From Rhodobacterales bacterium HKCCSP123 (GTDB lineage Bacteria; Pseudomonadota; Alphaproteobacteria; Rhodobacterales; Rhodobacteraceae), in the NCBI GenBank assembly GCA_015689745.1, contig WVSO01000013.1, forward strand, positions 1 to 61,620: 61,620 nucleotides of DNA. Reading direction: 5' to 3'. Numbering within the stretch: the stretch's first letter is position 1; each line of letters starts with the position of its first letter. This document shows, one piece after another, positions 1-61,620 of this stretch. The notes under the pieces were generated by a model. It did not search any database, was not told the DNA's origin, and was given only the letters and a program-made list of their open reading frames with translations. A program made the translations under genes and the position numbers.

Positions 1-1218
1 GACTTCGCGGCGCTCGGCGGACTGGTGGCGCGCGGCAAGGCGCGCGGCCTCCTCCGTGGCGTCGGTCAGGTCCTGCTCGCGGCTGCGCAGCACCGTGGCG
101 GCCTCCTCGGCGGCGGCGAGCGCGGTGGCAAGCGCCTCGTCATGGCCTTCGCTTTCGGCCTGGAGCCCGTGCCGCTCCTCTTCCAGCGCGGCGATGCTGT
201 CGCCTGCATCGGCGTTCAGCGCGCCCTCGCGGTCGATGTCGCGGCTCAACTGGTCAAGCCGCCCCTCCAGCGTCGTCACCGCCTCGCGCGCTCGGGCGAT
301 GTCGCCGTCGAGGCTGTCGCGCTCCACCAGCAGGCGTTGCAGCACGGCCCCGGCAATCGCCTCTTCCTCACGGAGCGGCGGCAGCTTGCCCTCGGCTGCC
401 TCGCGCGCCGTGGCAGCTTCGCGCGCCGCCGTCTCGGCGCGGGCGGCACCGGTCAGCGCCTCGCGCAGCACGGCCTCGGCCCGCGCCTCTCCCTCCTGCG
501 CGTCGCGCCAGCGGAGATAGAGAAGCAGCCCCTCGGCCTGCCGCAGTTCGGCGCCGATCTCGCGGTAGCGCTGCGCCTGCCGGGCCTGCCGGGCGAGCGA
601 GGCGAGTTGCGAGGCGAGTTGTTCCAGAACGTCCTCGACCCGGGCGAGGTTCGTCTCGGCGCCCTTCAGCTTCAGTTCCGCCTCGTGGCGGCGCTGGTAG
701 AGGCCCGAGATGCCGGCGGCCTCTTCGAGGACCCGTCGGCGCGCCTTGGGCTTGGCGTTGATGAGCTCGGAGATCTGCCCCTGCCGGACCAGCGCGGGCG
801 AATGCGCGCCGGTCGAGGCGTCGGCGAACAGCATCTGCACGTCGCGCGCGCGCACGTCCTTTCCGTTCAGCTTGTAGGCCGACCCGGCATCGCGGGTGAT
901 CCGGCGGGTGATGTCGAGCGTGTCCTCGTCATTGAAGCCGGCGGGGGCAAGGCGTTGCGAGTTGTCGATCTGAAGCACCACCTCGGCGAAGTTGCGCGCC
1001 CCGCGGGTGGCGGCACCGGCGAAGATCACGTCCTCCATGCCGCCGCCGCGCATCGCGGTGGGGCGATTCTCGCCCATCACCCAGCGCAGCGCCTCGAGCA
1101 GGTTGGACTTGCCGCAACCGTTAGGACCCACGACGCCCGTCAGACCGTCCTGGATGATCAGGTCGGTCGGATCGACGAAGCTCTTGAAGCCGTTGAGGCG
1201 CAGCCGGTTGAAGTGCAT
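1..1218 (-). CDS. smc: Chromosome segregation protein SMC, N-terminal part (runs off the window)
   Basis: Structural maintenance of chromosomes ATPase, which organises and segregates the nucleoid with ScpA/ScpB. The leftward frame begins MHFNRLRLNGFKSFVDPTDL and carries the Walker A loop GPNGCGKSN near residue 32, followed by the Q-loop region and the start of a long Ala/Glu/Arg-rich coiled coil. About 406 residues are present; family members are about 1150, so the hinge, second coiled coil and Walker B half lie outside the window. The ATG at 1218 is chosen because the family begins at this point. A long rightward ORF over the same bases is its antisense shadow. The gene is divergent from rsfS. 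Confidence 0.95.
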   Translation of the reverse strand, partial: MHFNRLRLNGFKSFVDPTDLIIQDGLTGVVGPNGCGKSNLLEALRWVMGENRPTAMRGGGMEDVIFAGAATRGARNFAEVVLQIDNSQRLAPAGFNDEDTLDITRRITRDAGSAYKLNGKDVRARDVQMLFADASTGAHSPALVRQGQISELINAKPKARRRVLEEAAGISGLYQRRHEAELKLKGAETNLARVEDVLEQLASQLASLARQARQAQRYREIGAELRQAEGLLLYLRWRDAQEGEARAEAVLREALTGAARAETAAREAATAREAAEGKLPPLREEEAIAGAVLQRLLVERDSLDGDIARAREAVTTLEGRLDQLSRDIDREGALNADAGDSIAALEEERHGLQAESEGHDEALATALAAAEEAATVLRSREQDLTDATEEAARLAARHQSAERREV

Positions 1219-1385
1219 GGGCCTGTCCTTGCCGTCACCGAGGGTGTCTTGGGAGGGCATCCTACCCCCCTCGCCGCAGGCCGAGTCAACGGCGGTCTAC
1301 CGAATGTGGCGGTTTGAGCGGGTTTATCCCCAAGATTTGGCTCGTCGCACTTGATCTTGTGGATGGCGGGGATTGCCTTCACGCC

Positions 1386-1414
1386 GGCGGCGCGAATCCG
1401 GGACTCGCGCCGCC
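1386..1414. other. Strong stem-loop in the smc/rsfS divergent gap
   Basis: Perfect 10-bp arms (GGCGGCGCGA at 1386-1395 and its complement at 1405-1414) flank a 9-nt loop. No T-run follows on either strand, so it does not look like a standard terminator. It lies in the roughly 330-bp gap between smc (starts 1218) and rsfS, upstream of the candidate rsfS promoter. I see no credible gene in the rest of this gap. Confidence 0.5.
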
Positions 1415-1463
1415 TCGGCGGCCCCCTCGGCTCCGTGCCCGGCGGCGCTTCGCTTGCCAGCGG

Positions 1464-1492
1464 TTGAGATGGGCCCCCTGCGATGCTACATT
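1464..1492 (+). promoter_or_regulatory. Candidate sigma-70 promoter for rsfS-rlmH
   Basis: TTGAGA (1464-1469), a 17-bp spacer, and TACATT (1487-1492). It predicts transcription starting near 1499, downstream of the only upstream in-frame ATG (1469). This argues that the rsfS start lies further downstream. Confidence 0.5.
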
Positions 1493-1546
1493 TTGGGCAT
1501 CCCGGCGCCGGGGAAGAACAGGCGCGCAACGCAGGAGGATCGAGTC

Positions 1547-1957
1547 CTGACCGGACAGACCCAAGCGGTGGCCGAGACCACTGCCCCCCGGGCCAGCCAA
1601 GCGGCCCAGACCGTTGAGCCGACCAGCGAACTGCTGCTCGAGCGCATCCTGGCATCCCTCGAAGACGACAAGGCCGAAGATGTCGTGCAGATCAACCTGC
1701 GCGGCAGGTCGACCATTGCCGATTACATGGTGATCGCATCGGGCCGCTCCTCGCGGCAGGTGGCGGCCATGTCCGAAAAGCTGGTCGAGCGCCTGAAGGA
1801 CTCCTTCCACCTGTCGGCCAAGGTCGAGGGCAAGGATGCCGGCGACTGGGTGCTGATCGACGCGGGCGACGTGATCGTGCACATCTTCCGCCCCGAGGTG
1901 CGGGAGTTCTACCAGCTCGAGAAGATGTGGATGCCCGCGACCGCCGCGTCGCAGTAG
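1547..1957 (+). CDS. rsfS: Ribosome silencing factor RsfS (Iojap/DUF143 family)
   Basis: RsfS binds ribosomal protein uL14 on the 50S subunit and blocks subunit joining when nutrients are limiting. The family core begins at SELLLERILASLEDDKAEDV and contains the typical segments STIADYMVIASG, GDWVLIDAGDVIVHIF and REFYQLEKMW near the C-terminus. Start choice is unusual. An AGGAGG at 1533-1538 is followed after 8 nt by an in-frame CTG (1547), and the candidate promoter places the transcript start beyond the upstream ATG at 1469. An alternative GTG at 1568 has no ribosome binding site. From CTG the protein is 136 residues. rlmH follows after 9 nt, a common rsfS-rlmH pairing. Confidence 0.85.
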   Translation: MTGQTQAVAETTAPRASQAAQTVEPTSELLLERILASLEDDKAEDVVQINLRGRSTIADYMVIASGRSSRQVAAMSEKLVERLKDSFHLSAKVEGKDAGDWVLIDAGDVIVHIFRPEVREFYQLEKMWMPATAASQ

Positions 1958-1966
1958 CCCCGTCGC

Positions 1967-2437
1967 ATGCGGGTTCATCTCTGCGTTGTCGGGCGCCTGC
2001 GCGGCGGCCCCGAAAAGGACCTCGTTGACGATTACCTCAGACGCTTCGACCGAAGCGGTCGCGCGCTTGGCCTGACGCTGGGCGATGTGACCGAGGTCGA
2101 GGACCGCAAGGGCGGCGGCATGGCCGCCGAGGCCGACCTGCTGCGCCGCGCGGTGCCAAGGGGTGCCGCGCTCTGGGTGATGGACGAGCGCGGGGCGCAG
2201 ATGACCTCGCCCGAATTCGCCGACAGGCTGGGGGCGGCGCGGGATGCGGGGCAGGGCGACGTCGCCCTGTGCATCGGCGGCGCGGACGGCCTGGACCCCG
2301 CGCTGCGCTCGGAGGCGGAGCTGGCGATCTCCTTCGGACGGATGGTGTGGCCGCACATGCTGGTGCGCGTGATGCTGGCCGAACAGTTGTACCGCGCGGG
2401 CCAGATCCTCGCCGGGACACCCTATCACCGGGTCTGA
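1967..2437 (+). CDS. rlmH: 23S rRNA pseudouridine-1915 N3-methyltransferase RlmH
   Basis: SPOUT-class methyltransferase that methylates pseudouridine 1915 in helix 69 of 23S rRNA using SAM. At 156 residues it has the normal family length. The SAM-binding trefoil-knot motifs are clear: ALCIGGADGL around residue 105, and the C-terminal run FGRMVWPHMLVRVMLAEQLY followed by GTPYHR. It follows rsfS by 9 nt with no strong ribosome binding site, which suggests translational coupling in a two-gene operon for ribosome maintenance. It converges on the kpsM-like gene with an 11-nt gap. Confidence 0.96.
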   Translation: MRVHLCVVGRLRGGPEKDLVDDYLRRFDRSGRALGLTLGDVTEVEDRKGGGMAAEADLLRRAVPRGAALWVMDERGAQMTSPEFADRLGAARDAGQGDVALCIGGADGLDPALRSEAELAISFGRMVWPHMLVRVMLAEQLYRAGQILAGTPYHRV

Positions 2438-2448
2438 CCGGGCCAGCG

Positions 2449-3270
2449 TCAGCGGTTCAGGATGTCCTTGTGAAAGCGCCTGAGCAGCAGCAGGCCGAAG
2501 AACAGCGGGATCATTGCCCAGAGCAGCACCAGACCGATCGAGATGTAGGCCGGATCGTAGGTCGCGTAGACGCCTGTCCGGGCAAGGCCGGTGACATGGA
2601 TCCAAGGCGTGTACCAGAGATAGCCCTGGAACCAGTCCGGCAGCTGCTCGAAGACGAAGAGCACGCCCGCGATCAGGATCATCGGGCGCGTGATGATCGA
2701 CCAGAGATTAGACCAGGCCGAGAACAGCCCGGTCATCAGGCAGTTCATCGTCCCGAACCCCAGCCCCACCAGCGCGGCCAGCACGACCGACAGGACGATC
2801 GGCCCGGGCGACACCGTGGCGTTGGCCTCGGTGAATTGCAGGATGCCGAACAGGACGATGCACAGGATGGTGATGCTCGTCAGCAGGTTGAGGAGGAACC
2901 GGGCGATGATCGCGTCCAGCCATGACACCGCCGGGTATTGCAGAAGCTGCTTCGAGAACTGGATCGAGTTCTGCACGCTCAGCGCGATGTTGGCATAGAC
3001 CAGGAAGGGCAGATAACCGGACGCATAGAAGAGGATGAAGGAATTGCCGAGCGGCGGGGACCGCAACAGGATCGTGAAGGCGACCGTCATGACGGCGAGG
3101 GCACCGACGGGCTGGGCCACGGCCCAGAAGTAGCCGCCGGGGGTTCGGCCGTAGAGCGTCGACATCTCGCGCAGCATCAGCGCGAGGATCGATCGGAAGG
3201 CGGGGAAGGATCGCGGCGCGCGGGACGGGCGGATCTGGATGCCGGGGGTCTCTGGCTGGCGAAGGGTCAC
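2449..3270 (-). CDS. kpsM: Capsule/polysaccharide ABC exporter permease, KpsM-like
   Basis: Integral membrane subunit of an ABC-2 type exporter that would move a lipid-linked polysaccharide across the inner membrane. The translation shows about six hydrophobic segments, the N-terminal amphipathic region LALMLREMSTLYGRTPGGYF and the periplasmic segment LPDWFQGYLWYTPWIHVTGLA that are typical of KpsM/CtrC/BexB. The GTG at 3270 is preferred: GGAG lies 6 nt upstream, giving 273 residues. Longer starts would overlap the divergent kpsE-like gene. It is transcribed away from kpsE and kpsT although the three products should form one machine. Confidence 0.85.
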   Translation of the reverse strand: MTLRQPETPGIQIRPSRAPRSFPAFRSILALMLREMSTLYGRTPGGYFWAVAQPVGALAVMTVAFTILLRSPPLGNSFILFYASGYLPFLVYANIALSVQNSIQFSKQLLQYPAVSWLDAIIARFLLNLLTSITILCIVLFGILQFTEANATVSPGPIVLSVVLAALVGLGFGTMNCLMTGLFSAWSNLWSIITRPMILIAGVLFVFEQLPDWFQGYLWYTPWIHVTGLARTGVYATYDPAYISIGLVLLWAMIPLFFGLLLLRRFHKDILNR

Positions 3271-3311
3271 ATCCGGCTCCAAGTCACTGGCAATACCGCA
3301 CCGGACTATGT

Positions 3312-4634
3312 ATGACGGAAGGGTGCAGTACAAACGGTATGAGTGTCGTCCCAGCCTTGTCCAACGCAGCAGGACCTCGCAAGGAAGCGCCGGCTGACGG
3401 TCCGGACGACGGGGACGCGGGCAAGGGCGGCCCCGGGCCACGGCCCGGCCCGCAGCGCGGCACGCGCGGGGGCGCGGACAAGCCCGGGGGCATCACCTTC
3501 AAGCCTTACGCCCGCGCGGCGCGGATGCGCCGGAGGCACTATGGCCTCGTGTTGTCCTACCAGCTAGTCGTGCTGCTGCCGCTCTTCGTCATCGCCTTCT
3601 ACCTCTACACCTTCGCGCAGGATCAATTCGCCTCGAGTGTGGGCTTCACCGTGCGCAGCGAGGAGGCCGGATCGGCGACGGACCTTCTGGGCGGGATCTC
3701 GCAACTGACCGGCGGCAACACCAGCCGGGACGGCGACATCCTCTTCGAGTTCATCACCAGCGCCGAGATGGTGCGGCGCATGCAGGCCCGCGTTGACCTC
3801 GTGGCGCATTACTCGGCGGCACATGGCATCGACCCGGTCTTCGCGCTTGCGCCAGATGCCGCGCTCGAGGACCTCGTCGGCCATTGGCAGGAGGTCGTGC
3901 GGGTCTCCTATTCGCAGGGCAGCGGCCTCATCGATCTCGAGGTCCTCGCCTTCGAACCGCAGATGGCGCAGGACATCGCGCGCGCGATCGTCGAGGAAAG
4001 CCAGACCCTCATCAACGAGCTGAACGAACAGGCGCGGGCGGATTCGATGCGCTACGCCGAGCTGGACCTCGAGGCCGCCATTGCCCGCCTGCGCTCTGCG
4101 CGCGAGGCGCTGACGCAGTTCCGCACGCAAACCCAGATCGTCGACCCCGAAAGCGACCTGCAGGGGCGGACCGGCGTGCTGAACAATCTCCAGCAGCAAC
4201 TCGCCGAGGCCCTGATCGAGTTCGACCTGCTCTCGGAGAACACGACGAACCCCAACGATCCGCGCCTGGTCCAGGCCGAGCGGCGGATCGAGGTGATCCG
4301 CGACAGGATCCGGCAGGAGCGGCTGAACTTCGCGACCGAGGATGTCGGCGCGGAGGGCGAGGACTACCCGACGCTGATGGCGCAGTACGAGGGCCTGGTC
4401 GTCGACCGCGAATTCGCCGAGGAAAGCTATCGCGCGGCCCTTGCGGCGGTCGACCTTGCCCGCACCAACGCGGCAAGGCAAAGCCGCTATCTCGCCGTCT
4501 ACATCCAGCCGAACCTGCCGCAGAGCGCCGAGTTTCCCCGCCGCGGCACGATCCTGGCCTTCGGCCTGCTGTTCCTGACGCTGGCATGGGCGATCATGGC
4601 GCTGATCTACTACAGCATCCGCGACAGGCAGTAG
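3312..4634 (+). CDS. kpsE: Polysaccharide export inner-membrane/periplasmic protein, KpsE/CtrB-like
   Basis: Polysaccharide co-polymerase/export family protein that spans the periplasm and links a KpsMT exporter to the outer membrane. A Pro/Gly-rich cytoplasmic tail of about 70 residues precedes a transmembrane helix (SYQLVVLLPLFVIAFYLYTF). A large periplasmic domain with a coiled coil follows (about residues 230-360; rich in Glu, Arg, Leu), then YIQPNLPQSAEFPRRGTILA and a second transmembrane helix near the C-terminus. Two membrane helices around a coiled coil is the family layout. The disordered N-terminal tail is longer than usual; an internal ATG at 3339 would shorten it slightly. kpsT follows after 13 nt. 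Confidence 0.85.
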   Translation: MTEGCSTNGMSVVPALSNAAGPRKEAPADGPDDGDAGKGGPGPRPGPQRGTRGGADKPGGITFKPYARAARMRRRHYGLVLSYQLVVLLPLFVIAFYLYTFAQDQFASSVGFTVRSEEAGSATDLLGGISQLTGGNTSRDGDILFEFITSAEMVRRMQARVDLVAHYSAAHGIDPVFALAPDAALEDLVGHWQEVVRVSYSQGSGLIDLEVLAFEPQMAQDIARAIVEESQTLINELNEQARADSMRYAELDLEAAIARLRSAREALTQFRTQTQIVDPESDLQGRTGVLNNLQQQLAEALIEFDLLSENTTNPNDPRLVQAERRIEVIRDRIRQERLNFATEDVGAEGEDYPTLMAQYEGLVVDREFAEESYRAALAAVDLARTNAARQSRYLAVYIQPNLPQSAEFPRRGTILAFGLLFLTLAWAIMALIYYSIRDRQ

Positions 4635-4647
4635 GGGCGGCGCGGCG

Positions 4648-5301
4648 ATGATCCGCTTCGAGAACCTCACCAAGAGCTTCGAGGTGAACGGGCGCCGGAA
4701 GGTCGTCATCGACAACCTGACGCTCACCATCGGGACCGGGCGTTCGCTCGCCCTGCTCGGGCGCAACGGGGCGGGCAAGTCGACGCTCATGTCGATCATC
4801 GCGGGCAACATGCGGCCGGATACCGGGCGCGTCCTCAGCGACGGCACGATCTCGTGGCCGATCGGTCAGACGGGGTCGGTGCACCCGCAGATGACCGGCG
4901 CGCAGAATGCGCGGTTCCTCGCGCGGGTCTATGGCGTCGAATCCGACGAGCTTGTCGATTTCGTCGAGGATTTCGCCCAGCTGGGGGCCCATTTCCACAT
5001 GCCGGTGCGGACCTACTCCTCGGGCATGGAATCCCGCCTGGTGTTCGGCCTGTCGATGGGGATCAAGTTCGACATCTACCTGATCGACGAGGTCACCGGG
5101 GCGGGCGATGCGGCCTTCCGGTCGCGCAGCGCGGCCCTGTTCCAGGACCGGATGACCACCTCCGACGCGATCATGGTGAACCATAACCTGACCGAGCTGA
5201 AGGAATTCTGCGATGCTGCGCTTCTCCTCGAGCATGGAAAACTCTCATATTTCGAAGACCTTGACGAGGCGATCGAGGTTCACAGGCAGAACATGCGCTG
5301 A
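4648..5301 (+). CDS. kpsT: Polysaccharide ABC exporter ATP-binding protein, KpsT-like
   Basis: Cytoplasmic ATPase for the KpsM-like permease. The 217-residue protein has Walker A GRNGAGKST near residue 38, the short KpsT-type signature YSSGMESRL near residue 127, Walker B IYLIDEV and the H-loop MVNHN. The sequence between Walker A and the signature (GQTGSVHPQMTGAQNARFLA) is typical of capsule exporters rather than importers. It lies 13 nt after kpsE and is probably co-transcribed. Downstream, 145 nt with only a small GC hairpin near 5303 separate it from the RTX gene. Confidence 0.88.
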   Translation: MIRFENLTKSFEVNGRRKVVIDNLTLTIGTGRSLALLGRNGAGKSTLMSIIAGNMRPDTGRVLSDGTISWPIGQTGSVHPQMTGAQNARFLARVYGVESDELVDFVEDFAQLGAHFHMPVRTYSSGMESRLVFGLSMGIKFDIYLIDEVTGAGDAAFRSRSAALFQDRMTTSDAIMVNHNLTELKEFCDAALLLEHGKLSYFEDLDEAIEVHRQNMR

Positions 5302-5446
5302 GGCCCCGGCATCCGGGGGCGTCGATCAGGGTTAAGCATTTCGAAGGCATTGGGCGGTAACGGCCCGAGCCTTCCACAATCCGGCCAAGGCTGGACCTGC
5401 AACCACGGCCATCTGCTGTCGCGGCACTTTCGCGACGGAGACAGCC

Positions 5447-7864
5447 ATGACACCTCTCGGTGTGATCGGGCAGACGCAATCCTTCCAGGGGATGCTGGAT
5501 CACGGCATCACCGATCTCCTGATCCACGAAACCGCGGCGGGCACGACGCTCTATACCATCTCGGGCCAGGGCGGCGGCGTCGCCGCCTATGCGCTCGGCG
5601 GGCCGGGCGGGCCCACCTTGATCGACTTCGCGCCCTTCGACGCGGCCTATTCCGACAGCGTGATGGACAGCCTGACCCTGCTGGAAACGCCCGATGGCCC
5701 GCGCCTCGTGGTCGCCGGAGATGCGGATGGCGGCCTCACCGCCTTCGCGGTCGCGCCCGACGGAACGCTTGGCCCCGTGGGGGACATCAGCGGTCTTGCC
5801 AACGGCGCGGGCGGCAGGATCCTCGATATCGGCCAGTGGGACAGCGACAGGCTCTTCGTCGCCAACGCCGGATCCGGGTCAATCGAGGCCTATGACTTGT
5901 CGCCCTCCGGCACGCTCAGCCGCGCCTTCTCGGTCGACGACACCCCGAACACCTATGCCGACACGGTGTTCGCGCTCGAGACGCTGTCGATCGCCGGTGT
6001 CGACTACCTGGTCGGCGCCAGCGTCGCGGATCACGGTGTCACCGCCTACCGGATCGAACCCGACCGTCTGGTCCCGACGGGCAATCTCGGCACCGCCGAG
6101 GGCATCGGCATCATGACCCCGACCGCGCTTGCCACCACGGTGATCGGCGGGCGCTGCTTCGTGCTGGTCGGCTCGGCACCCTCCGACGGCATCGGGCAGT
6201 CCGGCGCGATCACGGTGATGGAGCTTCGTCCGGGCGGGCAACTCGCCCCGACCGACCACGTGATCGACTCGCTGCACACCCGGTTCGGCGGCATCCAGAG
6301 CCTCGACGTGGTGCAGGCGAACGGCTTCACCTACGTGTTCGCGGCCGGCGCCGACGATGGCGTGACGGTCTTCGTCCTGATGCCGAGCGGGCGGCTGCAG
6401 GTCATCGACGTCCTGGAAGACGGCCATGACAGCGGGCTCGAGAACGTCACGGCCATCGCCGCCTTCGAGAGCGGCGACACCCTTCGCCTCTTCGTGTCCT
6501 CCGAGATCAGCCCGGGCGTGACCGAGCTGTCGCTCGACACCGGTCGCAGCGGGTCGGTGATCGTGTCGCAGGTGACCGGCGGCAGCCGCGTGGGAACCCC
6601 GCAGGATGACATCCTCCAGGGCGGTGCGGGCAACGACCGGCTCGAGGGGGCCCTGGGCAACGACATCCTCGAGGACGGGGGCGGTCAGGACACGCTTGTC
6701 GGCGGCGGCGGGAACGACATCTTCGTGTTGCGAAGCGACGGGGTCACGGACCTTGTCCTCGATTTCGAGCCCGGGCGGGACCGGCTCGACCTGTCGTCCT
6801 GGCCGTTTCTCTACGATCCGTCGCAACTGACGGTACAGCCGACGTCGGACGGCGCCATCGTGACATGGCGCGGCGAGACGCTGATCATCCAGACGCTCCA
6901 GGGCGTCACACTGACGGCGGCGGGCGTGGTCGCGGCGATCCTGCCAGCACCGAGCCGCAGCCCGATTCCCTTCGAAACGCTGCCCCCGCCGCTGCCGGAC
7001 GGCTCGTTCGCCGGCACCGAGGGCGATGACCTCTTCACCGGCGGCAGCGCCGATGACACGATCGCGGGCGAGGGCGGCAACGACACGCTGTCCGGCGGGC
7101 AGGGCCGCGACCTGATCGAGGGCGGCGCGGGCGATGACGAGATTCGCGGCCACCTGAACGGCGACACGATCCAGGGCGGCGACGGCTTCGATCGGATCTA
7201 CGGCAATTTCGGCCATGACCTGATCCACGGTGGCGGACAGGCCGACAGCATCTACGGCGGCGACCAGAATGACAGGCTCCATGGCGAGCTTGGCAGCGAC
7301 TTCGTCGTCGGACAGGGCGGCAACGACACGATCTGGGGCGGCGATGGCTTCGACACGCTGCGCGGCGGCGCGGACAACGACGTGCTCTACGGCGGCGACC
7401 GTGCCGACCTGATGGCGGGCGGGCTCCACGACGACAGCCTCTACGGAGAAGGCGGCAACGACAGGCTCGACGGCAACGACGGCGCCGACCATCTCGACGG
7501 CGGGGACGGCCACGACGGCCTGTTCGGATCGACAGGAAACGACACGCTTCTCGGCGGCGGGGGGGACGACCGCCTCTTCGGCGGCGCCGGCGACGACCGG
7601 ATCGACGGGGGCACCGGGAATGACACGATGTTCGGGGGCGGCGATGCCGACACGTTCGTCTTCGAGGGGGGCCACGGCGACGACGTGATCCGCGATTTCG
7701 ATCCGAGCGGCGAGATCATCGACCTGACGGCGCTGGCAACGGACTTCGGAGCACTCGCCATTGCAGGCGTCGAAAGTGGCGTTCTGCTGACGACACCCGG
7801 AGGCACGATCCTGCTGGAGGGGGTGTCCGAGGGCGCTCTGACGGAGGGCGACTTCCTGTTCTGA
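5447..7864 (+). CDS. Secreted calcium-binding RTX protein with N-terminal beta-propeller-like domain
   Basis: This 805-residue protein has no Sec signal peptide, as expected for a type I secretion substrate. Residues about 20-370 form repeated beta-rich units (for example TLYTISGQGGGVAAYALGG and VVAGDADGGLTAFAVAPDG) resembling a lactonase-type seven-bladed propeller. A first RTX block (GGAGNDRLEG, GGGGNDIFVL) lies at about 385-425. A beta-rich linker follows, then a long second block of GGxGxDxxx nonapeptides at about 525-740. The C-terminus (FVFEGGHGDDVIRDFDP to EGDFLF) resembles serralysin-type C-terminal modules and ends in the hydrophobic residues typical of type I signals. CGGAG lies 6 nt before the ATG. 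No type I transporter genes are in the window. Its ligand or enzymatic role is unknown. Confidence 0.85.
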   Translation: MTPLGVIGQTQSFQGMLDHGITDLLIHETAAGTTLYTISGQGGGVAAYALGGPGGPTLIDFAPFDAAYSDSVMDSLTLLETPDGPRLVVAGDADGGLTAFAVAPDGTLGPVGDISGLANGAGGRILDIGQWDSDRLFVANAGSGSIEAYDLSPSGTLSRAFSVDDTPNTYADTVFALETLSIAGVDYLVGASVADHGVTAYRIEPDRLVPTGNLGTAEGIGIMTPTALATTVIGGRCFVLVGSAPSDGIGQSGAITVMELRPGGQLAPTDHVIDSLHTRFGGIQSLDVVQANGFTYVFAAGADDGVTVFVLMPSGRLQVIDVLEDGHDSGLENVTAIAAFESGDTLRLFVSSEISPGVTELSLDTGRSGSVIVSQVTGGSRVGTPQDDILQGGAGNDRLEGALGNDILEDGGGQDTLVGGGGNDIFVLRSDGVTDLVLDFEPGRDRLDLSSWPFLYDPSQLTVQPTSDGAIVTWRGETLIIQTLQGVTLTAAGVVAAILPAPSRSPIPFETLPPPLPDGSFAGTEGDDLFTGGSADDTIAGEGGNDTLSGGQGRDLIEGGAGDDEIRGHLNGDTIQGGDGFDRIYGNFGHDLIHGGGQADSIYGGDQNDRLHGELGSDFVVGQGGNDTIWGGDGFDTLRGGADNDVLYGGDRADLMAGGLHDDSLYGEGGNDRLDGNDGADHLDGGDGHDGLFGSTGNDTLLGGGGDDRLFGGAGDDRIDGGTGNDTMFGGGDADTFVFEGGHGDDVIRDFDPSGEIIDLTALATDFGALAIAGVESGVLLTTPGGTILLEGVSEGALTEGDFLF

Positions 7865-7891
7865 GGGCCGCCCCTCGCCGCGTCCGCGTTG

Positions 7892-10800
7892 CTAGTCCCG
7901 GCGCGCGGCAAGGAGGCGCTGATAGACGGCGTGCAGGTCTGCCGCCTGATCGGCCGAACTGCGCGGAACGATGCGATGCGCAGGCGCCGCCCGGAACCGC
8001 TCGGGGTCGGCATCGATGCGGGCAAGTGCCGCGACAAGCCCATGATGGTCCGAGACATCCACGAGGAAACCGTTCTGCCCATCGACGACATCGGCACCGA
8101 TGGCGCCACGGTCGGATGCGACCACCCAGAGGCCCAGCCCAAGCGCCTCGCGGGTGACGAGGCCGTAGCTTTCGGGCCAGGTCGAAGGCGCGAGCAGAAC
8201 GTCGATCTGCCCGTAGATCCGGCCAACCTCGGAGAGGGGACTTCGCGGAAGGAACAGGACGGGCGTGCCGTTCCAGACCTCGTGCCGGGACTGGCCCGCA
8301 GCCATGGCATGATCGACCACGACGAGGTCCAGGTTTTGGAATTGGCGCGCATGAATGGCCGCTTGCAGCAGCTTGTAACCCTTGTGGCGCGCGGCACCGC
8401 CGATATGGCCCAGCCGGACCCGGCCCTCCGGGCCCGGCTCCCGCACCCGCCCGGGCAGGACCGAAACGCCGTTCTCGACCGTCTCGATCCCGGTCAGACC
8501 GGCCGTTCGGTGCACCTCGGCGAAGGCGTCCGACACGGCCAGAACGGCCGCTGCCCCCGCAAGCCCCCGACGCGTGATCCGGGCGCGCGCCGGCAGGGTC
8601 GCGGTGGCCTCGGGACGGAAATCGTAGGTTTCGGGGGTCCCGTCCGCCGCGATGACGAACTGGTTCGGAGACACCCACCACCCGTCGTGCAGGGTCACGA
8701 CATAGGGCACGTCCCGGCGACGCAACGTGTCGAGGACGGAAGCGGTGAGGCGCTGGATGCAGTGTACATGCACCAGCTCCGGGCGAATGCGTGACAGGAG
8801 CCGGTCGAAGACATCGGCCATCCGGTGATCCTGCACCGTCATGGTGTCGATGCCGTCGCGCGCCGTCACCGTCCAGACCCGGGCCCCGTCGCGGGCATGG
8901 CACCGCAACTCGTAGGGCCGCTCGCCACCCTCGAGCGTGGCGACCACGTCGATTTCGTAGGTATCGCCATGCAGGCGCAGGAGATCGGCGACATTGTCCT
9001 GCACGACGCGCGTGGCCCCGCCGATGTCCTGCGGCGGGTAGAACACATTGACGACCAGCAGTCGGGTCTTGCGTCGGGCCGCTGCGGGCCGGACGGTCTC
9101 GAACATGGCGTCGAAGCGCTGACCCATGATCTGCAGCCCATAGTCGCGCAGGACCCGGTCGCGCGCGGCCGCGCCGATCCGGCGGCCCAGCGCGGGATCG
9201 TCGACCAAGGCCAGCATGGCGGCGACGAAGCCGGCCCTGTCCGTCGCGATCATCCCGGTGACGCCATCCTCGACCACGTCGCGGTAGGTCGCGGTGGGGC
9301 TGACGACGGACGGCACGCCGAGCATCGCCGCCTCCATCCATTTTATCTCGCTCTTGGCGTCGGTCAGGATCGAGGGATCCAGCACCGACAGGGCGATGTC
9401 GGCCCCGGCCAACTCGTCGCAATAGGTCTCGAAATCCCAGATCGGGCTGACGAGGTGCAGATCCGGATGCTCGGGGTCCAGGTGGGTGAGGGCCGGGAAG
9501 TCGCCGACCAGTCTCACTTCCACCCTGCCGGGTCGCCTGGCCAGAAGCTCGGCGATCGCGGGCTCGAGCACCGCCGTGAACTCGGCCTTGTGGGCCTTCG
9601 TGCCCGATCCGTAGTGAATGACGAGCTTCCCGCCCGGGTCCCGTTCCCGCCGGGCCGCCCGGTCGAGGACCTGCATGTGCGGCCTGCCAAGCGCGTTGCG
9701 ATGCAGGAACACCTGCCCGCTGCGGACCACCGATTGCATCGCGTCGCGGATCGTCGGCGTCGAGGCGATCCCGTGCTCGCAGAGACTCATGGCATGCCGG
9801 AAGAGCGGCACGCCGCAGGCGATCGCGCCGTGGTCCCGTGGCGTGATCCGGCCAGCATAGGTCCTCAGCGCCGGCGGAAAGATGGCGGCTTCGAAGATCA
9901 GGTCGTCGCAATCGTAGAAAGTGGCCAGCCCCTGCTGCGCCGCCTCGACGATCACGTCGATCACCGACGGAAGGGCCGGCACGCGCACGAAGATGACGGC
10001 ATCGTAGTCCTCCAGCCGATCGCGGAGACGCTCGAGGTCGATGGCCTGGTGGAACAGATCGGCCTCGTAGCCGGCCGTCCGCAGCTGGTCGATCTTTTGA
10101 TCGGCGCGGTAGAGCTTGCACTGGTAAAGGTCGTCGTTGGCCAGCACCGCGACCTTCCGGATGGCGCCCGAGCGGCGGGGCGCCTCGAAGGGCGGCGTAT
10201 AGAGGGCGAGCGCTTCGGCCAGGAGTCGCTGAACATCCGCGATGGACATGCGCCCGATGAACGATCCGAGGTCGCCCCAGACCGCTTCGAAGATGGCCCG
10301 CCCCAGATCGCGGCGGCGCCGCCGCAGGGCGACGTCGGCGTAGATGGCGTCCGGCAGCGCTCCGGCCGCCTCGAGGGCCTCATGCCAGCGACCCTGGGAG
10401 GCCAGCCGTTCCGCGAGCGTGATGCCGTTGGCACCCGTATCGCCCCCCGGGGGCACGGCCTTTCGCAGCTGGATTTCCGTTCCGGGACGGTTCTGTCGAA
10501 ACAGGATGTCCGCAAGATCGCGGGATGCCCCGGGATGGCCCGGGCTGCGGTCGAGCACGGATCGCAACAGCCACTCCGCCGCGCCCGGATCGCCTGCGCC
10601 CCTGCGTTGCCGCGCGAGGTCCAGCAGAAAACCCTCGACGCCAGGAGCACCGGGATCGAGGACCGAGGCGCCCGGCACCGGCAGCGTCGCCAGGTGATGC
10701 AACGTCGCGGCGAGACCCGCGTCCTCGTCCAGGTCAGCCGAGGCCGCGCGGAAGGCGGGAAGCGCCTCGAGCACGGAATCGGGCAGGTTCACACCGAAAG

Positions 10801-11557
10801 CCATGCCGAACCAGGCGCGCGGATTGGCATGAGCCCCGGCGCGAACGCCGCGTTCGGCCCAATGGCGGCGGAGGGCCGCAGGGTCGTCTGCGGGCGGCGG
10901 CGCGACCCCGGCGAGGGCCAGCGCCTCGCGGTAGAATGCGGGATCGAAGACAAGGTCGGGATGCGGCGGGATCCCCTCGGCCAGGCCCTTGGTGCAGAAA
11001 TGCGCGATCGCCCCCAGCCTGTCGATGCCCGGCAGGCGATGCCCGGCGGCCTCGGCCGCGACGACGTAGAACTCATGCTCGAAGATCTTCTCGAACACCG
11101 GTCCATGCACCCCCAGCGCCAGCCAGAGATGCGTCTCGGTCAGGGCGGCGTCGGCCGGGCCGACCCCTGCGCGCCGCAGGGCGCGGTCGGCCTGCGGGGC
11201 GGACAGGTCCTCGGGCAGGACAAGGCCGTGAAACCGCCTGACAAACGCGGCGTCCCAGGTCTCGGGATCGGCCGAGCGGCCCTCGGCATGGCCAAACTCG
11301 AGGTAGTGAAAAACCGCCTCTCCGGCGCTCGTCACGGCATCCGCGACATCCGGGTTGGCGGCAAGATAGGCGCCGACGTTGAACCCCGTCGCCAGCGCGG
11401 CCGCGTTGCGATGACCGGCCAGCGCAGGATCCACGCCCCGTTTCCGCGCCAGGGCGCGATAGCGGAGCTGCCAGTCCTCGTCGGCACCGCGGAAGCTCAG
11501 CCGGGCGACCCGGTTGCCGATCCTGCGGAAGGTTCTTGCCGTCTCTTCACCAAGCAT
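7892..11557 (-). CDS. Very large glycosyltransferase with two GT-B (GT4-like) units
   Basis: A protein of about 1221 residues. Residues about 1-260 hold two copies of a motif often attached to surface-polysaccharide glycosyltransferases (YLAANPDVADAV with FHYLEFGHAEGRS; then HFCTKGLAEGIPPHPDLVFD). A TPR-like helical stretch follows at about 270-390. A first GT-B unit (about 420-800) includes IHYGSGTKAHKAEF and the donor-side motif KWMEAAMLGVPSVVSP. A second GT4 unit (about 805-1215) includes NVFYPPQDIGGATRVVQDN, VENGVSVLPG, IGGAARHKGY and the EX7E-type region PESYGLVTREALGLGLWVV. It would be cytoplasmic and add sugars to a surface polymer. ATG 11557 is chosen; an in-frame TTG at 11575 is possible. 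It converges on the RTX gene. Confidence 0.82.
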   Translation of the reverse strand: MLGEETARTFRRIGNRVARLSFRGADEDWQLRYRALARKRGVDPALAGHRNAAALATGFNVGAYLAANPDVADAVTSAGEAVFHYLEFGHAEGRSADPETWDAAFVRRFHGLVLPEDLSAPQADRALRRAGVGPADAALTETHLWLALGVHGPVFEKIFEHEFYVVAAEAAGHRLPGIDRLGAIAHFCTKGLAEGIPPHPDLVFDPAFYREALALAGVAPPPADDPAALRRHWAERGVRAGAHANPRAWFGMAFGVNLPDSVLEALPAFRAASADLDEDAGLAATLHHLATLPVPGASVLDPGAPGVEGFLLDLARQRRGAGDPGAAEWLLRSVLDRSPGHPGASRDLADILFRQNRPGTEIQLRKAVPPGGDTGANGITLAERLASQGRWHEALEAAGALPDAIYADVALRRRRRDLGRAIFEAVWGDLGSFIGRMSIADVQRLLAEALALYTPPFEAPRRSGAIRKVAVLANDDLYQCKLYRADQKIDQLRTAGYEADLFHQAIDLERLRDRLEDYDAVIFVRVPALPSVIDVIVEAAQQGLATFYDCDDLIFEAAIFPPALRTYAGRITPRDHGAIACGVPLFRHAMSLCEHGIASTPTIRDAMQSVVRSGQVFLHRNALGRPHMQVLDRAARRERDPGGKLVIHYGSGTKAHKAEFTAVLEPAIAELLARRPGRVEVRLVGDFPALTHLDPEHPDLHLVSPIWDFETYCDELAGADIALSVLDPSILTDAKSEIKWMEAAMLGVPSVVSPTATYRDVVEDGVTGMIATDRAGFVAAMLALVDDPALGRRIGAAARDRVLRDYGLQIMGQRFDAMFETVRPAAARRKTRLLVVNVFYPPQDIGGATRVVQDNVADLLRLHGDTYEIDVVATLEGGERPYELRCHARDGARVWTVTARDGIDTMTVQDHRMADVFDRLLSRIRPELVHVHCIQRLTASVLDTLRRRDVPYVVTLHDGWWVSPNQFVIAADGTPETYDFRPEATATLPARARITRRGLAGAAAVLAVSDAFAEVHRTAGLTGIETVENGVSVLPGRVREPGPEGRVRLGHIGGAARHKGYKLLQAAIHARQFQNLDLVVVDHAMAAGQSRHEVWNGTPVLFLPRSPLSEVGRIYGQIDVLLAPSTWPESYGLVTREALGLGLWVVASDRGAIGADVVDGQNGFLVDVSDHHGLVAALARIDADPERFRAAPAHRIVPRSSADQAADLHAVYQRLLAARRD

Positions 11558-11688
11558 GCCCAACGAAGGCCTCAACCGATACTCAACCGGAGTTCCTTAT
11601 CCCGGCAGGCGGCCCGTGTCATCCGCGATGGCGCCGCCTTGCACCTCGGGCGGCGGGTCCATAGAACCGTCGCCAAGGAGGCCCCGCC

Positions 11689-13215
11689 ATGCCGAACGAC
11701 CACACGCCGAAGCCCGTCGTCCTCTGCATCCTCGATGGCTGGGGCATCGGCCCGACCGAGGCCGACAACGCGCCCCTGCTGGCCCGGACGCCCACGATGG
11801 ACCGGCTGATGGCGACCTGCCCCCACGCGACGCTCACCACCCATGGCCGCTCCGCGGGCCTGCCCGAGGGGCAGATGGGCAATTCCGAGGTCGGGCACAC
11901 CAACATCGGCGCGGGCCGTGTCGTGGCGATGGACCTCGGGATGATCGACCTTGCGATCGAGGATGGCAGCTTCTTCGAGAAGGCCGCTCTGGCCGATTTC
12001 ATCGCCACCCTGAAAACGAGCGGCGGGCGGGCGCATGTGGCGGGCCTCGCCTCGCCGGGGGGGGTGCATTCGCACCAGTCACACATCGTCGCCGCGGCTC
12101 GTGCGCTCACCGATGCGGGGCTCGAGGTCCTGGTCCACGCCATCACCGACGGGCGCGACGTCGCGCCCAAATCCGCCGCCGGGCAGGTCGCTCAGCTGGA
12201 GGCGGATTTGCCCGAAGGCGCGCGGATCGTTACCGTGTCGGGGCGCTACTTCGCCATGGACCGCGACAACCGGTGGGACCGGGTGCAGCGCGCCTATGAC
12301 GTGATGGCGGAGGCCAAGGGCGCCAGCGGTCCGGATGCCCGCGCGATCATCGAAGCCGCCTATGACGCCGACAGGACCGACGAGTTCATCGAGCCGGCCG
12401 TGGTCGCGGGCTACGACGGGATGGCCGAGGGAGACGGCCTCTTCTTCGTGAACTTCCGCGCCGACCGGGCGCGCGAGATCCTCGCGGCCCTCGGCGACCC
12501 CGATTTCGACGGCTTCGAGCGCGGGCCCCGCCCGCCGCTGGCGGCCCGCCTCGGCATGGTCGATTACTCGAAAGCGCATGACGCCTACATGACCACGATG
12601 TTCCCCAAACAGGAGATCGTGAACACGCTGGCCGAATGGGTGGCGAAACAGGGACTCAGGCAGTTCCACATCGCCGAGACCGAGAAATACCCCCATGTCA
12701 CCTTCTTCCTGAACGGCGGAAAGGAGCCGCCGGTCGAAGGCGAAGACCGCTACATGGCCGCCTCGCCCAAGGTCGCCACCTATGACCTGCAGCCCGAGAT
12801 GTCGGCGGGCGAAGTGACCGACCACCTGGTCGAGGCGATCGGTGCGGGCTACGACCTGATCGTTGTGAACTACGCCAACCCCGACATGGTCGGGCATACC
12901 GGCGATCTGTCCGCCGCGATCAAGGCCTGCGAGGCGGTCGACGACGGCCTCGGCCGCGCGGTTGCGGCGCTGGAGAAGGTGGGCGGCGCGATGATCGTCA
13001 CCGCCGACCACGGCAATTGCGAGACCATGCTGGACCCCGCGACCGGCGGGCCGCACACGGCGCATACGCTGAACCCGGTTCCCGTGATCCTGTTCGGCGG
13101 GCCCGGGGGGGCGGGCCTGCGCGACGGCATCCTTGCCGATCTCGCGCCCAGCCTGTTGCAGCTGATGGGCCTGCCGCAGCCGCCGGAGATGACGGGGAAG
13201 ACGCTCATCACATGA
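11689..13215 (+). CDS. gpmI: 2,3-bisphosphoglycerate-independent phosphoglycerate mutase
   Basis: Interconverts 3- and 2-phosphoglycerate in glycolysis/gluconeogenesis as a di-Mn enzyme of the alkaline-phosphatase superfamily. The 508-residue length is standard. Visible motifs are VVLCILDGWG near the N-terminus, the catalytic serine in GQMGNSEVGH (about residue 65), GGVHSHQSH, ITDGRDVAPKSA, FVNFRADRAREI and the metal-binding C-terminal NYANPDMVGHTG and VTADHGNCETM. AAGGAGG lies just before the ATG. The stop overlaps the next start (ATGA). Confidence 0.97.
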   Translation: MPNDHTPKPVVLCILDGWGIGPTEADNAPLLARTPTMDRLMATCPHATLTTHGRSAGLPEGQMGNSEVGHTNIGAGRVVAMDLGMIDLAIEDGSFFEKAALADFIATLKTSGGRAHVAGLASPGGVHSHQSHIVAAARALTDAGLEVLVHAITDGRDVAPKSAAGQVAQLEADLPEGARIVTVSGRYFAMDRDNRWDRVQRAYDVMAEAKGASGPDARAIIEAAYDADRTDEFIEPAVVAGYDGMAEGDGLFFVNFRADRAREILAALGDPDFDGFERGPRPPLAARLGMVDYSKAHDAYMTTMFPKQEIVNTLAEWVAKQGLRQFHIAETEKYPHVTFFLNGGKEPPVEGEDRYMAASPKVATYDLQPEMSAGEVTDHLVEAIGAGYDLIVVNYANPDMVGHTGDLSAAIKACEAVDDGLGRAVAALEKVGGAMIVTADHGNCETMLDPATGGPHTAHTLNPVPVILFGGPGGAGLRDGILADLAPSLLQLMGLPQPPEMTGKTLIT

Positions 13216-14345
13216 TCCTGCGCACGGCCCTCGCCGCCCTCCTGCTCCTGACCGCCCCGGCACGGGCCGAACTCGACGCCGCCGCGACCGCGTCCCGCGC
13301 GGCGGAGATGCTGGAGCAGGCGGGCTTCGCCCTGCTCGAGGCCGAGGGCGCGCGCGACCGGGTCGAGGCGCTGACCCAGACGGTGCGCGCCTACGAGGAA
13401 GGGTTGCTCGCGCTGCGAGAGGGCATCCGGCAGGCCGCGCTGCGCGAACGGACGATCCTGCTGGTCTTCGAAGCCGAGCGCGACCGCCTTTCGCGGCTTC
13501 TGGGCGTGCTGCAAAGCATCGAGGGCGCGCCCGCGCCGCTTCTGCTGATGCACCCCGAGGGCGCGCTGGGCACCGCGCGCTCGGGCATGATCGTCTCGGA
13601 GGTCACCCCCGCCGTCGCCGAGGAGGCCCGGGCGCTGCGCGGCCAGTTGCAGGAGCTTGCGACGCTGCGCGCGCTGCAGGACGGGGCAGTGGCGCAGCTG
13701 ACCGCGGCGCTGGAGCGCGCGCAGGACGCGCGCAGCGCCCTGAGCCAGGCCATCGCCGAGCGGCGGATGCTGCCCGAGAACTTCTCCCGGGACGAAGCCG
13801 GCATGACGGAGCTGCTGGACAGCGTCGAGTCGCTCGACGGCCTCGCCGCGCTCCTGTCGGCGGACCCGCCCGAGGGCGCGCCGGACCTGCCCGATTTCTC
13901 GGACGCACGCGGCAGCCTGCCCATGCCGATCCTCGGCACGCTCCTGCGGTCCTACGGCGAGGCGGATGCCGCCGGCGTGACGCGGCCCGGCCTGGTCTTG
14001 GCGACCCGTCCCCGCGCGCTGGTCACCGCGCCCTGGCCCGCCTCGGTCCGCTATGCCGGACCGCTTCTGGACTACGGAAATGTGATCATCCTCGAACCCG
14101 AAGGAGGCTATCTCGTGGTTCTCGCGGGGCTCGGCACCCTTTACGTCAGTGCCGGGGGTCTCGTACCCTCGGGTGCGCCGCTGGGGCTGATGCCTGGCGA
14201 TCCGGGGGCCGAAAATGAAGAATTGATCCTGCGCGAGCCGCAAACGGCTGGCGCAGGGCTGGCAGAAACGCTCTATATCGAGCTGCGGGAAAACGGTGCG
14301 CCCGTCGATCCGGCCGACTGGTTCGCCGAAACGACGCGCGACTGA
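13212..14345 (+). CDS. envC: EnvC-like murein hydrolase activator with degenerate LytM domain
   Basis: A 377-residue periplasmic protein. It has a Sec signal (MILRTALAALLLLTAPARA), a long coiled coil at about residues 25-190, and a C-terminal LytM/peptidase M23-like fold (about 265-350: VRYAGPLLDYGNVIILEPEG). The zinc ligands of active M23 peptidases (HxxxD and HxH) are not visible; the usual HGGGY..YAHL is replaced by PEGGYLVVLAGLGTLYV. That matches EnvC-type proteins, which activate amidases during septum splitting rather than cutting themselves. Its ATG overlaps the gpmI stop, and ctpA follows after 18 nt. The gpmI-envC-ctpA order is common in alphaproteobacteria. Confidence 0.85.
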   Translation: MILRTALAALLLLTAPARAELDAAATASRAAEMLEQAGFALLEAEGARDRVEALTQTVRAYEEGLLALREGIRQAALRERTILLVFEAERDRLSRLLGVLQSIEGAPAPLLLMHPEGALGTARSGMIVSEVTPAVAEEARALRGQLQELATLRALQDGAVAQLTAALERAQDARSALSQAIAERRMLPENFSRDEAGMTELLDSVESLDGLAALLSADPPEGAPDLPDFSDARGSLPMPILGTLLRSYGEADAAGVTRPGLVLATRPRALVTAPWPASVRYAGPLLDYGNVIILEPEGGYLVVLAGLGTLYVSAGGLVPSGAPLGLMPGDPGAENEELILREPQTAGAGLAETLYIELRENGAPVDPADWFAETTRD

Positions 14346-14363
14346 GACGAAGGATAGGACACC

Positions 14364-15698
14364 ATGAACAAGCTGATGATCGCAGCCATCGGGGGGATCG
14401 CGGGGGGTGTCCTGCTGAGCACCCAGGTGGCCGGACCGCTCATCGCGCAAGAGGATCGCGCGAATGCATCGGTCTACGAACAGCTTGACCTGTTCGGCGA
14501 CATCTTCGAACGCATCCGCGCCAACTACGTCGAGGAAGTGGACGAGGCCGCCCTGATCGAGGCCGCGATCAACGGCATGCTCACCTCTCTCGACCCGCAT
14601 TCGAGCTACCTGCCGCCGAATGATTTCGACGACATGCAGGTGCAGACCCGCGGCGAATTCGGCGGCCTTGGCATCGAGGTGACGCAGGAAGACGGCTTCG
14701 TCCGCGTCATCACGCCGATGGACGACACCCCCGCGATGGAAGCGGGCGTCGAGGCGGGCGATTTCATCACCCATGTCGACGGCGAGGCGCTTCTGGGCCT
14801 GACCCTGGAAGAGGCGGTCGACCTGATGCGCGGTCCCGTCGGATCGGAGATCGTCATCACCATCGTCCGCGAGGGCGAGGATGAACCCTTCGACATCACG
14901 ATCGTCCGCGACAGGATCCGGCTGACCGCCGTCCGCCACAGGCTTGAGGGGAATACCGCGATCCTGCGCGTCTCGACCTTCAACGACCAGACCTATCCGA
15001 ACCTGCGCGAAGGTCTTCAGGAGATGATCGAAGAGGTCGGCGGCCTCGCCAACCTGAACGGCGTCGTGCTCGACCTGCGCAACAACCCCGGCGGCCTGCT
15101 GAGCCAGGCGATCCGCGTGTCGGACGCGTTCCTCGAACAGGGCGAGATCGTCTCGACCCGCGGCCGTCAGCCGGAGGATGGCGAACGCTACAACGCAACC
15201 CCCGGCGACCTGATCGAGGGGCTTCCGCTTGTGGTCCTGGTGAATGGCGGTTCGGCGTCCGCGTCCGAGATCGTGGCCGGCGCGCTGCAGGATCATCGCC
15301 GCGCCGTGGTGGTGGGGACCAACAGCTTCGGCAAGGGCTCGGTCCAGTCCATCATGCCGCTGGCGGGCAATGGCGCGATGCGCCTGACCACGTCGCTCTA
15401 CTACACGCCGTCGGGGCGGTCGATCCAGGCCCTCGGCATCGCGCCCGACATCCTCGTCGAACAGCGGGACCCGATCGAGATGGACGAGGAAGAGGAAAGC
15501 GCCGTCAGCCGCCGCAACGAGGCAAGCCTGCGCGGCGCGCTGCAGAACTCGACCCTGACCGAAGACGAGTTGCGCCAGCTCGAGGAGGAGCAGGCCATCG
15601 CCGAGGCGACCGCGCGCCTCCGGAACGAGGATTACCAGCTGGCCTATGCCATCGACATCCTCACCGGCCTGAACGCGCTCGGCCCGCGCGGCAACTGA
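14364..15698 (+). CDS. ctpA: Carboxy-terminal processing protease CtpA (S41 family)
   Basis: Periplasmic serine protease with a PDZ domain that trims or degrades C-termini of envelope proteins. The N-terminal hydrophobic segment (IAAIGGIAGGVLLSTQVAG) acts as signal or anchor. The PDZ domain lies at about residues 85-165 (GGLGIEVTQEDGFVRVITPM). The protease core contains GVVLDLRNNPGGLLSQAI, the catalytic serine in GSASASEIVAGAL (about residue 300) and the lysine in GTNSFGKGSVQ about 25 residues later. The length of 444 fits the family. GAAGGATAGGACACC precedes the ATG. It sits with envC and rppH in a rightward operon. Confidence 0.95.
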   Translation: MNKLMIAAIGGIAGGVLLSTQVAGPLIAQEDRANASVYEQLDLFGDIFERIRANYVEEVDEAALIEAAINGMLTSLDPHSSYLPPNDFDDMQVQTRGEFGGLGIEVTQEDGFVRVITPMDDTPAMEAGVEAGDFITHVDGEALLGLTLEEAVDLMRGPVGSEIVITIVREGEDEPFDITIVRDRIRLTAVRHRLEGNTAILRVSTFNDQTYPNLREGLQEMIEEVGGLANLNGVVLDLRNNPGGLLSQAIRVSDAFLEQGEIVSTRGRQPEDGERYNATPGDLIEGLPLVVLVNGGSASASEIVAGALQDHRRAVVVGTNSFGKGSVQSIMPLAGNGAMRLTTSLYYTPSGRSIQALGIAPDILVEQRDPIEMDEEEESAVSRRNEASLRGALQNSTLTEDELRQLEEEQAIAEATARLRNEDYQLAYAIDILTGLNALGPRGN

Positions 15699-15710
15699 CG
15701 CCAGGCGCCC

Positions 15711-16184
15711 GTGACGCCCGACGAGATCGCGCGCCTGCCCTACCGGCCCTGCGTCGGGGTGGTGCTGATGCACCCCGACGGGCGCGTCTTCGCGGGGCAA
15801 CGCGCCGACATGGCGCTGCCCGCCTGGCAGATGCCGCAGGGGGGTATCGACAGGGGCGAAACCCCGGTCGAGGCCGCCTTGCGCGAGCTGCGCGAGGAAA
15901 CCGGGGTCGCGGCGGAGCATGTCACCGTTCTGGGCGAGACGGCGGACTGGCTGCCCTATGACCTGCCGCCCGAGGTCCTGCCCTATCGCGGCAGGTATCG
16001 CGGGCAGACGCAGAAATGGGTGTTGATGCGCCTCGACGCGGGCGACGAGGTGATCGACCTCAGCCACGAGGACGTGGAGTTTTCCGACTGGCGCTGGATG
16101 GGCGGTGACGAGCTGCTCGGCTTGATCGTGCCGTTCAAGCGCCCGATCTACGAGGCCGTCCTGACCGAGTTCGGGCTTGTCTGA
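15711..16184 (+). CDS. rppH: RNA pyrophosphohydrolase RppH (Nudix)
   Basis: Removes pyrophosphate from the 5' end of triphosphorylated mRNA and so starts decay; it is also classed with IalA/NudH dinucleoside polyphosphate hydrolases. The Nudix box is intact (GGIDRGETPVEAALRELREE followed by TG, about residues 45-67). The RppH-specific segments PYRPCVGVVL, WQMPQGGI and YRGQTQKWVLMRL are also present. It starts with GTG at 15711, 12 nt after ctpA. Length is 157 residues, standard for the family. Confidence 0.95.
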   Translation: MTPDEIARLPYRPCVGVVLMHPDGRVFAGQRADMALPAWQMPQGGIDRGETPVEAALRELREETGVAAEHVTVLGETADWLPYDLPPEVLPYRGRYRGQTQKWVLMRLDAGDEVIDLSHEDVEFSDWRWMGGDELLGLIVPFKRPIYEAVLTEFGLV

Positions 16185-16268
16185 ACCCGGTGCGGATTTC
16201 CCGACTGTGGGCGACCGCCGCCGCGATGTAACCTCGGCCCTGATGCCAGCCCCTTCCGAGGTCCCGCC

Positions 16269-16718
16269 ATGCGCGCCCTGCCCCTTTGCCTTGCGATCCT
16301 TTCCGCCAGCCCGGCTGCGGCCTTCATCTGCCCCGATCCCGACCCGGTGCGGGACTTCCAGGCCATCGCCGCCTCGCCGCACGGCTTCGTCGTGGTCTGG
16401 GGCGACCTGAGCGCAACCGGGGCGGGGCAGGAGAGCGGCACCGTCCTGCAGATGCCCATGCGCGTGCAGGGAAGGCAGCTTGGTCGTGCCGGCTTCACCA
16501 CGCCGGTAACGCTCGATTTCACGCTGCGCCACGACTGTGGCACCGCGCTGTCCTGCCCGGTGGCCGCCGCCGAGGGCGAGGCGCTGGTGTTCCTCCGCCG
16601 CGAGGGCGAGGGGCTGGTGCTGGAACCCGGACTGTGCAGCGAGCGCGCGCATTTCGGCATCGACCGTGCGACGCTGGATGCCGTGGCCGCCTGCCACGGG
16701 CGGGGGGACTGCGACTGA
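16269..16718 (+). CDS. Small secreted protein of unknown function
   Basis: I do not recognise this 149-residue protein. It has a short Sec signal (MRALPLCLAILSASPAAAF) and a mature part with six cysteines (CPDPDP, RHDCGTALSCP, GLCSE, ACHGRGDC), suggesting a disulphide-stabilised periplasmic or extracellular domain. The body is beta-rich (FVVVWGDLSA, VTLDFTLRHDC, EALVFLRREGEGLVLEPG). GAGG lies about 7 nt before the ATG. It follows rppH by 84 nt on the same strand and converges on the VOC gene. Confidence 0.7.
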   Translation: MRALPLCLAILSASPAAAFICPDPDPVRDFQAIAASPHGFVVVWGDLSATGAGQESGTVLQMPMRVQGRQLGRAGFTTPVTLDFTLRHDCGTALSCPVAAAEGEALVFLRREGEGLVLEPGLCSERAHFGIDRATLDAVAACHGRGDCD

Positions 16719-16754
16719 CTGCGGTCCGCCGGATCCCGCGCCGGGCTGGCGGCG

Positions 16755-17141
16755 TCAGCCGGTCTCGTAGATCTCCAGCGGCAGGCCGTCTGGGTCCTTG
16801 AAGAAGGTGAAGGCGCGGCCCGTAAGCGCGTCGATGCGGATCGGCTCGACCTCCAAGCCCTTCGCCTCCAGCGCCCTGGCCACCTGCGCCACGTCCGCGA
16901 CCGCGAAGGCGAGATGGCGCAGCCCCTGCGCCTCGGGGCTGTTGGGGCGAGCAGGTGGATCGGGGAAGGAGAAGAGCTCGATCTGCGCGCCGTCGGGCAG
17001 GGCGAGATCGAGCTTCCATGACCCGCGCTCGGCACGGAAGGTCTCGGCCACGACCCGCAGGCCGAGTGTTTCGGTGTAAAAGGCTTTCGACCGGTCGTAG
17101 TCCGAACAGATGATCGCGACGTGATGGATGCCCTGCAGCAT
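16755..17141 (-). CDS. VOC-family protein (glyoxalase/dioxygenase superfamily, YaeR/GloA2-like)
   Basis: A 128-residue single vicinal-oxygen-chelate module. It begins MLQGIHHVAIICSDYDRSKA and has the metal-ligand positions HHVAI, QIELFSFPDPP, GLRHLAFAVAD and the C-terminal DPDGLPLEIYET. These give the usual beta-alpha-beta-beta-beta pattern and match the SMU1112c/YaeR subgroup annotated as lactoylglutathione-lyase-like; the substrate cannot be told. ATG 17141 is preferred (GAGGGG 5 nt upstream) over longer starts reaching 17222. It is divergent from dnaE2. Confidence 0.85.
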   Translation of the reverse strand: MLQGIHHVAIICSDYDRSKAFYTETLGLRVVAETFRAERGSWKLDLALPDGAQIELFSFPDPPARPNSPEAQGLRHLAFAVADVAQVARALEAKGLEVEPIRIDALTGRAFTFFKDPDGLPLEIYETG

Positions 17142-17216
17142 GGCGGCCCCTCGGGATGCGGTTGCACCTCTCTCCTGCCTCATCGCCACGTGCCTGCCAA
17201 GCGGGACTCCAAATGA

Positions 17217-17231
17217 GAACAAAAGGTGAAT
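17217..17231 (+). promoter_or_regulatory. Candidate LexA (SOS) box upstream of dnaE2
   Basis: GAAC, 7 nt, GAAT at 17217-17231, 12 nt before the dnaE2 ATG. Alphaproteobacterial LexA recognises GAACN7GAAC/GTTCN7GTTC, so this matches 7 of 8 defined bases. dnaE2 is an SOS gene in this class, which supports the reading. Confidence 0.5.
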
Positions 17232-17242
17232 ATACTGTCGGC

Positions 17243-20209
17243 ATGGGATTCGCCGAGCTGTCGATCACCTCGAACTTCACCTTCCTCACCGGGGGCTCGC
17301 ACCCCGAGGACTACGCGCGGCGTGCCGCCCTGCTGGGTCTTTCGGCCATCGCCATCGCCGATGTGAATTCCGTCGCGGGCGTGGTGCGGGCCTGGTCCGA
17401 GCTGAAGACGATCGCCGAGGAGATCGCCGAGGCCGAGGCCGCCCGCGCCGATCCCATCGGCCCGCCGAAGCCCGCGCATCTGCCCAACCCACCCCGCGCG
17501 CCCATCGACCATGTGCCGCGGCTTCTGCCCGCGGCCTGCCTTGTGCTGACGGACGGGATGATGCTGACCGCGCTGCCGCGGGACAGGTCGGGCTGGGCGA
17601 GCCTCTGCCGCATCCTGTCGGCGGGGCGGCTGAGGGCCGAGAAGGGCGACTGTCACCTGACGCTCGACGATATCCTCGCCTTTCCAACGGGGCTGGAGCT
17701 GCTGCTTCACGCGCCCGACCGCCCCTCGCCCGACTGGCGCGCGCGGGCCGCGCGGCTGGTGGCGGCTTTGAAGCCGCAGATGCACCTGCTGATGTCCCCT
17801 GCCTATGACGGGCAGGATGCCGCCCGTTTCGCCGCCGCCGAGCGGCTGGCGCTGGCGCTCGACCTCGACACCGTCGCCTCGGCCCGGCCGATCATGCACC
17901 ACGGCGCGCGGCGGCGGCTGACCGATATCCTGACCTGCATCCGCGAGGGGCTGCGCATCGAGGACCTCGGCACCGCGGCACAGGCGAACGCCGAGCAACG
18001 GCTGAGGGGCGAGGCCGAGATGCGCCGCATCTTCCGCGGCCACGAAGAGGCCGTCGGCCGGGCCGGGGAGATCGCCGCGCGGCTCACCTTCGACATCCGC
18101 AGCCTGCGCTACGAATACCCCTCGGAAATCGCCGATGGCGAAACCGCCGCGGATCGGCTGGCCCGGCTGGCGGAGAAGGGCCTGCGCTGGCGCTATCCGC
18201 AGGGCATCCCCGAGCGTGCGCAAAAACAGCTGGAGCACGAGCTGCGGCTGATCGGGAAACTGGGGTATGAGCCCTATTTCCTGACCGTCCATGACATCGT
18301 CGCCTTCGCGCGGTCGCGCGGCATCCTCTGCCAGGGGCGCGGGTCGGCGGCGAACTCGATCACCTGCTATGCGCTGGGTGTGACCAGCGTCTCCCCCGAG
18401 ATCGGGACGATGGTCTTCGAGCGTTTCGTCAGTGAAGCCCGGAACGAGCCGCCCGATATCGACGTGGATTTCGAGCATGAGCGCCGCGAAGAGGTGATCC
18501 AGCACATCTACGAGCGCTACGGCCGCCACCGCGCGGGGCTGTGCGCCACGGTGATCCACTACCGCGGCAAGCGCGCCGTGCGCGAGGTGGGCCGCGCGAT
18601 GGGCCTGTCCGAGGATGTGCTCTCGGCGCTGTCGTCGCAGATCTGGGGGTCATGGTCCAAGACGGGGCCCGAGGTCGCGCGGATGCGCGAGATCGGGCTC
18701 GACCCCGAAAGCCCGCGGCTGAAACAGACCATCCAGCTGATCGAGGAGATCATCGGCTTTCCCCGCCACCTGTCGCAGCATGTCGGCGGCTTCGTCATCA
18801 CCGAAGGCCGGCTGGATGAACTGGTTCCGATCGAGAACGCCACGATGGAGGACCGCACCGTCATCTGCTGGGACAAGGACGACATCGATGCGCTGGGCAT
18901 CCTCAAGGTCGATGTGCTGGCGCTTGGCATGCTTTCTTGTATAAGAAAAGCCTTCGGCCTTCTGCGCCTGCATCACCAGGCCGATTACAGCCTCGCCACG
19001 CTCCCGCCCGAGGATCCGGCGGTCTACGACATGCTGTGCAAGTCCGACTCCTTGGGCGTTTTCCAGGTGGAAAGCCGGGCGCAGATGAATTTCCTGCCGC
19101 GGATGCGGCCGCGCTGTTTCTACGACCTGGTGATCCAGGTGGCGATCATCCGCCCCGGCCCGATCCAGGGCGACATGGTCCACCCCTTCATCCGCCGCCG
19201 CAACGGCGAGGAACCCGTCAGCTTCCCCTCGGACGAGCTGGGCCGGGTGCTGGGCAAGACGCTGGGCGTGCCGCTCTTCCAGGAACAGGCGATGCAGATC
19301 GCCATCACCGGCGCGGGCTTCACGCCCGACGAGGCCGACCGCCTGCGCCGGTCGCTTGCGACCTTCAAGAAACACGGCTCGGTCAGCGAGTTCCGCACCC
19401 GCTTCCTGCGCGGCATGCGCGAGCGCGGCTACGATCAGGATTTCGCAGACCGCTGTTTCTCGCAGATCGAAGGCTTCGGGAGCTATGGCTTCCCCGAAAG
19501 CCACGCCGCCAGTTTCGCCCTGCTGGTCTATGCCTCGGCCTGGCTGAAGCGGCATCACCCCGGCATCTTCGCCTGTGCGCTGCTCAATTCGCAGCCCATG
19601 GGGTTCTACGCTCCCGCCCAGATCGTCCGCGACGCCCGCGAGCATGGGGTGACGGTGCGGCCGGTCTGCGTGAACCGCTCGGCCTGGGATTGCACGATGG
19701 AGCGGACCGAGCGCGGCGACCTCGCGCTGCGGCTGGGGTTCCGCCAGATCAAGGCGATGCGCGAGGAGGAGGCGGATTGGCTGACCGCCGCGCGCGGCAA
19801 CGGCTACACCGCGGTCGAGGATGTCTGGCGCCGCGCGGGGCTGGAGGCACGGACGCTGACCATCCTGGCCGAGGCCGACGCCTTCGCCGCGCTGGGGATC
19901 AGCCGCCGCGACGCGCTCTGGGCCGCGCGTGCGTTGACCCCGAAGACGGAGCTGCCGCTGTTCTCGGGCGACCTGGACGGCGAGGGGATCGTGGAACCGG
20001 CGGTTCACCTGCCGCAGATGACCGAGGGCGAGGCGGTGGTCGAGGATTACGTCGCGATGCGCCTGACGCTTCGCACGCACCCGGTGGCCCTGATCCGCGA
20101 CCGCTTGAGTCCGGGGATCGACCAGCGGCTGCTGGCGGACCCACGTCCTTGCAAGGACGTGGGCAGCGCCTTGCAAGGCGCTGGATCCGCTTTTGCAAAA
20201 GCGGGGTGA
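17243..20209 (+). CDS. dnaE2: Error-prone DNA polymerase DnaE2 (ImuC) with altered, shortened C-terminus
   Basis: Alternative alpha subunit used for damage-induced mutagenesis, normally with ImuA and ImuB. It starts MGFAELSITSNFTFLTGG with the PHP domain (residues about 1-250). Polymerase motifs follow: GRGSAANSITCYALGVTS, the catalytic aspartates in PPDIDVDFEHERREEV (about 410), FPRHLSQHVGGFVIT, and the helix-hairpin-helix-like FGSYGFPESHAASFALLVYA. The protein stops at 988 residues, soon after MRLTLRTHPVALIRDRL. Relatives, as I recall them, continue about 100 residues into an OB-fold. Here the final 20 or so residues are encoded by an array of palindromes (20140-20227). No imuA or imuB is adjacent. 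Whether the protein still works is uncertain. Confidence 0.9.
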   Translation: MGFAELSITSNFTFLTGGSHPEDYARRAALLGLSAIAIADVNSVAGVVRAWSELKTIAEEIAEAEAARADPIGPPKPAHLPNPPRAPIDHVPRLLPAACLVLTDGMMLTALPRDRSGWASLCRILSAGRLRAEKGDCHLTLDDILAFPTGLELLLHAPDRPSPDWRARAARLVAALKPQMHLLMSPAYDGQDAARFAAAERLALALDLDTVASARPIMHHGARRRLTDILTCIREGLRIEDLGTAAQANAEQRLRGEAEMRRIFRGHEEAVGRAGEIAARLTFDIRSLRYEYPSEIADGETAADRLARLAEKGLRWRYPQGIPERAQKQLEHELRLIGKLGYEPYFLTVHDIVAFARSRGILCQGRGSAANSITCYALGVTSVSPEIGTMVFERFVSEARNEPPDIDVDFEHERREEVIQHIYERYGRHRAGLCATVIHYRGKRAVREVGRAMGLSEDVLSALSSQIWGSWSKTGPEVARMREIGLDPESPRLKQTIQLIEEIIGFPRHLSQHVGGFVITEGRLDELVPIENATMEDRTVICWDKDDIDALGILKVDVLALGMLSCIRKAFGLLRLHHQADYSLATLPPEDPAVYDMLCKSDSLGVFQVESRAQMNFLPRMRPRCFYDLVIQVAIIRPGPIQGDMVHPFIRRRNGEEPVSFPSDELGRVLGKTLGVPLFQEQAMQIAITGAGFTPDEADRLRRSLATFKKHGSVSEFRTRFLRGMRERGYDQDFADRCFSQIEGFGSYGFPESHAASFALLVYASAWLKRHHPGIFACALLNSQPMGFYAPAQIVRDAREHGVTVRPVCVNRSAWDCTMERTERGDLALRLGFRQIKAMREEEADWLTAARGNGYTAVEDVWRRAGLEARTLTILAEADAFAALGISRRDALWAARALTPKTELPLFSGDLDGEGIVEPAVHLPQMTEGEAVVEDYVAMRLTLRTHPVALIRDRLSPGIDQRLLADPRPCKDVGSALQGAGSAFAKAG

Positions 20210-20227
20210 GATCCTTGCAAGGATCTC
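20140..20227. repeat. Array of four TGCA-centred perfect palindromes at exact 22-bp spacing
   Basis: Four perfect palindromes lie head to tail: 20140-20163 (24 bp), 20164-20183 (20 bp, CAGCGCCTTGCAAGGCGCTG), 20187-20204 (18 bp, CCGCTTTTGCAAAAGCGG) and 20208-20227 (20 bp, GAGATCCTTGCAAGGATCTC). All share the core TTGCAA while the outer arms differ. Their centres (20151/52, 20173/74, 20195/96, 20217/18) are exactly 22 bp apart. The array encodes the end of DnaE2, contains its stop codon, and finishes 7 nt before the stop of the converging iminopeptidase gene. Confidence 0.9.
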
Positions 20228-20233
20228 GGGCCG

Positions 20234-21223
20234 TCAAAGGCCGTATTTCTCGCGTTTCTCGCCCACGGCCTGCATCACGCGCACAAGCTCCTGGCTGATG
20301 CCCGGCTCCGACAGGGCATGCCCCGCCGCCTTGACCATGTGCAGCCGTCCCGCGGGCCAGCCCGCCAGCAACCTGTGCGCCGAGAGCGGCGGGCAGATCA
20401 TGTCGTAGCGCCCCTGCACGATGGTGCCCGGCACCTGCGCGATGCGGGGCAGGTCGCGGAGGATCTGGCCGTCCTCCTCGAGGAAACCCTTGTTGGTGAA
20501 ATAGTGGTTCTCAAGCCGCGCGAAGGCCCGCGCGTATTCCGCGGGGCTGTCGCCGCCACCGCCGTCGCTGTCCATCGAGGCCAGCGCGTTCTCCCAGGCG
20601 GCCCAGGCCCGCGCATAGCGCGTCTCGATCATCAGGTCGCCGGAGAACAGGCGCCGGTTGTAGGCCGCGATGATGTCGCCGCGCTCGTCCTCGGGGATCA
20701 GCGCGCAGAAGCGCGCCCATTGATCCGGCCAGAACTGCCCGGCGCCGCCGCCGTAGAACCAGTCGAGCTCCCGCTGCATCGACAGGAACACCCCGCGCAG
20801 CGCGAGATAGGCCACCCGGTCGGGATGCGTCTCGGCATAGACAAGGCCCAGCGTCGCGCCCCAGCTGCCGCCGAAGACCGCCCAGCGCTCGATCTCCAGC
20901 GTGCTGCGGATGCGCTCGATATCGGCCACGAGATGCCAGGTCGTGTTGGCCCGCACGCTCGCGTGGGGCCGCGAGCGGCCGCAGCCGCGCTGGTCGAACA
21001 GCACGATCCGCCAGTGTTCGGGGTCGAAGTAGCGCCGCATCGCCGGCGAACAGCCCCCCCCCGGGCCGCCATGCAGCACCACCACCGGCGCCCCCTCGGG
21101 ATTGCCGCATTGTTCGACGTAGATGTGATGGCCGTCGCCCACGTCCAGCATGCGCTGATCGAACGGGTCGATCGACGGGAACAGGTGCGCGGCTGCGCGC
21201 TTTTGGCCGGAGAACTTGTCCAT
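20234..21223 (-). CDS. pip: Proline iminopeptidase (alpha/beta hydrolase)
   Basis: Releases N-terminal proline from peptides in the cytoplasm (peptidase family S33). About 329 residues. The family signature HGGPGGGCSP lies at about residues 51-60, the arginine-rich loop FDQRGCGRSRPHA at about 76-88, the nucleophile Ser in GGSWGATL at about 120, and the C-terminal aspartate/histidine regions in VQGRYDMICPP and KAAGHALSE. ATG 21223 has AGGA 5 nt upstream; an ATG at 21229 is also possible. The gene converges on dnaE2 at the palindrome array, and its own C-terminus looks complete. Confidence 0.92.
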   Translation of the reverse strand: MDKFSGQKRAAAHLFPSIDPFDQRMLDVGDGHHIYVEQCGNPEGAPVVVLHGGPGGGCSPAMRRYFDPEHWRIVLFDQRGCGRSRPHASVRANTTWHLVADIERIRSTLEIERWAVFGGSWGATLGLVYAETHPDRVAYLALRGVFLSMQRELDWFYGGGAGQFWPDQWARFCALIPEDERGDIIAAYNRRLFSGDLMIETRYARAWAAWENALASMDSDGGGGDSPAEYARAFARLENHYFTNKGFLEEDGQILRDLPRIAQVPGTIVQGRYDMICPPLSAHRLLAGWPAGRLHMVKAAGHALSEPGISQELVRVMQAVGEKREKYGL

Positions 21224-21292
21224 CACCATCCTATATAGACCACCAGACGCGGCCCGCACGGGTCAGAGTGACAGAATGCGAGGGGATATGCC

Positions 21293-22039
21293 ATGCCAGA
21301 GGTCAACCATACCGTCGATGCAGGCGAAGTGGCCAAGTTCGAGGCGATGGCGGCCGAATGGTGGGATCCGAACGGCAAGTTCAAGCCGCTGCACATGCTG
21401 AACCCCACCCGACTCGACTACATCACCCGCCAGATCGCGGCGGAATTCGGCCGTGACCTGTCCTCCGAAATGCCCTTTGCCGGGCTGCGCCTGCTCGACA
21501 TCGGCTGCGGCGGCGGGCTTCTGTCGGAACCGATGGCGCGGCTGGGGGCAACGGTCGTGGGTGCCGACGCGGCCGAGCGCAACATCCCCGTGGCCCAGGT
21601 CCACGCCACGCAATCGGGCCTCGAGATCGACTACCGCCACACCACGGCCGAGGCGCTGGCCGCCGCGGGCGAGGTCTTCGACGTCGTCCTGAACATGGAA
21701 GTGGTCGAGCATGTGGCCGACCCGCTGGCCTACCTGACCGCCTGCCAGCAGCTCCTGAAGCCCGGCGGGCTGATGATCTGCTCGACCCTCAACCGCAATC
21801 CGAAAAGCTTCCTGATGGCGATCGTGGGCGCGGAATACGTCATGCGCTGGCTGCCCAAGGGCACGCATGAATGGCAGAAGTTCATCACCCCCGACGAGCT
21901 TTACGGGCTGATCCGGCAGGCGGGGCTCGACCCGGTGGACCGCAAGGGCTTCGTCTTCAACAAGTTGACCTGGGCCTGGTCGATCTCGGACCGCGACCTG
22001 AGCGTCAACTACGTCACCGCTTCGGTGAAACGGGGCTAG
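21293..22039 (+). CDS. ubiG: Ubiquinone biosynthesis O-methyltransferase UbiG
   Basis: SAM-dependent enzyme making both O-methylations of the ubiquinone ring at the membrane. 248 residues. It contains [20 protein letters not shown], motif [15 protein letters not shown] at about 68-81, [25 protein letters not shown] and the family segment [18 protein letters not shown] precedes the ATG. Its TAG stop shares the four bases CTAG (22036-22039) with the stop of the converging marR gene. Confidence 0.95.
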
Positions 22040-22479
22040 CCGTCACTCTCCAGCCGCACCCGCATCTCGCGGATCACTGGCAGCGCCTGGCGCACGCGGT
22101 CGGCGCCGATTTCGCGCACGGTGTCCGACAGGATCGGCGCGATGGCCGACAGCGCGGCCTCGCGGGCGCGGCGGCCGGCCGGGCTGATCGCGACCATCTT
22201 GCGCCGCGCATCGTCCCAGTCGGGGCGGATGTGGATGTAACCCGCCCATTCCAGCCGGTTCAGCGTATTGGTCATCGCTCCGCGGGTGACGTGAAAGACG
22301 CGGGCAAGCTGCGCCGGGGATTTCTCGTCGCTAGCCGTGGCAAGGTGGTTCAGCACCGAGAAATGGCTGAGCTCCATGCCCTTGGGCAAGGCGCGGCTCA
22401 GCCGGTTCCGAGCCAGCTGGTCGGCCATGAACATCTCGGAAAAGAGTGCCACGGAAAGGGGATCGTCGGGCGTCGCCAT
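22036..22479 (-). CDS. MarR-family transcriptional regulator
   Basis: A 147-residue winged-helix regulator. Helices around [23 protein letters not shown], the recognition region [22 protein letters not shown] and the wing [19 protein letters not shown] give the MarR pattern. The ligand is unknown. The neighbours (ubiG converging, grxC downstream-facing on the same strand) do not reveal its target. The stop codon overlaps that of ubiG. Confidence 0.9.
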
Positions 22480-22537
22480 TGGCGCATAAGGCCACCCAAT
22501 GCCCTGTCAGGGCAAGGGGCGAAGGGTCGCAAGCCCC

Positions 22538-22798
22538 TCAGTTCGCGGCCAAAAGCGGATCAAGTTTCCCGGCGCGGTCGAGGGCGGCCATGTCGTCGTA
22601 CCCCCCGACATGGGTCTCGCCGATGAAGATCTGCGGCACCGTGTGCCGGCCATTGGCGCGCGCCATCATCTCCTGCCGCTTCGGCGGGTCGCGGGCCACG
22701 TCGTATTCCACGTAAGACACGCCCTTGTCGGCCAGGAGCCGCTTGGCGGCGTGGCAGTATCCGCAGAGGGGCGATGTATAGATCTCGATGCTGGGCAT
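22538..22798 (-). CDS. grxC: Glutaredoxin 3
   Basis: An 86-residue dithiol glutaredoxin. It has the active site CGYC at residues 12-15, the TVPQIFIGETHVGG stretch with cis-proline, and GGYDDMAALDRAGKLD. It reduces disulphides and glutathione mixed disulphides in the cytoplasm. Many family members have CPYC; Gly replaces Pro here, a substitution also seen elsewhere. CGAGGA lies 5 nt before the ATG. It follows comF on the same strand after 29 nt, a frequent alphaproteobacterial pair. Confidence 0.94.
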   Translation of the reverse strand: MPSIEIYTSPLCGYCHAAKRLLADKGVSYVEYDVARDPPKRQEMMARANGRHTVPQIFIGETHVGGYDDMAALDRAGKLDPLLAAN

Positions 22799-22827
22799 GG
22801 CGGTCCTCGGATGTCGTCGGGGACCAT

Positions 22828-23547
22828 TTAGGCATCCCGCGCCACGCGCGCCAGAGCGATCACGCGAACGGGACCGGCCCCGCCCGCGATCAGCGCCTGC
22901 GTCGCCGCGGAGAAGGTCGCGCCCGAGGTCATCACGTCATCGACGAGCAGAACCGCGCGCCCCGTGACCCGGGCGGCCCTGCGCGGGTTGACGCGGATCG
23001 CGTCGTCGAGGTTGCGGAACCGCGCCTCGCGGTCCCGGCCGTCCTGCGTGCCGGTATGCCGCCCGCGCAACAGCGCGTCGGGCAGCCAGTCGCGCCCGCT
23101 TGCCTGTGCCAGCGCCTTGGCGAGCAGCGCCGCCTGGTTGAAGCGCCGCGCGGCCAGGCGCCGCCAATGCAGGGGCACGGGAACGATCAGCGGATCATCC
23201 GCCAGAAGCACCGCCCCGGCGCGCGCCATCCAGGGTCCCGCGGCCCGCGCGATCTCGGCCCGGTCGGCGTGCTTCAGCCCAAGGACCAGCTTCCGCCCCG
23301 TTCCGGCGTAGTGCATCACCGCCCGGCCCTGCGCCCAGGGCCGCGCGATGTCGTGGCAATCCTCGCAGATCAGCCGCTCACCCCCGGCGGTCTGACCGGG
23401 CAATCCGGCCCCGCAGAGATCGCAGCAGGCGCCGAAGACAAAGGGCGTATCCGACCAGCAGCGCGCGCAGATCGAGAAATCGGTCTCGACCCGCGCCCCG
23501 CATCCGAGGCACTCGGGCGGAAACACGGCGTGAAGCAGAGTTTGCAA
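22828..23547 (-). CDS. comF: ComF-family phosphoribosyltransferase-like protein
   Basis: 239 residues. An N-terminal zinc-ribbon-like segment (ECLGCGARV, CARCWSD, CDLCGAG, CEDCHD) is followed by a phosphoribosyltransferase domain with the PRPP-binding loop VLLVDDVMTSGATF near residue 195. ComF is linked to DNA uptake in transformable bacteria, but homologues occur widely and the substrate is not established. The start is TTG at 23547, supported by GGAGGGG 8 nt upstream; no upstream ATG fits. The gene is divergent from the methyltransferase at 23600. Confidence 0.88.
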   Translation of the reverse strand: MQTLLHAVFPPECLGCGARVETDFSICARCWSDTPFVFGACCDLCGAGLPGQTAGGERLICEDCHDIARPWAQGRAVMHYAGTGRKLVLGLKHADRAEIARAAGPWMARAGAVLLADDPLIVPVPLHWRRLAARRFNQAALLAKALAQASGRDWLPDALLRGRHTGTQDGRDREARFRNLDDAIRVNPRRAARVTGRAVLLVDDVMTSGATFSAATQALIAGGAGPVRVIALARVARDA

Positions 23548-23599
23548 TCTCCTGTCCCTCCCCTAAGTACCCACGGGTCAGCGACAGGACCGGACCGAC

Positions 23600-24463
23600 G
23601 TGCCCCAAGCCAACCCACAGCCCCGCCTCGTGGATGCGCCGCGCCTTGCGCGCGCACGGGCCCGTGCGCGGCTGGACCAGGCCGGCTTCCTGCATGACGA
23701 GGCGAAGGCCGAGCTTCAGGAAAGACTCATCGACGTTAACAGGAGGTTTACGCGGCCCGCCGTGGTGACCCCCTTCCCCGAGAGCTGGTCCGACCTGCTG
23801 CCCGATGCGCATATCGTCGCACCCGACGAGGTACTCGCGCTCGATCCCGGCGCGCATGACCTTGTCGTGCATGCCATGGCGCTGCACTGGGCCGACGACC
23901 CGGTGGGGCAGATCGTGCAATGCCGCCGCGCGCTGCAGCCCGACGGTTTGTTCCTGTCGGCGGCCTTTGGTGGCGAGACCCTGACCGAGCTGCGACAAGC
24001 CTTGGCCGAGGCCGAAGCCGAGACACTGGGCGGGCTCAGCCCCCGCGTGGCGCCCATGGCCGAGATCCGCGACATGGGCGCGCTTCTGCAACGTGCGGGG
24101 CTTGCCCTTCCTGTCGCCGACCGCCTGCCCAGGACGGTGACCTACGCGAACGCCTTCGCGCTCATGGCCGATCTGCGCGCGATGGGCGAGACGAACGCGC
24201 TGGCCGACCGGCACCGCGCGCCCGCGCCGCGCCGCCTGTTCCTGCGCATGGCCGAGATCTACGCCGCCCGCTTCCCCGCGGCGGATGACCCCGCGCGTAT
24301 CCGCGCAAGCTTCGAGCTGATCTTCCTGTCGGGCTGGGCCCCACACGAAAGCCAGCAGAAACCCCTGCGCCCCGGCGCAGCCTCGGCCCGCCTGGCCGAT
24401 GCGCTGGGAACCCGGGAATTTGACGAGACCGCCCAAGCGGTCCTACACCCGTCCGACGATTGA
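23600..24463 (+). CDS. SAM-dependent methyltransferase-like protein (BioC/NDUFAF5-like), motif I degenerate
   Basis: 287 residues starting with GTG. Later class I methyltransferase landmarks are present: LVVHAMALHWADDPVGQIVQ (motif II/III region), CRRALQPDGLFLSAAFGGET and TELRQALAEAE. The arrangement matches NDUFAF5/BioC-like proteins. The glycine-rich SAM loop expected near residue 50-60 is replaced by DVNRRFTRPAVVTPFPESW, so SAM binding is not assured. In mitochondria NDUFAF5 hydroxylates a complex I subunit despite its methyltransferase fold; this copy could be a non-methylating relative. It lies 12 nt upstream of hemH. Confidence 0.72.
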   Translation: MPQANPQPRLVDAPRLARARARARLDQAGFLHDEAKAELQERLIDVNRRFTRPAVVTPFPESWSDLLPDAHIVAPDEVLALDPGAHDLVVHAMALHWADDPVGQIVQCRRALQPDGLFLSAAFGGETLTELRQALAEAEAETLGGLSPRVAPMAEIRDMGALLQRAGLALPVADRLPRTVTYANAFALMADLRAMGETNALADRHRAPAPRRLFLRMAEIYAARFPAADDPARIRASFELIFLSGWAPHESQQKPLRPGAASARLADALGTREFDETAQAVLHPSDD

Positions 24464-24475
24464 GGCCGACCAGAG

Positions 24476-25546
24476 ATGAACATGATGCGTGAAACCGCCG
24501 TTCCGGCGACCGACCTGCCCCATGCCCCCGCCGATCACCCCCGGGTGAAGTTCGGCAAGGTCGGCATTCTTCTGGCCAACCTCGGTACGCCCGATCACTA
24601 CAGCTACTGGCCGATGCGCCGGTATCTGAACGAGTTCCTGTCGGACAAGCGGGTCATCGACTACAGCCCGTGGATCTGGCAGCCGCTCCTGCAGCTGATC
24701 ATCCTGACCAAGCGGCCCTTCAGCTCGGGCGCGGCCTACAAGTCGATCTGGAACGAAGAGCTGAACGAAAGCCCGCTGATGACCATCACCAAGGCGCAGA
24801 CCGCCAAGATGGCCGAGCGGATGGCCGCGCGCTACGGCGACGACGTGGTCGTCGATTTCTGCATGCGGTACGGCAACCCCTCGACCAAGTCCAAGGTGGA
24901 CGAGCTGGTGGCGCAGGGCTGCACCAAGATCCTGTTCTTCCCGCTCTACCCGCAATACGCCGGGGCCACCTCGGCCACGGCCTGCGACCAGTTCTTCCGC
25001 AGCCTCGAGAACATCAAGTGGCAGCCGATCGCCCGCACGGTCGAGCCCTATTACGAGGATCCGCTCTACATCGAAGCGCTCGCGCAGTCGGTCGAGCGCG
25101 CCTATGCCGGTCTCGAGACGCGGCCCGACGTCCTGGTCGCCTCCTACCACGGGGTACCGAAGCGCTACCTGATGGAGGGCGACCCCTACCACTGCCAGTG
25201 CCAGAAGACCTCGCGCCTGCTGAAGGAGCGTCTGGGCTGGGCCGACACCGATATCGTGACGACCTTCCAGAGCCGCTTCGGACCCGAGGAATGGCTGCAG
25301 CCCTACACCGTGGAAGAGGTCGCGCGGCTGGCCGAGGCCGGCAAGAAGCGGATCGCGGTCATCGCGCCCGCCTTCAGCGCCGATTGCATCGAGACGCTGG
25401 AAGAGATCAACGAGGAAATCCACGAAAGCTTCGAGGAAGCCGGCGGCGAGGAATTCACCTATATCCCCTGCCTCAACGACGATGACCTGCACATGGATGC
25501 GCTGGCGGCGGTGGTGGAAAGAAACCTGAAGGGCTGGCTTGATTGA
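24476..25546 (+). CDS. hemH: Ferrochelatase
   Basis: Inserts ferrous iron into protoporphyrin IX, the last step of haem synthesis. 356 residues. Family segments include GILLANLGTPD, the catalytic histidine in VASYHGVPKRYLMEGDPYHC, FQSRFGPEEWLQPYT and the late acidic VIAPAFSADCIETLEEINEE. Several cysteines near the C-terminal half (CQCQ, CIET, CLND) might hold a 2Fe-2S cluster, as in some ferrochelatases. The first ATG is used; one at 24482 is equally possible. It converges on a 46-residue ORF. Confidence 0.95.
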   Translation: MNMMRETAVPATDLPHAPADHPRVKFGKVGILLANLGTPDHYSYWPMRRYLNEFLSDKRVIDYSPWIWQPLLQLIILTKRPFSSGAAYKSIWNEELNESPLMTITKAQTAKMAERMAARYGDDVVVDFCMRYGNPSTKSKVDELVAQGCTKILFFPLYPQYAGATSATACDQFFRSLENIKWQPIARTVEPYYEDPLYIEALAQSVERAYAGLETRPDVLVASYHGVPKRYLMEGDPYHCQCQKTSRLLKERLGWADTDIVTTFQSRFGPEEWLQPYTVEEVARLAEAGKKRIAVIAPAFSADCIETLEEINEEIHESFEEAGGEEFTYIPCLNDDDLHMDALAAVVERNLKGWLD

Positions 25547-25549
25547 GCC

Positions 25550-25690
25550 TCAGGCCAAGGGGGTCCTGTTGATCGGGCGACCGGTGTAGAGCAGCCTGTC
25601 CACGCGAACGGTCACCATGCCGTTCGCCAGGCGCTTCACGAAAATACCCTGCACCGACACGCAACTTCCGATGACGATGGTGGTCAACAC
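25550..25690 (-). CDS. Conserved-looking 46-residue protein of unknown function
   Basis: Reads MLTTIVIGSCVSVQGIFVKR, then a short Arg/Val-rich strand region (MVTVRVDRLLYTGRPI) and NRTPLA. The pattern alternates small and hydrophobic residues like a compact beta-barrel (SH3- or OB-like) fold. The start is GTG 25690 with GGAG 8 nt upstream. The frame could extend upstream to 25750, but that stretch has a less protein-like composition. I cannot name a family. It ends 3 nt from the hemH stop, convergent. Confidence 0.55.
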   Translation of the reverse strand: MLTTIVIGSCVSVQGIFVKRLANGMVTVRVDRLLYTGRPINRTPLA

Positions 25691-25813
25691 GGCCGAATCT
25701 CCCAAGACTGCCGTTTGAAGCCTAGACGGTGGCGCTCCGAAAGCACGCAATAATTGCCCTTGTGAACCAAAATCACGCCGAAAACTCCGACTGGCGTGTC
25801 TGTCCGGGCGCTT

Positions 25814-26212
25814 TCAGAGCCAGTCGCGCAGGATCGGGATGAGCGGGATGTCCGCGGGCGGCATGGGGTAGTCGCGCAACTCGGTCTTGCGTGCCCAGGC
25901 CAGTGTCTGCCCTTCGCGCGCCTGGGGGATGCCCTGCCACTTGCGGCAGGCGAAGAGCGGCATCAGCAGGTGGAAATCGTCGTAGGAATGGCTGGCGAAG
26001 GTCAGCGGCGCAAGGCAACTGTCCCAGGTCTCTATCCCCAGTTCCTCGTGCAGCTCGCGCACCAGCGCGGCCTCGGGCGTTTCGCCCGGCTCGACCTTGC
26101 CGCCGGGAAATTCCCACAGGCCCGCCAAGGATTTGCCTTCGGGGCGCTGGGCCAGAAGCACGCGCCCCTCGGCGTCGATCAGGGCCACCGCCGAGACCAG
26201 GATGGTTTTCAA
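25814..26212 (-). CDS. mutT: 8-oxo-dGTP diphosphatase MutT (Nudix)
   Basis: Cleans the nucleotide pool of oxidised dGTP. 132 residues with the Nudix box FPGGKVEPGETPEAALVREL followed by HEELG at about 35-59, and the MutT-type LAGLWEFPGGK and SHSYDDFHLLMPLF. Its start overlaps the end of argJ by 4 nt, so the two are translationally coupled. The operon order is parvulin gene, argJ, mutT. Confidence 0.94.
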   Translation of the reverse strand: MKTILVSAVALIDAEGRVLLAQRPEGKSLAGLWEFPGGKVEPGETPEAALVRELHEELGIETWDSCLAPLTFASHSYDDFHLLMPLFACRKWQGIPQAREGQTLAWARKTELRDYPMPPADIPLIPILRDWL

Positions 26213-27549
26213 GACCGGTAATCCGCGTTGATGTCGATGTAGGCGTGGGTCAGGTCGCAGGTCCAGACCGTCGCGGCGCCCCGGCCAAGGCCGAGGTCGA
26301 CGCCGATCACCAGCTCCTGCCCCTGCATGTAGGCGGCGGCCGCCTCTTCCGAGTAGCTCTCGGCGCGCCAGCCCTTTTCGGCCACCACGATATCGCCGAA
26401 GCGGATCGTCAGCAGGTCGCGGTCCGCCGCCGCGCCGGACTTTCCGACCGCCATGACGATCCGGCCCCAGTTCGGGTCCTCGCCCGCGATGGCGGTCTTC
26501 ACCAGCGGCGAATTGGCGATGGCGCGCGCCACCTTGTCCGCGTCGCGTGCCGATTTCGCGCCGGTCACCCGCACCTCGACCAGCTTGGTCGCGCCCTCGC
26601 CGTCGCGCACGATCTGCAGCGCCAGGTCCTGCATCACCGCCTGAAGGGCGGCGAAGAAGACCTTTCCCTCCGCCGACCGGGCCGAGGCGATGGGCACGTT
26701 CCCCGCCCGCCCCGTCGCGGCCAGCAACACCGAATCGGAGGTCGAGGTGTCGCTGTCCACCGTCACCGCGTTGAAACTGGTCTTCGTGGTGGCCGAGAGC
26801 ATCGCCTGCAACCCGTCCTGCGTGACGGCCGCATCGGTGAAGACATAGCCAAGCATCGTCGCCATGTCGGGCGCGATCATGCCGGAGCCCTTGGCGAAAC
26901 CCGCGATCTTCACGGGAACGCCGCCGATCTCGACCTCGGCCATGGCCCCCTTTGGGAAGGTGTCGGTCGTCATGATGGCGCGGGCCGCCACGGCGGCCTT
27001 GGCCTCGTCCAGCCCGTCGGCCAGCACCGGCAGGACGGCGGTGATCTTTTCCGCCGGAAGCGGTTCACCGATCACGCCTGTGGACGAGGTGAACACATGC
27101 GCCGCCGGGATCTTGAGCGCGGCCGCCGCCGCCTGAGCGATCACGGCGACATCCGAGGCCCCGCGCGCACCGGTGAAGGTGTTGGCGTTGCCCGAGTTCA
27201 CCACGATGGCGAACCCGTTCTGCGGCACCTCGGGAAGCGCCGCGAGCTTTTCCTGGCAATCGAGCACCGCGGCCGAGCGCGTGGCCGAGCGCGTGAAGAC
27301 CCCGGCAATGGTCGAGCCTGCCGCGATCTCGGCCAGCATCACGTCGGTGCGGTTCCTGTAGCGCACCCCCGCCTCGCCGGCGGCGAAGCGCACGCCCTCG
27401 ATGACGGGAAGATCGGGAAACGCCGCGGGGGCGAGGGGCGAGACCTTGAGCGGCGCCTTGGTCGCGACCGCGGGGGCCTCGGCCTTCTTCGCCTTCTTCG
27501 CGGCCTTGTCCTTGGACTTGGCCTTTTTCTTCTTCTCGTCCTTCGCCAT
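26209..27549 (-). CDS. argJ: Bifunctional ornithine acetyltransferase/N-acetylglutamate synthase ArgJ with lysine-rich N-terminal tail
   Basis: Transfers acetyl from N-acetylornithine to glutamate in arginine synthesis. Self-cleavage is expected at the threonine of GMIAPDMATMLGYVFTDAAV, which becomes the nucleophile of the beta chain. Other family segments are VVNSGNANTFTGARG, SSTGVIGEPLP, KGAMAEVEIGG, NAVTVDSDTSTSDSV and the C-terminal DLTHAYIDINADYRS. At 446 residues it is about 35-40 longer than usual. The excess is a highly charged tail (MAKDEKKKKAKSKDKAAKKA) before the family start near SPLAPAAFPDLP. It lies 24 nt after the parvulin gene. Confidence 0.95.
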   Translation of the reverse strand: MAKDEKKKKAKSKDKAAKKAKKAEAPAVATKAPLKVSPLAPAAFPDLPVIEGVRFAAGEAGVRYRNRTDVMLAEIAAGSTIAGVFTRSATRSAAVLDCQEKLAALPEVPQNGFAIVVNSGNANTFTGARGASDVAVIAQAAAAALKIPAAHVFTSSTGVIGEPLPAEKITAVLPVLADGLDEAKAAVAARAIMTTDTFPKGAMAEVEIGGVPVKIAGFAKGSGMIAPDMATMLGYVFTDAAVTQDGLQAMLSATTKTSFNAVTVDSDTSTSDSVLLAATGRAGNVPIASARSAEGKVFFAALQAVMQDLALQIVRDGEGATKLVEVRVTGAKSARDADKVARAIANSPLVKTAIAGEDPNWGRIVMAVGKSGAAADRDLLTIRFGDIVVAEKGWRAESYSEEAAAAYMQGQELVIGVDLGLGRGAATVWTCDLTHAYIDINADYRS

Positions 27550-27573
27550 CCGCGTGGTTCCCGTGTTGACGCC

Positions 27574-28413
27574 TTACTCGGCGATCAGATCCAACGCCCG
27601 GATCGCGGACGGGTCAATCCCGATCTCGGGGCGGTCGATCTCGGCCTGCTGCATGACCTCGGTCATCGCCGCCTCGACACGGGCCTGCCGCAGCCCCTCG
27701 GTCAGTTCCGCGCGCACCTGCTCGAGGCCCGGGGGCTCCTGCTCGCGCGTGTCGTTGAGGACGATGACGTGCCAGCCGAACTGGGTCTGGACGGGGGCCG
27801 AAACCTCGCCCACCTCCAGCGCGAAGGTCGCCGCTTCGAAGCTCGGCACCATCATGCCGGCTCCGAACCAGCCCAGCTGCCCGCCGTTCGGCCCGGACGG
27901 CCCGATCGAGCGTTCCGCCGCCAGCTCGGCGAAATCCGCGCCACCGGCCAGCTCCTCGATCAGCGCCTGCGCCTCCTCCTCGGTTTCCACCAGGATGTGA
28001 CTTGCGTTGTACTCGGTCTGCCCCTCGGCGCTGCCGTAGACCGCGTCATACTCGGCCTGCAGCTCTTCCTCGGTGATCTCGGCGTTGCCGATCCGGTCCA
28101 GAAGCGTGGCCGCAAGGAAGGCGCGACGCTCGTTCTCGAGGCCCAGCTCCTCCTGCAGGCCCATGTCCTCGGCCGCCACCGAAGCAAGCGCCTCCTGCTG
28201 CACCAGCTGTTCCAGCAGCCCGTCGAACAGCACGTTGTCCGGCAGGTCCTGGTATTGCGGCGGCAGCATGCGCGTCATGGCGATCAGGTGACCCAGAGTG
28301 ATCTCCGTGCCGTTGACGGTGGCAAGCACCGTGTCGGCGCTGGGCGCGTCCTGTGCCACGGCGGGCAGGGAGATGAGGGCCGACAGCGCGACCCCGGCAA
28401 GATACTTCTTCAT
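27574..28413 (-). CDS. Periplasmic parvulin-type peptidyl-prolyl isomerase
   Basis: 279 residues with a Sec signal ([20 protein letters not shown]). An N-terminal SurA/PrsA-like chaperone helix region is followed by a rotamase (PpiC) domain at about 130-230 ([46 protein letters not shown]). It helps fold outer-membrane and periplasmic proteins. The start is ATG 28413 (AAGGA 7 nt upstream) rather than the ATG five codons earlier. It is divergent from secA, a linkage that fits a secretion role. Confidence 0.9.
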
Positions 28414-28455
28414 GAAAGCGTCCTTCATTCATTGTCGCGGGCCGGTCTGCCCGCG

Positions 28456-28484
28456 TTGACACGTATTAGGCGGCCCCTTATGTC
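28456..28484 (+). promoter_or_regulatory. Candidate sigma-70 promoter for secA
   Basis: TTGACA (28456-28461), 17-bp spacer, TATGTC (28479-28484), about 150 nt before secA. A 13-bp direct repeat CTGCCCGCGTTGA occurs at 28447-28459 (overlapping the -35) and again at 28516-28528. Confidence 0.5.
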
Positions 28485-28635
28485 GCTTGACGGATCGCAT
28501 CGGGGCCATGGCCTGCTGCCCGCGTTGATAGACCGCCGCGATGGGTCGAACAACCCGGCCCCCCACACGATCGTTTGAAGTTTCCCGGCCCGCGCGAGCC
28601 TCCGCGCAGGGGGCCATGACATGAAGGCGCATCAT

Positions 28636-31344
<2,709 letters not shown>

Positions 31345-31349
31345 GGCGC

Positions 31350-31383
31350 TGCACAATCCGGCACATCAAAGCCGGATTGTGCA
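31350..31383 (+). terminator. Perfect stem-loop after secA
   Basis: 13-bp perfect arms (TGCACAATCCGGC at 31350-31362, complement at 31371-31383) around the 8-nt loop ACATCAAA, starting 5 nt after the secA stop. No T-run follows, so it is more likely an mRNA-stabilising 3' hairpin or Rho-associated end than an intrinsic terminator. Confidence 0.55.
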
Positions 31384-31452
31384 CAATACCAGTCCGGTTT
31401 CTCCGCCCTTTCGCCGCATTCCCCTGCGAGACGTGTCGGCAAGGATCAGTGT

Positions 31453-32430
31453 GTGCGTAAGTGGGGACCGGACCCGATGTCGACCGGAAGAACGATAATC
31501 CGCATCAGCAGCATCGCGGCGCTGGCATTGGCCGGTCATGTCATCTGGCAGCAAGCGGGCCCGGTCACGGCACCGGAACCGTCGGGCACGTCCACGCCGG
31601 CCTTTGTCGCCGACCCCCCCGACACGCCGCCGATCCAACCCGCCATGCCCTTCGTGGCCGACCGGGCCAGCGGCGTGGCCTTGCCCACGCAGGCGCCGAG
31701 CGCCCCGGCGGTCACCGTGGCCGCCACCCCGTCGGAACCGCTCAGCCCCTTCGGCCTGCCCTGCGGCCTGTCCGTCCACAGCGAGGCGCTGCCGGGTGCA
31801 TTGGTCGCCCTCGACATCATGGCGCCCTGTCGTCCGGACATGCGCGTCGAGATCGAGCACGCGGGCCTGACCTTCGCCGCGGCGACCGACAGGGCCGGCC
31901 TTCTGACCATGGATGTCCCGGCGCTGGAAACGCCCGCGATCTTCACGATCCGGCTCGGGGATGGCGAAGAGGATGTCACCATCGCGGGCATGCCGGACCT
32001 GATCGACATCGGTCGCGTCGCAATTTCCTGGCAGGGCGACCTCGGCATCGAGCTCCACGCCTTCGAGAACGGCGCCGAGTTCGGCGCACCTGGCCATGTC
32101 TGGCAGGGCGCACCCGGCAGCGCCGCCGACGCCGCGATCGGCACGGGCGGGTTTCACTCGCGCCTCGGCGACGCCTCCATCGACAGGCCCCACCTGGCCC
32201 AGGTCTACAGCTACCCCCGCACGGCCCGCGCCGCGCCGCGCCTTTCGGTCGACATTCCCGTCACCGCCGAAACCTGCGGCAGGCCGGTCCGGGCGAGCAG
32301 CCACCAGGCGACGGCCGAGGGCCGTGTCGTGAGCCAGCCCATAGCGCTCGTGCTGCCCGCCTGCGACGCCATCGGTGACTATCTTGTGTTGCAAAATCTC
32401 TTCGATGGGCTGAGACTCGCGTCGAACTGA
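31453..32430 (+). CDS. Membrane-anchored periplasmic protein of unknown function downstream of secA
   Basis: I do not recognise a named family. An N-terminal transmembrane segment (ISSIAALALAGHVIWQQAG) is followed by a Pro/Ala/Thr-rich linker (about residues 40-95), then a beta-rich domain with three widely spaced cysteines (PCGLSVHSE, APCRPDM, ETCGRP, LPACDAIG). The segment ISWQGDLGIELHAFENGAEF looks like a strand-turn-strand unit. GTG 31453 has AAGGA 7 nt upstream; an ATG at 31477 is an alternative. It lies 20 nt before the PBP-OmpA gene, so the two are probably co-transcribed and may act together in the periplasm. Confidence 0.7.
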   Translation: MRKWGPDPMSTGRTIIRISSIAALALAGHVIWQQAGPVTAPEPSGTSTPAFVADPPDTPPIQPAMPFVADRASGVALPTQAPSAPAVTVAATPSEPLSPFGLPCGLSVHSEALPGALVALDIMAPCRPDMRVEIEHAGLTFAAATDRAGLLTMDVPALETPAIFTIRLGDGEEDVTIAGMPDLIDIGRVAISWQGDLGIELHAFENGAEFGAPGHVWQGAPGSAADAAIGTGGFHSRLGDASIDRPHLAQVYSYPRTARAAPRLSVDIPVTAETCGRPVRASSHQATAEGRVVSQPIALVLPACDAIGDYLVLQNLFDGLRLASN

Positions 32431-32450
32431 GGTTCCAGCGCACAGTATCC

Positions 32451-34010
32451 ATGCCGTTTTTCCCTGGGGCGGCCCGTTTCGCCGCCCTGCCTCTGTACCT
32501 TTTGCCCGTCGCTGCGCTTGCGCAGGATGTCGAGTTGCGGTCTCTCGACGGCACCGTCACGCTCGAGGGGACCCTCGTCGCCTACGACGGGGCCTATTAC
32601 CGGCTCGACACGATCTACGGACCGCTCACCATCGCAGCCGAAGGCGTGGCCTGTGCCGGACCCGGTTGCCCCGACCTGACCACCTTCGTCGCCGAGGCCC
32701 GCATCGCAGGCGAGACGACCGTGGCCGAGGGGCTTCTGCCCGCGCTTCTCGCCGGGTTCGCGGCGGATCGCGGCATGACCCTCGCCCCACCCGAGCCGAA
32801 CGGCGACGGCCTTGCCTATGCCCTGACGCGGGGCGACGGAACGACGGCGGCACGCTTCACCATCGCTTCGGGCAGCAGCGACAGCGGCTTCCTCGCGCTT
32901 TTGAACCGGGACACCGACCTTGCCCTGACGCTGCGGCCCCCGACCGGGACCGAACGCCGCGCCGACCGCTCGGCCGCGCCCGACGATCCACCGCTCGGCA
33001 GCCGGGTGCGCGTCATCGGCCTTGATGCGCTGGTTCCCGTGGTGTCTGCGCGGAACCCGATCGACTCGATATCCCTTCCCGACCTCGCCGCCATCGTCGC
33101 GGGCGACATCGACAACTGGCAGGCGCTCGGGGGGCCCGATGCGCCCATCGCGCTGCACCTGATGTCACCCGAGATGGGCCTCGCGCAGGCCTTCGGCTCC
33201 GGGCTCCTCGGCATGGACATGGACGACCCCACGCCGGGCACGACACTTCATGACAGCGCCGTCGCCCTGTCGGCGGCGGTCGCCCGCGATGCCTATGCGC
33301 TGGGCGTGACGGCGCAATCGGCGCAGGGCGCGGCGCGCAGCCTGCCGCTGTCGGGGGCCTGCGGCCTTTCGCAGGTGGCCGATGCGAACGCCGTCAAGGC
33401 CGAGGATTACCCGATGACCGCCCCGGTCTATGTCTACCTCGCGCCGCAACGCCTGCCGCAGCTGGTCCGCGACTTCCTCGTCTGGACCGAGACAGAGGCC
33501 GCGGAACGCGTCGTCGCCGACGCGGGCTACATTGACCAGGGCCTCACGCGCGCGTCCCTGTCGGTGCAGGGAATGAGGCTCGCCAACGCCATCGCCGCCG
33601 CGGGCGCCGAGGTGCCGCTGGCCGAGCTTCAGCGCCTTGTCGGTACGCTCGGCAGCGCCGAACGCCTGTCATCCACCTTTCGCTTCGCGAACGGTTCCGT
33701 CGAGTTCGACGCGCAGTCGCGCGCCGCGGCGGCACGGCTCGCCGCCGCGATCGAGCGCGGCGACTTCGACGGGCGGCGCCTGATCTTCGTGGGGTTCTCC
33801 GACGGCGAGGGTCCGGCCGAGGTCAACCTGCGCCTGTCCCTGCGCAGGGCGGAGGCCGCGCGCGAGGCGGTCCTTGCCGCTGCCGAAGGCGCGCAACCCG
33901 ACCGCGTCAGGCTCGAGGTGGATGCCTTTGGAGAGGCCATGCCGATGGCCTGCGACGACAACGACTGGGGCCGGGCCGTCAACCGGCGCGTCGAGGTCTG
34001 GCTGGACTAG
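32451..34010 (+). CDS. Periplasmic substrate-binding (PstS-like)/OmpA fusion protein
   Basis: 519 residues. It has a Sec signal (about 1-24), then residues about 30-70 with LDGTVTLEGTLVAYDGAYYRL. A PstS/PBP-II-like domain follows at about 90-370 (LPALLAGFAADRGM, DALVPVVSARNPIDSISLPDLAAIVAGDI, typical of phosphate-binding-protein homologues). A C-terminal OmpA peptidoglycan-binding domain lies at about 405-519 (FANGSVEFDAQSRAAAARLA, GFSDGEGPAEVNLRLSLRRA, NRRVEVWLD). This suggests a cell-wall-anchored ligand sensor or scavenger. The ligand is unknown. Its TAG shares CTAG (34007-34010) with a small opposite-strand ORF. Confidence 0.8.
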   Translation: MPFFPGAARFAALPLYLLPVAALAQDVELRSLDGTVTLEGTLVAYDGAYYRLDTIYGPLTIAAEGVACAGPGCPDLTTFVAEARIAGETTVAEGLLPALLAGFAADRGMTLAPPEPNGDGLAYALTRGDGTTAARFTIASGSSDSGFLALLNRDTDLALTLRPPTGTERRADRSAAPDDPPLGSRVRVIGLDALVPVVSARNPIDSISLPDLAAIVAGDIDNWQALGGPDAPIALHLMSPEMGLAQAFGSGLLGMDMDDPTPGTTLHDSAVALSAAVARDAYALGVTAQSAQGAARSLPLSGACGLSQVADANAVKAEDYPMTAPVYVYLAPQRLPQLVRDFLVWTETEAAERVVADAGYIDQGLTRASLSVQGMRLANAIAAAGAEVPLAELQRLVGTLGSAERLSSTFRFANGSVEFDAQSRAAAARLAAAIERGDFDGRRLIFVGFSDGEGPAEVNLRLSLRRAEAAREAVLAAAEGAQPDRVRLEVDAFGEAMPMACDDNDWGRAVNRRVEVWLD

Positions 34011-34147
34011 GCGGCCCTGGTCTCGTCGGGCGTGCCCTTGCGCAGCGCCTGGTCGGAAGGGGCGTCTTTCCGGTCCGGTTTCGGCGGCGGTTCCTCTGCC
34101 TTGGTGGCGAACCGGGAGAATACGGGGTGTCCGGGGCGTCCCAACAT
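34007..34147 (-). CDS. Possible 46-residue ORF coupled to radC
   Basis: Begins one base after the radC stop (TAGGATG) and reads MLGRPGHPVFSRFATKAEEP, then a Pro/Lys/Asp-rich tail (PPKPDRKDAPSDQALRKGTP) ending DETRAA. It would be a disordered charged peptide. Tight coupling and use of the whole gap support reality; low complexity and lack of a recognised family weigh against. The stop overlaps that of the PBP-OmpA gene. Confidence 0.35.
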   Translation of the reverse strand: MLGRPGHPVFSRFATKAEEPPPKPDRKDAPSDQALRKGTPDETRAA

Positions 34148-34148
34148 C

Positions 34149-34940
34149 CTACAACAATCCTTCGCTGCGAAAACTCAACTCACGGGCCTTTCCCACGATC
34201 AGGTGATCGTGGACGACAAGGCCCAGAACCTCCGCGGCATCGCGGATGGCATAGGTCATGTCGATATCCGCCTGGCTCGGCGCGGGGTCGCCGGACGGGT
34301 GGTTGTGCACCAGGATCAGGGCCGAAGCGTTCAGCTCGAGCGCGCGCTTGACCACCTCGCGCGGGTAGACGGGGACATGATCCACCGTACCGTCGGCCTG
34401 CGCCTCGTCGGCGATCAGCACGTTCTTGCGGTCGAGGTAGAGAACGCGGAACTGTTCCACGTCGCGATGCGCCATGGCGGTCTGGCAATAGTCCAGCAGC
34501 GCATCCCACGAGCCGAGGATGGGCTTCTTCATCACCCTGGCGCGCGCCATGCGGTGACCCACCGCCTCGATCAGCTTCAGCTCGAAGACCACGCGCTCGC
34601 CCACCCCCTCCACCTCCTTCAGGCGGGGCGGTGGCGCGGCAAGCACATGGTTGAGATCGCCGAACCGTTTCAACAGGCGCTTGGCAAGCGGCTTGGTATC
34701 CCCGCGCGGAAGCGCGCGATAAAGGACCATCTCCAGGAGTTCGTAATCCGGCACCGCTGCCGCCCCACCCTCGGTGAAGCGCTGGCGCAGCCGGTCACGG
34801 TGGGCATGGCGATGCAACTCGGCCCCGCGCGACGGCCCCGCGGCGGCGGGTTTCGGCGACCGGAGGCGGCCCCCCGCCGCCGCATCGGGCGCAAAACGCG
34901 ACGACACCTCGCCAAAGGAAAACGACGGCTGCTGGCTCAT
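34149..34940 (-). CDS. radC: RadC-family JAMM/MPN+ protein
   Basis: About 263 residues from ATG 34940. An N-terminal UPF0758 helix-hairpin-helix region (LRQRFTEGGAAAVPDYELLE, LKEVEGVGERVVFELKLIEA) precedes a JAMM metalloprotease-like domain with VHNHPSGDPAPSQAD and a conserved upstream glutamate. The old name 'DNA repair protein RadC' is not well founded; its biochemical role is unclear. It sits downstream of map (42 nt) in a leftward sfsA-map-radC group. Confidence 0.92.
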   Translation of the reverse strand: MSQQPSFSFGEVSSRFAPDAAAGGRLRSPKPAAAGPSRGAELHRHAHRDRLRQRFTEGGAAAVPDYELLEMVLYRALPRGDTKPLAKRLLKRFGDLNHVLAAPPPRLKEVEGVGERVVFELKLIEAVGHRMARARVMKKPILGSWDALLDYCQTAMAHRDVEQFRVLYLDRKNVLIADEAQADGTVDHVPVYPREVVKRALELNASALILVHNHPSGDPAPSQADIDMTYAIRDAAEVLGLVVHDHLIVGKARELSFRSEGLL

Positions 34941-34982
34941 GCCGCCACGCTCTCCCGGAAAGGTTAACAAATCGTTAGCTGC

Positions 34983-35792
34983 TCAACCCCAGGTGGGGTG
35001 AAACCGCCCCGCGGGCGACAGCGTGAAGATCTCGCAGCCCGTGGCGGTCACACCGATGGAATGCTCGAACTGCGCCGACAGGCTCTTGTCGCGGGTCACC
35101 GCCGTCCAGTCGTCGGCCAGAACCTTGGTCTCGGGCCGCCCGAGGTTCACCATCGGCTCGATGGTGAAGAACATGCCTTCCTCCAGCACGGGTCCGGTGC
35201 CGGGCCGCCCGTAGTGCAGCACGTTCGGCGGCGCATGGAACACCTGCCCCAGCCCGTGCCCGCAGAAATCGCGCACCACGCTCATGCGGTGCCCTTCGAC
35301 GAAGCTCTGGATCGCGTGGCCGATGTCGCCGAAGGTGTTGCCGGGGCGCACCGCCTCGATCCCCTTGAAGAGCGCGTCATGCGTGACCCGGATCAGCCGC
35401 TCGGCCTTCCGGCCCAGCTTGCCCGCGACATACATCCGGCTCGTGTCGCCGAACCAGCCATCCACGATCACCGTCACGTCGATGTTCAGGATGTCGCCAT
35501 CCTTCAGCACCTTGGGCCCGGGGATGCCGTGGCAGACGACGTGGTTCACGCTGATGCAGGAGGCGTGCTTGTACCCGCGGTAGCCGATCGTGGCCGAGGT
35601 CGCCCCGGCCTCCTCGACCATGCGCTCGATCGCCTCGTCGATCGCCGCGGTCGTCTGGCCGGGAAAGACCAGCGGCGCCATCTCGTCGAGAATGCGCGCG
35701 GCAAGCTGCCCCGCCCGGTGCATCCCGGCGAAGCCATCCGAATCGTGAATGCGAATGCCGTCCTTCGTCAGACGGCCCTTGAAATCGTCCAA
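34983..35792 (-). CDS. map: Type I methionine aminopeptidase
   Basis: Removes the initiator methionine cotranslationally using a dinuclear metal centre. 269 residues. The five ligands appear in order: NIDVTVIVDGWFGDTSRMY (two Asp), GHGLGQVFHAPPNV (His), FFTIEPMV (Glu) and SAQFEHSIGVT (Glu). The start codon is TTG 35792 with GGAGG 7 nt upstream, a clear non-ATG start. Confidence 0.96.
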   Translation of the reverse strand: MDDFKGRLTKDGIRIHDSDGFAGMHRAGQLAARILDEMAPLVFPGQTTAAIDEAIERMVEEAGATSATIGYRGYKHASCISVNHVVCHGIPGPKVLKDGDILNIDVTVIVDGWFGDTSRMYVAGKLGRKAERLIRVTHDALFKGIEAVRPGNTFGDIGHAIQSFVEGHRMSVVRDFCGHGLGQVFHAPPNVLHYGRPGTGPVLEEGMFFTIEPMVNLGRPETKVLADDWTAVTRDKSLSAQFEHSIGVTATGCEIFTLSPAGRFHPTWG

Positions 35793-35893
35793 ACCTGGGC
35801 CTCCGAGCGCCGTTTCGTCCCTAACCTAGTCACCTCATGCGACAATTTCCAGTCAGCCCCACCTGACAAAACCGTGCGGCATGCCGCCCCGCG

Positions 35894-36613
35894 TCACATA
35901 GCCTGCGGGCCCGGATGAACGGGCAACGCACCGGAGAGCCAGACACCCCCGGTCGTGATCCGCGTCGCGTGGCAGAGCATCTCGACCCCGGCGTCGCGCG
36001 CCGCATCGAAGGCCCGCGCGTAGGCCGGATCGAGGTCGCCCGCAAGCCGGAATCGCGCGCAGTCGCTGCGCTGAACGACGTAAAGCATGACCGCGCGGCC
36101 CCCGCCCCGTGCGATGCGCGCCAGCTCGCCCAGGTGCTTCGTGCCGCGGGCGGTCACGCAGTCGGGGAACTCCGCCCAGTCGCCCGCGCGCCGCAGGTGG
36201 ACGTTCTTGACCTCCACATGGGCGTCGGACCGCCCCGGTTCCGACAGCAGGAAGTCGATCCGGCTTCGCGCGCCATAGCGCTGCTCGGGCCGGATCGTGC
36301 CGTAGCCCGCCAGTTCCGGGATGCGCCCCTCGGCCAGCGCCTCGGCCACGATGCGGTTCGGAAGCCCGGCGTCGATGCCCGCCATGTGGCCGCCCTCCAG
36401 TTCCACCAGCCGCCAGCCGAAGCCGAGCTTCTTCTTCGGATCGTCGTTCGGCTCGACCCAGACGGTCGCGCCCGGATCGGCCAGCCCCAACATGCTGCCG
36501 GGGTTCGGGCAATGCGCGACCACCTCGCGCCCGTCCTCCAGCATGATATCGGCGAGGAAGCGCTTGTAGCGCCTGACGAGCGTGGCGCGGACGAGAGGGG
36601 TTGGAAACCGCAT
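35894..36613 (-). CDS. sfsA: SfsA family protein (sugar fermentation stimulation protein)
   Basis: 239 residues beginning MRFPTPLVRATLVRRYKRFL (OB-fold-like N-terminal half), then a nuclease-like C-terminal half with RIDFLLSE, HVEVKNVHLRR and FPDCVTARGTKHLGEL. These match SfsA, whose fold resembles sugar-insensitive DNA-binding/nuclease proteins; the function is not settled. An in-frame upstream extension to 38029 exists but is antisense to cinA and the GNAT gene and is rejected. It is divergent from cinA with a 51-nt gap. Downstream, a GCGGCATGCCGC palindrome lies at about 35875-35886. Confidence 0.93.
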   Translation of the reverse strand: MRFPTPLVRATLVRRYKRFLADIMLEDGREVVAHCPNPGSMLGLADPGATVWVEPNDDPKKKLGFGWRLVELEGGHMAGIDAGLPNRIVAEALAEGRIPELAGYGTIRPEQRYGARSRIDFLLSEPGRSDAHVEVKNVHLRRAGDWAEFPDCVTARGTKHLGELARIARGGGRAVMLYVVQRSDCARFRLAGDLDPAYARAFDAARDAGVEMLCHATRITTGGVWLSGALPVHPGPQAM

Positions 36614-36664
36614 GGCGCCCCGCCTATACCGATCCGGCAGGGACGGACAAGCAAAGGGCAGGCC

Positions 36665-37393
36665 ATGACATCCCCCACCGCCGCGATGCTGGTGATCGGT
36701 GACGAGATCCTTTCGGGCCGCACGCGCGACTCGAACATGCATTTCCTCGCCCGCGCGCTGACCGATCACGGCATCCGCCTCGTCGAGGCGCGCGTCGTCG
36801 CCGACGAGCATGACCGGATCAAGCAGGCGGTGCAGAGCCTGTCGGCGGGGTATGACCACGTCTTCACCTCGGGCGGGATCGGGCCGACCCATGACGACAT
36901 CACCGCCGATGCCGTGGCTGACGCGATGGGGGCGGCGATCGACATCCGCGAAGATGCCCGCGCCATCCTGCAGGCGCATTACGACCGCCAGGGGCAGGAG
37001 CTGAACGCCGCCCGCCTGCGCATGGCGCGCATCCCCGAGGGCGCCAGCCTGATCGACAACCCGATCTCCTCTGCGCCCGGTTTCACGATCGGCAATGTGC
37101 ATGTCATGGCCGGTGTGCCCGTGATCTTCGAGGCGATGGTCGCCTCGGTCCTGCCGACGCTGACGGGGGGCGCGCCGATGCTGTCGCAATCCCTGCGGAT
37201 CGTGCGCGGCGAAGGCGACATCGCCGAGGCGCTGGGGCAACTGGCCAAGGATCACCCCGAGGTCTCCATCGGCTCCTACCCGTTCCACCGCGACGGGGTG
37301 CATGGCTCGAACATCGTGGTGCGCAGCCAGGACGGCGCGGCCGTCGATGCCGTCATGGGCGCGCTGACGCGCCTCTTTCCCGAGGCGGGATAA
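36665..37393 (+). CDS. CinA-like molybdopterin-binding domain protein
   Basis: 242 residues corresponding to the N-terminal (MoaB/MogA-like) half of competence/damage-inducible protein CinA. It shows VIGDEILSGRTRDSN, TSGGIGPTHDDITADAVA, FTIGNVHVMAGVPVIFEAM and SIGSYPFHRDG. The C-terminal nicotinamide-nucleotide deamidase domain of full-length CinA (over 400 residues) is absent, as in many alphaproteobacterial stand-alone versions. This half is associated with ADP-ribose pyrophosphatase activity. The GNAT gene follows after 7 nt. Confidence 0.9.
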   Translation: MTSPTAAMLVIGDEILSGRTRDSNMHFLARALTDHGIRLVEARVVADEHDRIKQAVQSLSAGYDHVFTSGGIGPTHDDITADAVADAMGAAIDIREDARAILQAHYDRQGQELNAARLRMARIPEGASLIDNPISSAPGFTIGNVHVMAGVPVIFEAMVASVLPTLTGGAPMLSQSLRIVRGEGDIAEALGQLAKDHPEVSIGSYPFHRDGVHGSNIVVRSQDGAAVDAVMGALTRLFPEAG

Positions 37394-37400
37394 GCCAGCC

Positions 37401-38126
37401 ATGCGCATCGCCGACCTCGCCCCCGTCATCGCGGCCACATGGCCCCCGGCGGCGGCGCGGGCGGTCGGCCCCTTCACCATCCCCGAGGGCGCAGGCGGCG
37501 GACAACGGGTCAGCGCCGCACGCCTCACCGATCCACAGGCCACCGACGCCACCGAGGCCGAGATCGACGCGGCCCTCGCCGCGCTGGCCGAGACCGGGCA
37601 GCCGCCGCTCGTCATGGTGCTCGACCACCAGACCGCGCTCGACGACCGCCTCGCCGCGCGCGGCCTCGCCGTCCGCGACACGACGCATGCGCTGATGACC
37701 GACAGCTCGGCGCTGGCCGCGGTGCCCCCGCCCGTCAGCTGCTTCGCCGTCTGGCCGCCGCTTGCGATCCAGACCGAGATCTGGGCCGCGGGCGGCATCG
37801 GCCCCGCCCGCCTTGCCGTGATGGCGCGCGCCACGGGGCCGCGCATGTCCTTCTTCGGGCGGATCGACGACCGCCCCGCGGGCACCGCCTTCGCCGCGAT
37901 CCACGAGGGCACCGCGATGCTCCACGCGCTCGAGATCCTGCCGCAGCACCGGCGCAAGGGGCTGGCCCGGATCATGATGCGCGCCGCGGGCGATTGGGCC
38001 CTGTCGCAGGGCGCGGCGCGTTTCGCCACGCTCGTGACCGGCGGAAACCGGCCGGCGCTGGGGCTTTACGCTTCCCTGGGCTTCGCCGCTGTGGGACAGT
38101 ACCACTACCGTAGCAACGACGCCTGA
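37401..38126 (+). CDS. GNAT-family N-acetyltransferase
   Basis: 241 residues. The C-terminal half carries a GNAT acetyl-CoA loop (LEILPQHRRKGLARIMMRAA at about 175-195), FATLVTGGNRPALGLYASLGF and the final YHYRS. The N-terminal half (about 1-110) is less conserved and may bind the acceptor. The substrate is unknown. It is packed between cinA (7 nt) and an OmpA-like gene (6 nt). Confidence 0.87.
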   Translation: MRIADLAPVIAATWPPAAARAVGPFTIPEGAGGGQRVSAARLTDPQATDATEAEIDAALAALAETGQPPLVMVLDHQTALDDRLAARGLAVRDTTHALMTDSSALAAVPPPVSCFAVWPPLAIQTEIWAAGGIGPARLAVMARATGPRMSFFGRIDDRPAGTAFAAIHEGTAMLHALEILPQHRRKGLARIMMRAAGDWALSQGAARFATLVTGGNRPALGLYASLGFAAVGQYHYRSNDA

Positions 38127-38132
38127 CGCGCC

Positions 38133-39074
38133 ATGACGCTTGCCCGCCGCGCGCCGCGTGGCCTTCCCTGCCTGATCCTTTGCCTTCTGGCCCAGCCCGC
38201 CGCCGCGCTTGAACTGGCGTGGCCCGAAGACGCCGAGCGAGTCCTGTCGCGCAGCGAGACGACCGTCGCCTATCCGCTTGCCACCGGCGGCTTCGCCGAT
38301 GGCGCGGTACCGCTGTCGTCCGGCGACGGCACGCTCGTCGAAGAGGTCTGGCAGGTTCCCGGCGCCCCTGGCGACACGGAGACGCTGTTTGCCCTCTTGC
38401 GTGACCAGCTTGCCGCGCAGGGCTACGAGATCGGTTTCACCTGCGCCGACACGGCCTGTGGCGGCTTCGATTTCCGCTATGCCCTGCCCATCGCCGAGGG
38501 GCCGGCGATGCATGTCGACCTGGGCGATTTCCGCTACATCTCCGCCTCGCGCCCGACCGCGGCCGGGGCCGAGCACGTGGCCCTTACCGTCTCGCACGGG
38601 GGTGAGCTGGGCTATGCCCATCTCGCCTGGATCGTGCCGACCGAGGCGGCCGCTCCGTCTGTCGTACCCTCGACCCGGGTGTCCGGAGACCCGAGTGACG
38701 GAGGGCTCATCGCCCGGCTGACCACCGAAGGGCATGCCGTGCTCGAGGACCTGGCCTTCGACACCGGGGCCTCCGCCCTGTCGGATCAGCGCTACGACAG
38801 CCTCGTGACGCTGGCGGATTGGCTGGCAGAGAACCCCGACCGGCGGATCGTGCTCGTGGGCCACACCGACGCCGAGGGCGCGCTCGAGTCCAACGTTGCG
38901 CTGAGCCGGGCGCGGGCTGCCGCTGTGCGCGACGCCCTCGTCACCGGCTTGGGCGCCGATCCCGCCCGGATCGAGGCCGCGGGCGTCGGCTATCTCGCGC
39001 CGCGCGCCGCCAACAACCTGCCCGAGGGCCGCGAGGCCAATCGCAGGGTCGAGGTCGTTCTGATATCCGGATGA
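38133..39074 (+). CDS. OmpA-family peptidoglycan-binding protein
   Basis: 313 residues. A Sec signal (LPCLILCLLAQPAAA) leads into an N-terminal beta-rich domain with two cysteines (CADTACGGFDF). A C-terminal OmpA domain at about 205-313 follows (DLAFDTGASALSDQRYDSLV, VLVGHTDAEGALESNVALS, NRRVEVVLI), with the Asp and Arg that hold diaminopimelate. It is likely an outer-membrane or periplasmic protein tethered to the cell wall. It is the last gene of the cinA-GNAT-ompA run, with the lysR terminator stem beginning 7 nt after its stop. Confidence 0.88.
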   Translation: MTLARRAPRGLPCLILCLLAQPAAALELAWPEDAERVLSRSETTVAYPLATGGFADGAVPLSSGDGTLVEEVWQVPGAPGDTETLFALLRDQLAAQGYEIGFTCADTACGGFDFRYALPIAEGPAMHVDLGDFRYISASRPTAAGAEHVALTVSHGGELGYAHLAWIVPTEAAAPSVVPSTRVSGDPSDGGLIARLTTEGHAVLEDLAFDTGASALSDQRYDSLVTLADWLAENPDRRIVLVGHTDAEGALESNVALSRARAAAVRDALVTGLGADPARIEAAGVGYLAPRAANNLPEGREANRRVEVVLISG

Positions 39075-39107
39075 AAAAAGGCCCGGATCGGCGGAACCGA
39101 CCCGGGC
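39074..39107 (-). terminator. Intrinsic terminator of the lysR transcript
   Basis: Read leftward: an 11-bp stem (39107-39097 with 39091-39081, including G-T pairs), a 5-nt loop, then CTTTTTT (39080-39074). This is a canonical Rho-independent terminator about 90 nt after lysR. The A-run overlaps the last base of the converging OmpA-like stop. Confidence 0.85.
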
Positions 39108-39116
39108 ACAGTCAGG

Positions 39117-39178
39117 TGCGCCCCCCGATCAGGGCAGGGGCGCAGGCACGGAAGGGATCAGGCGCGCCAAGTCGCGCC
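39117..39178 (-). other. Two further stem-loops in the lysR 3' region
   Basis: TGCGCCCC (39117-39124) pairs with GGGGCGCA (39137-39144). GGCGCG (39161-39166) pairs with CGCGCC (39173-39178). With the terminator they form three consecutive hairpins filling the 121-nt gap, a layout compatible with a 3'-UTR-derived small RNA. No ORF fits here. Confidence 0.4.
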
Positions 39179-39195
39179 CGAGTCGGGGGAAACAC

Positions 39196-40101
39196 TCACC
39201 AGTCGGTCGGGCCCTTTTCCTTGAAGGCATTGACCAGGAAATCGATGAAGGCACGCACCTTCGGCTGCGTGTAGCGACCGGGAGGGTAGATCGCGTAGAC
39301 GCCCTGGATGTCGACGGGAAGGTCGGGGATCACGTCCTCGACCAGGCCTTCGCGCATCGGGTCGGCATAAAGGAAGCTCGGCAGGTAGGCGATGCCGAGC
39401 CCGCCGATGGCGGCGTTCAGCAGCGACTGCCCGTCGTTCACCGTCAGCCAGCCGCCCGTGCGGACCTGCCGCTGCTCGCCCGAGGGCGCGGTGATCTTCC
39501 AGACGTTGGCATTCGCATTGTTGGAGTAATGCAGGAGCTTGTGATCGTTCAGGTCGTCGATCTTCTCGGGCCGCCCGTATTTCTGGAAATAGGCCGGCGC
39601 GGCGATCATCCGGCGCTGCGTTTCGCAGATCTTGCGGGCGCGCAGGCTGGAGTCTTCCAGCTCGCCCACCCGGATCGCCATGTCGAACCCTTCCGAGATC
39701 AACTCCACGTAACGGTTGTTCAGGACCATGTTCACGGTCACGTCCGGGAACTCGTGCAGGAACCGCCCGAGGATCGGCGAGACGTGGTTCACCCCGAAAT
39801 CCGTCGCCATCGACACCCGCAGCGTGCCCGAGGGCGCCGACTGCATCGCGGTGACCAGCGCATCGGCCTCGCCCGCGTCGTTCAGGACGCGGCGGGCGCG
39901 GTCGTAATAGGCCAGACCGATCTCGGTCGGGCTGACGCGGCGCGTCGTGCGGTTGAGAAGGCGGGCGCCCAGCCGCGCCTCGAGGCTCGAGACATGCTTG
40001 GACACGGCGGATTTCGAAATCCCCATCTTCTTCGCGGCATCCGTGAAGCCGCCCTGGTCCACGACCATCGCGAAGGCTTCCATTTCCGTAAGGCGATCCA
40101 T
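39196..40101 (-). CDS. LysR-family transcriptional regulator
   Basis: 301 residues from ATG 40101 (MDRLTEMEAFAMVVDQGGFT). The winged-helix region includes DAAKKMGISKSAVSKHVSSL and RLLNRTTRRVSPTEIGL. The effector domain carries the CrgA/DmlR-like segments LRVSMATDFGVNHVSPILGR and FDMAIRVGELEDSSLRARKI. It is divergent from the class II aldolase gene across about 195 nt, the classic LysR arrangement, so that gene is a likely target. In-frame coding could extend upstream to 40236 but lacks family similarity. Confidence 0.92.
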   Translation of the reverse strand: MDRLTEMEAFAMVVDQGGFTDAAKKMGISKSAVSKHVSSLEARLGARLLNRTTRRVSPTEIGLAYYDRARRVLNDAGEADALVTAMQSAPSGTLRVSMATDFGVNHVSPILGRFLHEFPDVTVNMVLNNRYVELISEGFDMAIRVGELEDSSLRARKICETQRRMIAAPAYFQKYGRPEKIDDLNDHKLLHYSNNANANVWKITAPSGEQRQVRTGGWLTVNDGQSLLNAAIGGLGIAYLPSFLYADPMREGLVEDVIPDLPVDIQGVYAIYPPGRYTQPKVRAFIDFLVNAFKEKGPTDW

Positions 40102-40296
40102 CTGCTCAATACCTGCTCGGTGTTTTTCAATTGCCTGTTTCTCGCGCTCAAATGCGGCGCGATTGGGGAAGGCAACGGGCCAAAGCCGGGTAATTCGGCG
40201 GATCGTTCGTGACCCGTCACCAGTATTTCCGTGCATTTTCTTGCCCCGGCGGGGCGCCGGGTCTAGCGTTCAGCCAGCCCGCATCCGGAGACCATC

Positions 40297-41022
40297 ATGG
40301 ACCACGCCACCGCTCGCGCCGAGCTTGCCGCCGCCTTTCGCCTGACCGCGCGCGAGGGGATGCACGAGGGCGTCGCCAACCATTTCTCGCTCGCCGTCAA
40401 CGACGACGGGACCGAGTTCCTGATCAACCCGAAGAAACACTTCAGCCGCATCCGCGCCTCGGATCTCTGGGTGATCGACGCGAAGGACCCCGACAGCGCG
40501 AAGGGAGAGGATGCGCCGGATCCGACCGCCTGGGGCCTGCACGCCAGCCTGCACCGCCATGTGCCCCACGCGCGCTGCGCGATTCATGTCCATTCGACCT
40601 ACGCGACTGTTCTGGCCTCCCTCGCCGACAGCCGCCTGCCCCCGATCGACCAGTCCTCGGCCATGTTCTACAACCGGCAGGTGGTCGACGAGAATTACGG
40701 CGGCCTCGCGCTGGAGGAGGAGGGCACCCGCTGCGCGCGGCTGTTCCAGGACCCCAGCGTGCGCACCATGATCATGGGCAATCACGGTGTCCTCTTCATC
40801 GGCGAGACCGTGGCCGAAACCGTGATGCGGATGTATTACTTCGAGCGCGCCGCGCGGACCTACATCCTTGCCCTGCAGACCGGCCGCCCCCTGCGCGAGC
40901 TCTCGCCCGAGGTGGCCGAACTGACCGCCCGCCAGCAGGAAGGCGACGCGGCGGCCGAAGCCGATTTCCTGCGCGGCATGCGCGCGGTGCTGGATGCCGA
41001 AGAGCCCGACTATATCCAGTAA
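40297..41022 (+). CDS. Class II aldolase/adducin-family protein
   Basis: 241 residues. Zinc-binding histidines appear in CAIHVHSTYATVLAS and in MGNHGVLFIGETVAETVMR. LTAREGMHEGVANHFSL and NPKKHFSRIRASDL match the phosphate-binding N-terminal region of the family (fuculose-phosphate aldolase, RhaD, adducin). The substrate is unknown. Its last 29 nt overlap the start of paaX in another frame, so the two are probably transcribed together. That links it physically to phenylacetate control without proving a role there. Confidence 0.88.
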   Translation: MDHATARAELAAAFRLTAREGMHEGVANHFSLAVNDDGTEFLINPKKHFSRIRASDLWVIDAKDPDSAKGEDAPDPTAWGLHASLHRHVPHARCAIHVHSTYATVLASLADSRLPPIDQSSAMFYNRQVVDENYGGLALEEEGTRCARLFQDPSVRTMIMGNHGVLFIGETVAETVMRMYYFERAARTYILALQTGRPLRELSPEVAELTARQQEGDAAAEADFLRGMRAVLDAEEPDYIQ

Positions 41023-41842
41023 CGCGCCCCCCTCCGATCCGCTTGCGCCGATCCTGACCGAGCATCTGCTCGGGCAGGGGCGGCTCAGGGTCTGGTCGCT
41101 GATCGTGACGATCCTCGGCGACGCGGTCGAGCCGCGCGGCGGGCGCGTGCAGGCCGCGCGGCTGGGCGCGATCCTCGACCGGCTGGGCGTGGGGCGCGCG
41201 GCGCAGCGCACCGCCCTGTCGCGGCTGGTGGCCGATGGCTGGATCACGCGTCAGAAGGACCCGGACGACGGGCGCGCGGCGATCTACGGCTTCTCCGACA
41301 CCGGGCGGGCCGAGTTCACCCAAGCCGCGCGGCTGGTCTATGCCGCCCCCGGCCTTGTCACCGGCGGCGACTGGATCGTCACCCTGTCGGACGATCCGCG
41401 CGGCATCCCCATCGCGCCGGGCGTCGGCCTCTGGCCGGCGGAGTTCCCGCCGCGCGCGCTTGGCGTGACGCTGCGCGGCACGATCACCCATGTGCCCGAG
41501 AGCTGTCGCACCGATGCCCCCGACACAGGGCAAAGGGCCGAGGCCGCCGCGATCCGCGGCCTGGCCGATCTTGTCTGCGCCACGGGTTTTGCCGGTGACG
41601 GGCTCGACGCCATGGCCGCACGCACCGTCCTGATCCATCGCTGGCGGCGCTACGCGCTGCGCCACCCGGAATGGCCCGCCGCGCTGGCCGATCCGGGCTG
41701 GCCGGACCTTGACCTGCGCGCGCGGGTGGCGGCTGCCTATGCACGGGCGCGGCCCGCCTCCGGGCTGTGGCTGTCGCAGGCGGGGCCGGGCTATCGCGGC
41801 CTGCCTGCGGGCGAGGGCGCGGCCCGCTTCGGACAGCCCTGA
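40994..41842 (+). CDS. paaX: Phenylacetic acid degradation regulator PaaX
   Basis: 282 residues. PaaX represses paa genes until phenylacetyl-CoA binds. The N-terminal winged helix (TEHLLGQGRLRVWSLIVTIL, GVGRAAQRTALSRLVADGWI) and central PaaX domain (GLVTGGDWIVTLSDDPR, FPPRALGVTLRGTITHVPES) are followed by the C-terminal helical domain with ARTVLIHRWRRYALRHPEWP. The ATG at 40994 lies inside the end of the aldolase gene. It precedes paaA by 79 nt holding a candidate operator/promoter. Confidence 0.92.
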   Translation: MPKSPTISSNAPPSDPLAPILTEHLLGQGRLRVWSLIVTILGDAVEPRGGRVQAARLGAILDRLGVGRAAQRTALSRLVADGWITRQKDPDDGRAAIYGFSDTGRAEFTQAARLVYAAPGLVTGGDWIVTLSDDPRGIPIAPGVGLWPAEFPPRALGVTLRGTITHVPESCRTDAPDTGQRAEAAAIRGLADLVCATGFAGDGLDAMAARTVLIHRWRRYALRHPEWPAALADPGWPDLDLRARVAAAYARARPASGLWLSQAGPGYRGLPAGEGAARFGQP

Positions 41843-41843
41843 A

Positions 41844-41891
41844 TTTGTGTTACAAATATTCTTTGATTTCACATATTGTGTAACATAAACT
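41844..41891 (+). promoter_or_regulatory. Candidate paaA promoter with inverted-repeat operator
   Basis: An AT-rich island in GC-rich DNA. TGTTACA (41848-41854) and TGTAACA (41879-41885) form an inverted repeat with half-site centres 31 bp apart. The left half is itself palindromic (TTTGT-GTT-ACAAA, 41844-41856). The right half lies in the spacer of a promoter-like pair TTGATT (41863-41868), 17 bp, TAAACT (41886-41891). A repressor bound here, most simply PaaX, would block RNA polymerase. Confidence 0.55.
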
Positions 41892-41921
41892 GCGGACCAC
41901 AGGCCGCAGGGAGGTGTGCGC

Positions 41922-42911
41922 ATGTATTCGCAGGGTTTGATCGGTGCCGATGGCGCGACCGAGGAAACGCCCGAGGTCCTCGCCCGGTTCCAGGCGCGCA
42001 TCGACGCCGAGGAAAAGATCGAGCCCAACGACGCGATGCCCGAGGGCTATCGCCGCACGCTGATCCGCCAGATCGGCCAGCACGCCCATTCCGAGATCGT
42101 CGGCATGCTGCCCGAGGGCAACTGGATCACCCGCGCCCCCAGCCTGAAACGCAAGGCGGCGCTCCTGGCCAAGGTGCAGGACGAGGGCGGGCATGGCCTG
42201 TATCTTTACGCCGCCGCCGAAACGCTGGGCGTGAGCCGCGAGGCGATGACCGAGGAGCTGTTGAGCGGCAAGGCCAAGTATTCCTCGATTTTCAACTATC
42301 CCACTCTCAGCTGGGCCGATATCGGCGTGATCGGCTGGCTCGTCGATGGCGCGGCGATCATGAACCAGATCCCGCTCTGCCGCTGTTCCTACGGGCCTTA
42401 TGCCCGGGCGATGATCCGCGTCTGCAAGGAAGAGAGCTTTCACCAAAGGCAGGGCTACGAGATCGTCATGACGCTGGCCCGCGGGACGGACGCGCAGCGC
42501 GAGATGGCGCAGGATGCGCTGAACCGCTGGTGGTGGCCGTCGCTGATGATGTTCGGGCCGTCCGACAGCGACAGCCAGCATTCCGACCAGTCGATGAAAT
42601 GGAAGATCAAGCGCTTCACCAATGACGAGCTGCGGCAGAAGTTCATCGACGCGACTGTGCCGCAGGCCGAGTTCCTCGGGCTGACAGTGCCGGACCCTGA
42701 GTTGCGCTGGAACGAGGAAAAGGGCGGCTACGATCACGGCCCGATCGACTGGGCGGAGTTCTGGCGCGTGGTGAAGGGCGGCGGGCAGATGAACGTCGAC
42801 CGCATCCGCGACCGGCGGAAGGCCTGGGACGAGGGCGCCTGGGTGCGCGAGGCGGCGCTGGCCCATGCCGAGAAACGGCGGGCGCGGCGCGTGGCGCAGG
42901 CCGCGGAATAG
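41922..42911 (+). CDS. paaA: Phenylacetyl-CoA 1,2-epoxidase subunit PaaA (catalytic)
   Basis: Di-iron catalytic subunit that epoxidises the aromatic ring of phenylacetyl-CoA. 329 residues. Bacterial multicomponent monooxygenase-like helices carry the iron ligands: [47 protein letters not shown]. The C-terminal substrate/partner region is [24 protein letters not shown] lies 7 nt before ATG 41922; a GTG two codons upstream is disfavoured. It is followed by a 133-nt gap rich in hairpins before paaB. Confidence 0.96.
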
Positions 42912-43044
42912 GGTTTGGCGGGGGTTTCGCCTGCTGCGCAGGCGACCCGCCGGGGGGTCGTCCATTGTGCGCCATTGGTTCGAGCACAAAGGACGACGCC
43001 CCCCGCACCCCCGGGATATTTGGAAAACGGAGAAGGGGTAAGCG
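42912..43044 (+). other. Hairpin-rich spacer between paaA and paaB with ATATTT-GGAAA-GAAG element
   Basis: First stem-loop: TCGCCTGC (42927-42934)/GCAGGCGA (42938-42945). Second: an imperfect stem of about 19 bp, 42952-42970 with 42984-43004. Then CCCCCGGGATATTTGGAAAA (43010-43027 region) leads into GGAGAAGGGG, which serves as the paaB ribosome binding region. No T-run is present. A related ATATTT..GGAAA..GAAGG string occurs at 45659-45682. Confidence 0.65.
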
Positions 43045-43329
43045 ATGGCGCAGGAAACACCGCTTTGGGAAGTGTTCATCCGGCCCCGCAACGGGCTGAG
43101 CCACAAGCATGTGGGCTCGCTTCACGCCGCCGACGAGGTGCTGGCCCTTCAGGCCGCGCGCGACGTCTACACGCGCCGGGGCGAGGGCGTGTCGATCTGG
43201 GTGGTGCCGTCGAAGGCGATCACCGCCTCCGACCCCGATCATGCGGCGGAGACCTTCGAGCCGACCGCAGACAAGATCTATCGCCACCCGACCTTCTACG
43301 ACATCCCCGATGACGTGGGGCACATGTGA
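43045..43329 (+). CDS. paaB: Phenylacetyl-CoA epoxidase subunit PaaB
   Basis: A 94-residue structural/bridging subunit of the PaaABCE complex. Family segments are PLWEVFIRPRNGLSHKHVGS, LHAADEVLALQAARDVYTRR, GVSIWVVPSKAITASDP and the C-terminal DKIYRHPTFYDIPDDVGHM. Its stop overlaps the paaC start. Confidence 0.96.
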   Translation: MAQETPLWEVFIRPRNGLSHKHVGSLHAADEVLALQAARDVYTRRGEGVSIWVVPSKAITASDPDHAAETFEPTADKIYRHPTFYDIPDDVGHM

Positions 43330-44078
43330 TGACCCACCTGCTCGATGCTGTCCTCGAACTCGCCGACGACCACCTGATCCTCGGCCATCGCCTGTCGGAA
43401 TGGTGCGGCCATGCGCCGATGCTGGAGGAAGACCTTGCGCTTCCCAACATGGCGCTGGACCTCATCGGAACCGCGCGCACGCTTTACGATTACGCCGCGC
43501 GGCTGGAAGGGAAGGGGCGCAGCGAGGATGACCTCGCCTTTCTCCGGGTCGAGCGGGAGTATCGCAACCTCCTGCTTTGCGAGCGGCCGAACGGCGATTT
43601 CGCGCAGACCATGCTGCGGCAGCTCTATTTCGCCGCCGTGATGGAGCCCTTCTGGGCCGCCGCGGTCGACAGCCCCGACGCGGTGATCCGCGGCGTCGCG
43701 GGCAAGGCGGTGAAGGAAATGGCCTATCACGTCCGCCATGCGGGCGAATGGGTGATCCGGCTGGGCGACGGCACGGAAGAGAGCGCCTCCCGCATGAAGG
43801 GCGCGGTGGCCGAGCTGCACCGGTTCACGGGCGAGCTGTTCGAGGAAAGCGAGGCCTCGGCGGCGCTGGTGGCCGAGGGTATCCTGCCCGCGCGCGCCGG
43901 GTTGCGGGGGGCCTGGGACCGTGTCATCGGCATGATCTTCGCCGAGGCGCTGCTGGAGGTGCCGGAGGTGCCCTACCCGCAGACCGGCGGGCGCCGGGGG
44001 CTGCATGGCGAGCACCTCGGGCATCTGCTCGCCGAGATGCAGTACCTGCAACGCGCCTATCCGGGGGCGACGTGGTGA
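43329..44078 (+). CDS. paaC: Phenylacetyl-CoA epoxidase subunit PaaC
   Basis: 249 residues. A ferritin-like, non-catalytic partner that forms heterodimers with PaaA. Helical segments include ELADDHLILGHRLSEWCGHA, LPNMALDLIGTARTLYDYAA, VKEMAYHVRHAGEWVIRLGD and GGRRGLHGEHLGHLLAEMQY, all typical of PaaC. ATG 43329 overlaps the paaB stop; a GTG at 43326 is an alternative. The stop overlaps paaD. Confidence 0.95.
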   Translation: MTHLLDAVLELADDHLILGHRLSEWCGHAPMLEEDLALPNMALDLIGTARTLYDYAARLEGKGRSEDDLAFLRVEREYRNLLLCERPNGDFAQTMLRQLYFAAVMEPFWAAAVDSPDAVIRGVAGKAVKEMAYHVRHAGEWVIRLGDGTEESASRMKGAVAELHRFTGELFEESEASAALVAEGILPARAGLRGAWDRVIGMIFAEALLEVPEVPYPQTGGRRGLHGEHLGHLLAEMQYLQRAYPGATW

Positions 44079-44551
44079 GCGCCGAGGCGCGCGCCTGGTC
44101 GGCGGCGGCGGCCGTGCCCGACCCCGAGGTTCCCTGCGTCACCGTTGCAGATCTCGGCATCCTGCGCGACGTCCGGCTGGAGGGTGGCGTTGCGGTGGCG
44201 CGCGTCAGCCCCACATACTCGGGCTGCCCCGCCACCGCGATGATCGAGATGGGGATCGAGGCGGCGCTGCGCGCGGCGGGCTTCGAGGCACGGATCGAGC
44301 GGGTGCTCTCGCCGCCCTGGACGACCGACTGGATCACGCCCGAGGGGCGCGAGAAGCTGCGCGTCTATGGCATCGCCCCGCCCGAGGGGGCGGCGGGCAA
44401 GCGGGCGCTCTTCGACGACCCGGTCGTCACCTGCCCGCGCTGCGCCTCGACCGCGACGCGGAAGATCAGCGAATTCGGCTCGACCGCCTGCAAGGCGCAA
44501 TATGCCTGCACCGCCTGCGGCGAGCCCTTCGATTACTTCAAATGCATCTGA
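44075..44551 (+). CDS. paaD: PaaD, Fe-S maturation factor for phenylacetyl-CoA epoxidase
   Basis: 158 residues. An N-terminal DUF59/MIP18-like domain (VPDPEVPCVTVADLGILRDV, SPTYSGCPATAMIEMGIEAA) is followed by a C-terminal zinc-ribbon (CPRCAS, CKAQYACTACGEPFDYFKC). PaaD is thought to help assemble the iron-sulphur cluster of PaaE or the di-iron centre. It starts with GTG at 44075, overlapping the paaC stop; an adjacent GTG at 44072 is also possible. Confidence 0.93.
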   Translation: MSAEARAWSAAAAVPDPEVPCVTVADLGILRDVRLEGGVAVARVSPTYSGCPATAMIEMGIEAALRAAGFEARIERVLSPPWTTDWITPEGREKLRVYGIAPPEGAAGKRALFDDPVVTCPRCASTATRKISEFGSTACKAQYACTACGEPFDYFKCI

Positions 44552-44562
44552 GAGGGGCGGGT

Positions 44563-45612
44563 ATGTTCCATGAGCTGACCGTGGCCGAGGTCCGGCCCGA
44601 GGGGCCCGAGGCGGTGGCGATCCGTTTCGATGTGCCCGAGGGGCTGCGCGACAGCTTCGCCTTTGCGCCCGGCCAGTACCTGACCCTGCGCGCCAAGGTG
44701 GGGGGTGCGGATATCCGGCGCTCCTATTCCATCGCCTCCCTGCCGGGCGAGGGGCTTTGGGTCGGGGTGAAACATGTGCCGGGCGGTGCCTTCTCCGGCT
44801 TCGCCCAAGGGCTGCGTCCCGGCAATGGTCTGCAGGTGATGCCGCCCCAAGGGCGCTTCACCGATCCGGGCTGTGCGCGCCTGCTGCTGGTGGCGGCAGG
44901 CTCGGGGATCACGCCGATGGTGGCGCTGGCGGGGGCGGCGCTCGCGCGGGGGGCCGAGGTGACGCTGGTCTATGGCAACCGGCGCAGCGAGACGATCATG
45001 TTCCGCGAGGCGCTGGATCGGCTGAAGGACCGGTATCTCGACCGTTTCTCGCTGGTCCACGTGCTGAGCCGCGAGGAACAGGACGTGCCGCTTCTGAACG
45101 GGCGGGTGGACGGCGACAAGATCGCGCGGCTGGCGCAGGCGGGGGTGATCGACCCTGCGCGGGTGGATGGTGTCTTCCTCTGCGGGCCGGGCGAGATGAT
45201 CGACGCCGTCGAGGGGGCTTGCCTGTCGCTGGGCGTGACCCCGGAGAAGATCCACCACGAACGCTTCTACATGGAGGGCGAAGCGCCCCGCGCCCCGCGC
45301 TCGGCCGAGGCCGAGGCGGCGATGGCCCACGGCGTCTCGGTCGAGGTGGTGCTCGACGGCGCGACGCGCCGCTTCGCGATGGAGGCGGGCGACGAGAGCG
45401 TGCTTGCGGCAGGCGAACGGCAGGGGGTGGAGCTGCCCTATTCCTGCCGGGGCGGCATGTGCTGCACCTGTCGCTGCCGGGTGACCGAGGGGAGGGCCGA
45501 GATGGCCGTGAACTGGTCGCTCGAGCCATGGGAGCTGGAAGCGGGCTTCGTCCTGGCCTGCCAGGCGCGGCCCCTGACCGACCGGCTGGCGCTGGATTTC
45601 GACGCGGCGTGA
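44563..45612 (+). CDS. paaE: Phenylacetyl-CoA epoxidase reductase PaaE
   Basis: 349 residues. Passes electrons from NAD(P)H to the PaaA di-iron site. An FAD-binding ferredoxin-reductase domain (RRSYSIASLPGEGLWVGVKH, about 47-66) leads into the NAD-binding domain (LLLVAAGSGITPMVALAGAA and FLCGPGEMIDAVEGACLSLG). A C-terminal plant-type 2Fe-2S ferredoxin has cysteines in LPYSCRGGMCCTCRCRV and FVLACQAR. AGAGGGGCGGG precedes the ATG. Last gene of the rightward paaABCDE run. Confidence 0.95.
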   Translation: MFHELTVAEVRPEGPEAVAIRFDVPEGLRDSFAFAPGQYLTLRAKVGGADIRRSYSIASLPGEGLWVGVKHVPGGAFSGFAQGLRPGNGLQVMPPQGRFTDPGCARLLLVAAGSGITPMVALAGAALARGAEVTLVYGNRRSETIMFREALDRLKDRYLDRFSLVHVLSREEQDVPLLNGRVDGDKIARLAQAGVIDPARVDGVFLCGPGEMIDAVEGACLSLGVTPEKIHHERFYMEGEAPRAPRSAEAEAAMAHGVSVEVVLDGATRRFAMEAGDESVLAAGERQGVELPYSCRGGMCCTCRCRVTEGRAEMAVNWSLEPWELEAGFVLACQARPLTDRLALDFDAA

Positions 45613-45637
45613 CGGCACGCCTGCCCGGCGTGGCTTT

Positions 45638-45682
45638 GGCCCCCGCCGTGGGGCCGTGCATATTTATGGAAAGATGAAGGGA
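45638..45682. other. Hairpin plus ATATTT-GGAAA-GAAG element between paaE and paaZ
   Basis: GGCCCC (45638-45643) and GGGGCC (45650-45655) form a 6-bp stem. GTGCATATTTATGGAAAGAT then GAAGGG follows to the paaZ stop. The second part resembles the paaA/paaB spacer element. It sits between convergent genes and may act as a transcription end on either strand, though no T-run is visible. Confidence 0.5.
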
Positions 45683-47707
45683 TCAGCGGCGGTAGGCGAC
45701 CATGGTCAACAGCTCGTACCCGGCCACCTGCTCGTCGTTCTGGTCGTACAGCGTGACGGCCCAGCGGACCTCGCCGTAGCTGTCGGTGCGGCGGGTCTTG
45801 CGCCGGGCGGTCAGGCGGACATGGAGGCGGGCACCGGGGCTGACGGGCTTCTGGAAACTGAGTGCGTTGAGCCCGGTATTCGCCAGGACCGGCCCCGGAT
45901 CGGGCTGCACGAAAAGCCCCGCGGCGAAGCTGAGCAGCAGGTAGCCATGGGCGACGCGTCCGGGGAAGAAGGGGTTCGCGGCCGCGGCGGCCTCGTCCAT
46001 GTGGGCATAGAAGGTGTCGCCGGTGAAATGGGCGAAGTGTTCGATATCCTCCAGCGTGACCTCACGCGGGGCGGTTACGATCGTGTGGCCGATCTCGATC
46101 TCGTCGAAGGTGAGCCGGAAGGGGTGGGTCGGCGGCGCGATCTCCTCGGCGCCCGGCATCCATTGGCCGGTCACGCCGGTCAGCATCCGGGGCGAGCCCT
46201 GCACCGCGACGCGTTGCATGTAATGCATCACGCCGCGGATGCCGCCCAGCTCCTCGCCCCCGCCAGCACGGCCCGGCCCGCCGTGGGTCATGTGCGGCAA
46301 GGGCGAGCCGTGGCCGGTGGCCTCGCCCATGCTGTCGCGGTCGTTGATATAGACCCGCCCGTGCCACGGCCCGGCCTCCTGCACCACGGTGCGCGCAACC
46401 GCGGGGTCATGGGTGATGACCGACAGGACAAGCGAGCCGCCGCCGCGATTGGCCAGCCGCGCGGCATGGGACAGGTCGCGGCAGGGCATCAGCGTGGCGG
46501 CCGGGCCGAAGGCCTCGACCTCATGCACGCTGGTGGCCATATCAGGGTCTAAACAGCGGTATAGAGCCGGTTTTAGATAGGCCCCGGCCTCGGGGTTTTC
46601 CGCCTCGATGCTCAGGGCCTCACCGGTGAAAACCGGCTGAACCTCACCCGCGAAAGCGGCCAGCCGCGCCATCACATCGGCCTTCTGCCCCTGCCCCACC
46701 AACGCGCCCATGCGCGTCGTTTCGAGCCGCGGATCGCCGATGCGGGTTGTCGCCAACCGCGCGGCAATCGCCTCGGCCACCGGGTCCATCATCGCCTCGG
46801 GCAGGATGATCCGGCGGATCGCGGTGCATTTCTGCCCCGCCTTCGTGGTCATCTCGCGGGCGACCTCCTTCACGAACAGGTCGAACTCGGGCACGTCCCG
46901 CGTCACGTCCGGCCCGAGGATCGTTGCGTTCAGGCTGTCCTGTTCCGCAATGAACCGGGTGCCCGCACGGAGGAGGCGGGGGTTGGAGCGCAGCGCTAAG
47001 GCGGTCGCGGCCGAGCCGGTGAAGCTGACCACGTCCTGCGGCCCCAGCCGGTCGAGCAGGTCGCCCGTGCCGCCAATCACCAACTGCGCGGCACCCTCGG
47101 GCAGGATCCCCGACTCGACGATCATGCGAAACGCCGCCTCGGCCAGGTAGGCGGTCGCCGTCGCGGGCTTCACGATGCAGGGCACACCGGCCAGCAGTGC
47201 GGGGGCGAGTTTCTCCAGCATCCCCCAGACGGGGAAGTTGAAGGCGTTGATGTGGACGGCCACACCCTGCAACGGCACGGCAACGTGTTGGCCGAGGAAC
47301 GTACCCTTGCGGGAAATCTGTTCCAGCCCGCCGTCGAGGTGGATCTGCCCCTCGACCATCTCGCGCCGGCCCTTGGAGGCGAAGGCGAACATCGTGCCGA
47401 TGCCGCCGTCGATGTCGATCCATCCATCGGCGCGGGTGGCCCCGGTCAGCGGGTTGAGGGCGTAAAGCTCTTCCTTGCGGGCATCGAGATACTGCGCCAG
47501 CGCCTTCAGCATCCGCGCCCTCTGGTGGAAATCCATCGCGCGCAGGGCAGGGCCGCCCGTCTGCGTGGCATGGTCGATCATCGCGCCGGCATCCAGCACC
47601 GCCCCACCGCGCGCCACGGCTTCGCCGGTGATCGCCGAATGCATCATCCGCGCGCTGTCGTCCGGGCCGATCCAGCGCCCGGCGGCATAGGACTGCAGGT
47701 CAAGCAT
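45683..47707 (-). CDS. paaZ: PaaZ: oxepin-CoA hydrolase/3-oxo-5,6-dehydrosuberyl-CoA semialdehyde dehydrogenase
   Basis: 674 residues. The N-terminal aldehyde dehydrogenase (about 1-520) shows [33 protein letters not shown] and the catalytic cysteine region [20 protein letters not shown]. The C-terminal MaoC-like hydratase (about 540-674) shows [20 protein letters not shown] and [18 protein letters not shown]. It opens the oxepin ring and oxidises the resulting aldehyde. It is divergent from paaI across an 80-nt region containing a TetR-type operator. Confidence 0.96.
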
Positions 47708-47733
47708 GATGGTCCCTCCCTCGGGGATTATTC

Positions 47734-47747
47734 TTGACCGCTCGGTC
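47734..47747 (+). promoter_or_regulatory. Candidate PaaR (TetR) operator between paaZ and paaI
   Basis: GACCGCTCGGTC at 47736-47747, an inverted repeat of GACCG/CGGTC, followed by GG. It resembles the ACCGACCGGTCGGT-type sites I recall for PaaR of betaproteobacteria. It overlaps a TTGACC -35-like hexamer (47734-47739) facing paaI and lies 27 nt upstream of the paaZ start, so one bound dimer could affect both genes. Confidence 0.6.
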
Positions 47748-47787
47748 GGCTTTGCGTCAAGCTTTCCGAAAAAGGGAGGGGTCGCGC

Positions 47788-48219
47788 ATGACCGAGGAGG
47801 AGCGCGCGCGCCGGTCGGCCGAGGCGATGTGGGCCACGGATGCGGCGTCGAAATGGGTGGGGCTGCGCCTGATCGAGGTCGGCCCCGGCCGCGCCGTGAT
47901 GGAGATGACGGTCGCGGACCATCACCTGAACGGGCATGGCATCTGCCATGGCGGCTTCATCTTCACGCTGGCGGATTCGGCTTTCGCCTTCGCCTGCAAT
48001 TCGCACAACCGTATCGCCGTCGCGCAGCACAATTCCATCACCTACCTCAGCCCCGGCAAGGGTGGAGAGGTGCTGCGCGCCGAGGCGGTGGAAGTGTCCC
48101 TGACGGGCCGTTCGGGTCTGACGGATGTCACCGTGACGGGCGGCGACGGGCGCAAGGTGGCGCTGTTCCGCGGCGCGTCGCGGCAGATCAGCGGGCAACA
48201 TTTCGAGGAGGTCGCGTGA
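47788..48219 (+). CDS. paaI: Hydroxyphenylacetyl-CoA thioesterase PaaI
   Basis: 143-residue hotdog-fold thioesterase that frees CoA from dead-end or ring-hydroxylated phenylacetyl-CoA. Typical segments are DAASKWVGLRLIEVGPGRAV, LNGHGICHGGFIFTLADSAF (with the catalytic HGG..F..AD) and CNSHNRIAVAQHNSITYLSP. GGGAGGGG precedes the ATG. Its stop overlaps the paaK start (TGATG). Confidence 0.94.
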   Translation: MTEEERARRSAEAMWATDAASKWVGLRLIEVGPGRAVMEMTVADHHLNGHGICHGGFIFTLADSAFAFACNSHNRIAVAQHNSITYLSPGKGGEVLRAEAVEVSLTGRSGLTDVTVTGGDGRKVALFRGASRQISGQHFEEVA

Positions 48220-49529
48220 TGGAGGACAGGACCCCGAGGCGCGAAGACCTCGACCCGATCGAGATCGCCTCGCGCGACGAGATCATGGGCCTGCAACTGG
48301 ACCGGCTGCGCTGGTCGCTGCGCCACGCCTACGACAACGTCCCCTTCTACCGCGCCAGCTTCGACGCGGCGGGCGTCCACCCCGACGACCTGCGCGACCT
48401 GTCGGACCTGGCCAAGTTCCCCTTCACCGTGAAACAGGACCTGCGCGACAACTACCCCTTCGGCATGTTCGCCGTTCCGCGTGAGCAGGTCGCGCGCATC
48501 CATGCCTCCTCCGGAACCACGGGCAAGCCGACCGTGGTGGGTTACACCGCGCGCGACATCGAGACATGGGCGACCTGCGTCGCGCGGTCGATGCGGGCCA
48601 GCGGCACGCGGCCGGGCGACGTGGTGCATGTGGCCTATGGCTATGGCCTGTTCACCGGCGGGCTCGGCGCGCATTACGGCGCGGAAAAGCTGGGCTGCAC
48701 GGTCGTGCCCGTCTCGGGCGGCATGACGCCCCGGCAGGTCCAGCTGATCGAGGATTTCGGCGCCTCGACCATCATGGTCACCCCCTCCTACGCGCTGTCG
48801 ATCCTCGACGAATACCGCGAACAGGGGCGCGACCCGCGTGAAAGCCCCCTGCGCGTGGGCATCTTCGGGGCCGAACCCTGGACCAACGCCATGCGGCAGG
48901 AGATCGAGCAGGCCTTCGACATGCACGCCGTCGACATCTACGGCTTGTCCGAGGTCATGGGCCCCGGCGTCGCCAACGAATGCGTCGAGACGAAGGACGG
49001 GCTGCACATCTGGGAAGATCACTTCTACCCCGAGGTGATCGACCCCGTGACCGGTGCGGTCCTGCCCGATGGCGAGAAGGGCGAGCTTGTGTTCACCTCG
49101 CTCACCAAGGAGGCCTTTCCGATCATCCGCTACCGCACCCGCGACCTGACGCGGCTTCTGCCCGGCACCGCGCGCTCGATGCGGCGGATGGAGAAGGTCA
49201 CGGGCCGGTCGGACGACATGATGATCGTGCGCGGCGTCAACGTCTTTCCCACCCAGATCGAGGAACAGCTGATGGCGACCCCGGGCCTCGGCCCGCATTT
49301 CCAGATCGAACTGACGCGGGAGGGCCGGATGGACGTGATGACCGTCCATGTCGAGGCCGCACAGGGCCCAATGGGCACGGACAGGCTCGAACAGGCAGCG
49401 CAGGGCCTGAAACGGCGCATCAAGGAACGCGTGGGCGTGAGCGCCGAGATTGTCGCCCATGGCTCGGGCGGGGTCCCGCGCAGCCAGGGCAAGGCGGTGC
49501 GCATCGTGGACAAGCGGCCCAAGGGCTGA
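48219..49529 (+). CDS. paaK: Phenylacetate-CoA ligase PaaK
   Basis: 436 residues. ATP-dependent activation of phenylacetate to phenylacetyl-CoA, the first step of the pathway and the source of the PaaX effector. The adenylate-forming motif HASSGTTGKPTVVGYT (about 88-103), YGYGLFTGGLGAHYG, VDIYGLSEVMGPGVA, RYRTRDLTRLLPG and the C-terminal GRSDDMMIVRGVNVFPTQIE identify PaaK. It is translationally coupled to paaI and, at its 3' end, to the TetR gene. Confidence 0.96.
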   Translation: MEDRTPRREDLDPIEIASRDEIMGLQLDRLRWSLRHAYDNVPFYRASFDAAGVHPDDLRDLSDLAKFPFTVKQDLRDNYPFGMFAVPREQVARIHASSGTTGKPTVVGYTARDIETWATCVARSMRASGTRPGDVVHVAYGYGLFTGGLGAHYGAEKLGCTVVPVSGGMTPRQVQLIEDFGASTIMVTPSYALSILDEYREQGRDPRESPLRVGIFGAEPWTNAMRQEIEQAFDMHAVDIYGLSEVMGPGVANECVETKDGLHIWEDHFYPEVIDPVTGAVLPDGEKGELVFTSLTKEAFPIIRYRTRDLTRLLPGTARSMRRMEKVTGRSDDMMIVRGVNVFPTQIEEQLMATPGLGPHFQIELTREGRMDVMTVHVEAAQGPMGTDRLEQAAQGLKRRIKERVGVSAEIVAHGSGGVPRSQGKAVRIVDKRPKG

Positions 49530-50110
49530 TGGCGCGGGGACTGGCGCGCGACCACGCCGAGAAGCGGGCGGCGATCCGGGAGGGCGCGGCGCGCTATTTC
49601 GCGGCCGAGGGCTATGCCCGCGCCTCGATGGCGGGGGCGGCGCGGGCCTGCGGCGTGTCGAAGGCGCTGCTCTATCACTACTACGACGGGAAAGAGGCGC
49701 TGCTCTTCGACATCCTCGAAGAGCACCTGGGCGCGCTGGCCGCCGCTGTCGAGGGCATCGCGCCGGACGGGCCGCCCGAGGCCCGGCTGCGCCGGCTGAT
49801 CCACGCGATCCTCGCCGAGTACGAGGACGCCGATGCCGAACACAAGCTGCAGCTCGACGCGCTGGCCCTGCTGCCCGGGGACATGCAGGCGCCGCTTCTG
49901 TCCCTGCAACGCAGGATCGTGTCGAACATGAGTGCCACGCTCGAGGCGATCCGCCCCGGCCTCGGGCCGCGCCGTGGGGCGGTCACGATGAGCGTCTTCG
50001 GCATGCTCAACTGGGTCTACACCTGGCACCGTCCCGGCAAGGGGATGAGCCGGGCCGAGTACGCCGATCTTGCCGCCGACATGGTTCTCGGGGGCCTGCG
50101 CGGGCTCTGA
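49529..50110 (+). CDS. paaR: TetR-family regulator, probable PaaR
   Basis: 193 residues. N-terminal helix-turn-helix: EGAARYFAAEGYARASMAGA, ARACGVSKALLYHYYDGKEA. The C-terminal ligand domain is all-helical (HKLQLDALALLPGDMQAPLL, VFGMLNWVYTWHRPGKGMSR). The ATG overlaps the paaK stop, placing it in the paaI-paaK operon. TetR proteins in this position control phenylacetate genes in other proteobacteria and respond to pathway CoA esters. Likely target: the site at 47736-47747. Confidence 0.82.
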   Translation: MARGLARDHAEKRAAIREGAARYFAAEGYARASMAGAARACGVSKALLYHYYDGKEALLFDILEEHLGALAAAVEGIAPDGPPEARLRRLIHAILAEYEDADAEHKLQLDALALLPGDMQAPLLSLQRRIVSNMSATLEAIRPGLGPRRGAVTMSVFGMLNWVYTWHRPGKGMSRAEYADLAADMVLGGLRGL

Positions 50111-50195
50111 TCCGGCGACGCGCCGCGCTTTGCCTTGGTTTCGGCCGCCGCACCGGGCTAGATTGCACCCGAGCAGCAAGACCCGAGAGGCACGG

Positions 50196-50957
50196 GTGCC
50201 AAGAAGAAGCGACACGGACAGGGCGGTGAACCCCACCAAACGCAGCCGCAAGCGCAGGTCCGCGCCTGCGCCGACAGGACTGCGCCGCGCGATGCAAGGG
50301 GCGCGGCGCTGGCTGCTGCGCGGGGTGGCGGGTCTCGTCCTGCTGACCTTTGGCTGGGTCGCGCTTTACGCTGTCGTTCCCGTGCCCACGACCGCCTACA
50401 TGATCGGCGAAAGCCGCCGCCTTGGCGGGGTCGAGCACGAGTGGGTCCCGATCGAAGAGATTTCGATCCACCTGCAGCGCGCCGCCGTCGCGGCGGAGGA
50501 CGCGAATTTCTGCCTGCACTGGGGTTTCGACATGGACGCGATCCGCGACGCCATCGCCGAGGGCGCCCGGCGCGGCGGCTCGACCATCAGCCAGCAGACG
50601 GTCAAGAACACCTTTCTCTGGCACGGGCGCAGCTGGCTGCGAAAGGCGATGGAAGCCGGGATCACCCCCGTGATGGAGCTGATCTGGCCCAAGCGCCGGG
50701 TGCTCGAGGTCTACCTCAACGTCGCCGAGTTCGGTGAAGGGATCTTCGGTGCCGAGGCCGCGGCGCGGCATCACTTCGGCGTCTCCGCCGCCGATCTGAC
50801 ACTGCGGCAGGCCTCGCTCCTTGCTGCCGTGCTGCCCGACCCGCAGGAGCGGATCGCATCGGCCCCTTCGGCCTTCATCGACCGGCGGGCACGTTCCATC
50901 GCCGACGGCGCGCAGACCATCGCCGCCGATGGCCGCGATAGTTGCTTTGCGAATTGA
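50196..50957 (+). CDS. mtgA: Monofunctional peptidoglycan glycosyltransferase MtgA
   Basis: 253 residues from GTG 50196 (GAGAGG 5 nt upstream); an alternative GTG at 50226 gives 243. A basic N-terminus and one transmembrane segment (LLRGVAGLVLLTFGWVALYA) precede a GT51 domain. The catalytic glutamate lies in AAVAAEDANFCLHWGFD, followed by RGGSTISQQTVKNTFLW, RVLEVYLNVAEFGEGIFGAE and ASLLAAVLPDP. It polymerises lipid II into glycan chains on the periplasmic face. Confidence 0.93.
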   Translation: MPRRSDTDRAVNPTKRSRKRRSAPAPTGLRRAMQGARRWLLRGVAGLVLLTFGWVALYAVVPVPTTAYMIGESRRLGGVEHEWVPIEEISIHLQRAAVAAEDANFCLHWGFDMDAIRDAIAEGARRGGSTISQQTVKNTFLWHGRSWLRKAMEAGITPVMELIWPKRRVLEVYLNVAEFGEGIFGAEAAARHHFGVSAADLTLRQASLLAAVLPDPQERIASAPSAFIDRRARSIADGAQTIAADGRDSCFAN

Positions 50958-51014
50958 ACATTCCCCGCGTTTCACGCCATAGAGAGGCAGCCTGAGAGAG
51001 GATCGAGCGGACCC

Positions 51015-51680
51015 ATGGCGCGCCTTTATCACTTCGCCCTGTCCCCCTTCTGCCGCAAGGTCCGGCTGGTTCTGGCCGAGAAGCGCATCGAGGTGGAGCT
51101 GATCGACGAGAAATACTGGGAACCGACCACGGAATTCCTGCGCCGCAACCCCGCGGGGAAGGTGCCGGTGCTGAAGATCGACGGCATGCACCTGACCGAA
51201 TCGAACGCCATTTGCGAATACCTAGAGGAAACGCGGCCGGAACCGCCGCTGATGCCCTCCGACCCCAAGGCGCGCGCCGAGGTGCGCCGGATCGTGAACT
51301 GGTTCGACGACAAGTTTCACCACGAGGTGACGGCGAACCTCGTGTACGAGCGCGTCAACAAGAAGATCATGCGCGGCGGCTACCCCGACGGGAAGGCGGT
51401 GAAGACCGGCGCGCAGCAGATCAAGTACCACCTCGACTACATGGCCTGGCTGCTGGATCACCGGCGCTGGCTGGCGGGCGACGCGATGACCCTGGCCGAT
51501 TTCACCGCCGCCGCGCACCTGTCCTGCCTCGACTACATCTCGGACGTCGACTGGAACCGTTCCGAGGTGGTCAAGGACTGGTATGCCAAGGTTAAATCCC
51601 GGCCGGCCTTCCGCTCGATCCTCGCCGACCAGATCCCCGGCTTCATCCAGCCGCCGCATTACGCGAATCTCGACTTTTGA
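51015..51680 (+). CDS. Glutathione S-transferase family protein
   Basis: 221 residues. The N-terminal thioredoxin-like domain shows [40 protein letters not shown] and [11 protein letters not shown]. The C-terminal helical domain shows [21 protein letters not shown] Ser or Cys in SPFC near residue 11-14 could be catalytic. The substrate is unknown. Its stop overlaps the TTG start of queG (TTGA). Confidence 0.9.
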
Positions 51681-52753
51681 CCGATCTGAAACATGCCCTT
51701 CTGACCGAGGCCCGCGCGGCGGGCTTCGCAAGGATGGGCGTCTGCCGCCCCGACGCGATCCCCGAGGCCGCCGGGCGGCTGGCCGAGTTCGTGGCCCAGG
51801 GGCGGCACGGCCAGATGGGCTGGATGGCCGAGCGCATGGGCTGGCGCGGCGACCCCGCGGCGCTCTGGCCCGAGGCGCGCTCGGTCATCCTGCTGGCGGA
51901 ACCCTACACGCCAAGGGCCGATCCGCTGGAGGCTTTGACGCGGCGCGACCGGGCCACGATCAGTGTCTACGCGCAGAACAGGGACTATCACGACCTCGTC
52001 AAGAAGCGCCTCAAACGGGTGGGGCGCTGGCTTCTGGACCGGGCCGAGCGCGAAACTGCAGTTTCGCGGCCCGGAAAACTGCAGTTTTCCGCCCCGCCCC
52101 GGATCAAGGTTTTCGTCGACACCGCCCCGGTGATGGAAAAGCCCCTGGCGCAGGCCGCGGGCCTCGGCTGGCAGGGCAAGCACACGAACCTTCTGTCGCG
52201 CGACCTCGGCAACTGGTTTTTCCTCGGCGCGATCTTCACCACCATCGAGCTTGAACCGGACCCGCCGCAGTCCGAGCATTGCGGCTCATGCACCGCCTGC
52301 CTCGACATCTGCCCGACCGCGGCCTTTCCCGCGCCCTTCCAGCTCGACGCGCGGCGCTGCATTTCCTACCTCACCATCGAGCACAAGGGCCCGGTCCCGC
52401 TTGATCTGCGCGAGAAGATGGGCAACCGCATCTATGGCTGCGACGATTGCTTGGCCGTCTGCCCCTGGAACAAGTTCGCGGCGGAGGCGACGGAACTGCG
52501 CTATGCTGCGCGGGCGGAGCTGCAAAGCCCGCGCCTCGAGGAGTTGGCCAAGCTCGACGATGCCGGGTTCCGCGCGATGTTCGCGGGCTCCCCCATCAAG
52601 CGCATCGGGCGGAACCGCTTCGTGCGGAACGTGCTCTACGCGATCGGGAACTCGGGCGAAAAACGGCTCGAACCCGCCGCGCAGAGCCTGACGGATGATC
52701 CCGACCCCACGGTCGCCGAGGCCGCCCGCTGGGCGGTGGAAAGGTTGAAATGA
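51677..52753 (+). CDS. queG: Epoxyqueuosine reductase QueG, with a palindromic in-frame insertion
   Basis: 358 residues from TTG 51677. Cobalamin- and Fe-S-dependent enzyme that completes queuosine in tRNA. It shows [71 protein letters not shown], two ferredoxin motifs ([29 protein letters not shown]) and a short HEAT-like end ([18 protein letters not shown]). Between [20 protein letters not shown] and IKVFVD the protein has extra residues [20 protein letters not shown]. These are encoded by two perfect palindromes (52049-52091). The frame stays open, so the enzyme may tolerate this loop. The stop overlaps the next gene. Confidence 0.93.
52049..52091. repeat. Two tandem TGCA-centred palindromes inside queG
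   Basis: Perfect 20-bp palindromes CGCGAAACTGCAGTTTCGCG (52049-52068) and CGGAAAACTGCAGTTTTCCG (52072-52091). They share the core AAACTGCAGTTT and their centres are 23 bp apart. Same architecture as the dnaE2 array but with a different core and arms. In-frame in queG. Confidence 0.88.
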
Positions 52754-53613
52754 GGCTTCTGATATTCGGCTACGGCTACACCGCCCGCCACCTCGTCGCC
52801 GAGATGGACGCCGCGCCGGGCGATGTCCGCGTCACGACGCGCAGCGCCGACAAGGCAGCAAAGCTGCAGGCCGAGGGCCTGAGCGCGCGCGTCTTTCCCG
52901 GCACCGACATGGCCGAGGACCTGGCCTGGGCCAGCCATGTCCTGATCACCGCGGGGCCCGAGGACGGGCATGACCCCGTCCTTGCCCATGCGCGCGAGGC
53001 CTTCGCCGACGCCGCCGACGGGCTGGTCTGGGTCGGCTACCTCAGCACCACGGGGGTTTACGGCGACCATTCCGGCGGCTGGGTGGACGAGGAAACACCG
53101 CTCACCCCCTCCACCGCGCGGGGCCGTGCGCGCGTCGCGGCCGAGGGCGAATGGCAGGCGCTTTATCACGCCCATGGCCTGCCGCTGCACATCTTCCGGC
53201 TGGCGGGCATCTACGGCCTGGGGCGCGGCCCCTTCGCCAAGGTCCGCGAGGGGACGGCGCGACGCATCGTGAAGCCCGGCCAGGTCTTCAGCCGCATCCA
53301 TGTCGAGGATATCGCGCAGGTGCTGATCGCCTCGATGGCGCATCCGCAGGCGGGCGCGATCTACAATCTCTGCGACGACGATCCGGCCCCGCCGCAGGAC
53401 GTGATCGCCCATGCCGCCGAATTGCTCGGCCTGCCCCTGCCGCCCGAGGTTCCCTATGACGAGGCCGACCTGTCGCCCATGGCGCGCAGTTTCTACGCCG
53501 AATCGAAGCGGGTCGATAACCGGCGGATGAAGGAGGAGCTCGGCGTGCGCCTTCGCTATCCCGACTACCGCGCCGGGCTGGCTGCGCTGCTCTCCGCCGA
53601 TGGCGGTGAATGA
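52750..53613 (+). CDS. NAD-dependent epimerase/SDR-like protein (YeeZ-type)
   Basis: 287 residues. A Rossmann start [19 protein letters not shown] is followed by an atypical SDR layout: [80 protein letters not shown]. The classic YxxxK active site is not clear, as in the YeeZ subgroup. The substrate is unknown. ATG 52750 overlaps the queG stop. Confidence 0.87.
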
Positions 53614-53678
53614 CCCCTACGCAGGACCCTTGAACTGCGGTATAGGCGGTGAAAACACACCAGGCACGAGCAGTCACG

Positions 53679-54185
53679 ATGACCCCGGTTCTCACCCGCC
53701 GATCCACCCTTGGCCTCCTGGCCTCGACCGCCGCCGTGGCGGCCTGCGAACCGTCGCGCTTCATCGCCTATGACGGGCCCGAGGTGACGCGCATCGAGGT
53801 GCAGAAATCGGCCCGCCAGATGCATCTCCTGCATCATTCGACGCTGCTGGAAAGCTACGACATCGCGCTTGGTTTCGCGCCCGAGGGGCACAAGACCACC
53901 CGCGGCGACGGCCGCACGCCCGAGGGGCGCTACATCATCGACCGGCGCAACCCCAACAGCGAGTTCTACCTGTCCATCGGCATCAGCTACCCCAACGAGG
54001 CCGATGTCGCGCAGGCCGAGGAACGCGGCGTCAGCCCGGGGGGCGACATCTTCATTCACGGCAACCCCAGGCCGATGCGCAACCGCGGCGACTGGACCGC
54101 GGGCTGCATCGCCGTCACGAATCGCGAGATGCGGCACATCTACGCCGCGGTCCGCGACGGAACGGTCATCGACATCTACGCCTGA
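53679..54185 (+). CDS. L,D-transpeptidase (YkuD), probable Tat lipoprotein
   Basis: 168 residues from ATG 53679. The N-terminus TRRSTLGLLASTAAVAAC combines a twin-arginine-like start and a lipobox-like AVAAC, suggesting a membrane-anchored periplasmic enzyme. The YkuD domain has the conserved His in IFIHGNP and the catalytic Cys in GDWTAGCIAVTNREMRHIY. It would make 3-3 or lipoprotein-peptidoglycan crosslinks, or modify peptide stems. A GTG at 53649 would add ten residues upstream. Confidence 0.88.
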   Translation: MTPVLTRRSTLGLLASTAAVAACEPSRFIAYDGPEVTRIEVQKSARQMHLLHHSTLLESYDIALGFAPEGHKTTRGDGRTPEGRYIIDRRNPNSEFYLSIGISYPNEADVAQAEERGVSPGGDIFIHGNPRPMRNRGDWTAGCIAVTNREMRHIYAAVRDGTVIDIYA

Positions 54186-54194
54186 GCGCGGGTT

Positions 54195-54755
54195 TCATCC
54201 GCCGGGGGCGTTCGCGGGCCCCGTGCTGCCGCCATCACCAACCAGCAACGTCCACCAGATCTTGCCGCTGTCTTCCTGGTGATACGCGATCCCGAGGTCG
54301 CGGCCCCGCGGATCGGTGATGACGTCGCGCGTGTCGGCTTGCGTCATCCAGGCCGCCACGGTCTCGAGTTCGGCCTCGTAGGTTTCCGAGATGGTCTCGC
54401 CCAGCACCGTGCCGCGGTAGCCCGCGCGCTGCGCCCTGTCGATCGGAGAGGACCCGTCGGAGCCGAAATGCCAGGGCCGGTTCTGCACCGCCATGTCGCG
54501 CGAGTGGGTCGCGGCGGCGGCATTGAGCTCGGCGTTCAGCGCCAGGTGCGGGGCACCGGCCGCCGCGCGCAGAGCATTGACGCTGTCGAGAACGCGGAAC
54601 TGGATCCGCGCGGTATCCGCGGGGTCGATCCGGTAGAGCAGCGGAAGGGGCTGCCCGTCCGGGCCGAGCTGCGGCGCGGTCCGCACGCATCCGGCCATCA
54701 CGGAAAGCGTGGGAAGCACGACGGTGGCGGCAAGGAACTGTCTGCGGGTCATCAT
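54195..54755 (-). CDS. CAP-domain (SCP/PR1-like) lipoprotein
   Basis: 186 residues. It starts MMTRRQFLAATVVLPTLSVM followed by AGC, a twin-arginine motif plus lipobox. The CAP domain shows VLDSVNALRAAAGAPHLALN, NAAAATHSRDMAVQNRPWHF, RAQRAGYRGTVLGETISETY, WMTQADTRDVITDPRGRDLG and YHQEDSGKIWWTLLVG. Bacterial CAP proteins are extracytoplasmic, with mostly unknown activity. It converges on the first transpeptidase gene (9-nt gap) and is divergent from the second. Confidence 0.85.
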   Translation of the reverse strand: MMTRRQFLAATVVLPTLSVMAGCVRTAPQLGPDGQPLPLLYRIDPADTARIQFRVLDSVNALRAAAGAPHLALNAELNAAAATHSRDMAVQNRPWHFGSDGSSPIDRAQRAGYRGTVLGETISETYEAELETVAAWMTQADTRDVITDPRGRDLGIAYHQEDSGKIWWTLLVGDGGSTGPANAPGG

Positions 54756-54940
54756 CACGTTCACCAATTTACGAAAAACCGTTGCAATAACGTTAACAAC
54801 TGCTCCGGCGAACGGCTGCGGCCATTCGATCACATCCGTTGCCAAATCGACGCAAGGGCCGCGCCGCCAAGGCCTGCGCCGTGCTAGAAGCACGCCACAG
54901 GCAGACAGGCCAGCCCCCGACCAAGAAGGAGGCAGACATC

Positions 54941-55537
54941 ATGAGCAGGTCCGACCGCGCCCGGCTGAGCCGGCGCGTTCTTCTTGCGGGCGCCGCCGGC
55001 ATGCTGGCCGCCCCGGCGCTGGCCCAGGCGACCCGGGGCACCACCGAATTCGAAGGCTCGATAGACCAGGGCACAAGGCGCAACATCTCGAGCTTTCGCA
55101 CCCTCGACTGGCGGCCCTATTTCGACACCACCCGGAATGGCGCGATCCTGGTCGACATCACCTCGCGCACCCTGCATTTCTGGAGCGAGGATCAACGCAC
55201 CTACCGGCTGTACCCGACATCCGTCCCCATGTCCGAGGACCTGACCCGGCGCGGCCGCACCGAGGTCGTTCAGATGGTCGAGGGCCCGTCCTGGCGTCCG
55301 ACGCCGGCGATGCGCGAGCGCAATCCCGAATGGCCCGAATTCGTCCCGCCCGGCCCCGACAACCCGCTGGGAACGCATGCGCTCTATCTCGAATGGACCT
55401 ATTACCGCATCCACGGCACCCACGACACGCGCAAGATCGGACGGCGCTACTCGAACGGTTGCGTGGGTCTATACAACGAACATATTGCCGACCTGTTCGC
55501 CTTGGCGCGCATCGGAACTCAGGTGTTGCTTATTTGA
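54941..55537 (+). CDS. L,D-transpeptidase (YkuD), Tat-exported
   Basis: 198 residues from ATG 54941 (AAGGAGG 8 nt upstream). Tat-type signal RARLSRRVLLAGAAGMLAAP ending ALA. The YkuD domain is recognisable from ILVDITSRTLHFWSEDQRTY, the His in YRIHGTHDTRKIG and the catalytic Cys in RRYSNGCVGLYNEHIADLF. The insert WRPTPAMRERNPEWPEFVPP is typical of the ErfK/YbiS subgroup that attaches proteins to peptidoglycan or forms 3-3 crosslinks. The upstream in-frame extension lacks family features. Confidence 0.9.
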   Translation: MSRSDRARLSRRVLLAGAAGMLAAPALAQATRGTTEFEGSIDQGTRRNISSFRTLDWRPYFDTTRNGAILVDITSRTLHFWSEDQRTYRLYPTSVPMSEDLTRRGRTEVVQMVEGPSWRPTPAMRERNPEWPEFVPPGPDNPLGTHALYLEWTYYRIHGTHDTRKIGRRYSNGCVGLYNEHIADLFALARIGTQVLLI

Positions 55538-55685
55538 CGACATGCGGGCAATCCTAGTGTCAGGCCGATTTCCGACGCATTGCAATCGCATGGCATTGCT
55601 GCTTAAAGAAATCGTACGAGGTACAGTCTTGGGTGCCCTGACCTTGCGCATAGTGCGCGAAAAGGGGCGTATCTTGGAGGATACT

Positions 55686-55868
55686 ATGAAGAAACTCGCT
55701 CTCGCTGCTGCTCTGTCGGTCGTCGCCACTGGCGCGTTCGCAGGCGGCTACGTCGAACCGGTCATCGAGCCCGTCGTCATCGTGGAAGACACCTCTTCCT
55801 CGGCTGGCGGCATCCTCGTGCCGCTCCTGGCCCTGCTGCTGATCGCAGCGGCCGTTGCAGCCGACTGA
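55686..55868 (+). CDS. 60-residue exported or membrane small protein
   Basis: Signal-like N-terminus (MKKLALAAALSVVATGAFAG), a short acidic segment (EPVIEPVVIVEDTSSSAG) and a C-terminal hydrophobic helix (ILVPLLALLLIAAAVAA). It has a good ribosome binding site (GGAGG 5 nt upstream) and its own strong terminator, so it is a genuine small gene. I cannot assign a function; similar proteins are common in Rhodobacteraceae. Confidence 0.75.
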   Translation: MKKLALAAALSVVATGAFAGGYVEPVIEPVVIVEDTSSSAGGILVPLLALLLIAAAVAAD

Positions 55869-55889
55869 TTTCGTCGATCGTTACAGGAA

Positions 55890-55919
55890 AAGGCGGTCCG
55901 GTTCCGGGCCGCCTTTTTC
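55890..55919 (+). terminator. Intrinsic terminator of the 60-residue gene
   Basis: Stem AGGCGGTCCGG/CCGGGCCGCCT (about 55891-55914, including G-T pairs) with a minimal loop, followed by TTTTTCTTTT. It is flanked by A and T runs and so could work on both strands, also ending rlmN. Confidence 0.88.
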
Positions 55920-55951
55920 TTTTGTCCACAGGTCCCGTGCGATCGGCGTGA

Positions 55952-57136
<1,185 letters not shown>

Positions 57137-57221
57137 GGGGCGCGTTCCTTTGAAGATTGGGGGCACATATAGGCATGTGCGCCCCCAGGCAAAGGGTTTT
57201 CCCGTGTCTCGCGGCCTTCGG

Positions 57222-57752
57222 TCAGTTGCCGCAGCGCGCCTCGGCGTCCTCGACAGCGGCGGTGAAGCCGATCAGCGAGAAGGTGTCCTGCGTCTGGGTG
57301 CCCCGGCTCGACCGCGCGGTCAGCACCGCGTCGGCACCGCGCTTCATCGCGGTGATGATGCGCTGGTCATCCTGCGGAGAGGCCGCCCAGGCCATTTCGC
57401 CCTCCGTGAACAGTTCGAAGGTCGAATCGCCGATTTCCATGGAAACGGTCGATCCGTCCGCGAAGGGATAGCCGCCGGTGAACGACACTTCGCCCATCCG
57501 CTCCTGTCCGGGCCAGAAGCTGACGAACATCAGGATCTCGCCGCGCCGCACCGACACGACGCGCCCGTCACGGGTGTTCACGGTCTCGCGCGGGGTCGAG
57601 ACGACCCAGCATTGCGTCGGGTCATCCTCGACGAAGACGGACCAGTCCGTCTCGGCGTTCACGCGGTTGGTGGATTCTTCCTGCGCCAGCGCCATGCCGC
57701 CTGCAGCACAGAGCACGGTCCCCGCCAGCGCGCCGACAAGCCAGTGTTTCAT
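57222..57752 (-). CDS. Invasion-associated locus B (IalB)-family secreted protein
   Basis: 176 residues. Sec signal [20 protein letters not shown] ending ALA. The mature part shows [40 protein letters not shown] and the paired second cysteine near the end (AEARCGN), the typical IalB pattern. IalB aids erythrocyte invasion in Bartonella; homologues in free-living alphaproteobacteria have unknown roles. It follows a leftward terminator-like hairpin at 57862-57892. Confidence 0.85.
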
Positions 57753-57861
57753 AAGTAGAGCCTCCGCCCTTTCTGCCTCTGGTCTATGCCCGGTTTTTCA
57801 TTCAGGTAAAGGCAGGGCAGCAGACCTTATCCACAGCGAACCTAATGGAAACCGGCCTGCA

Positions 57862-57892
57862 GAAAAAGCCCCGGCGGCGGAAAATCGCCGGG
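57862..57892 (-). terminator. Leftward intrinsic-terminator-like hairpin upstream of ialB and asparaginase
   Basis: Read leftward: CCCGGCG, 9-nt loop ATTTTCCGC, CGCCGGG, then GCTTTTTCT. It lies 110 nt upstream of the ialB start and just before the asparaginase start on the other strand. It could be an attenuator for ialB, or could end leftward transcription coming through the asparaginase gene. Confidence 0.6.
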
Positions 57893-57911
57893 TCGTGAAA
57901 GGTATGGGATC

Positions 57912-58928
57912 ATGGACAAAACCGCGGAACGCCTGGTCGAGGTCTGGCGCGGAGATTTTTGCGAAAGCGTGCACCGCGGGCATGTCGCGGTCTGGCACGC
58001 GGATGCCGGACTGATCTGGGGTCTGGGCGACGTCGACAGGGTGTTCCTGCCGCGTTCGTCGTCGAAGATGATCCAGGCGCTGCCCCTGATCGAGACTGGC
58101 GCCGCCGATGCCTACGGTTTGACCCCGGCGCACCTGGCGCTGGCCTGCGCCTCGCACAGCGGGATGACGGTGCACACCGACATGGTCACGGCCTGGCTGG
58201 CCGATCTCGGGCTGTCCGAGGACGACCTGCGCTGTGGCGCGCATTACCCGTATCACGAACCGACCCGCGACCGGATGGTCTGCGCCCACCATGCGCCGGG
58301 GCAGCGGCACAACAACTGCTCGGGCAAGCATTCGGGCTTCCTGACCGTGACAAGGCACCTGGACGCCGGGCCGGATTACATCGACCCCGACCACCCCGTT
58401 CAGCACATGGTCAAGTCCGCCTGGGAAGAGCTGACCGACGAGACCTGCCCCGGCTACGGGATCGACGGCTGCTCGGCCCCGAATTTCGCGTCGACCGTCA
58501 AGGGCTTCGCCCGCGCGCTCGCACAGTTCGCCGCCGCGGGCGAGGGCGTGGATGCGCGCCGGACCGCGATGGTCCGCCTGCGCGAGGCGATGATGGCCCA
58601 CCCGATGATGGTCGCGGGCGAGGGCCGCTCCTGCACCCGCCTGATGGAGGTCATGGGTCCCCGCGCCGCGATCAAGACCGGGGCCGAGGCGGTCTTCGGC
58701 GCCATCGTGCCCGAGCATCGCATCGGCATCGCGGTCAAGATCGCCGATGGCACGACCCGCGCCTCCGAGGCGGTCATCACGCAACTGATGGTTGCCCTGG
58801 GCCTGCTCGACGCCGGGCATCCGCTGACGCGCGAGTACACCTTCGGCCCGATCCTGAACCGCCGCGGGATCGACACCGGCCACTACCGTCTGACCGATGC
58901 GCTGAGCGGCTGGCGCCCCTCGCTCTGA
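57912..58928 (+). CDS. Asparaginase (thermolabile, rhizobial AnsA/AspG-II family)
   Basis: 338 residues of the serine-dependent L-asparaginase II family found in rhizobia and relatives, not the EcAII fold. Family segments are VHRGHVAVWHADAGLIWGLG, FLPRSSSKMIQALPLIETGA, ASHSGMTVHT, HNNCSGKHSGFLTVTRHLDA, YGIDGCSAPNFASTVKGFAR and KTGAEAVFGAIVPEHRIGIA. It hydrolyses asparagine to aspartate and ammonia, probably cytoplasmic. It converges on the hybrid kinase with a 12-nt gap. Confidence 0.9.
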   Translation: MDKTAERLVEVWRGDFCESVHRGHVAVWHADAGLIWGLGDVDRVFLPRSSSKMIQALPLIETGAADAYGLTPAHLALACASHSGMTVHTDMVTAWLADLGLSEDDLRCGAHYPYHEPTRDRMVCAHHAPGQRHNNCSGKHSGFLTVTRHLDAGPDYIDPDHPVQHMVKSAWEELTDETCPGYGIDGCSAPNFASTVKGFARALAQFAAAGEGVDARRTAMVRLREAMMAHPMMVAGEGRSCTRLMEVMGPRAAIKTGAEAVFGAIVPEHRIGIAVKIADGTTRASEAVITQLMVALGLLDAGHPLTREYTFGPILNRRGIDTGHYRLTDALSGWRPSL

Positions 58929-58940
58929 GGGCGCGGCGCC

Positions 58941-61121
58941 TCAGCCCGTCGAAAGAATCCTTGGCAGCACGGGAACCGGGCACATCCCCTCGGGCGCGAG
59001 GTCGCGGATCATGCCCAGCACCTCGGTCTTCTTGAGGGGCTTGGTCAGGTAGGCATCGATCCCGGCGGCAAGGATACGCTCCCGGTCGCCCTCCATCGCG
59101 TGAGCGGTCATGGCGACGATGGGAACCCGCGGCAGACCTTCGGCCGCCTCATGCGCGCGAATCGCGCGGGTTGCGTCGAGCCCGTCCATCTCGGGCATTG
59201 AAATGTCGGTGAAGATCACGTCCGGCGGCGCGCGGCGCGCGGCATCGACCAGCTGCACGCCGGTCTCGACCAGCTCGATGTCGAGGTCGAGGCCCTTCAG
59301 CATCGCGCGGAACACGAGCTGGTTCGTCTTGTTGTCTTCCGCCGCCAGCAGGCGCAGGCGTGCGGGCGGACGGGGGACCGGATCGGGCACCGCCACGGGC
59401 AGGGAGGGGCCCCGCCCAGTCCCGGCAAGGATCGCCGCGCGCAGCGCGCCAGGGCCGAGCGCGGGCTGGATCGAGCGGACACCGCCGGGCGGATCGGACG
59501 CCTCCCCCTCGGGGCGGAGGCAGAGAACGGGCGCTGCGATGCCCGCGGCCCGCAACCCGTCCAGGATCTCCGCGTCCGTTCCGGGTTCTGACCCCAGAAG
59601 GACCGCCGCGGGCGCGTCGGGGCCGCCATCGGGCCCGACCGTTTCGGTCAGGCGCGCCCCGAGCCGCATGAGATCCGCAAGGATCGGCTCGGGCAGGGGC
59701 CGGCCGCCGGTGATCGCCCAGACATCCGACCGGTCGGCCGGCAGCGGCTGAACCGGGCCCGCCTGTTCGGCGGGATCGGCACCCAGTCGCAGCGAGAAAC
59801 CGAAGCAGGAACCCACGCCCGGCTCAGATATCAGCCAGATCTCACCGCCCATCAGCTCGACCAGCCGCCGGGTGATCGCCAGGCCCAGGCCCGTTCCATC
59901 GAACCGCCGGGTCGTCTCGGCCTCGACCTGGTTGAACTCGCCGAAGACATGGGTCTGCATCTCGGGCGCGATGCCGATGCCGGTGTCTTCGACCGTCACG
60001 CGGATCGGCACCTCGCCCGGGGCGTGACCCTGCCGGTCAGGCGCGACCCGCACGGTGACCTCGCCGGCTTCGGTGAACTTCACGGCGTTGCCGACCAGGT
60101 TCGTCAGCACCTGCCGGACACGCCCGCGGTCGCCGATCATGCGCGTGGGAAGCCCGGCGTCGTACTCGAGCCGCAGCGCCAGCGCCTTGCCCTCCAGCCC
60201 CGGGCGCATCAGCTGGAAGATCTCGTGGATCAACTGTTCGAGGTCGAAGGCCTCGGCGTGCAGAACCAGCTTGCCCGCGTCGATCTTGGAGTAGTCGAGG
60301 ATGTCGTTGATGATGACGAGAAGCGCCTCTCCCGAGTTGCGGATCGTCTCGGCGTAGAGGTGCTGCTCTTCCGACAGCTCGGTGTCGCGCAACAGCTCGG
60401 CCATCGAGACGACGCCATTCATCGGCGTCCGGATCTCGTGGCTCATGTTGGCGAGGAAGGCGGATTTCGCGCGCGTCGCCGCCTCGGCCTCGTCGCGGGC
60501 GCGTTCGAGGTCGCGTTCCCGGCGGATGGTGTCGGTGATGTCGACCGCCAGCGTGACCATGTCGCCCTCGGGCGTCCGCTTGTCGATCAGCCGGACATAG
60601 ACCCCGTTGAAGAGGCGGATGTCGACCTGCGGAATGCTGTCACCCTCCCAGCGGGCGATCATGCGGTCGATCCAGTCCTCCGGCGCCTCGCCCTGCAGGT
60701 CGACAAGCCCCTCGTCGCTGGCCACCCGCAGGATCGCCTCGTAGCTGGCACCCGGGGCGACATCGGCCACGCCGTCGAAGGCGCCCATCCAGGCCGGGTT
60801 GGCGATGACGAGGCGCCAGTCCCGGTCGAAGATGGCGAAGCCGTCCTCGACCGCGGTCAGCGAATCCCACAGCCTCCGTTCGGCGACCACGGCCTTTTCC
60901 GTCGCCACCTGCAGCGCGGCCTGCGCCCGGCTGGACCGGCCGATCAGCGCCGCGTTCTCCTCGCGCTGTTCGATCACCTTGTCCGAAAGCGCGCGGGCGT
61001 GGTCCGAGAGTTTCCTGTTGGCGGCGTAAAGTTCCTCGGAGCGCTGCGCGAGAAGGCGTTCGGCCTGAAGCCGCGCGCGGCGCTCCCGCGCCAGACGGTC
61101 GTCGAACCCACGGATACTCAT
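58941..61121 (-). CDS. PAS-containing hybrid sensor histidine kinase/response regulator
   Basis: 726 residues, no clear transmembrane segment, so probably cytoplasmic. N-terminal coiled coil (about 1-85), PAS domain (about 88-205: DSLTAVEDGFAIFDRDWRLV) and HisKA with the phosphoacceptor in FLANMSHEIRTPMNGVVSMA. The HATPase follows (NLVGNAVKFTEAGEVTVRV, DTGIGIAPEMQTHVFGEFNQ, FDGTGLGLAITRRLVELMGG). A middle region of about 465-590 looks like an eroded receiver (LLGSEPGTDAEILDGLRAAG). A C-terminal receiver has phosphoacceptor Asp in VIFTDISMPEMDGLDATRAI and the conserved Lys in YLTKPLKKTEVL. No HPt domain is present, so a separate phosphotransfer protein may be needed. The signal is unknown. Confidence 0.92.
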   Translation of the reverse strand: MSIRGFDDRLARERRARLQAERLLAQRSEELYAANRKLSDHARALSDKVIEQREENAALIGRSSRAQAALQVATEKAVVAERRLWDSLTAVEDGFAIFDRDWRLVIANPAWMGAFDGVADVAPGASYEAILRVASDEGLVDLQGEAPEDWIDRMIARWEGDSIPQVDIRLFNGVYVRLIDKRTPEGDMVTLAVDITDTIRRERDLERARDEAEAATRAKSAFLANMSHEIRTPMNGVVSMAELLRDTELSEEQHLYAETIRNSGEALLVIINDILDYSKIDAGKLVLHAEAFDLEQLIHEIFQLMRPGLEGKALALRLEYDAGLPTRMIGDRGRVRQVLTNLVGNAVKFTEAGEVTVRVAPDRQGHAPGEVPIRVTVEDTGIGIAPEMQTHVFGEFNQVEAETTRRFDGTGLGLAITRRLVELMGGEIWLISEPGVGSCFGFSLRLGADPAEQAGPVQPLPADRSDVWAITGGRPLPEPILADLMRLGARLTETVGPDGGPDAPAAVLLGSEPGTDAEILDGLRAAGIAAPVLCLRPEGEASDPPGGVRSIQPALGPGALRAAILAGTGRGPSLPVAVPDPVPRPPARLRLLAAEDNKTNQLVFRAMLKGLDLDIELVETGVQLVDAARRAPPDVIFTDISMPEMDGLDATRAIRAHEAAEGLPRVPIVAMTAHAMEGDRERILAAGIDAYLTKPLKKTEVLGMIRDLAPEGMCPVPVLPRILSTG

Positions 61122-61197
61122 GCCTGTCCTTCCGCCCGCACCCTGTCGGTACGGGCAGAGTGTCAGAACAGGCTGAACAGCCGGTTAACGACGCGTT

Positions 61198-61219
61198 GGG
61201 TGGGCAGGGTTGCCCACCC
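61198..61219 (-). terminator. Stem-loop after the thiolase gene
   Basis: GGGTGGGCA (61198-61206) and TGCCCACCC (61211-61219) form a perfect 9-bp stem with a 4-nt loop, 6 nt beyond the thiolase stop and about 80 nt before the kinase gene. No T-run follows. It is a likely 3' end or REP-like repeat. Confidence 0.55.
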
Positions 61220-61225
61220 TGCGGG

Positions 61226-61620
61226 TCAGACCCGTTCGATCGCCAGCGCGATGCCCTGGCCGCCGCCGATGCACATGGTGATCAGGGCCTTCGACCCGCC
61301 GATCCGCTCCAGCTCGTACATCGCCTTGACGGTGATGATCGCCCCGGTCGCCCCGACGGGATGGCCCAGCGCGATGGCGCCGCCGTTCGGGTTCACCTTC
61401 GCCGGATCGAGGCCGAGCCCCTTGTTCACCGCCAGCGCCTGCGCCGCGAAGGCCTCGTTCGATTCGATCACGTCGAAATCCGTGATCTCGAGGCCGGTGC
61501 GCTCGAGCAGGCGCTGCACGGCGGGCACCGGGCCGATGCCCATCACCTCGGGCCGGACGCCGGCATGGGCATAGCCGATCACGCGCGCGCGCGGCGTCAG
61601 CCCCGCCGCCTCGGCCGCCT
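61226..61620 (-). CDS. Thiolase (acetyl-CoA C-acyltransferase), C-terminal part
   Basis: The leftward frame enters at the window edge and ends at 61226; about 131 residues of a roughly 390-residue enzyme are visible. They carry the thiolase signatures ESNEAFAAQALAVNKGLGLD (catalytic-loop NEAFA), NPNGGAIALGHPVGATGA (catalytic His) and the C-terminal active-site cysteine in ITMCIGGGQGIALAIERV. It could be an acetoacetyl-CoA, beta-ketoadipyl-CoA or broader beta-oxidation thiolase. The visible part does not decide, and it is over 10 kb from the paa genes. Confidence 0.93.
   Translation of the reverse strand, partial: AAEAAGLTPRARVIGYAHAGVRPEVMGIGPVPAVQRLLERTGLEITDFDVIESNEAFAAQALAVNKGLGLDPAKVNPNGGAIALGHPVGATGAIITVKAMYELERIGGSKALITMCIGGGQGIALAIERV

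What the first reader, a model, noticed from the sequence alone, without database searches (positions are those of the whole stretch)
20140..20227. Four perfect palindromes on a strict 22-bp grid, all centred on TTGCAA, at the end of dnaE2
Each unit is a loop-free perfect palindrome of 18-24 bp. The cores are the same (TTGCAA), but the arms differ from unit to unit while remaining self-complementary. Centres are exactly 22 bp apart, about two helical turns, so all face one side of the DNA. Ordinary tandem duplication would copy the arms. Covarying arms around a fixed core suggest either selection for cruciform/hairpin structure or dimeric protein sites, or a mechanism that generates palindromes. 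I cannot assign it to a repeat family I know. It resembles Rickettsia palindromic elements in principle, not in sequence.
Basis: seen in the sequence. Interest (0 to 1): 0.82.

Follow-up and report, generated by a model that had tools for sequence, protein, structure and literature searches.

The report
Hairpin quartets just after stop codons
Some bacteria related to Roseicyclus carry short clusters of about four perfect DNA palindromes right after stop codons; the centre of each hardly ever changes while its two arms change mostly together, which points to a family of RNA-hairpin elements not seen described, and not to chance.

Summary
In detail: four loop-free palindromes of 24, 20, 18 and 20 bp, all centred on TTGCAA, centres exactly 22 bp apart, between convergent dnaE2 and a prolyl aminopeptidase gene. 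It is one member of a genome-wide family: TTGCAA-N16-TTGCAA occurs 35 times in this genome (control 0), 36-61 times in three of 12 congeners, and arrays sit at the same two loci in two species of another genus. In 83 arrays (305 units, four genomes) the 6-bp arms come in 57 versions yet are 98-100% self-complementary; the core changes 0-0.7% where spacers and third codon positions change 10-33%. At the larger distance arm changes are almost all mirrored (27:4, 27:1, 22:0). 35 of 41 arrays lie within 15 nt of a stop codon; none of 38 lies between divergent genes. One sits inside a transporter operon, so it is not simply a terminator. No RAYT transposase was found. A sister kind (fixed arms, variable palindromic centre) occurs in the genus, once inside queG.

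The parts
20140..20163 (.). palindrome unit 1, CCCACGTCC-TTGCAA-GGACGTGGG
   Evidence: hairpin at the same place in G100, G108, G105, G107, G111
20164..20183 (.). palindrome unit 2, CAGCGCC-TTGCAA-GGCGCTG
   Evidence: inner 16 bp identical in six species
20187..20204 (.). palindrome unit 3, CCGCTT-TTGCAA-AAGCGG
   Evidence: hairpin with another sequence and a non-palindromic centre in G107 and G111
20208..20227 (.). palindrome unit 4, GAGATCC-TTGCAA-GGATCTC
   Evidence: different but mirrored arms in G111
20140..20227 (.). whole four-hairpin array; window 20130-20240 folds into four hairpins on both strands (z -6.6 and -6.5)
17156..20209 (+). dnaE2 (error-prone DNA polymerase), open frame running into the array
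   Evidence: NF004225, 1224.6 bits
20234..21259 (-). convergent prolyl aminopeptidase (pip), stop 6 bp from the array
   Evidence: TIGR01249

Best explanation
The 88 bp are one copy of a dispersed, REP-like element: about four 22-23 bp palindromes in tandem, placed within a few bases of stop codons. In RNA each unit forms a hairpin topped by UUGCAA. Because the units are perfect palindromes, both mRNAs of a convergent gene pair carry the same hairpins, so one array can serve two genes; between co-directional genes it serves the upstream gene. Shown by sequence comparison: dispersal, stop-codon position, strong conservation of the core, mostly mirrored change of the arms, retention at orthologous sites. 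Inferred: that the acting form is RNA, that the array shields or shapes mRNA 3' ends (barrier to 3' exonucleases, possibly ribosome or polymerase hindrance next to the stop codon), and that a protein or another RNA reads the UUGCAA top, which would explain why it is kept better than the stems. How copies spread is unknown.
For: 35 TTGCAA-N16-TTGCAA in this genome, control 0. Of 41 arrays of G000 and G104, 35 have an edge within 15 nt of a stop codon or overlapping it. Of 38 with both neighbours called, 19 lie between convergent genes (background 101 of 619 junctions, P 1.6e-6) and 0 between divergent ones (background 101 of 619, P 0.001). 305 units, 57 different 6-bp arms, 98.4-100% paired at arm positions 4-9 against 30-75% expected if the sides were independent; units were admitted with at most 2 mismatches, which left out only 2 of 307 TTGCAA in and beside the arrays. 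Divergence G000-G100: core 0.6%, arms 2.9%, spacers 21%, third codon positions 23%. Mirrored against other arm changes at the G104 distance: 27:4, 27:1, 22:0. Orthologous arrays in genus g103: 99.0% of 192 cells paired and 16 cells changed on both sides, values reached by 0 of 500 shuffles. Strong folding on both strands. At one convergent junction where G000, G100 and G104 have arrays, G103 has an ordinary hairpin; at the site of another G000 array, G105 has a terminator-like hairpin with a short T run.
Against: No expression data; the acting form could be DNA. Plain RNA hairpins usually tolerate G-U pairs and free loops: G-T pairs are 2 of 1830 here, and in the sister kind even the 4-nt centre is mostly self-complementary (57 of 75 printed sites). 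Most genomes searched lack the arrays, and array-free relatives have the same genes abutting or overlapping, so the element is dispensable. Flanking genes show no common function. At the shortest distance (G100-G108) the few arm changes are one-sided (0 mirrored, 4 not). In the covariation count the number of pairs changed on both sides (6) was reached by 22 of 500 shuffles and the number of pair types (7) was below the shuffled mean (9.8); the structure was taken from one of the rows. The gene caller was home-made.
Confidence: 0.5

Rival explanations
1. Selfish palindromic repeats (MITE-like or RPE-like) that spread as whole modules and end up after stop codons because insertion there is harmless; symmetry of the arms is kept by template switching and gene conversion between copies, not by a function of the hairpin.
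For: Same unit order at unrelated loci. Patchy presence with empty sites: of 19 genomes read at the hisQ-hisM site 3 have the array, 15 have the two genes sharing ATGA and 1 (G181) has another insert; look-alike sequences flank the array in G104. Two G104 arrays 11 kb apart carry the same four arms although their orthologues differ. Mirrored changes cluster in units, variance/mean 1.7-2.0. A sister-kind pair lies in frame in queG. Template switching is a published route to perfect stems (PMC8794818, abstract and Discussion read).
Against: A neutral repeat should not keep its core 15 to 37 times better than its own spacers (three close comparisons; no core change in the three with G104), nor be retained in both genera at one junction with the same GGGCGT unit. 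No RAYT-type partner found; other transposase families were not searched.
Confidence: 0.27
2. Bidirectional transcription terminators of an unusual kind.
For: Enrichment between convergent genes; an ordinary or terminator-like hairpin at the orthologous site in G103 and G105.
Against: No terminator-like site with a T run in this array on either strand. The array between two permease genes of one operon is present in three species of two genera, where full termination would be self-defeating. In Bacillus cereus terminators loops are the least kept part, 62% of columns invariant against 91% of stems (PMC5381666, Results part 1 read); here the loop is the best-kept part.
Confidence: 0.12
3. Binding sites for a dimeric DNA-binding protein, phased on one face of the helix.
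For: Palindromic, constant core, spacing of about two helical turns in this array.
Against: A protein that ignores the middle arm positions would leave left and right free to differ; they are 99-100% complementary there (positions 5-7). Position after stop codons and never between divergent genes. Spacing 23 is also common, 58 of 222 steps.
Confidence: 0.08
4. Chance or codon-driven pattern at the end of dnaE2.
For: The dnaE2 frame runs through three of the units.
Against: Chance about 2e-18; same kind of array at 20 other G000 places read here, beside unrelated genes; several congeners lack it at this site while keeping dnaE2.
Confidence: 0.01

Closest known systems
REP / BIME elements (GTAG- and CGTC-tagged palindromes with RAYT transposases)
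   Same: Short extragenic palindromes, often grouped, hairpin-forming. Preserved pairing through complementary mutations has been remarked for Stenotrophomonas REPs (PMC2817692, passages) and complementary stem changes are noted for tagged REP families (PMC3733652, passages). A study cited in PMC12306157 (passages) found that E. [quoted passage not shown]
   Different: No GTAG or CGTC tag, no RAYT, perfect palindromes without head or tail, tandem of about four, constant core with 57 different 6-bp arms in four genomes.
Bidirectional intrinsic terminators
   Same: Hairpins shared by convergent genes; stems evolve by compensatory changes (PMC5381666, abstract and Results part 1; PMC7566282, passages).
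   Different: Several hairpins, no T run in the array scanned, loop kept better than stem, G-T pairs 2 of 1830 here against about 4-5% G-U in the Bacillus set, also inside an operon.
Rickettsia palindromic elements (recalled, not looked up)
   Same: Dispersed palindromes in an alphaproteobacterium; the sister-kind pair inside queG is an in-frame insertion.
   Different: The TTGCAA arrays are placed after stop codons, not inside reading frames; sequence likeness was not tested.
Long perfect coding palindromes of Nematomorpha mitochondria (PMC6649704, abstract and outline only)
   Same: Perfect inverted repeats kept in functional sequence.
   Different: Much longer, within proteins, in an animal organelle.

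Membership tests
REP element | extragenic palindromic repeat of 20-40 bp in many copies | tested here: met
   units mostly 18-26 bp; 62 neighbouring pairs in this genome; 83 of 92 palindromes of 18 bp or more in the G000 sample are outside called genes (the sample was chosen around arrays)
REP element | unpaired GTAG or CGTC tag at one end | tested here: not met
   no fixed tetranucleotide at unit ends; positions 10-14 are variable (sequences)
REP element | cognate RAYT (Y1 transposase, PF01797) in the genome | tested here: not met
   0 of 13 genus genomes and 0 of 7 genomes with arrays or palindrome runs (G000 and G104 are in both); control genomes 5 of 14 positive
Intrinsic transcription terminator | G+C-rich hairpin followed by a T run | tested here: not met
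   0 sites in window 19900-20500; only this array was scanned
Intrinsic transcription terminator | ends transcription units | tested here: inconclusive
   19 of 38 between convergent genes, but one inside an ABC-transporter operon in three species
Rickettsia palindromic element | in-frame insertion inside protein genes (recalled definition) | tested here: not met
   35 of 41 TTGCAA arrays have an edge within 15 nt of a stop codon; the CTGCAG pair in queG would meet it
Known Rfam RNA family | match to a covariance model | tested here: not met
   no match with E up to 1 in window 19900-20500
Transcription-factor operator | only contacted positions conserved, others free | tested here: not met
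   variable arm positions remain complementary

The most novel reading that the evidence does not exclude
A two-part code at mRNA 3' ends: the hairpin top UUGCAA is read by sequence (by an unknown RNA-binding protein, or by loop-loop pairing, since it is self-complementary) while the stems are read only as structure; arrays of four such hairpins mark some twenty or more unrelated places per genome, and the palindromic form lets one DNA element mark both convergent transcripts. Related kinds in the same genomes vary the centre and keep the arms, mostly palindromic to the axis, as if a DNA-level process kept rewriting one half from the other.
Probability: 0.25. Interest if true: 0.85.

Novelty: new variant of a known kind. 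Interest (0 to 1): 0.72.

Why it matters
It is a compact natural experiment on how perfect stems are kept over time: dozens of hairpins per genome, species at graded distances, near-neutral spacers in between, and a core that something seems to read. It could separate selection on RNA structure from DNA template switching as the source of compensatory changes, and may lead to an unknown factor acting near stop codons in Rhodobacteraceae. The literature searches made here (open-licence papers only) listed no title or abstract describing this family.

Tried and rejected
Chance or codon pattern: rejected. Restriction to one species: rejected. RAYT-driven REP: no such transposase found. Known Rfam RNA: none. 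Phage origin: 29 viral contigs match the triple-TTGCAA pattern, but in the stretches held none has two TTGCAA units with arms of 7 or more within 60 bp. Regulon: 30 proteins next to 20 G000 arrays (dnaE2, pip and the radical-SAM gene not counted) are mostly of unrelated kinds; 27 of 30 have a Pfam match at 1e-5. Arrays elsewhere in the family: 80 named dnaE2 loci (1.6 Mb) gave only 2 weak clusters of three or more hairpins. Of the 30 other family genomes with a TTGCAA pair, flanks were read for 7 (17 loci): G062, G025 and G002 do hold palindrome runs with TTCGAA or TTGCAA cores, G048, G054, G086 and G038 showed none. So the general architecture is wider than this genus.

Errors on the way: the first gene calls in G104 were in the wrong frame and were redone with the G000 codon model; one search counts the two neighbouring arrays of L139 separately. 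One search misaligned the L187/L223 array and gave 6 false mirrored changes for G100-G108; one search replaces it (18 of 85 array pairs with unequal unit numbers were dropped there). Alignments A1, A2 and A3 had rows off register or in the wrong orientation and were not used for counts; A4 was. The 57 of 75 figure was tallied by hand from the part of the listing that was printed (75 of 308 sites); the copies are related, so its P value overstates. The P values for gene context use junctions from regions chosen around arrays as background. A check that the hisQ frame is open before ATGA was true of all 19 genomes, those with arrays included, so by itself it proves little; the overlap in 15 genomes rests on reading the sequences as well.
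Full report
WHAT IS THERE. Four perfect, loop-free palindromes of 24, 20, 18 and 20 bp lie at 20140-20227, all centred on TTGCAA with centres exactly 22 bp apart. They fill the gap between dnaE2 (+, reading frame to 20209) and a convergent prolyl aminopeptidase gene (-, stop at 20234). Chance is excluded.

A GENOME-WIDE FAMILY. TTGCAA-N16-TTGCAA is found 35 times in this genome, against 0 for the pattern read backwards; with spacers of 14-20 the count is 62. In the genus (13 genomes held) the counts are 35, 37, 61 and 36 in G000, G100, G104 and G108, 1 in G111 and 0 in the other eight. Of 100 genomes drawn from the family, G000 and 30 others have a match; the 30 have 1-6 each, 19 of them one; flanks were read in 7 (17 loci), and palindrome runs were seen in G062, G025 and G002. 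In 390 genomes of the order the stricter triple pattern is frequent only in G000 (34), G104 (52) and two species of another genus, G334 (13) and G261 (7); 8 other genomes have 1-2 matches, and the six of these whose loci were read are not palindromic arrays. G100 and G108 were not among the 390. The genus is probably Roseicyclus: a record named uncultured Roseicyclus falls inside it in a DnaE2 tree (support 93/86, below the strong mark).

ANATOMY. In 83 arrays from G000, G100, G108 and G104 (21, 21, 21, 20; regions chosen because they hold arrays) there are 55 with four units, 23 with three, 3 with two and 2 with five; 199 of 222 steps are 22 or 23 bp. The next six positions of each arm come in 57 versions among 305 units and are paired in 98.4-100% of units, where independent sides would give 30-75%. 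16 of 1830 arm pairs are mismatched, and 2 of these are G-T. The same order of arms recurs at unrelated loci (GGGTCT, GGGCGT, GGCTCT, GAAACC twice in G104), so whole modules were copied.

RATES. Aligned orthologous arrays of G000 and G100 differ at 0.6% of core, 2.9% of inner arm, 13% of tenth arm position, 21% of spacer and 23% of third codon positions. Against G104 no core site differs (0 of 204, 186 and 204), the arms differ by 13-15% and third codon positions by 26-27% (units with an intact core in the first genome). When units with one changed core base are admitted, 5 of 254 unit comparisons differ in the core. So core and arms are under strong constraint and the spacers are about neutral. 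Arm changes, mirrored against not mirrored: G100-G108 0:4, G000-G100 9:5, G000-G108 9:4, G000-G104 27:4, G100-G104 27:1, G104-G108 22:0 (the comparisons share events). One-sided changes therefore look young and are later removed or matched. Of 94 mirrored differences 70 are transition-type (CG/TA 49, AT/GC 21) and 24 transversion-type, as expected if a single mismatch comes first. They cluster in units (variance/mean 1.7-2.0), which also allows replacement of whole units; one such case is unit 4 of L023, whose arms in G100 and G108 equal those of a unit in another array.

POSITION. In G000 and G104, 35 of 41 arrays have an edge within 15 nt of a stop codon or overlap it. With both neighbours called, 19 of 38 lie between convergent genes, 11 and 8 between co-directional ones, 0 between divergent ones; of 619 junctions in the same regions 101 are convergent, 417 co-directional and 101 divergent. 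Neighbouring genes are diverse: SSB, transketolase, PmbA/TldD, glutamine-synthetase-like, SufE and others.

ORTHOLOGOUS SITES. dnaE2-pip: four TTGCAA hairpins in G000, G100 and G108; hairpins at similar spacing but with other arms and partly other loops in G107 and G111; units 1 and 2 intact and the rest decayed in G105; genes abutting with no array in G101, G102 and G110; other sequence at this place in G104, G103 and G106; the G109 locus did not show the junction. Radical-SAM junction: arrays in G000, G104, G261 and G334, the gene without array in six other species of the second genus, and the array also in G100 and G108, where the gene was not found at the threshold used. On the six array sequences 99.0% of 192 cells pair and 16 cells have changes on both sides, reached by 0 of 500 shuffles; 6 pairs have a change on both sides, reached by 22 of 500, and there are 7 further pair types against 9.8 in shuffles (structure taken from the G000 row). 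hisQ-hisM: arrays in G104, G261 and G334 (one stem mismatched in G334); of the other 16 of 19 genomes read, 15 have the two genes sharing ATGA and G181 has an insert with other hairpins (G106 and G107 were cut short and not read). A gene tree puts G104 with its own genus and G261/G334 with theirs, so the shared array means either old presence with many clean losses or repeated insertion at one site. At another convergent junction G103 has an ordinary hairpin where G000, G100 and G104 have arrays, and G105 has a terminator-like hairpin at the site of a G000 array.

SISTER KINDS. GGAAAAC-N4-GTTTTCC is present in all 13 genus genomes, 1-55 times, control 0. Here arms are fixed by the search and the centre varies, but it is self-complementary in 57 of the 75 sites printed (TGCA, TCGA, CCGG, GCGC). 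It too forms runs of 3-4 next to stop codons, e.g. in G103. A third kind is CGAATTTTCGTACGAAAATTCG. In samples not chosen for arrays, G103 has 21 palindromes of 18 bp or more per 400 kb against 3.6 expected from base composition alone, G105 9 against 2.5, and 80 named relatives 34 per 1.6 Mb against 10. A CTGCAG pair of the second kind lies inside this window's queG at 52049-52091, in an insert of 10-16 residues against three relatives.

HOW IT PROBABLY WORKS. The sequence folds into four hairpins on either strand. Stem identity is fairly free, stem pairing is not, and the UUGCAA top is kept best. This is the reverse of Bacillus cereus terminators, where loops are freest and G-U makes up about 4-5% of stem pairs (PMC5381666), and it suggests that the top is read by sequence. 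REPs close to stop codons lower translation in E. coli (study cited in PMC12306157), and hairpins after a stop codon commonly shield mRNA (general knowledge). A palindromic element can serve both convergent mRNAs. Shown: dispersal, position, constraint, mirrored change. Inferred: RNA as the acting form, the loop reader, the effect on the mRNA.

WHAT SPEAKS AGAINST. Symmetry that reaches the axis in the sister kind and the near absence of G-U pairs are more than a one-strand RNA hairpin needs; use on both strands explains the lack of G-U in convergent pairs only. Template switching in replication can make and mend perfect stems (PMC8794818, abstract and Discussion) and may contribute. Most relatives searched live without the arrays.

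VERDICT. Real, not chance, probably functional, REP-like in place and form but outside the REP definition tested here (no tag, no RAYT). New variant of a known kind, with an unexplained reader of the core and an unexplained mode of spread.

Noticed in passing
window 52049-52091: Two perfect 20-bp palindromes (cores CTGCAG) lie in frame inside queG (51677-52753), where QueG of Mameliella, Cognatishimia and a solved structure are 10-16 residues shorter; resembles in-frame palindromic inserts.
   Followed up: partly
L029:3913-3980: Run of three palindromes with cores TTCGAA, TTCGAA and GTCGAC shortly after a stop codon in the same genome; TTCGAA-core runs also occur in genomes G062 and G025.
   Followed up: partly
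L021:14654-14675 and L033:6398-6419: Identical 22-bp palindrome CGAATTTTCGTACGAAAATTCG at two places; the same or a near-same one is paired with GCGATTATTCGTACGAATAATCGC or a variant in G103 (L167, L176) and G105 (L156).
   Followed up: no
window 17156-20209: DnaE2 matches its family model only to position 938 of 1047, so the C-terminal part looks absent; array-free congeners have open frames of similar length (984-1015 aa in G101, G102, G103 and G110).
   Followed up: no
L139:9660-9830 (G104): Two TTGCAA arrays lie about 45 bp apart at one junction where G000, G100 and G108 have a single one.
   Followed up: no
L313, around the array in the hisQ-hisM operon of G104: Similar short sequences around ATGA flank the array on both sides, possibly a target duplication; not tested at other sites.
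   Followed up: no
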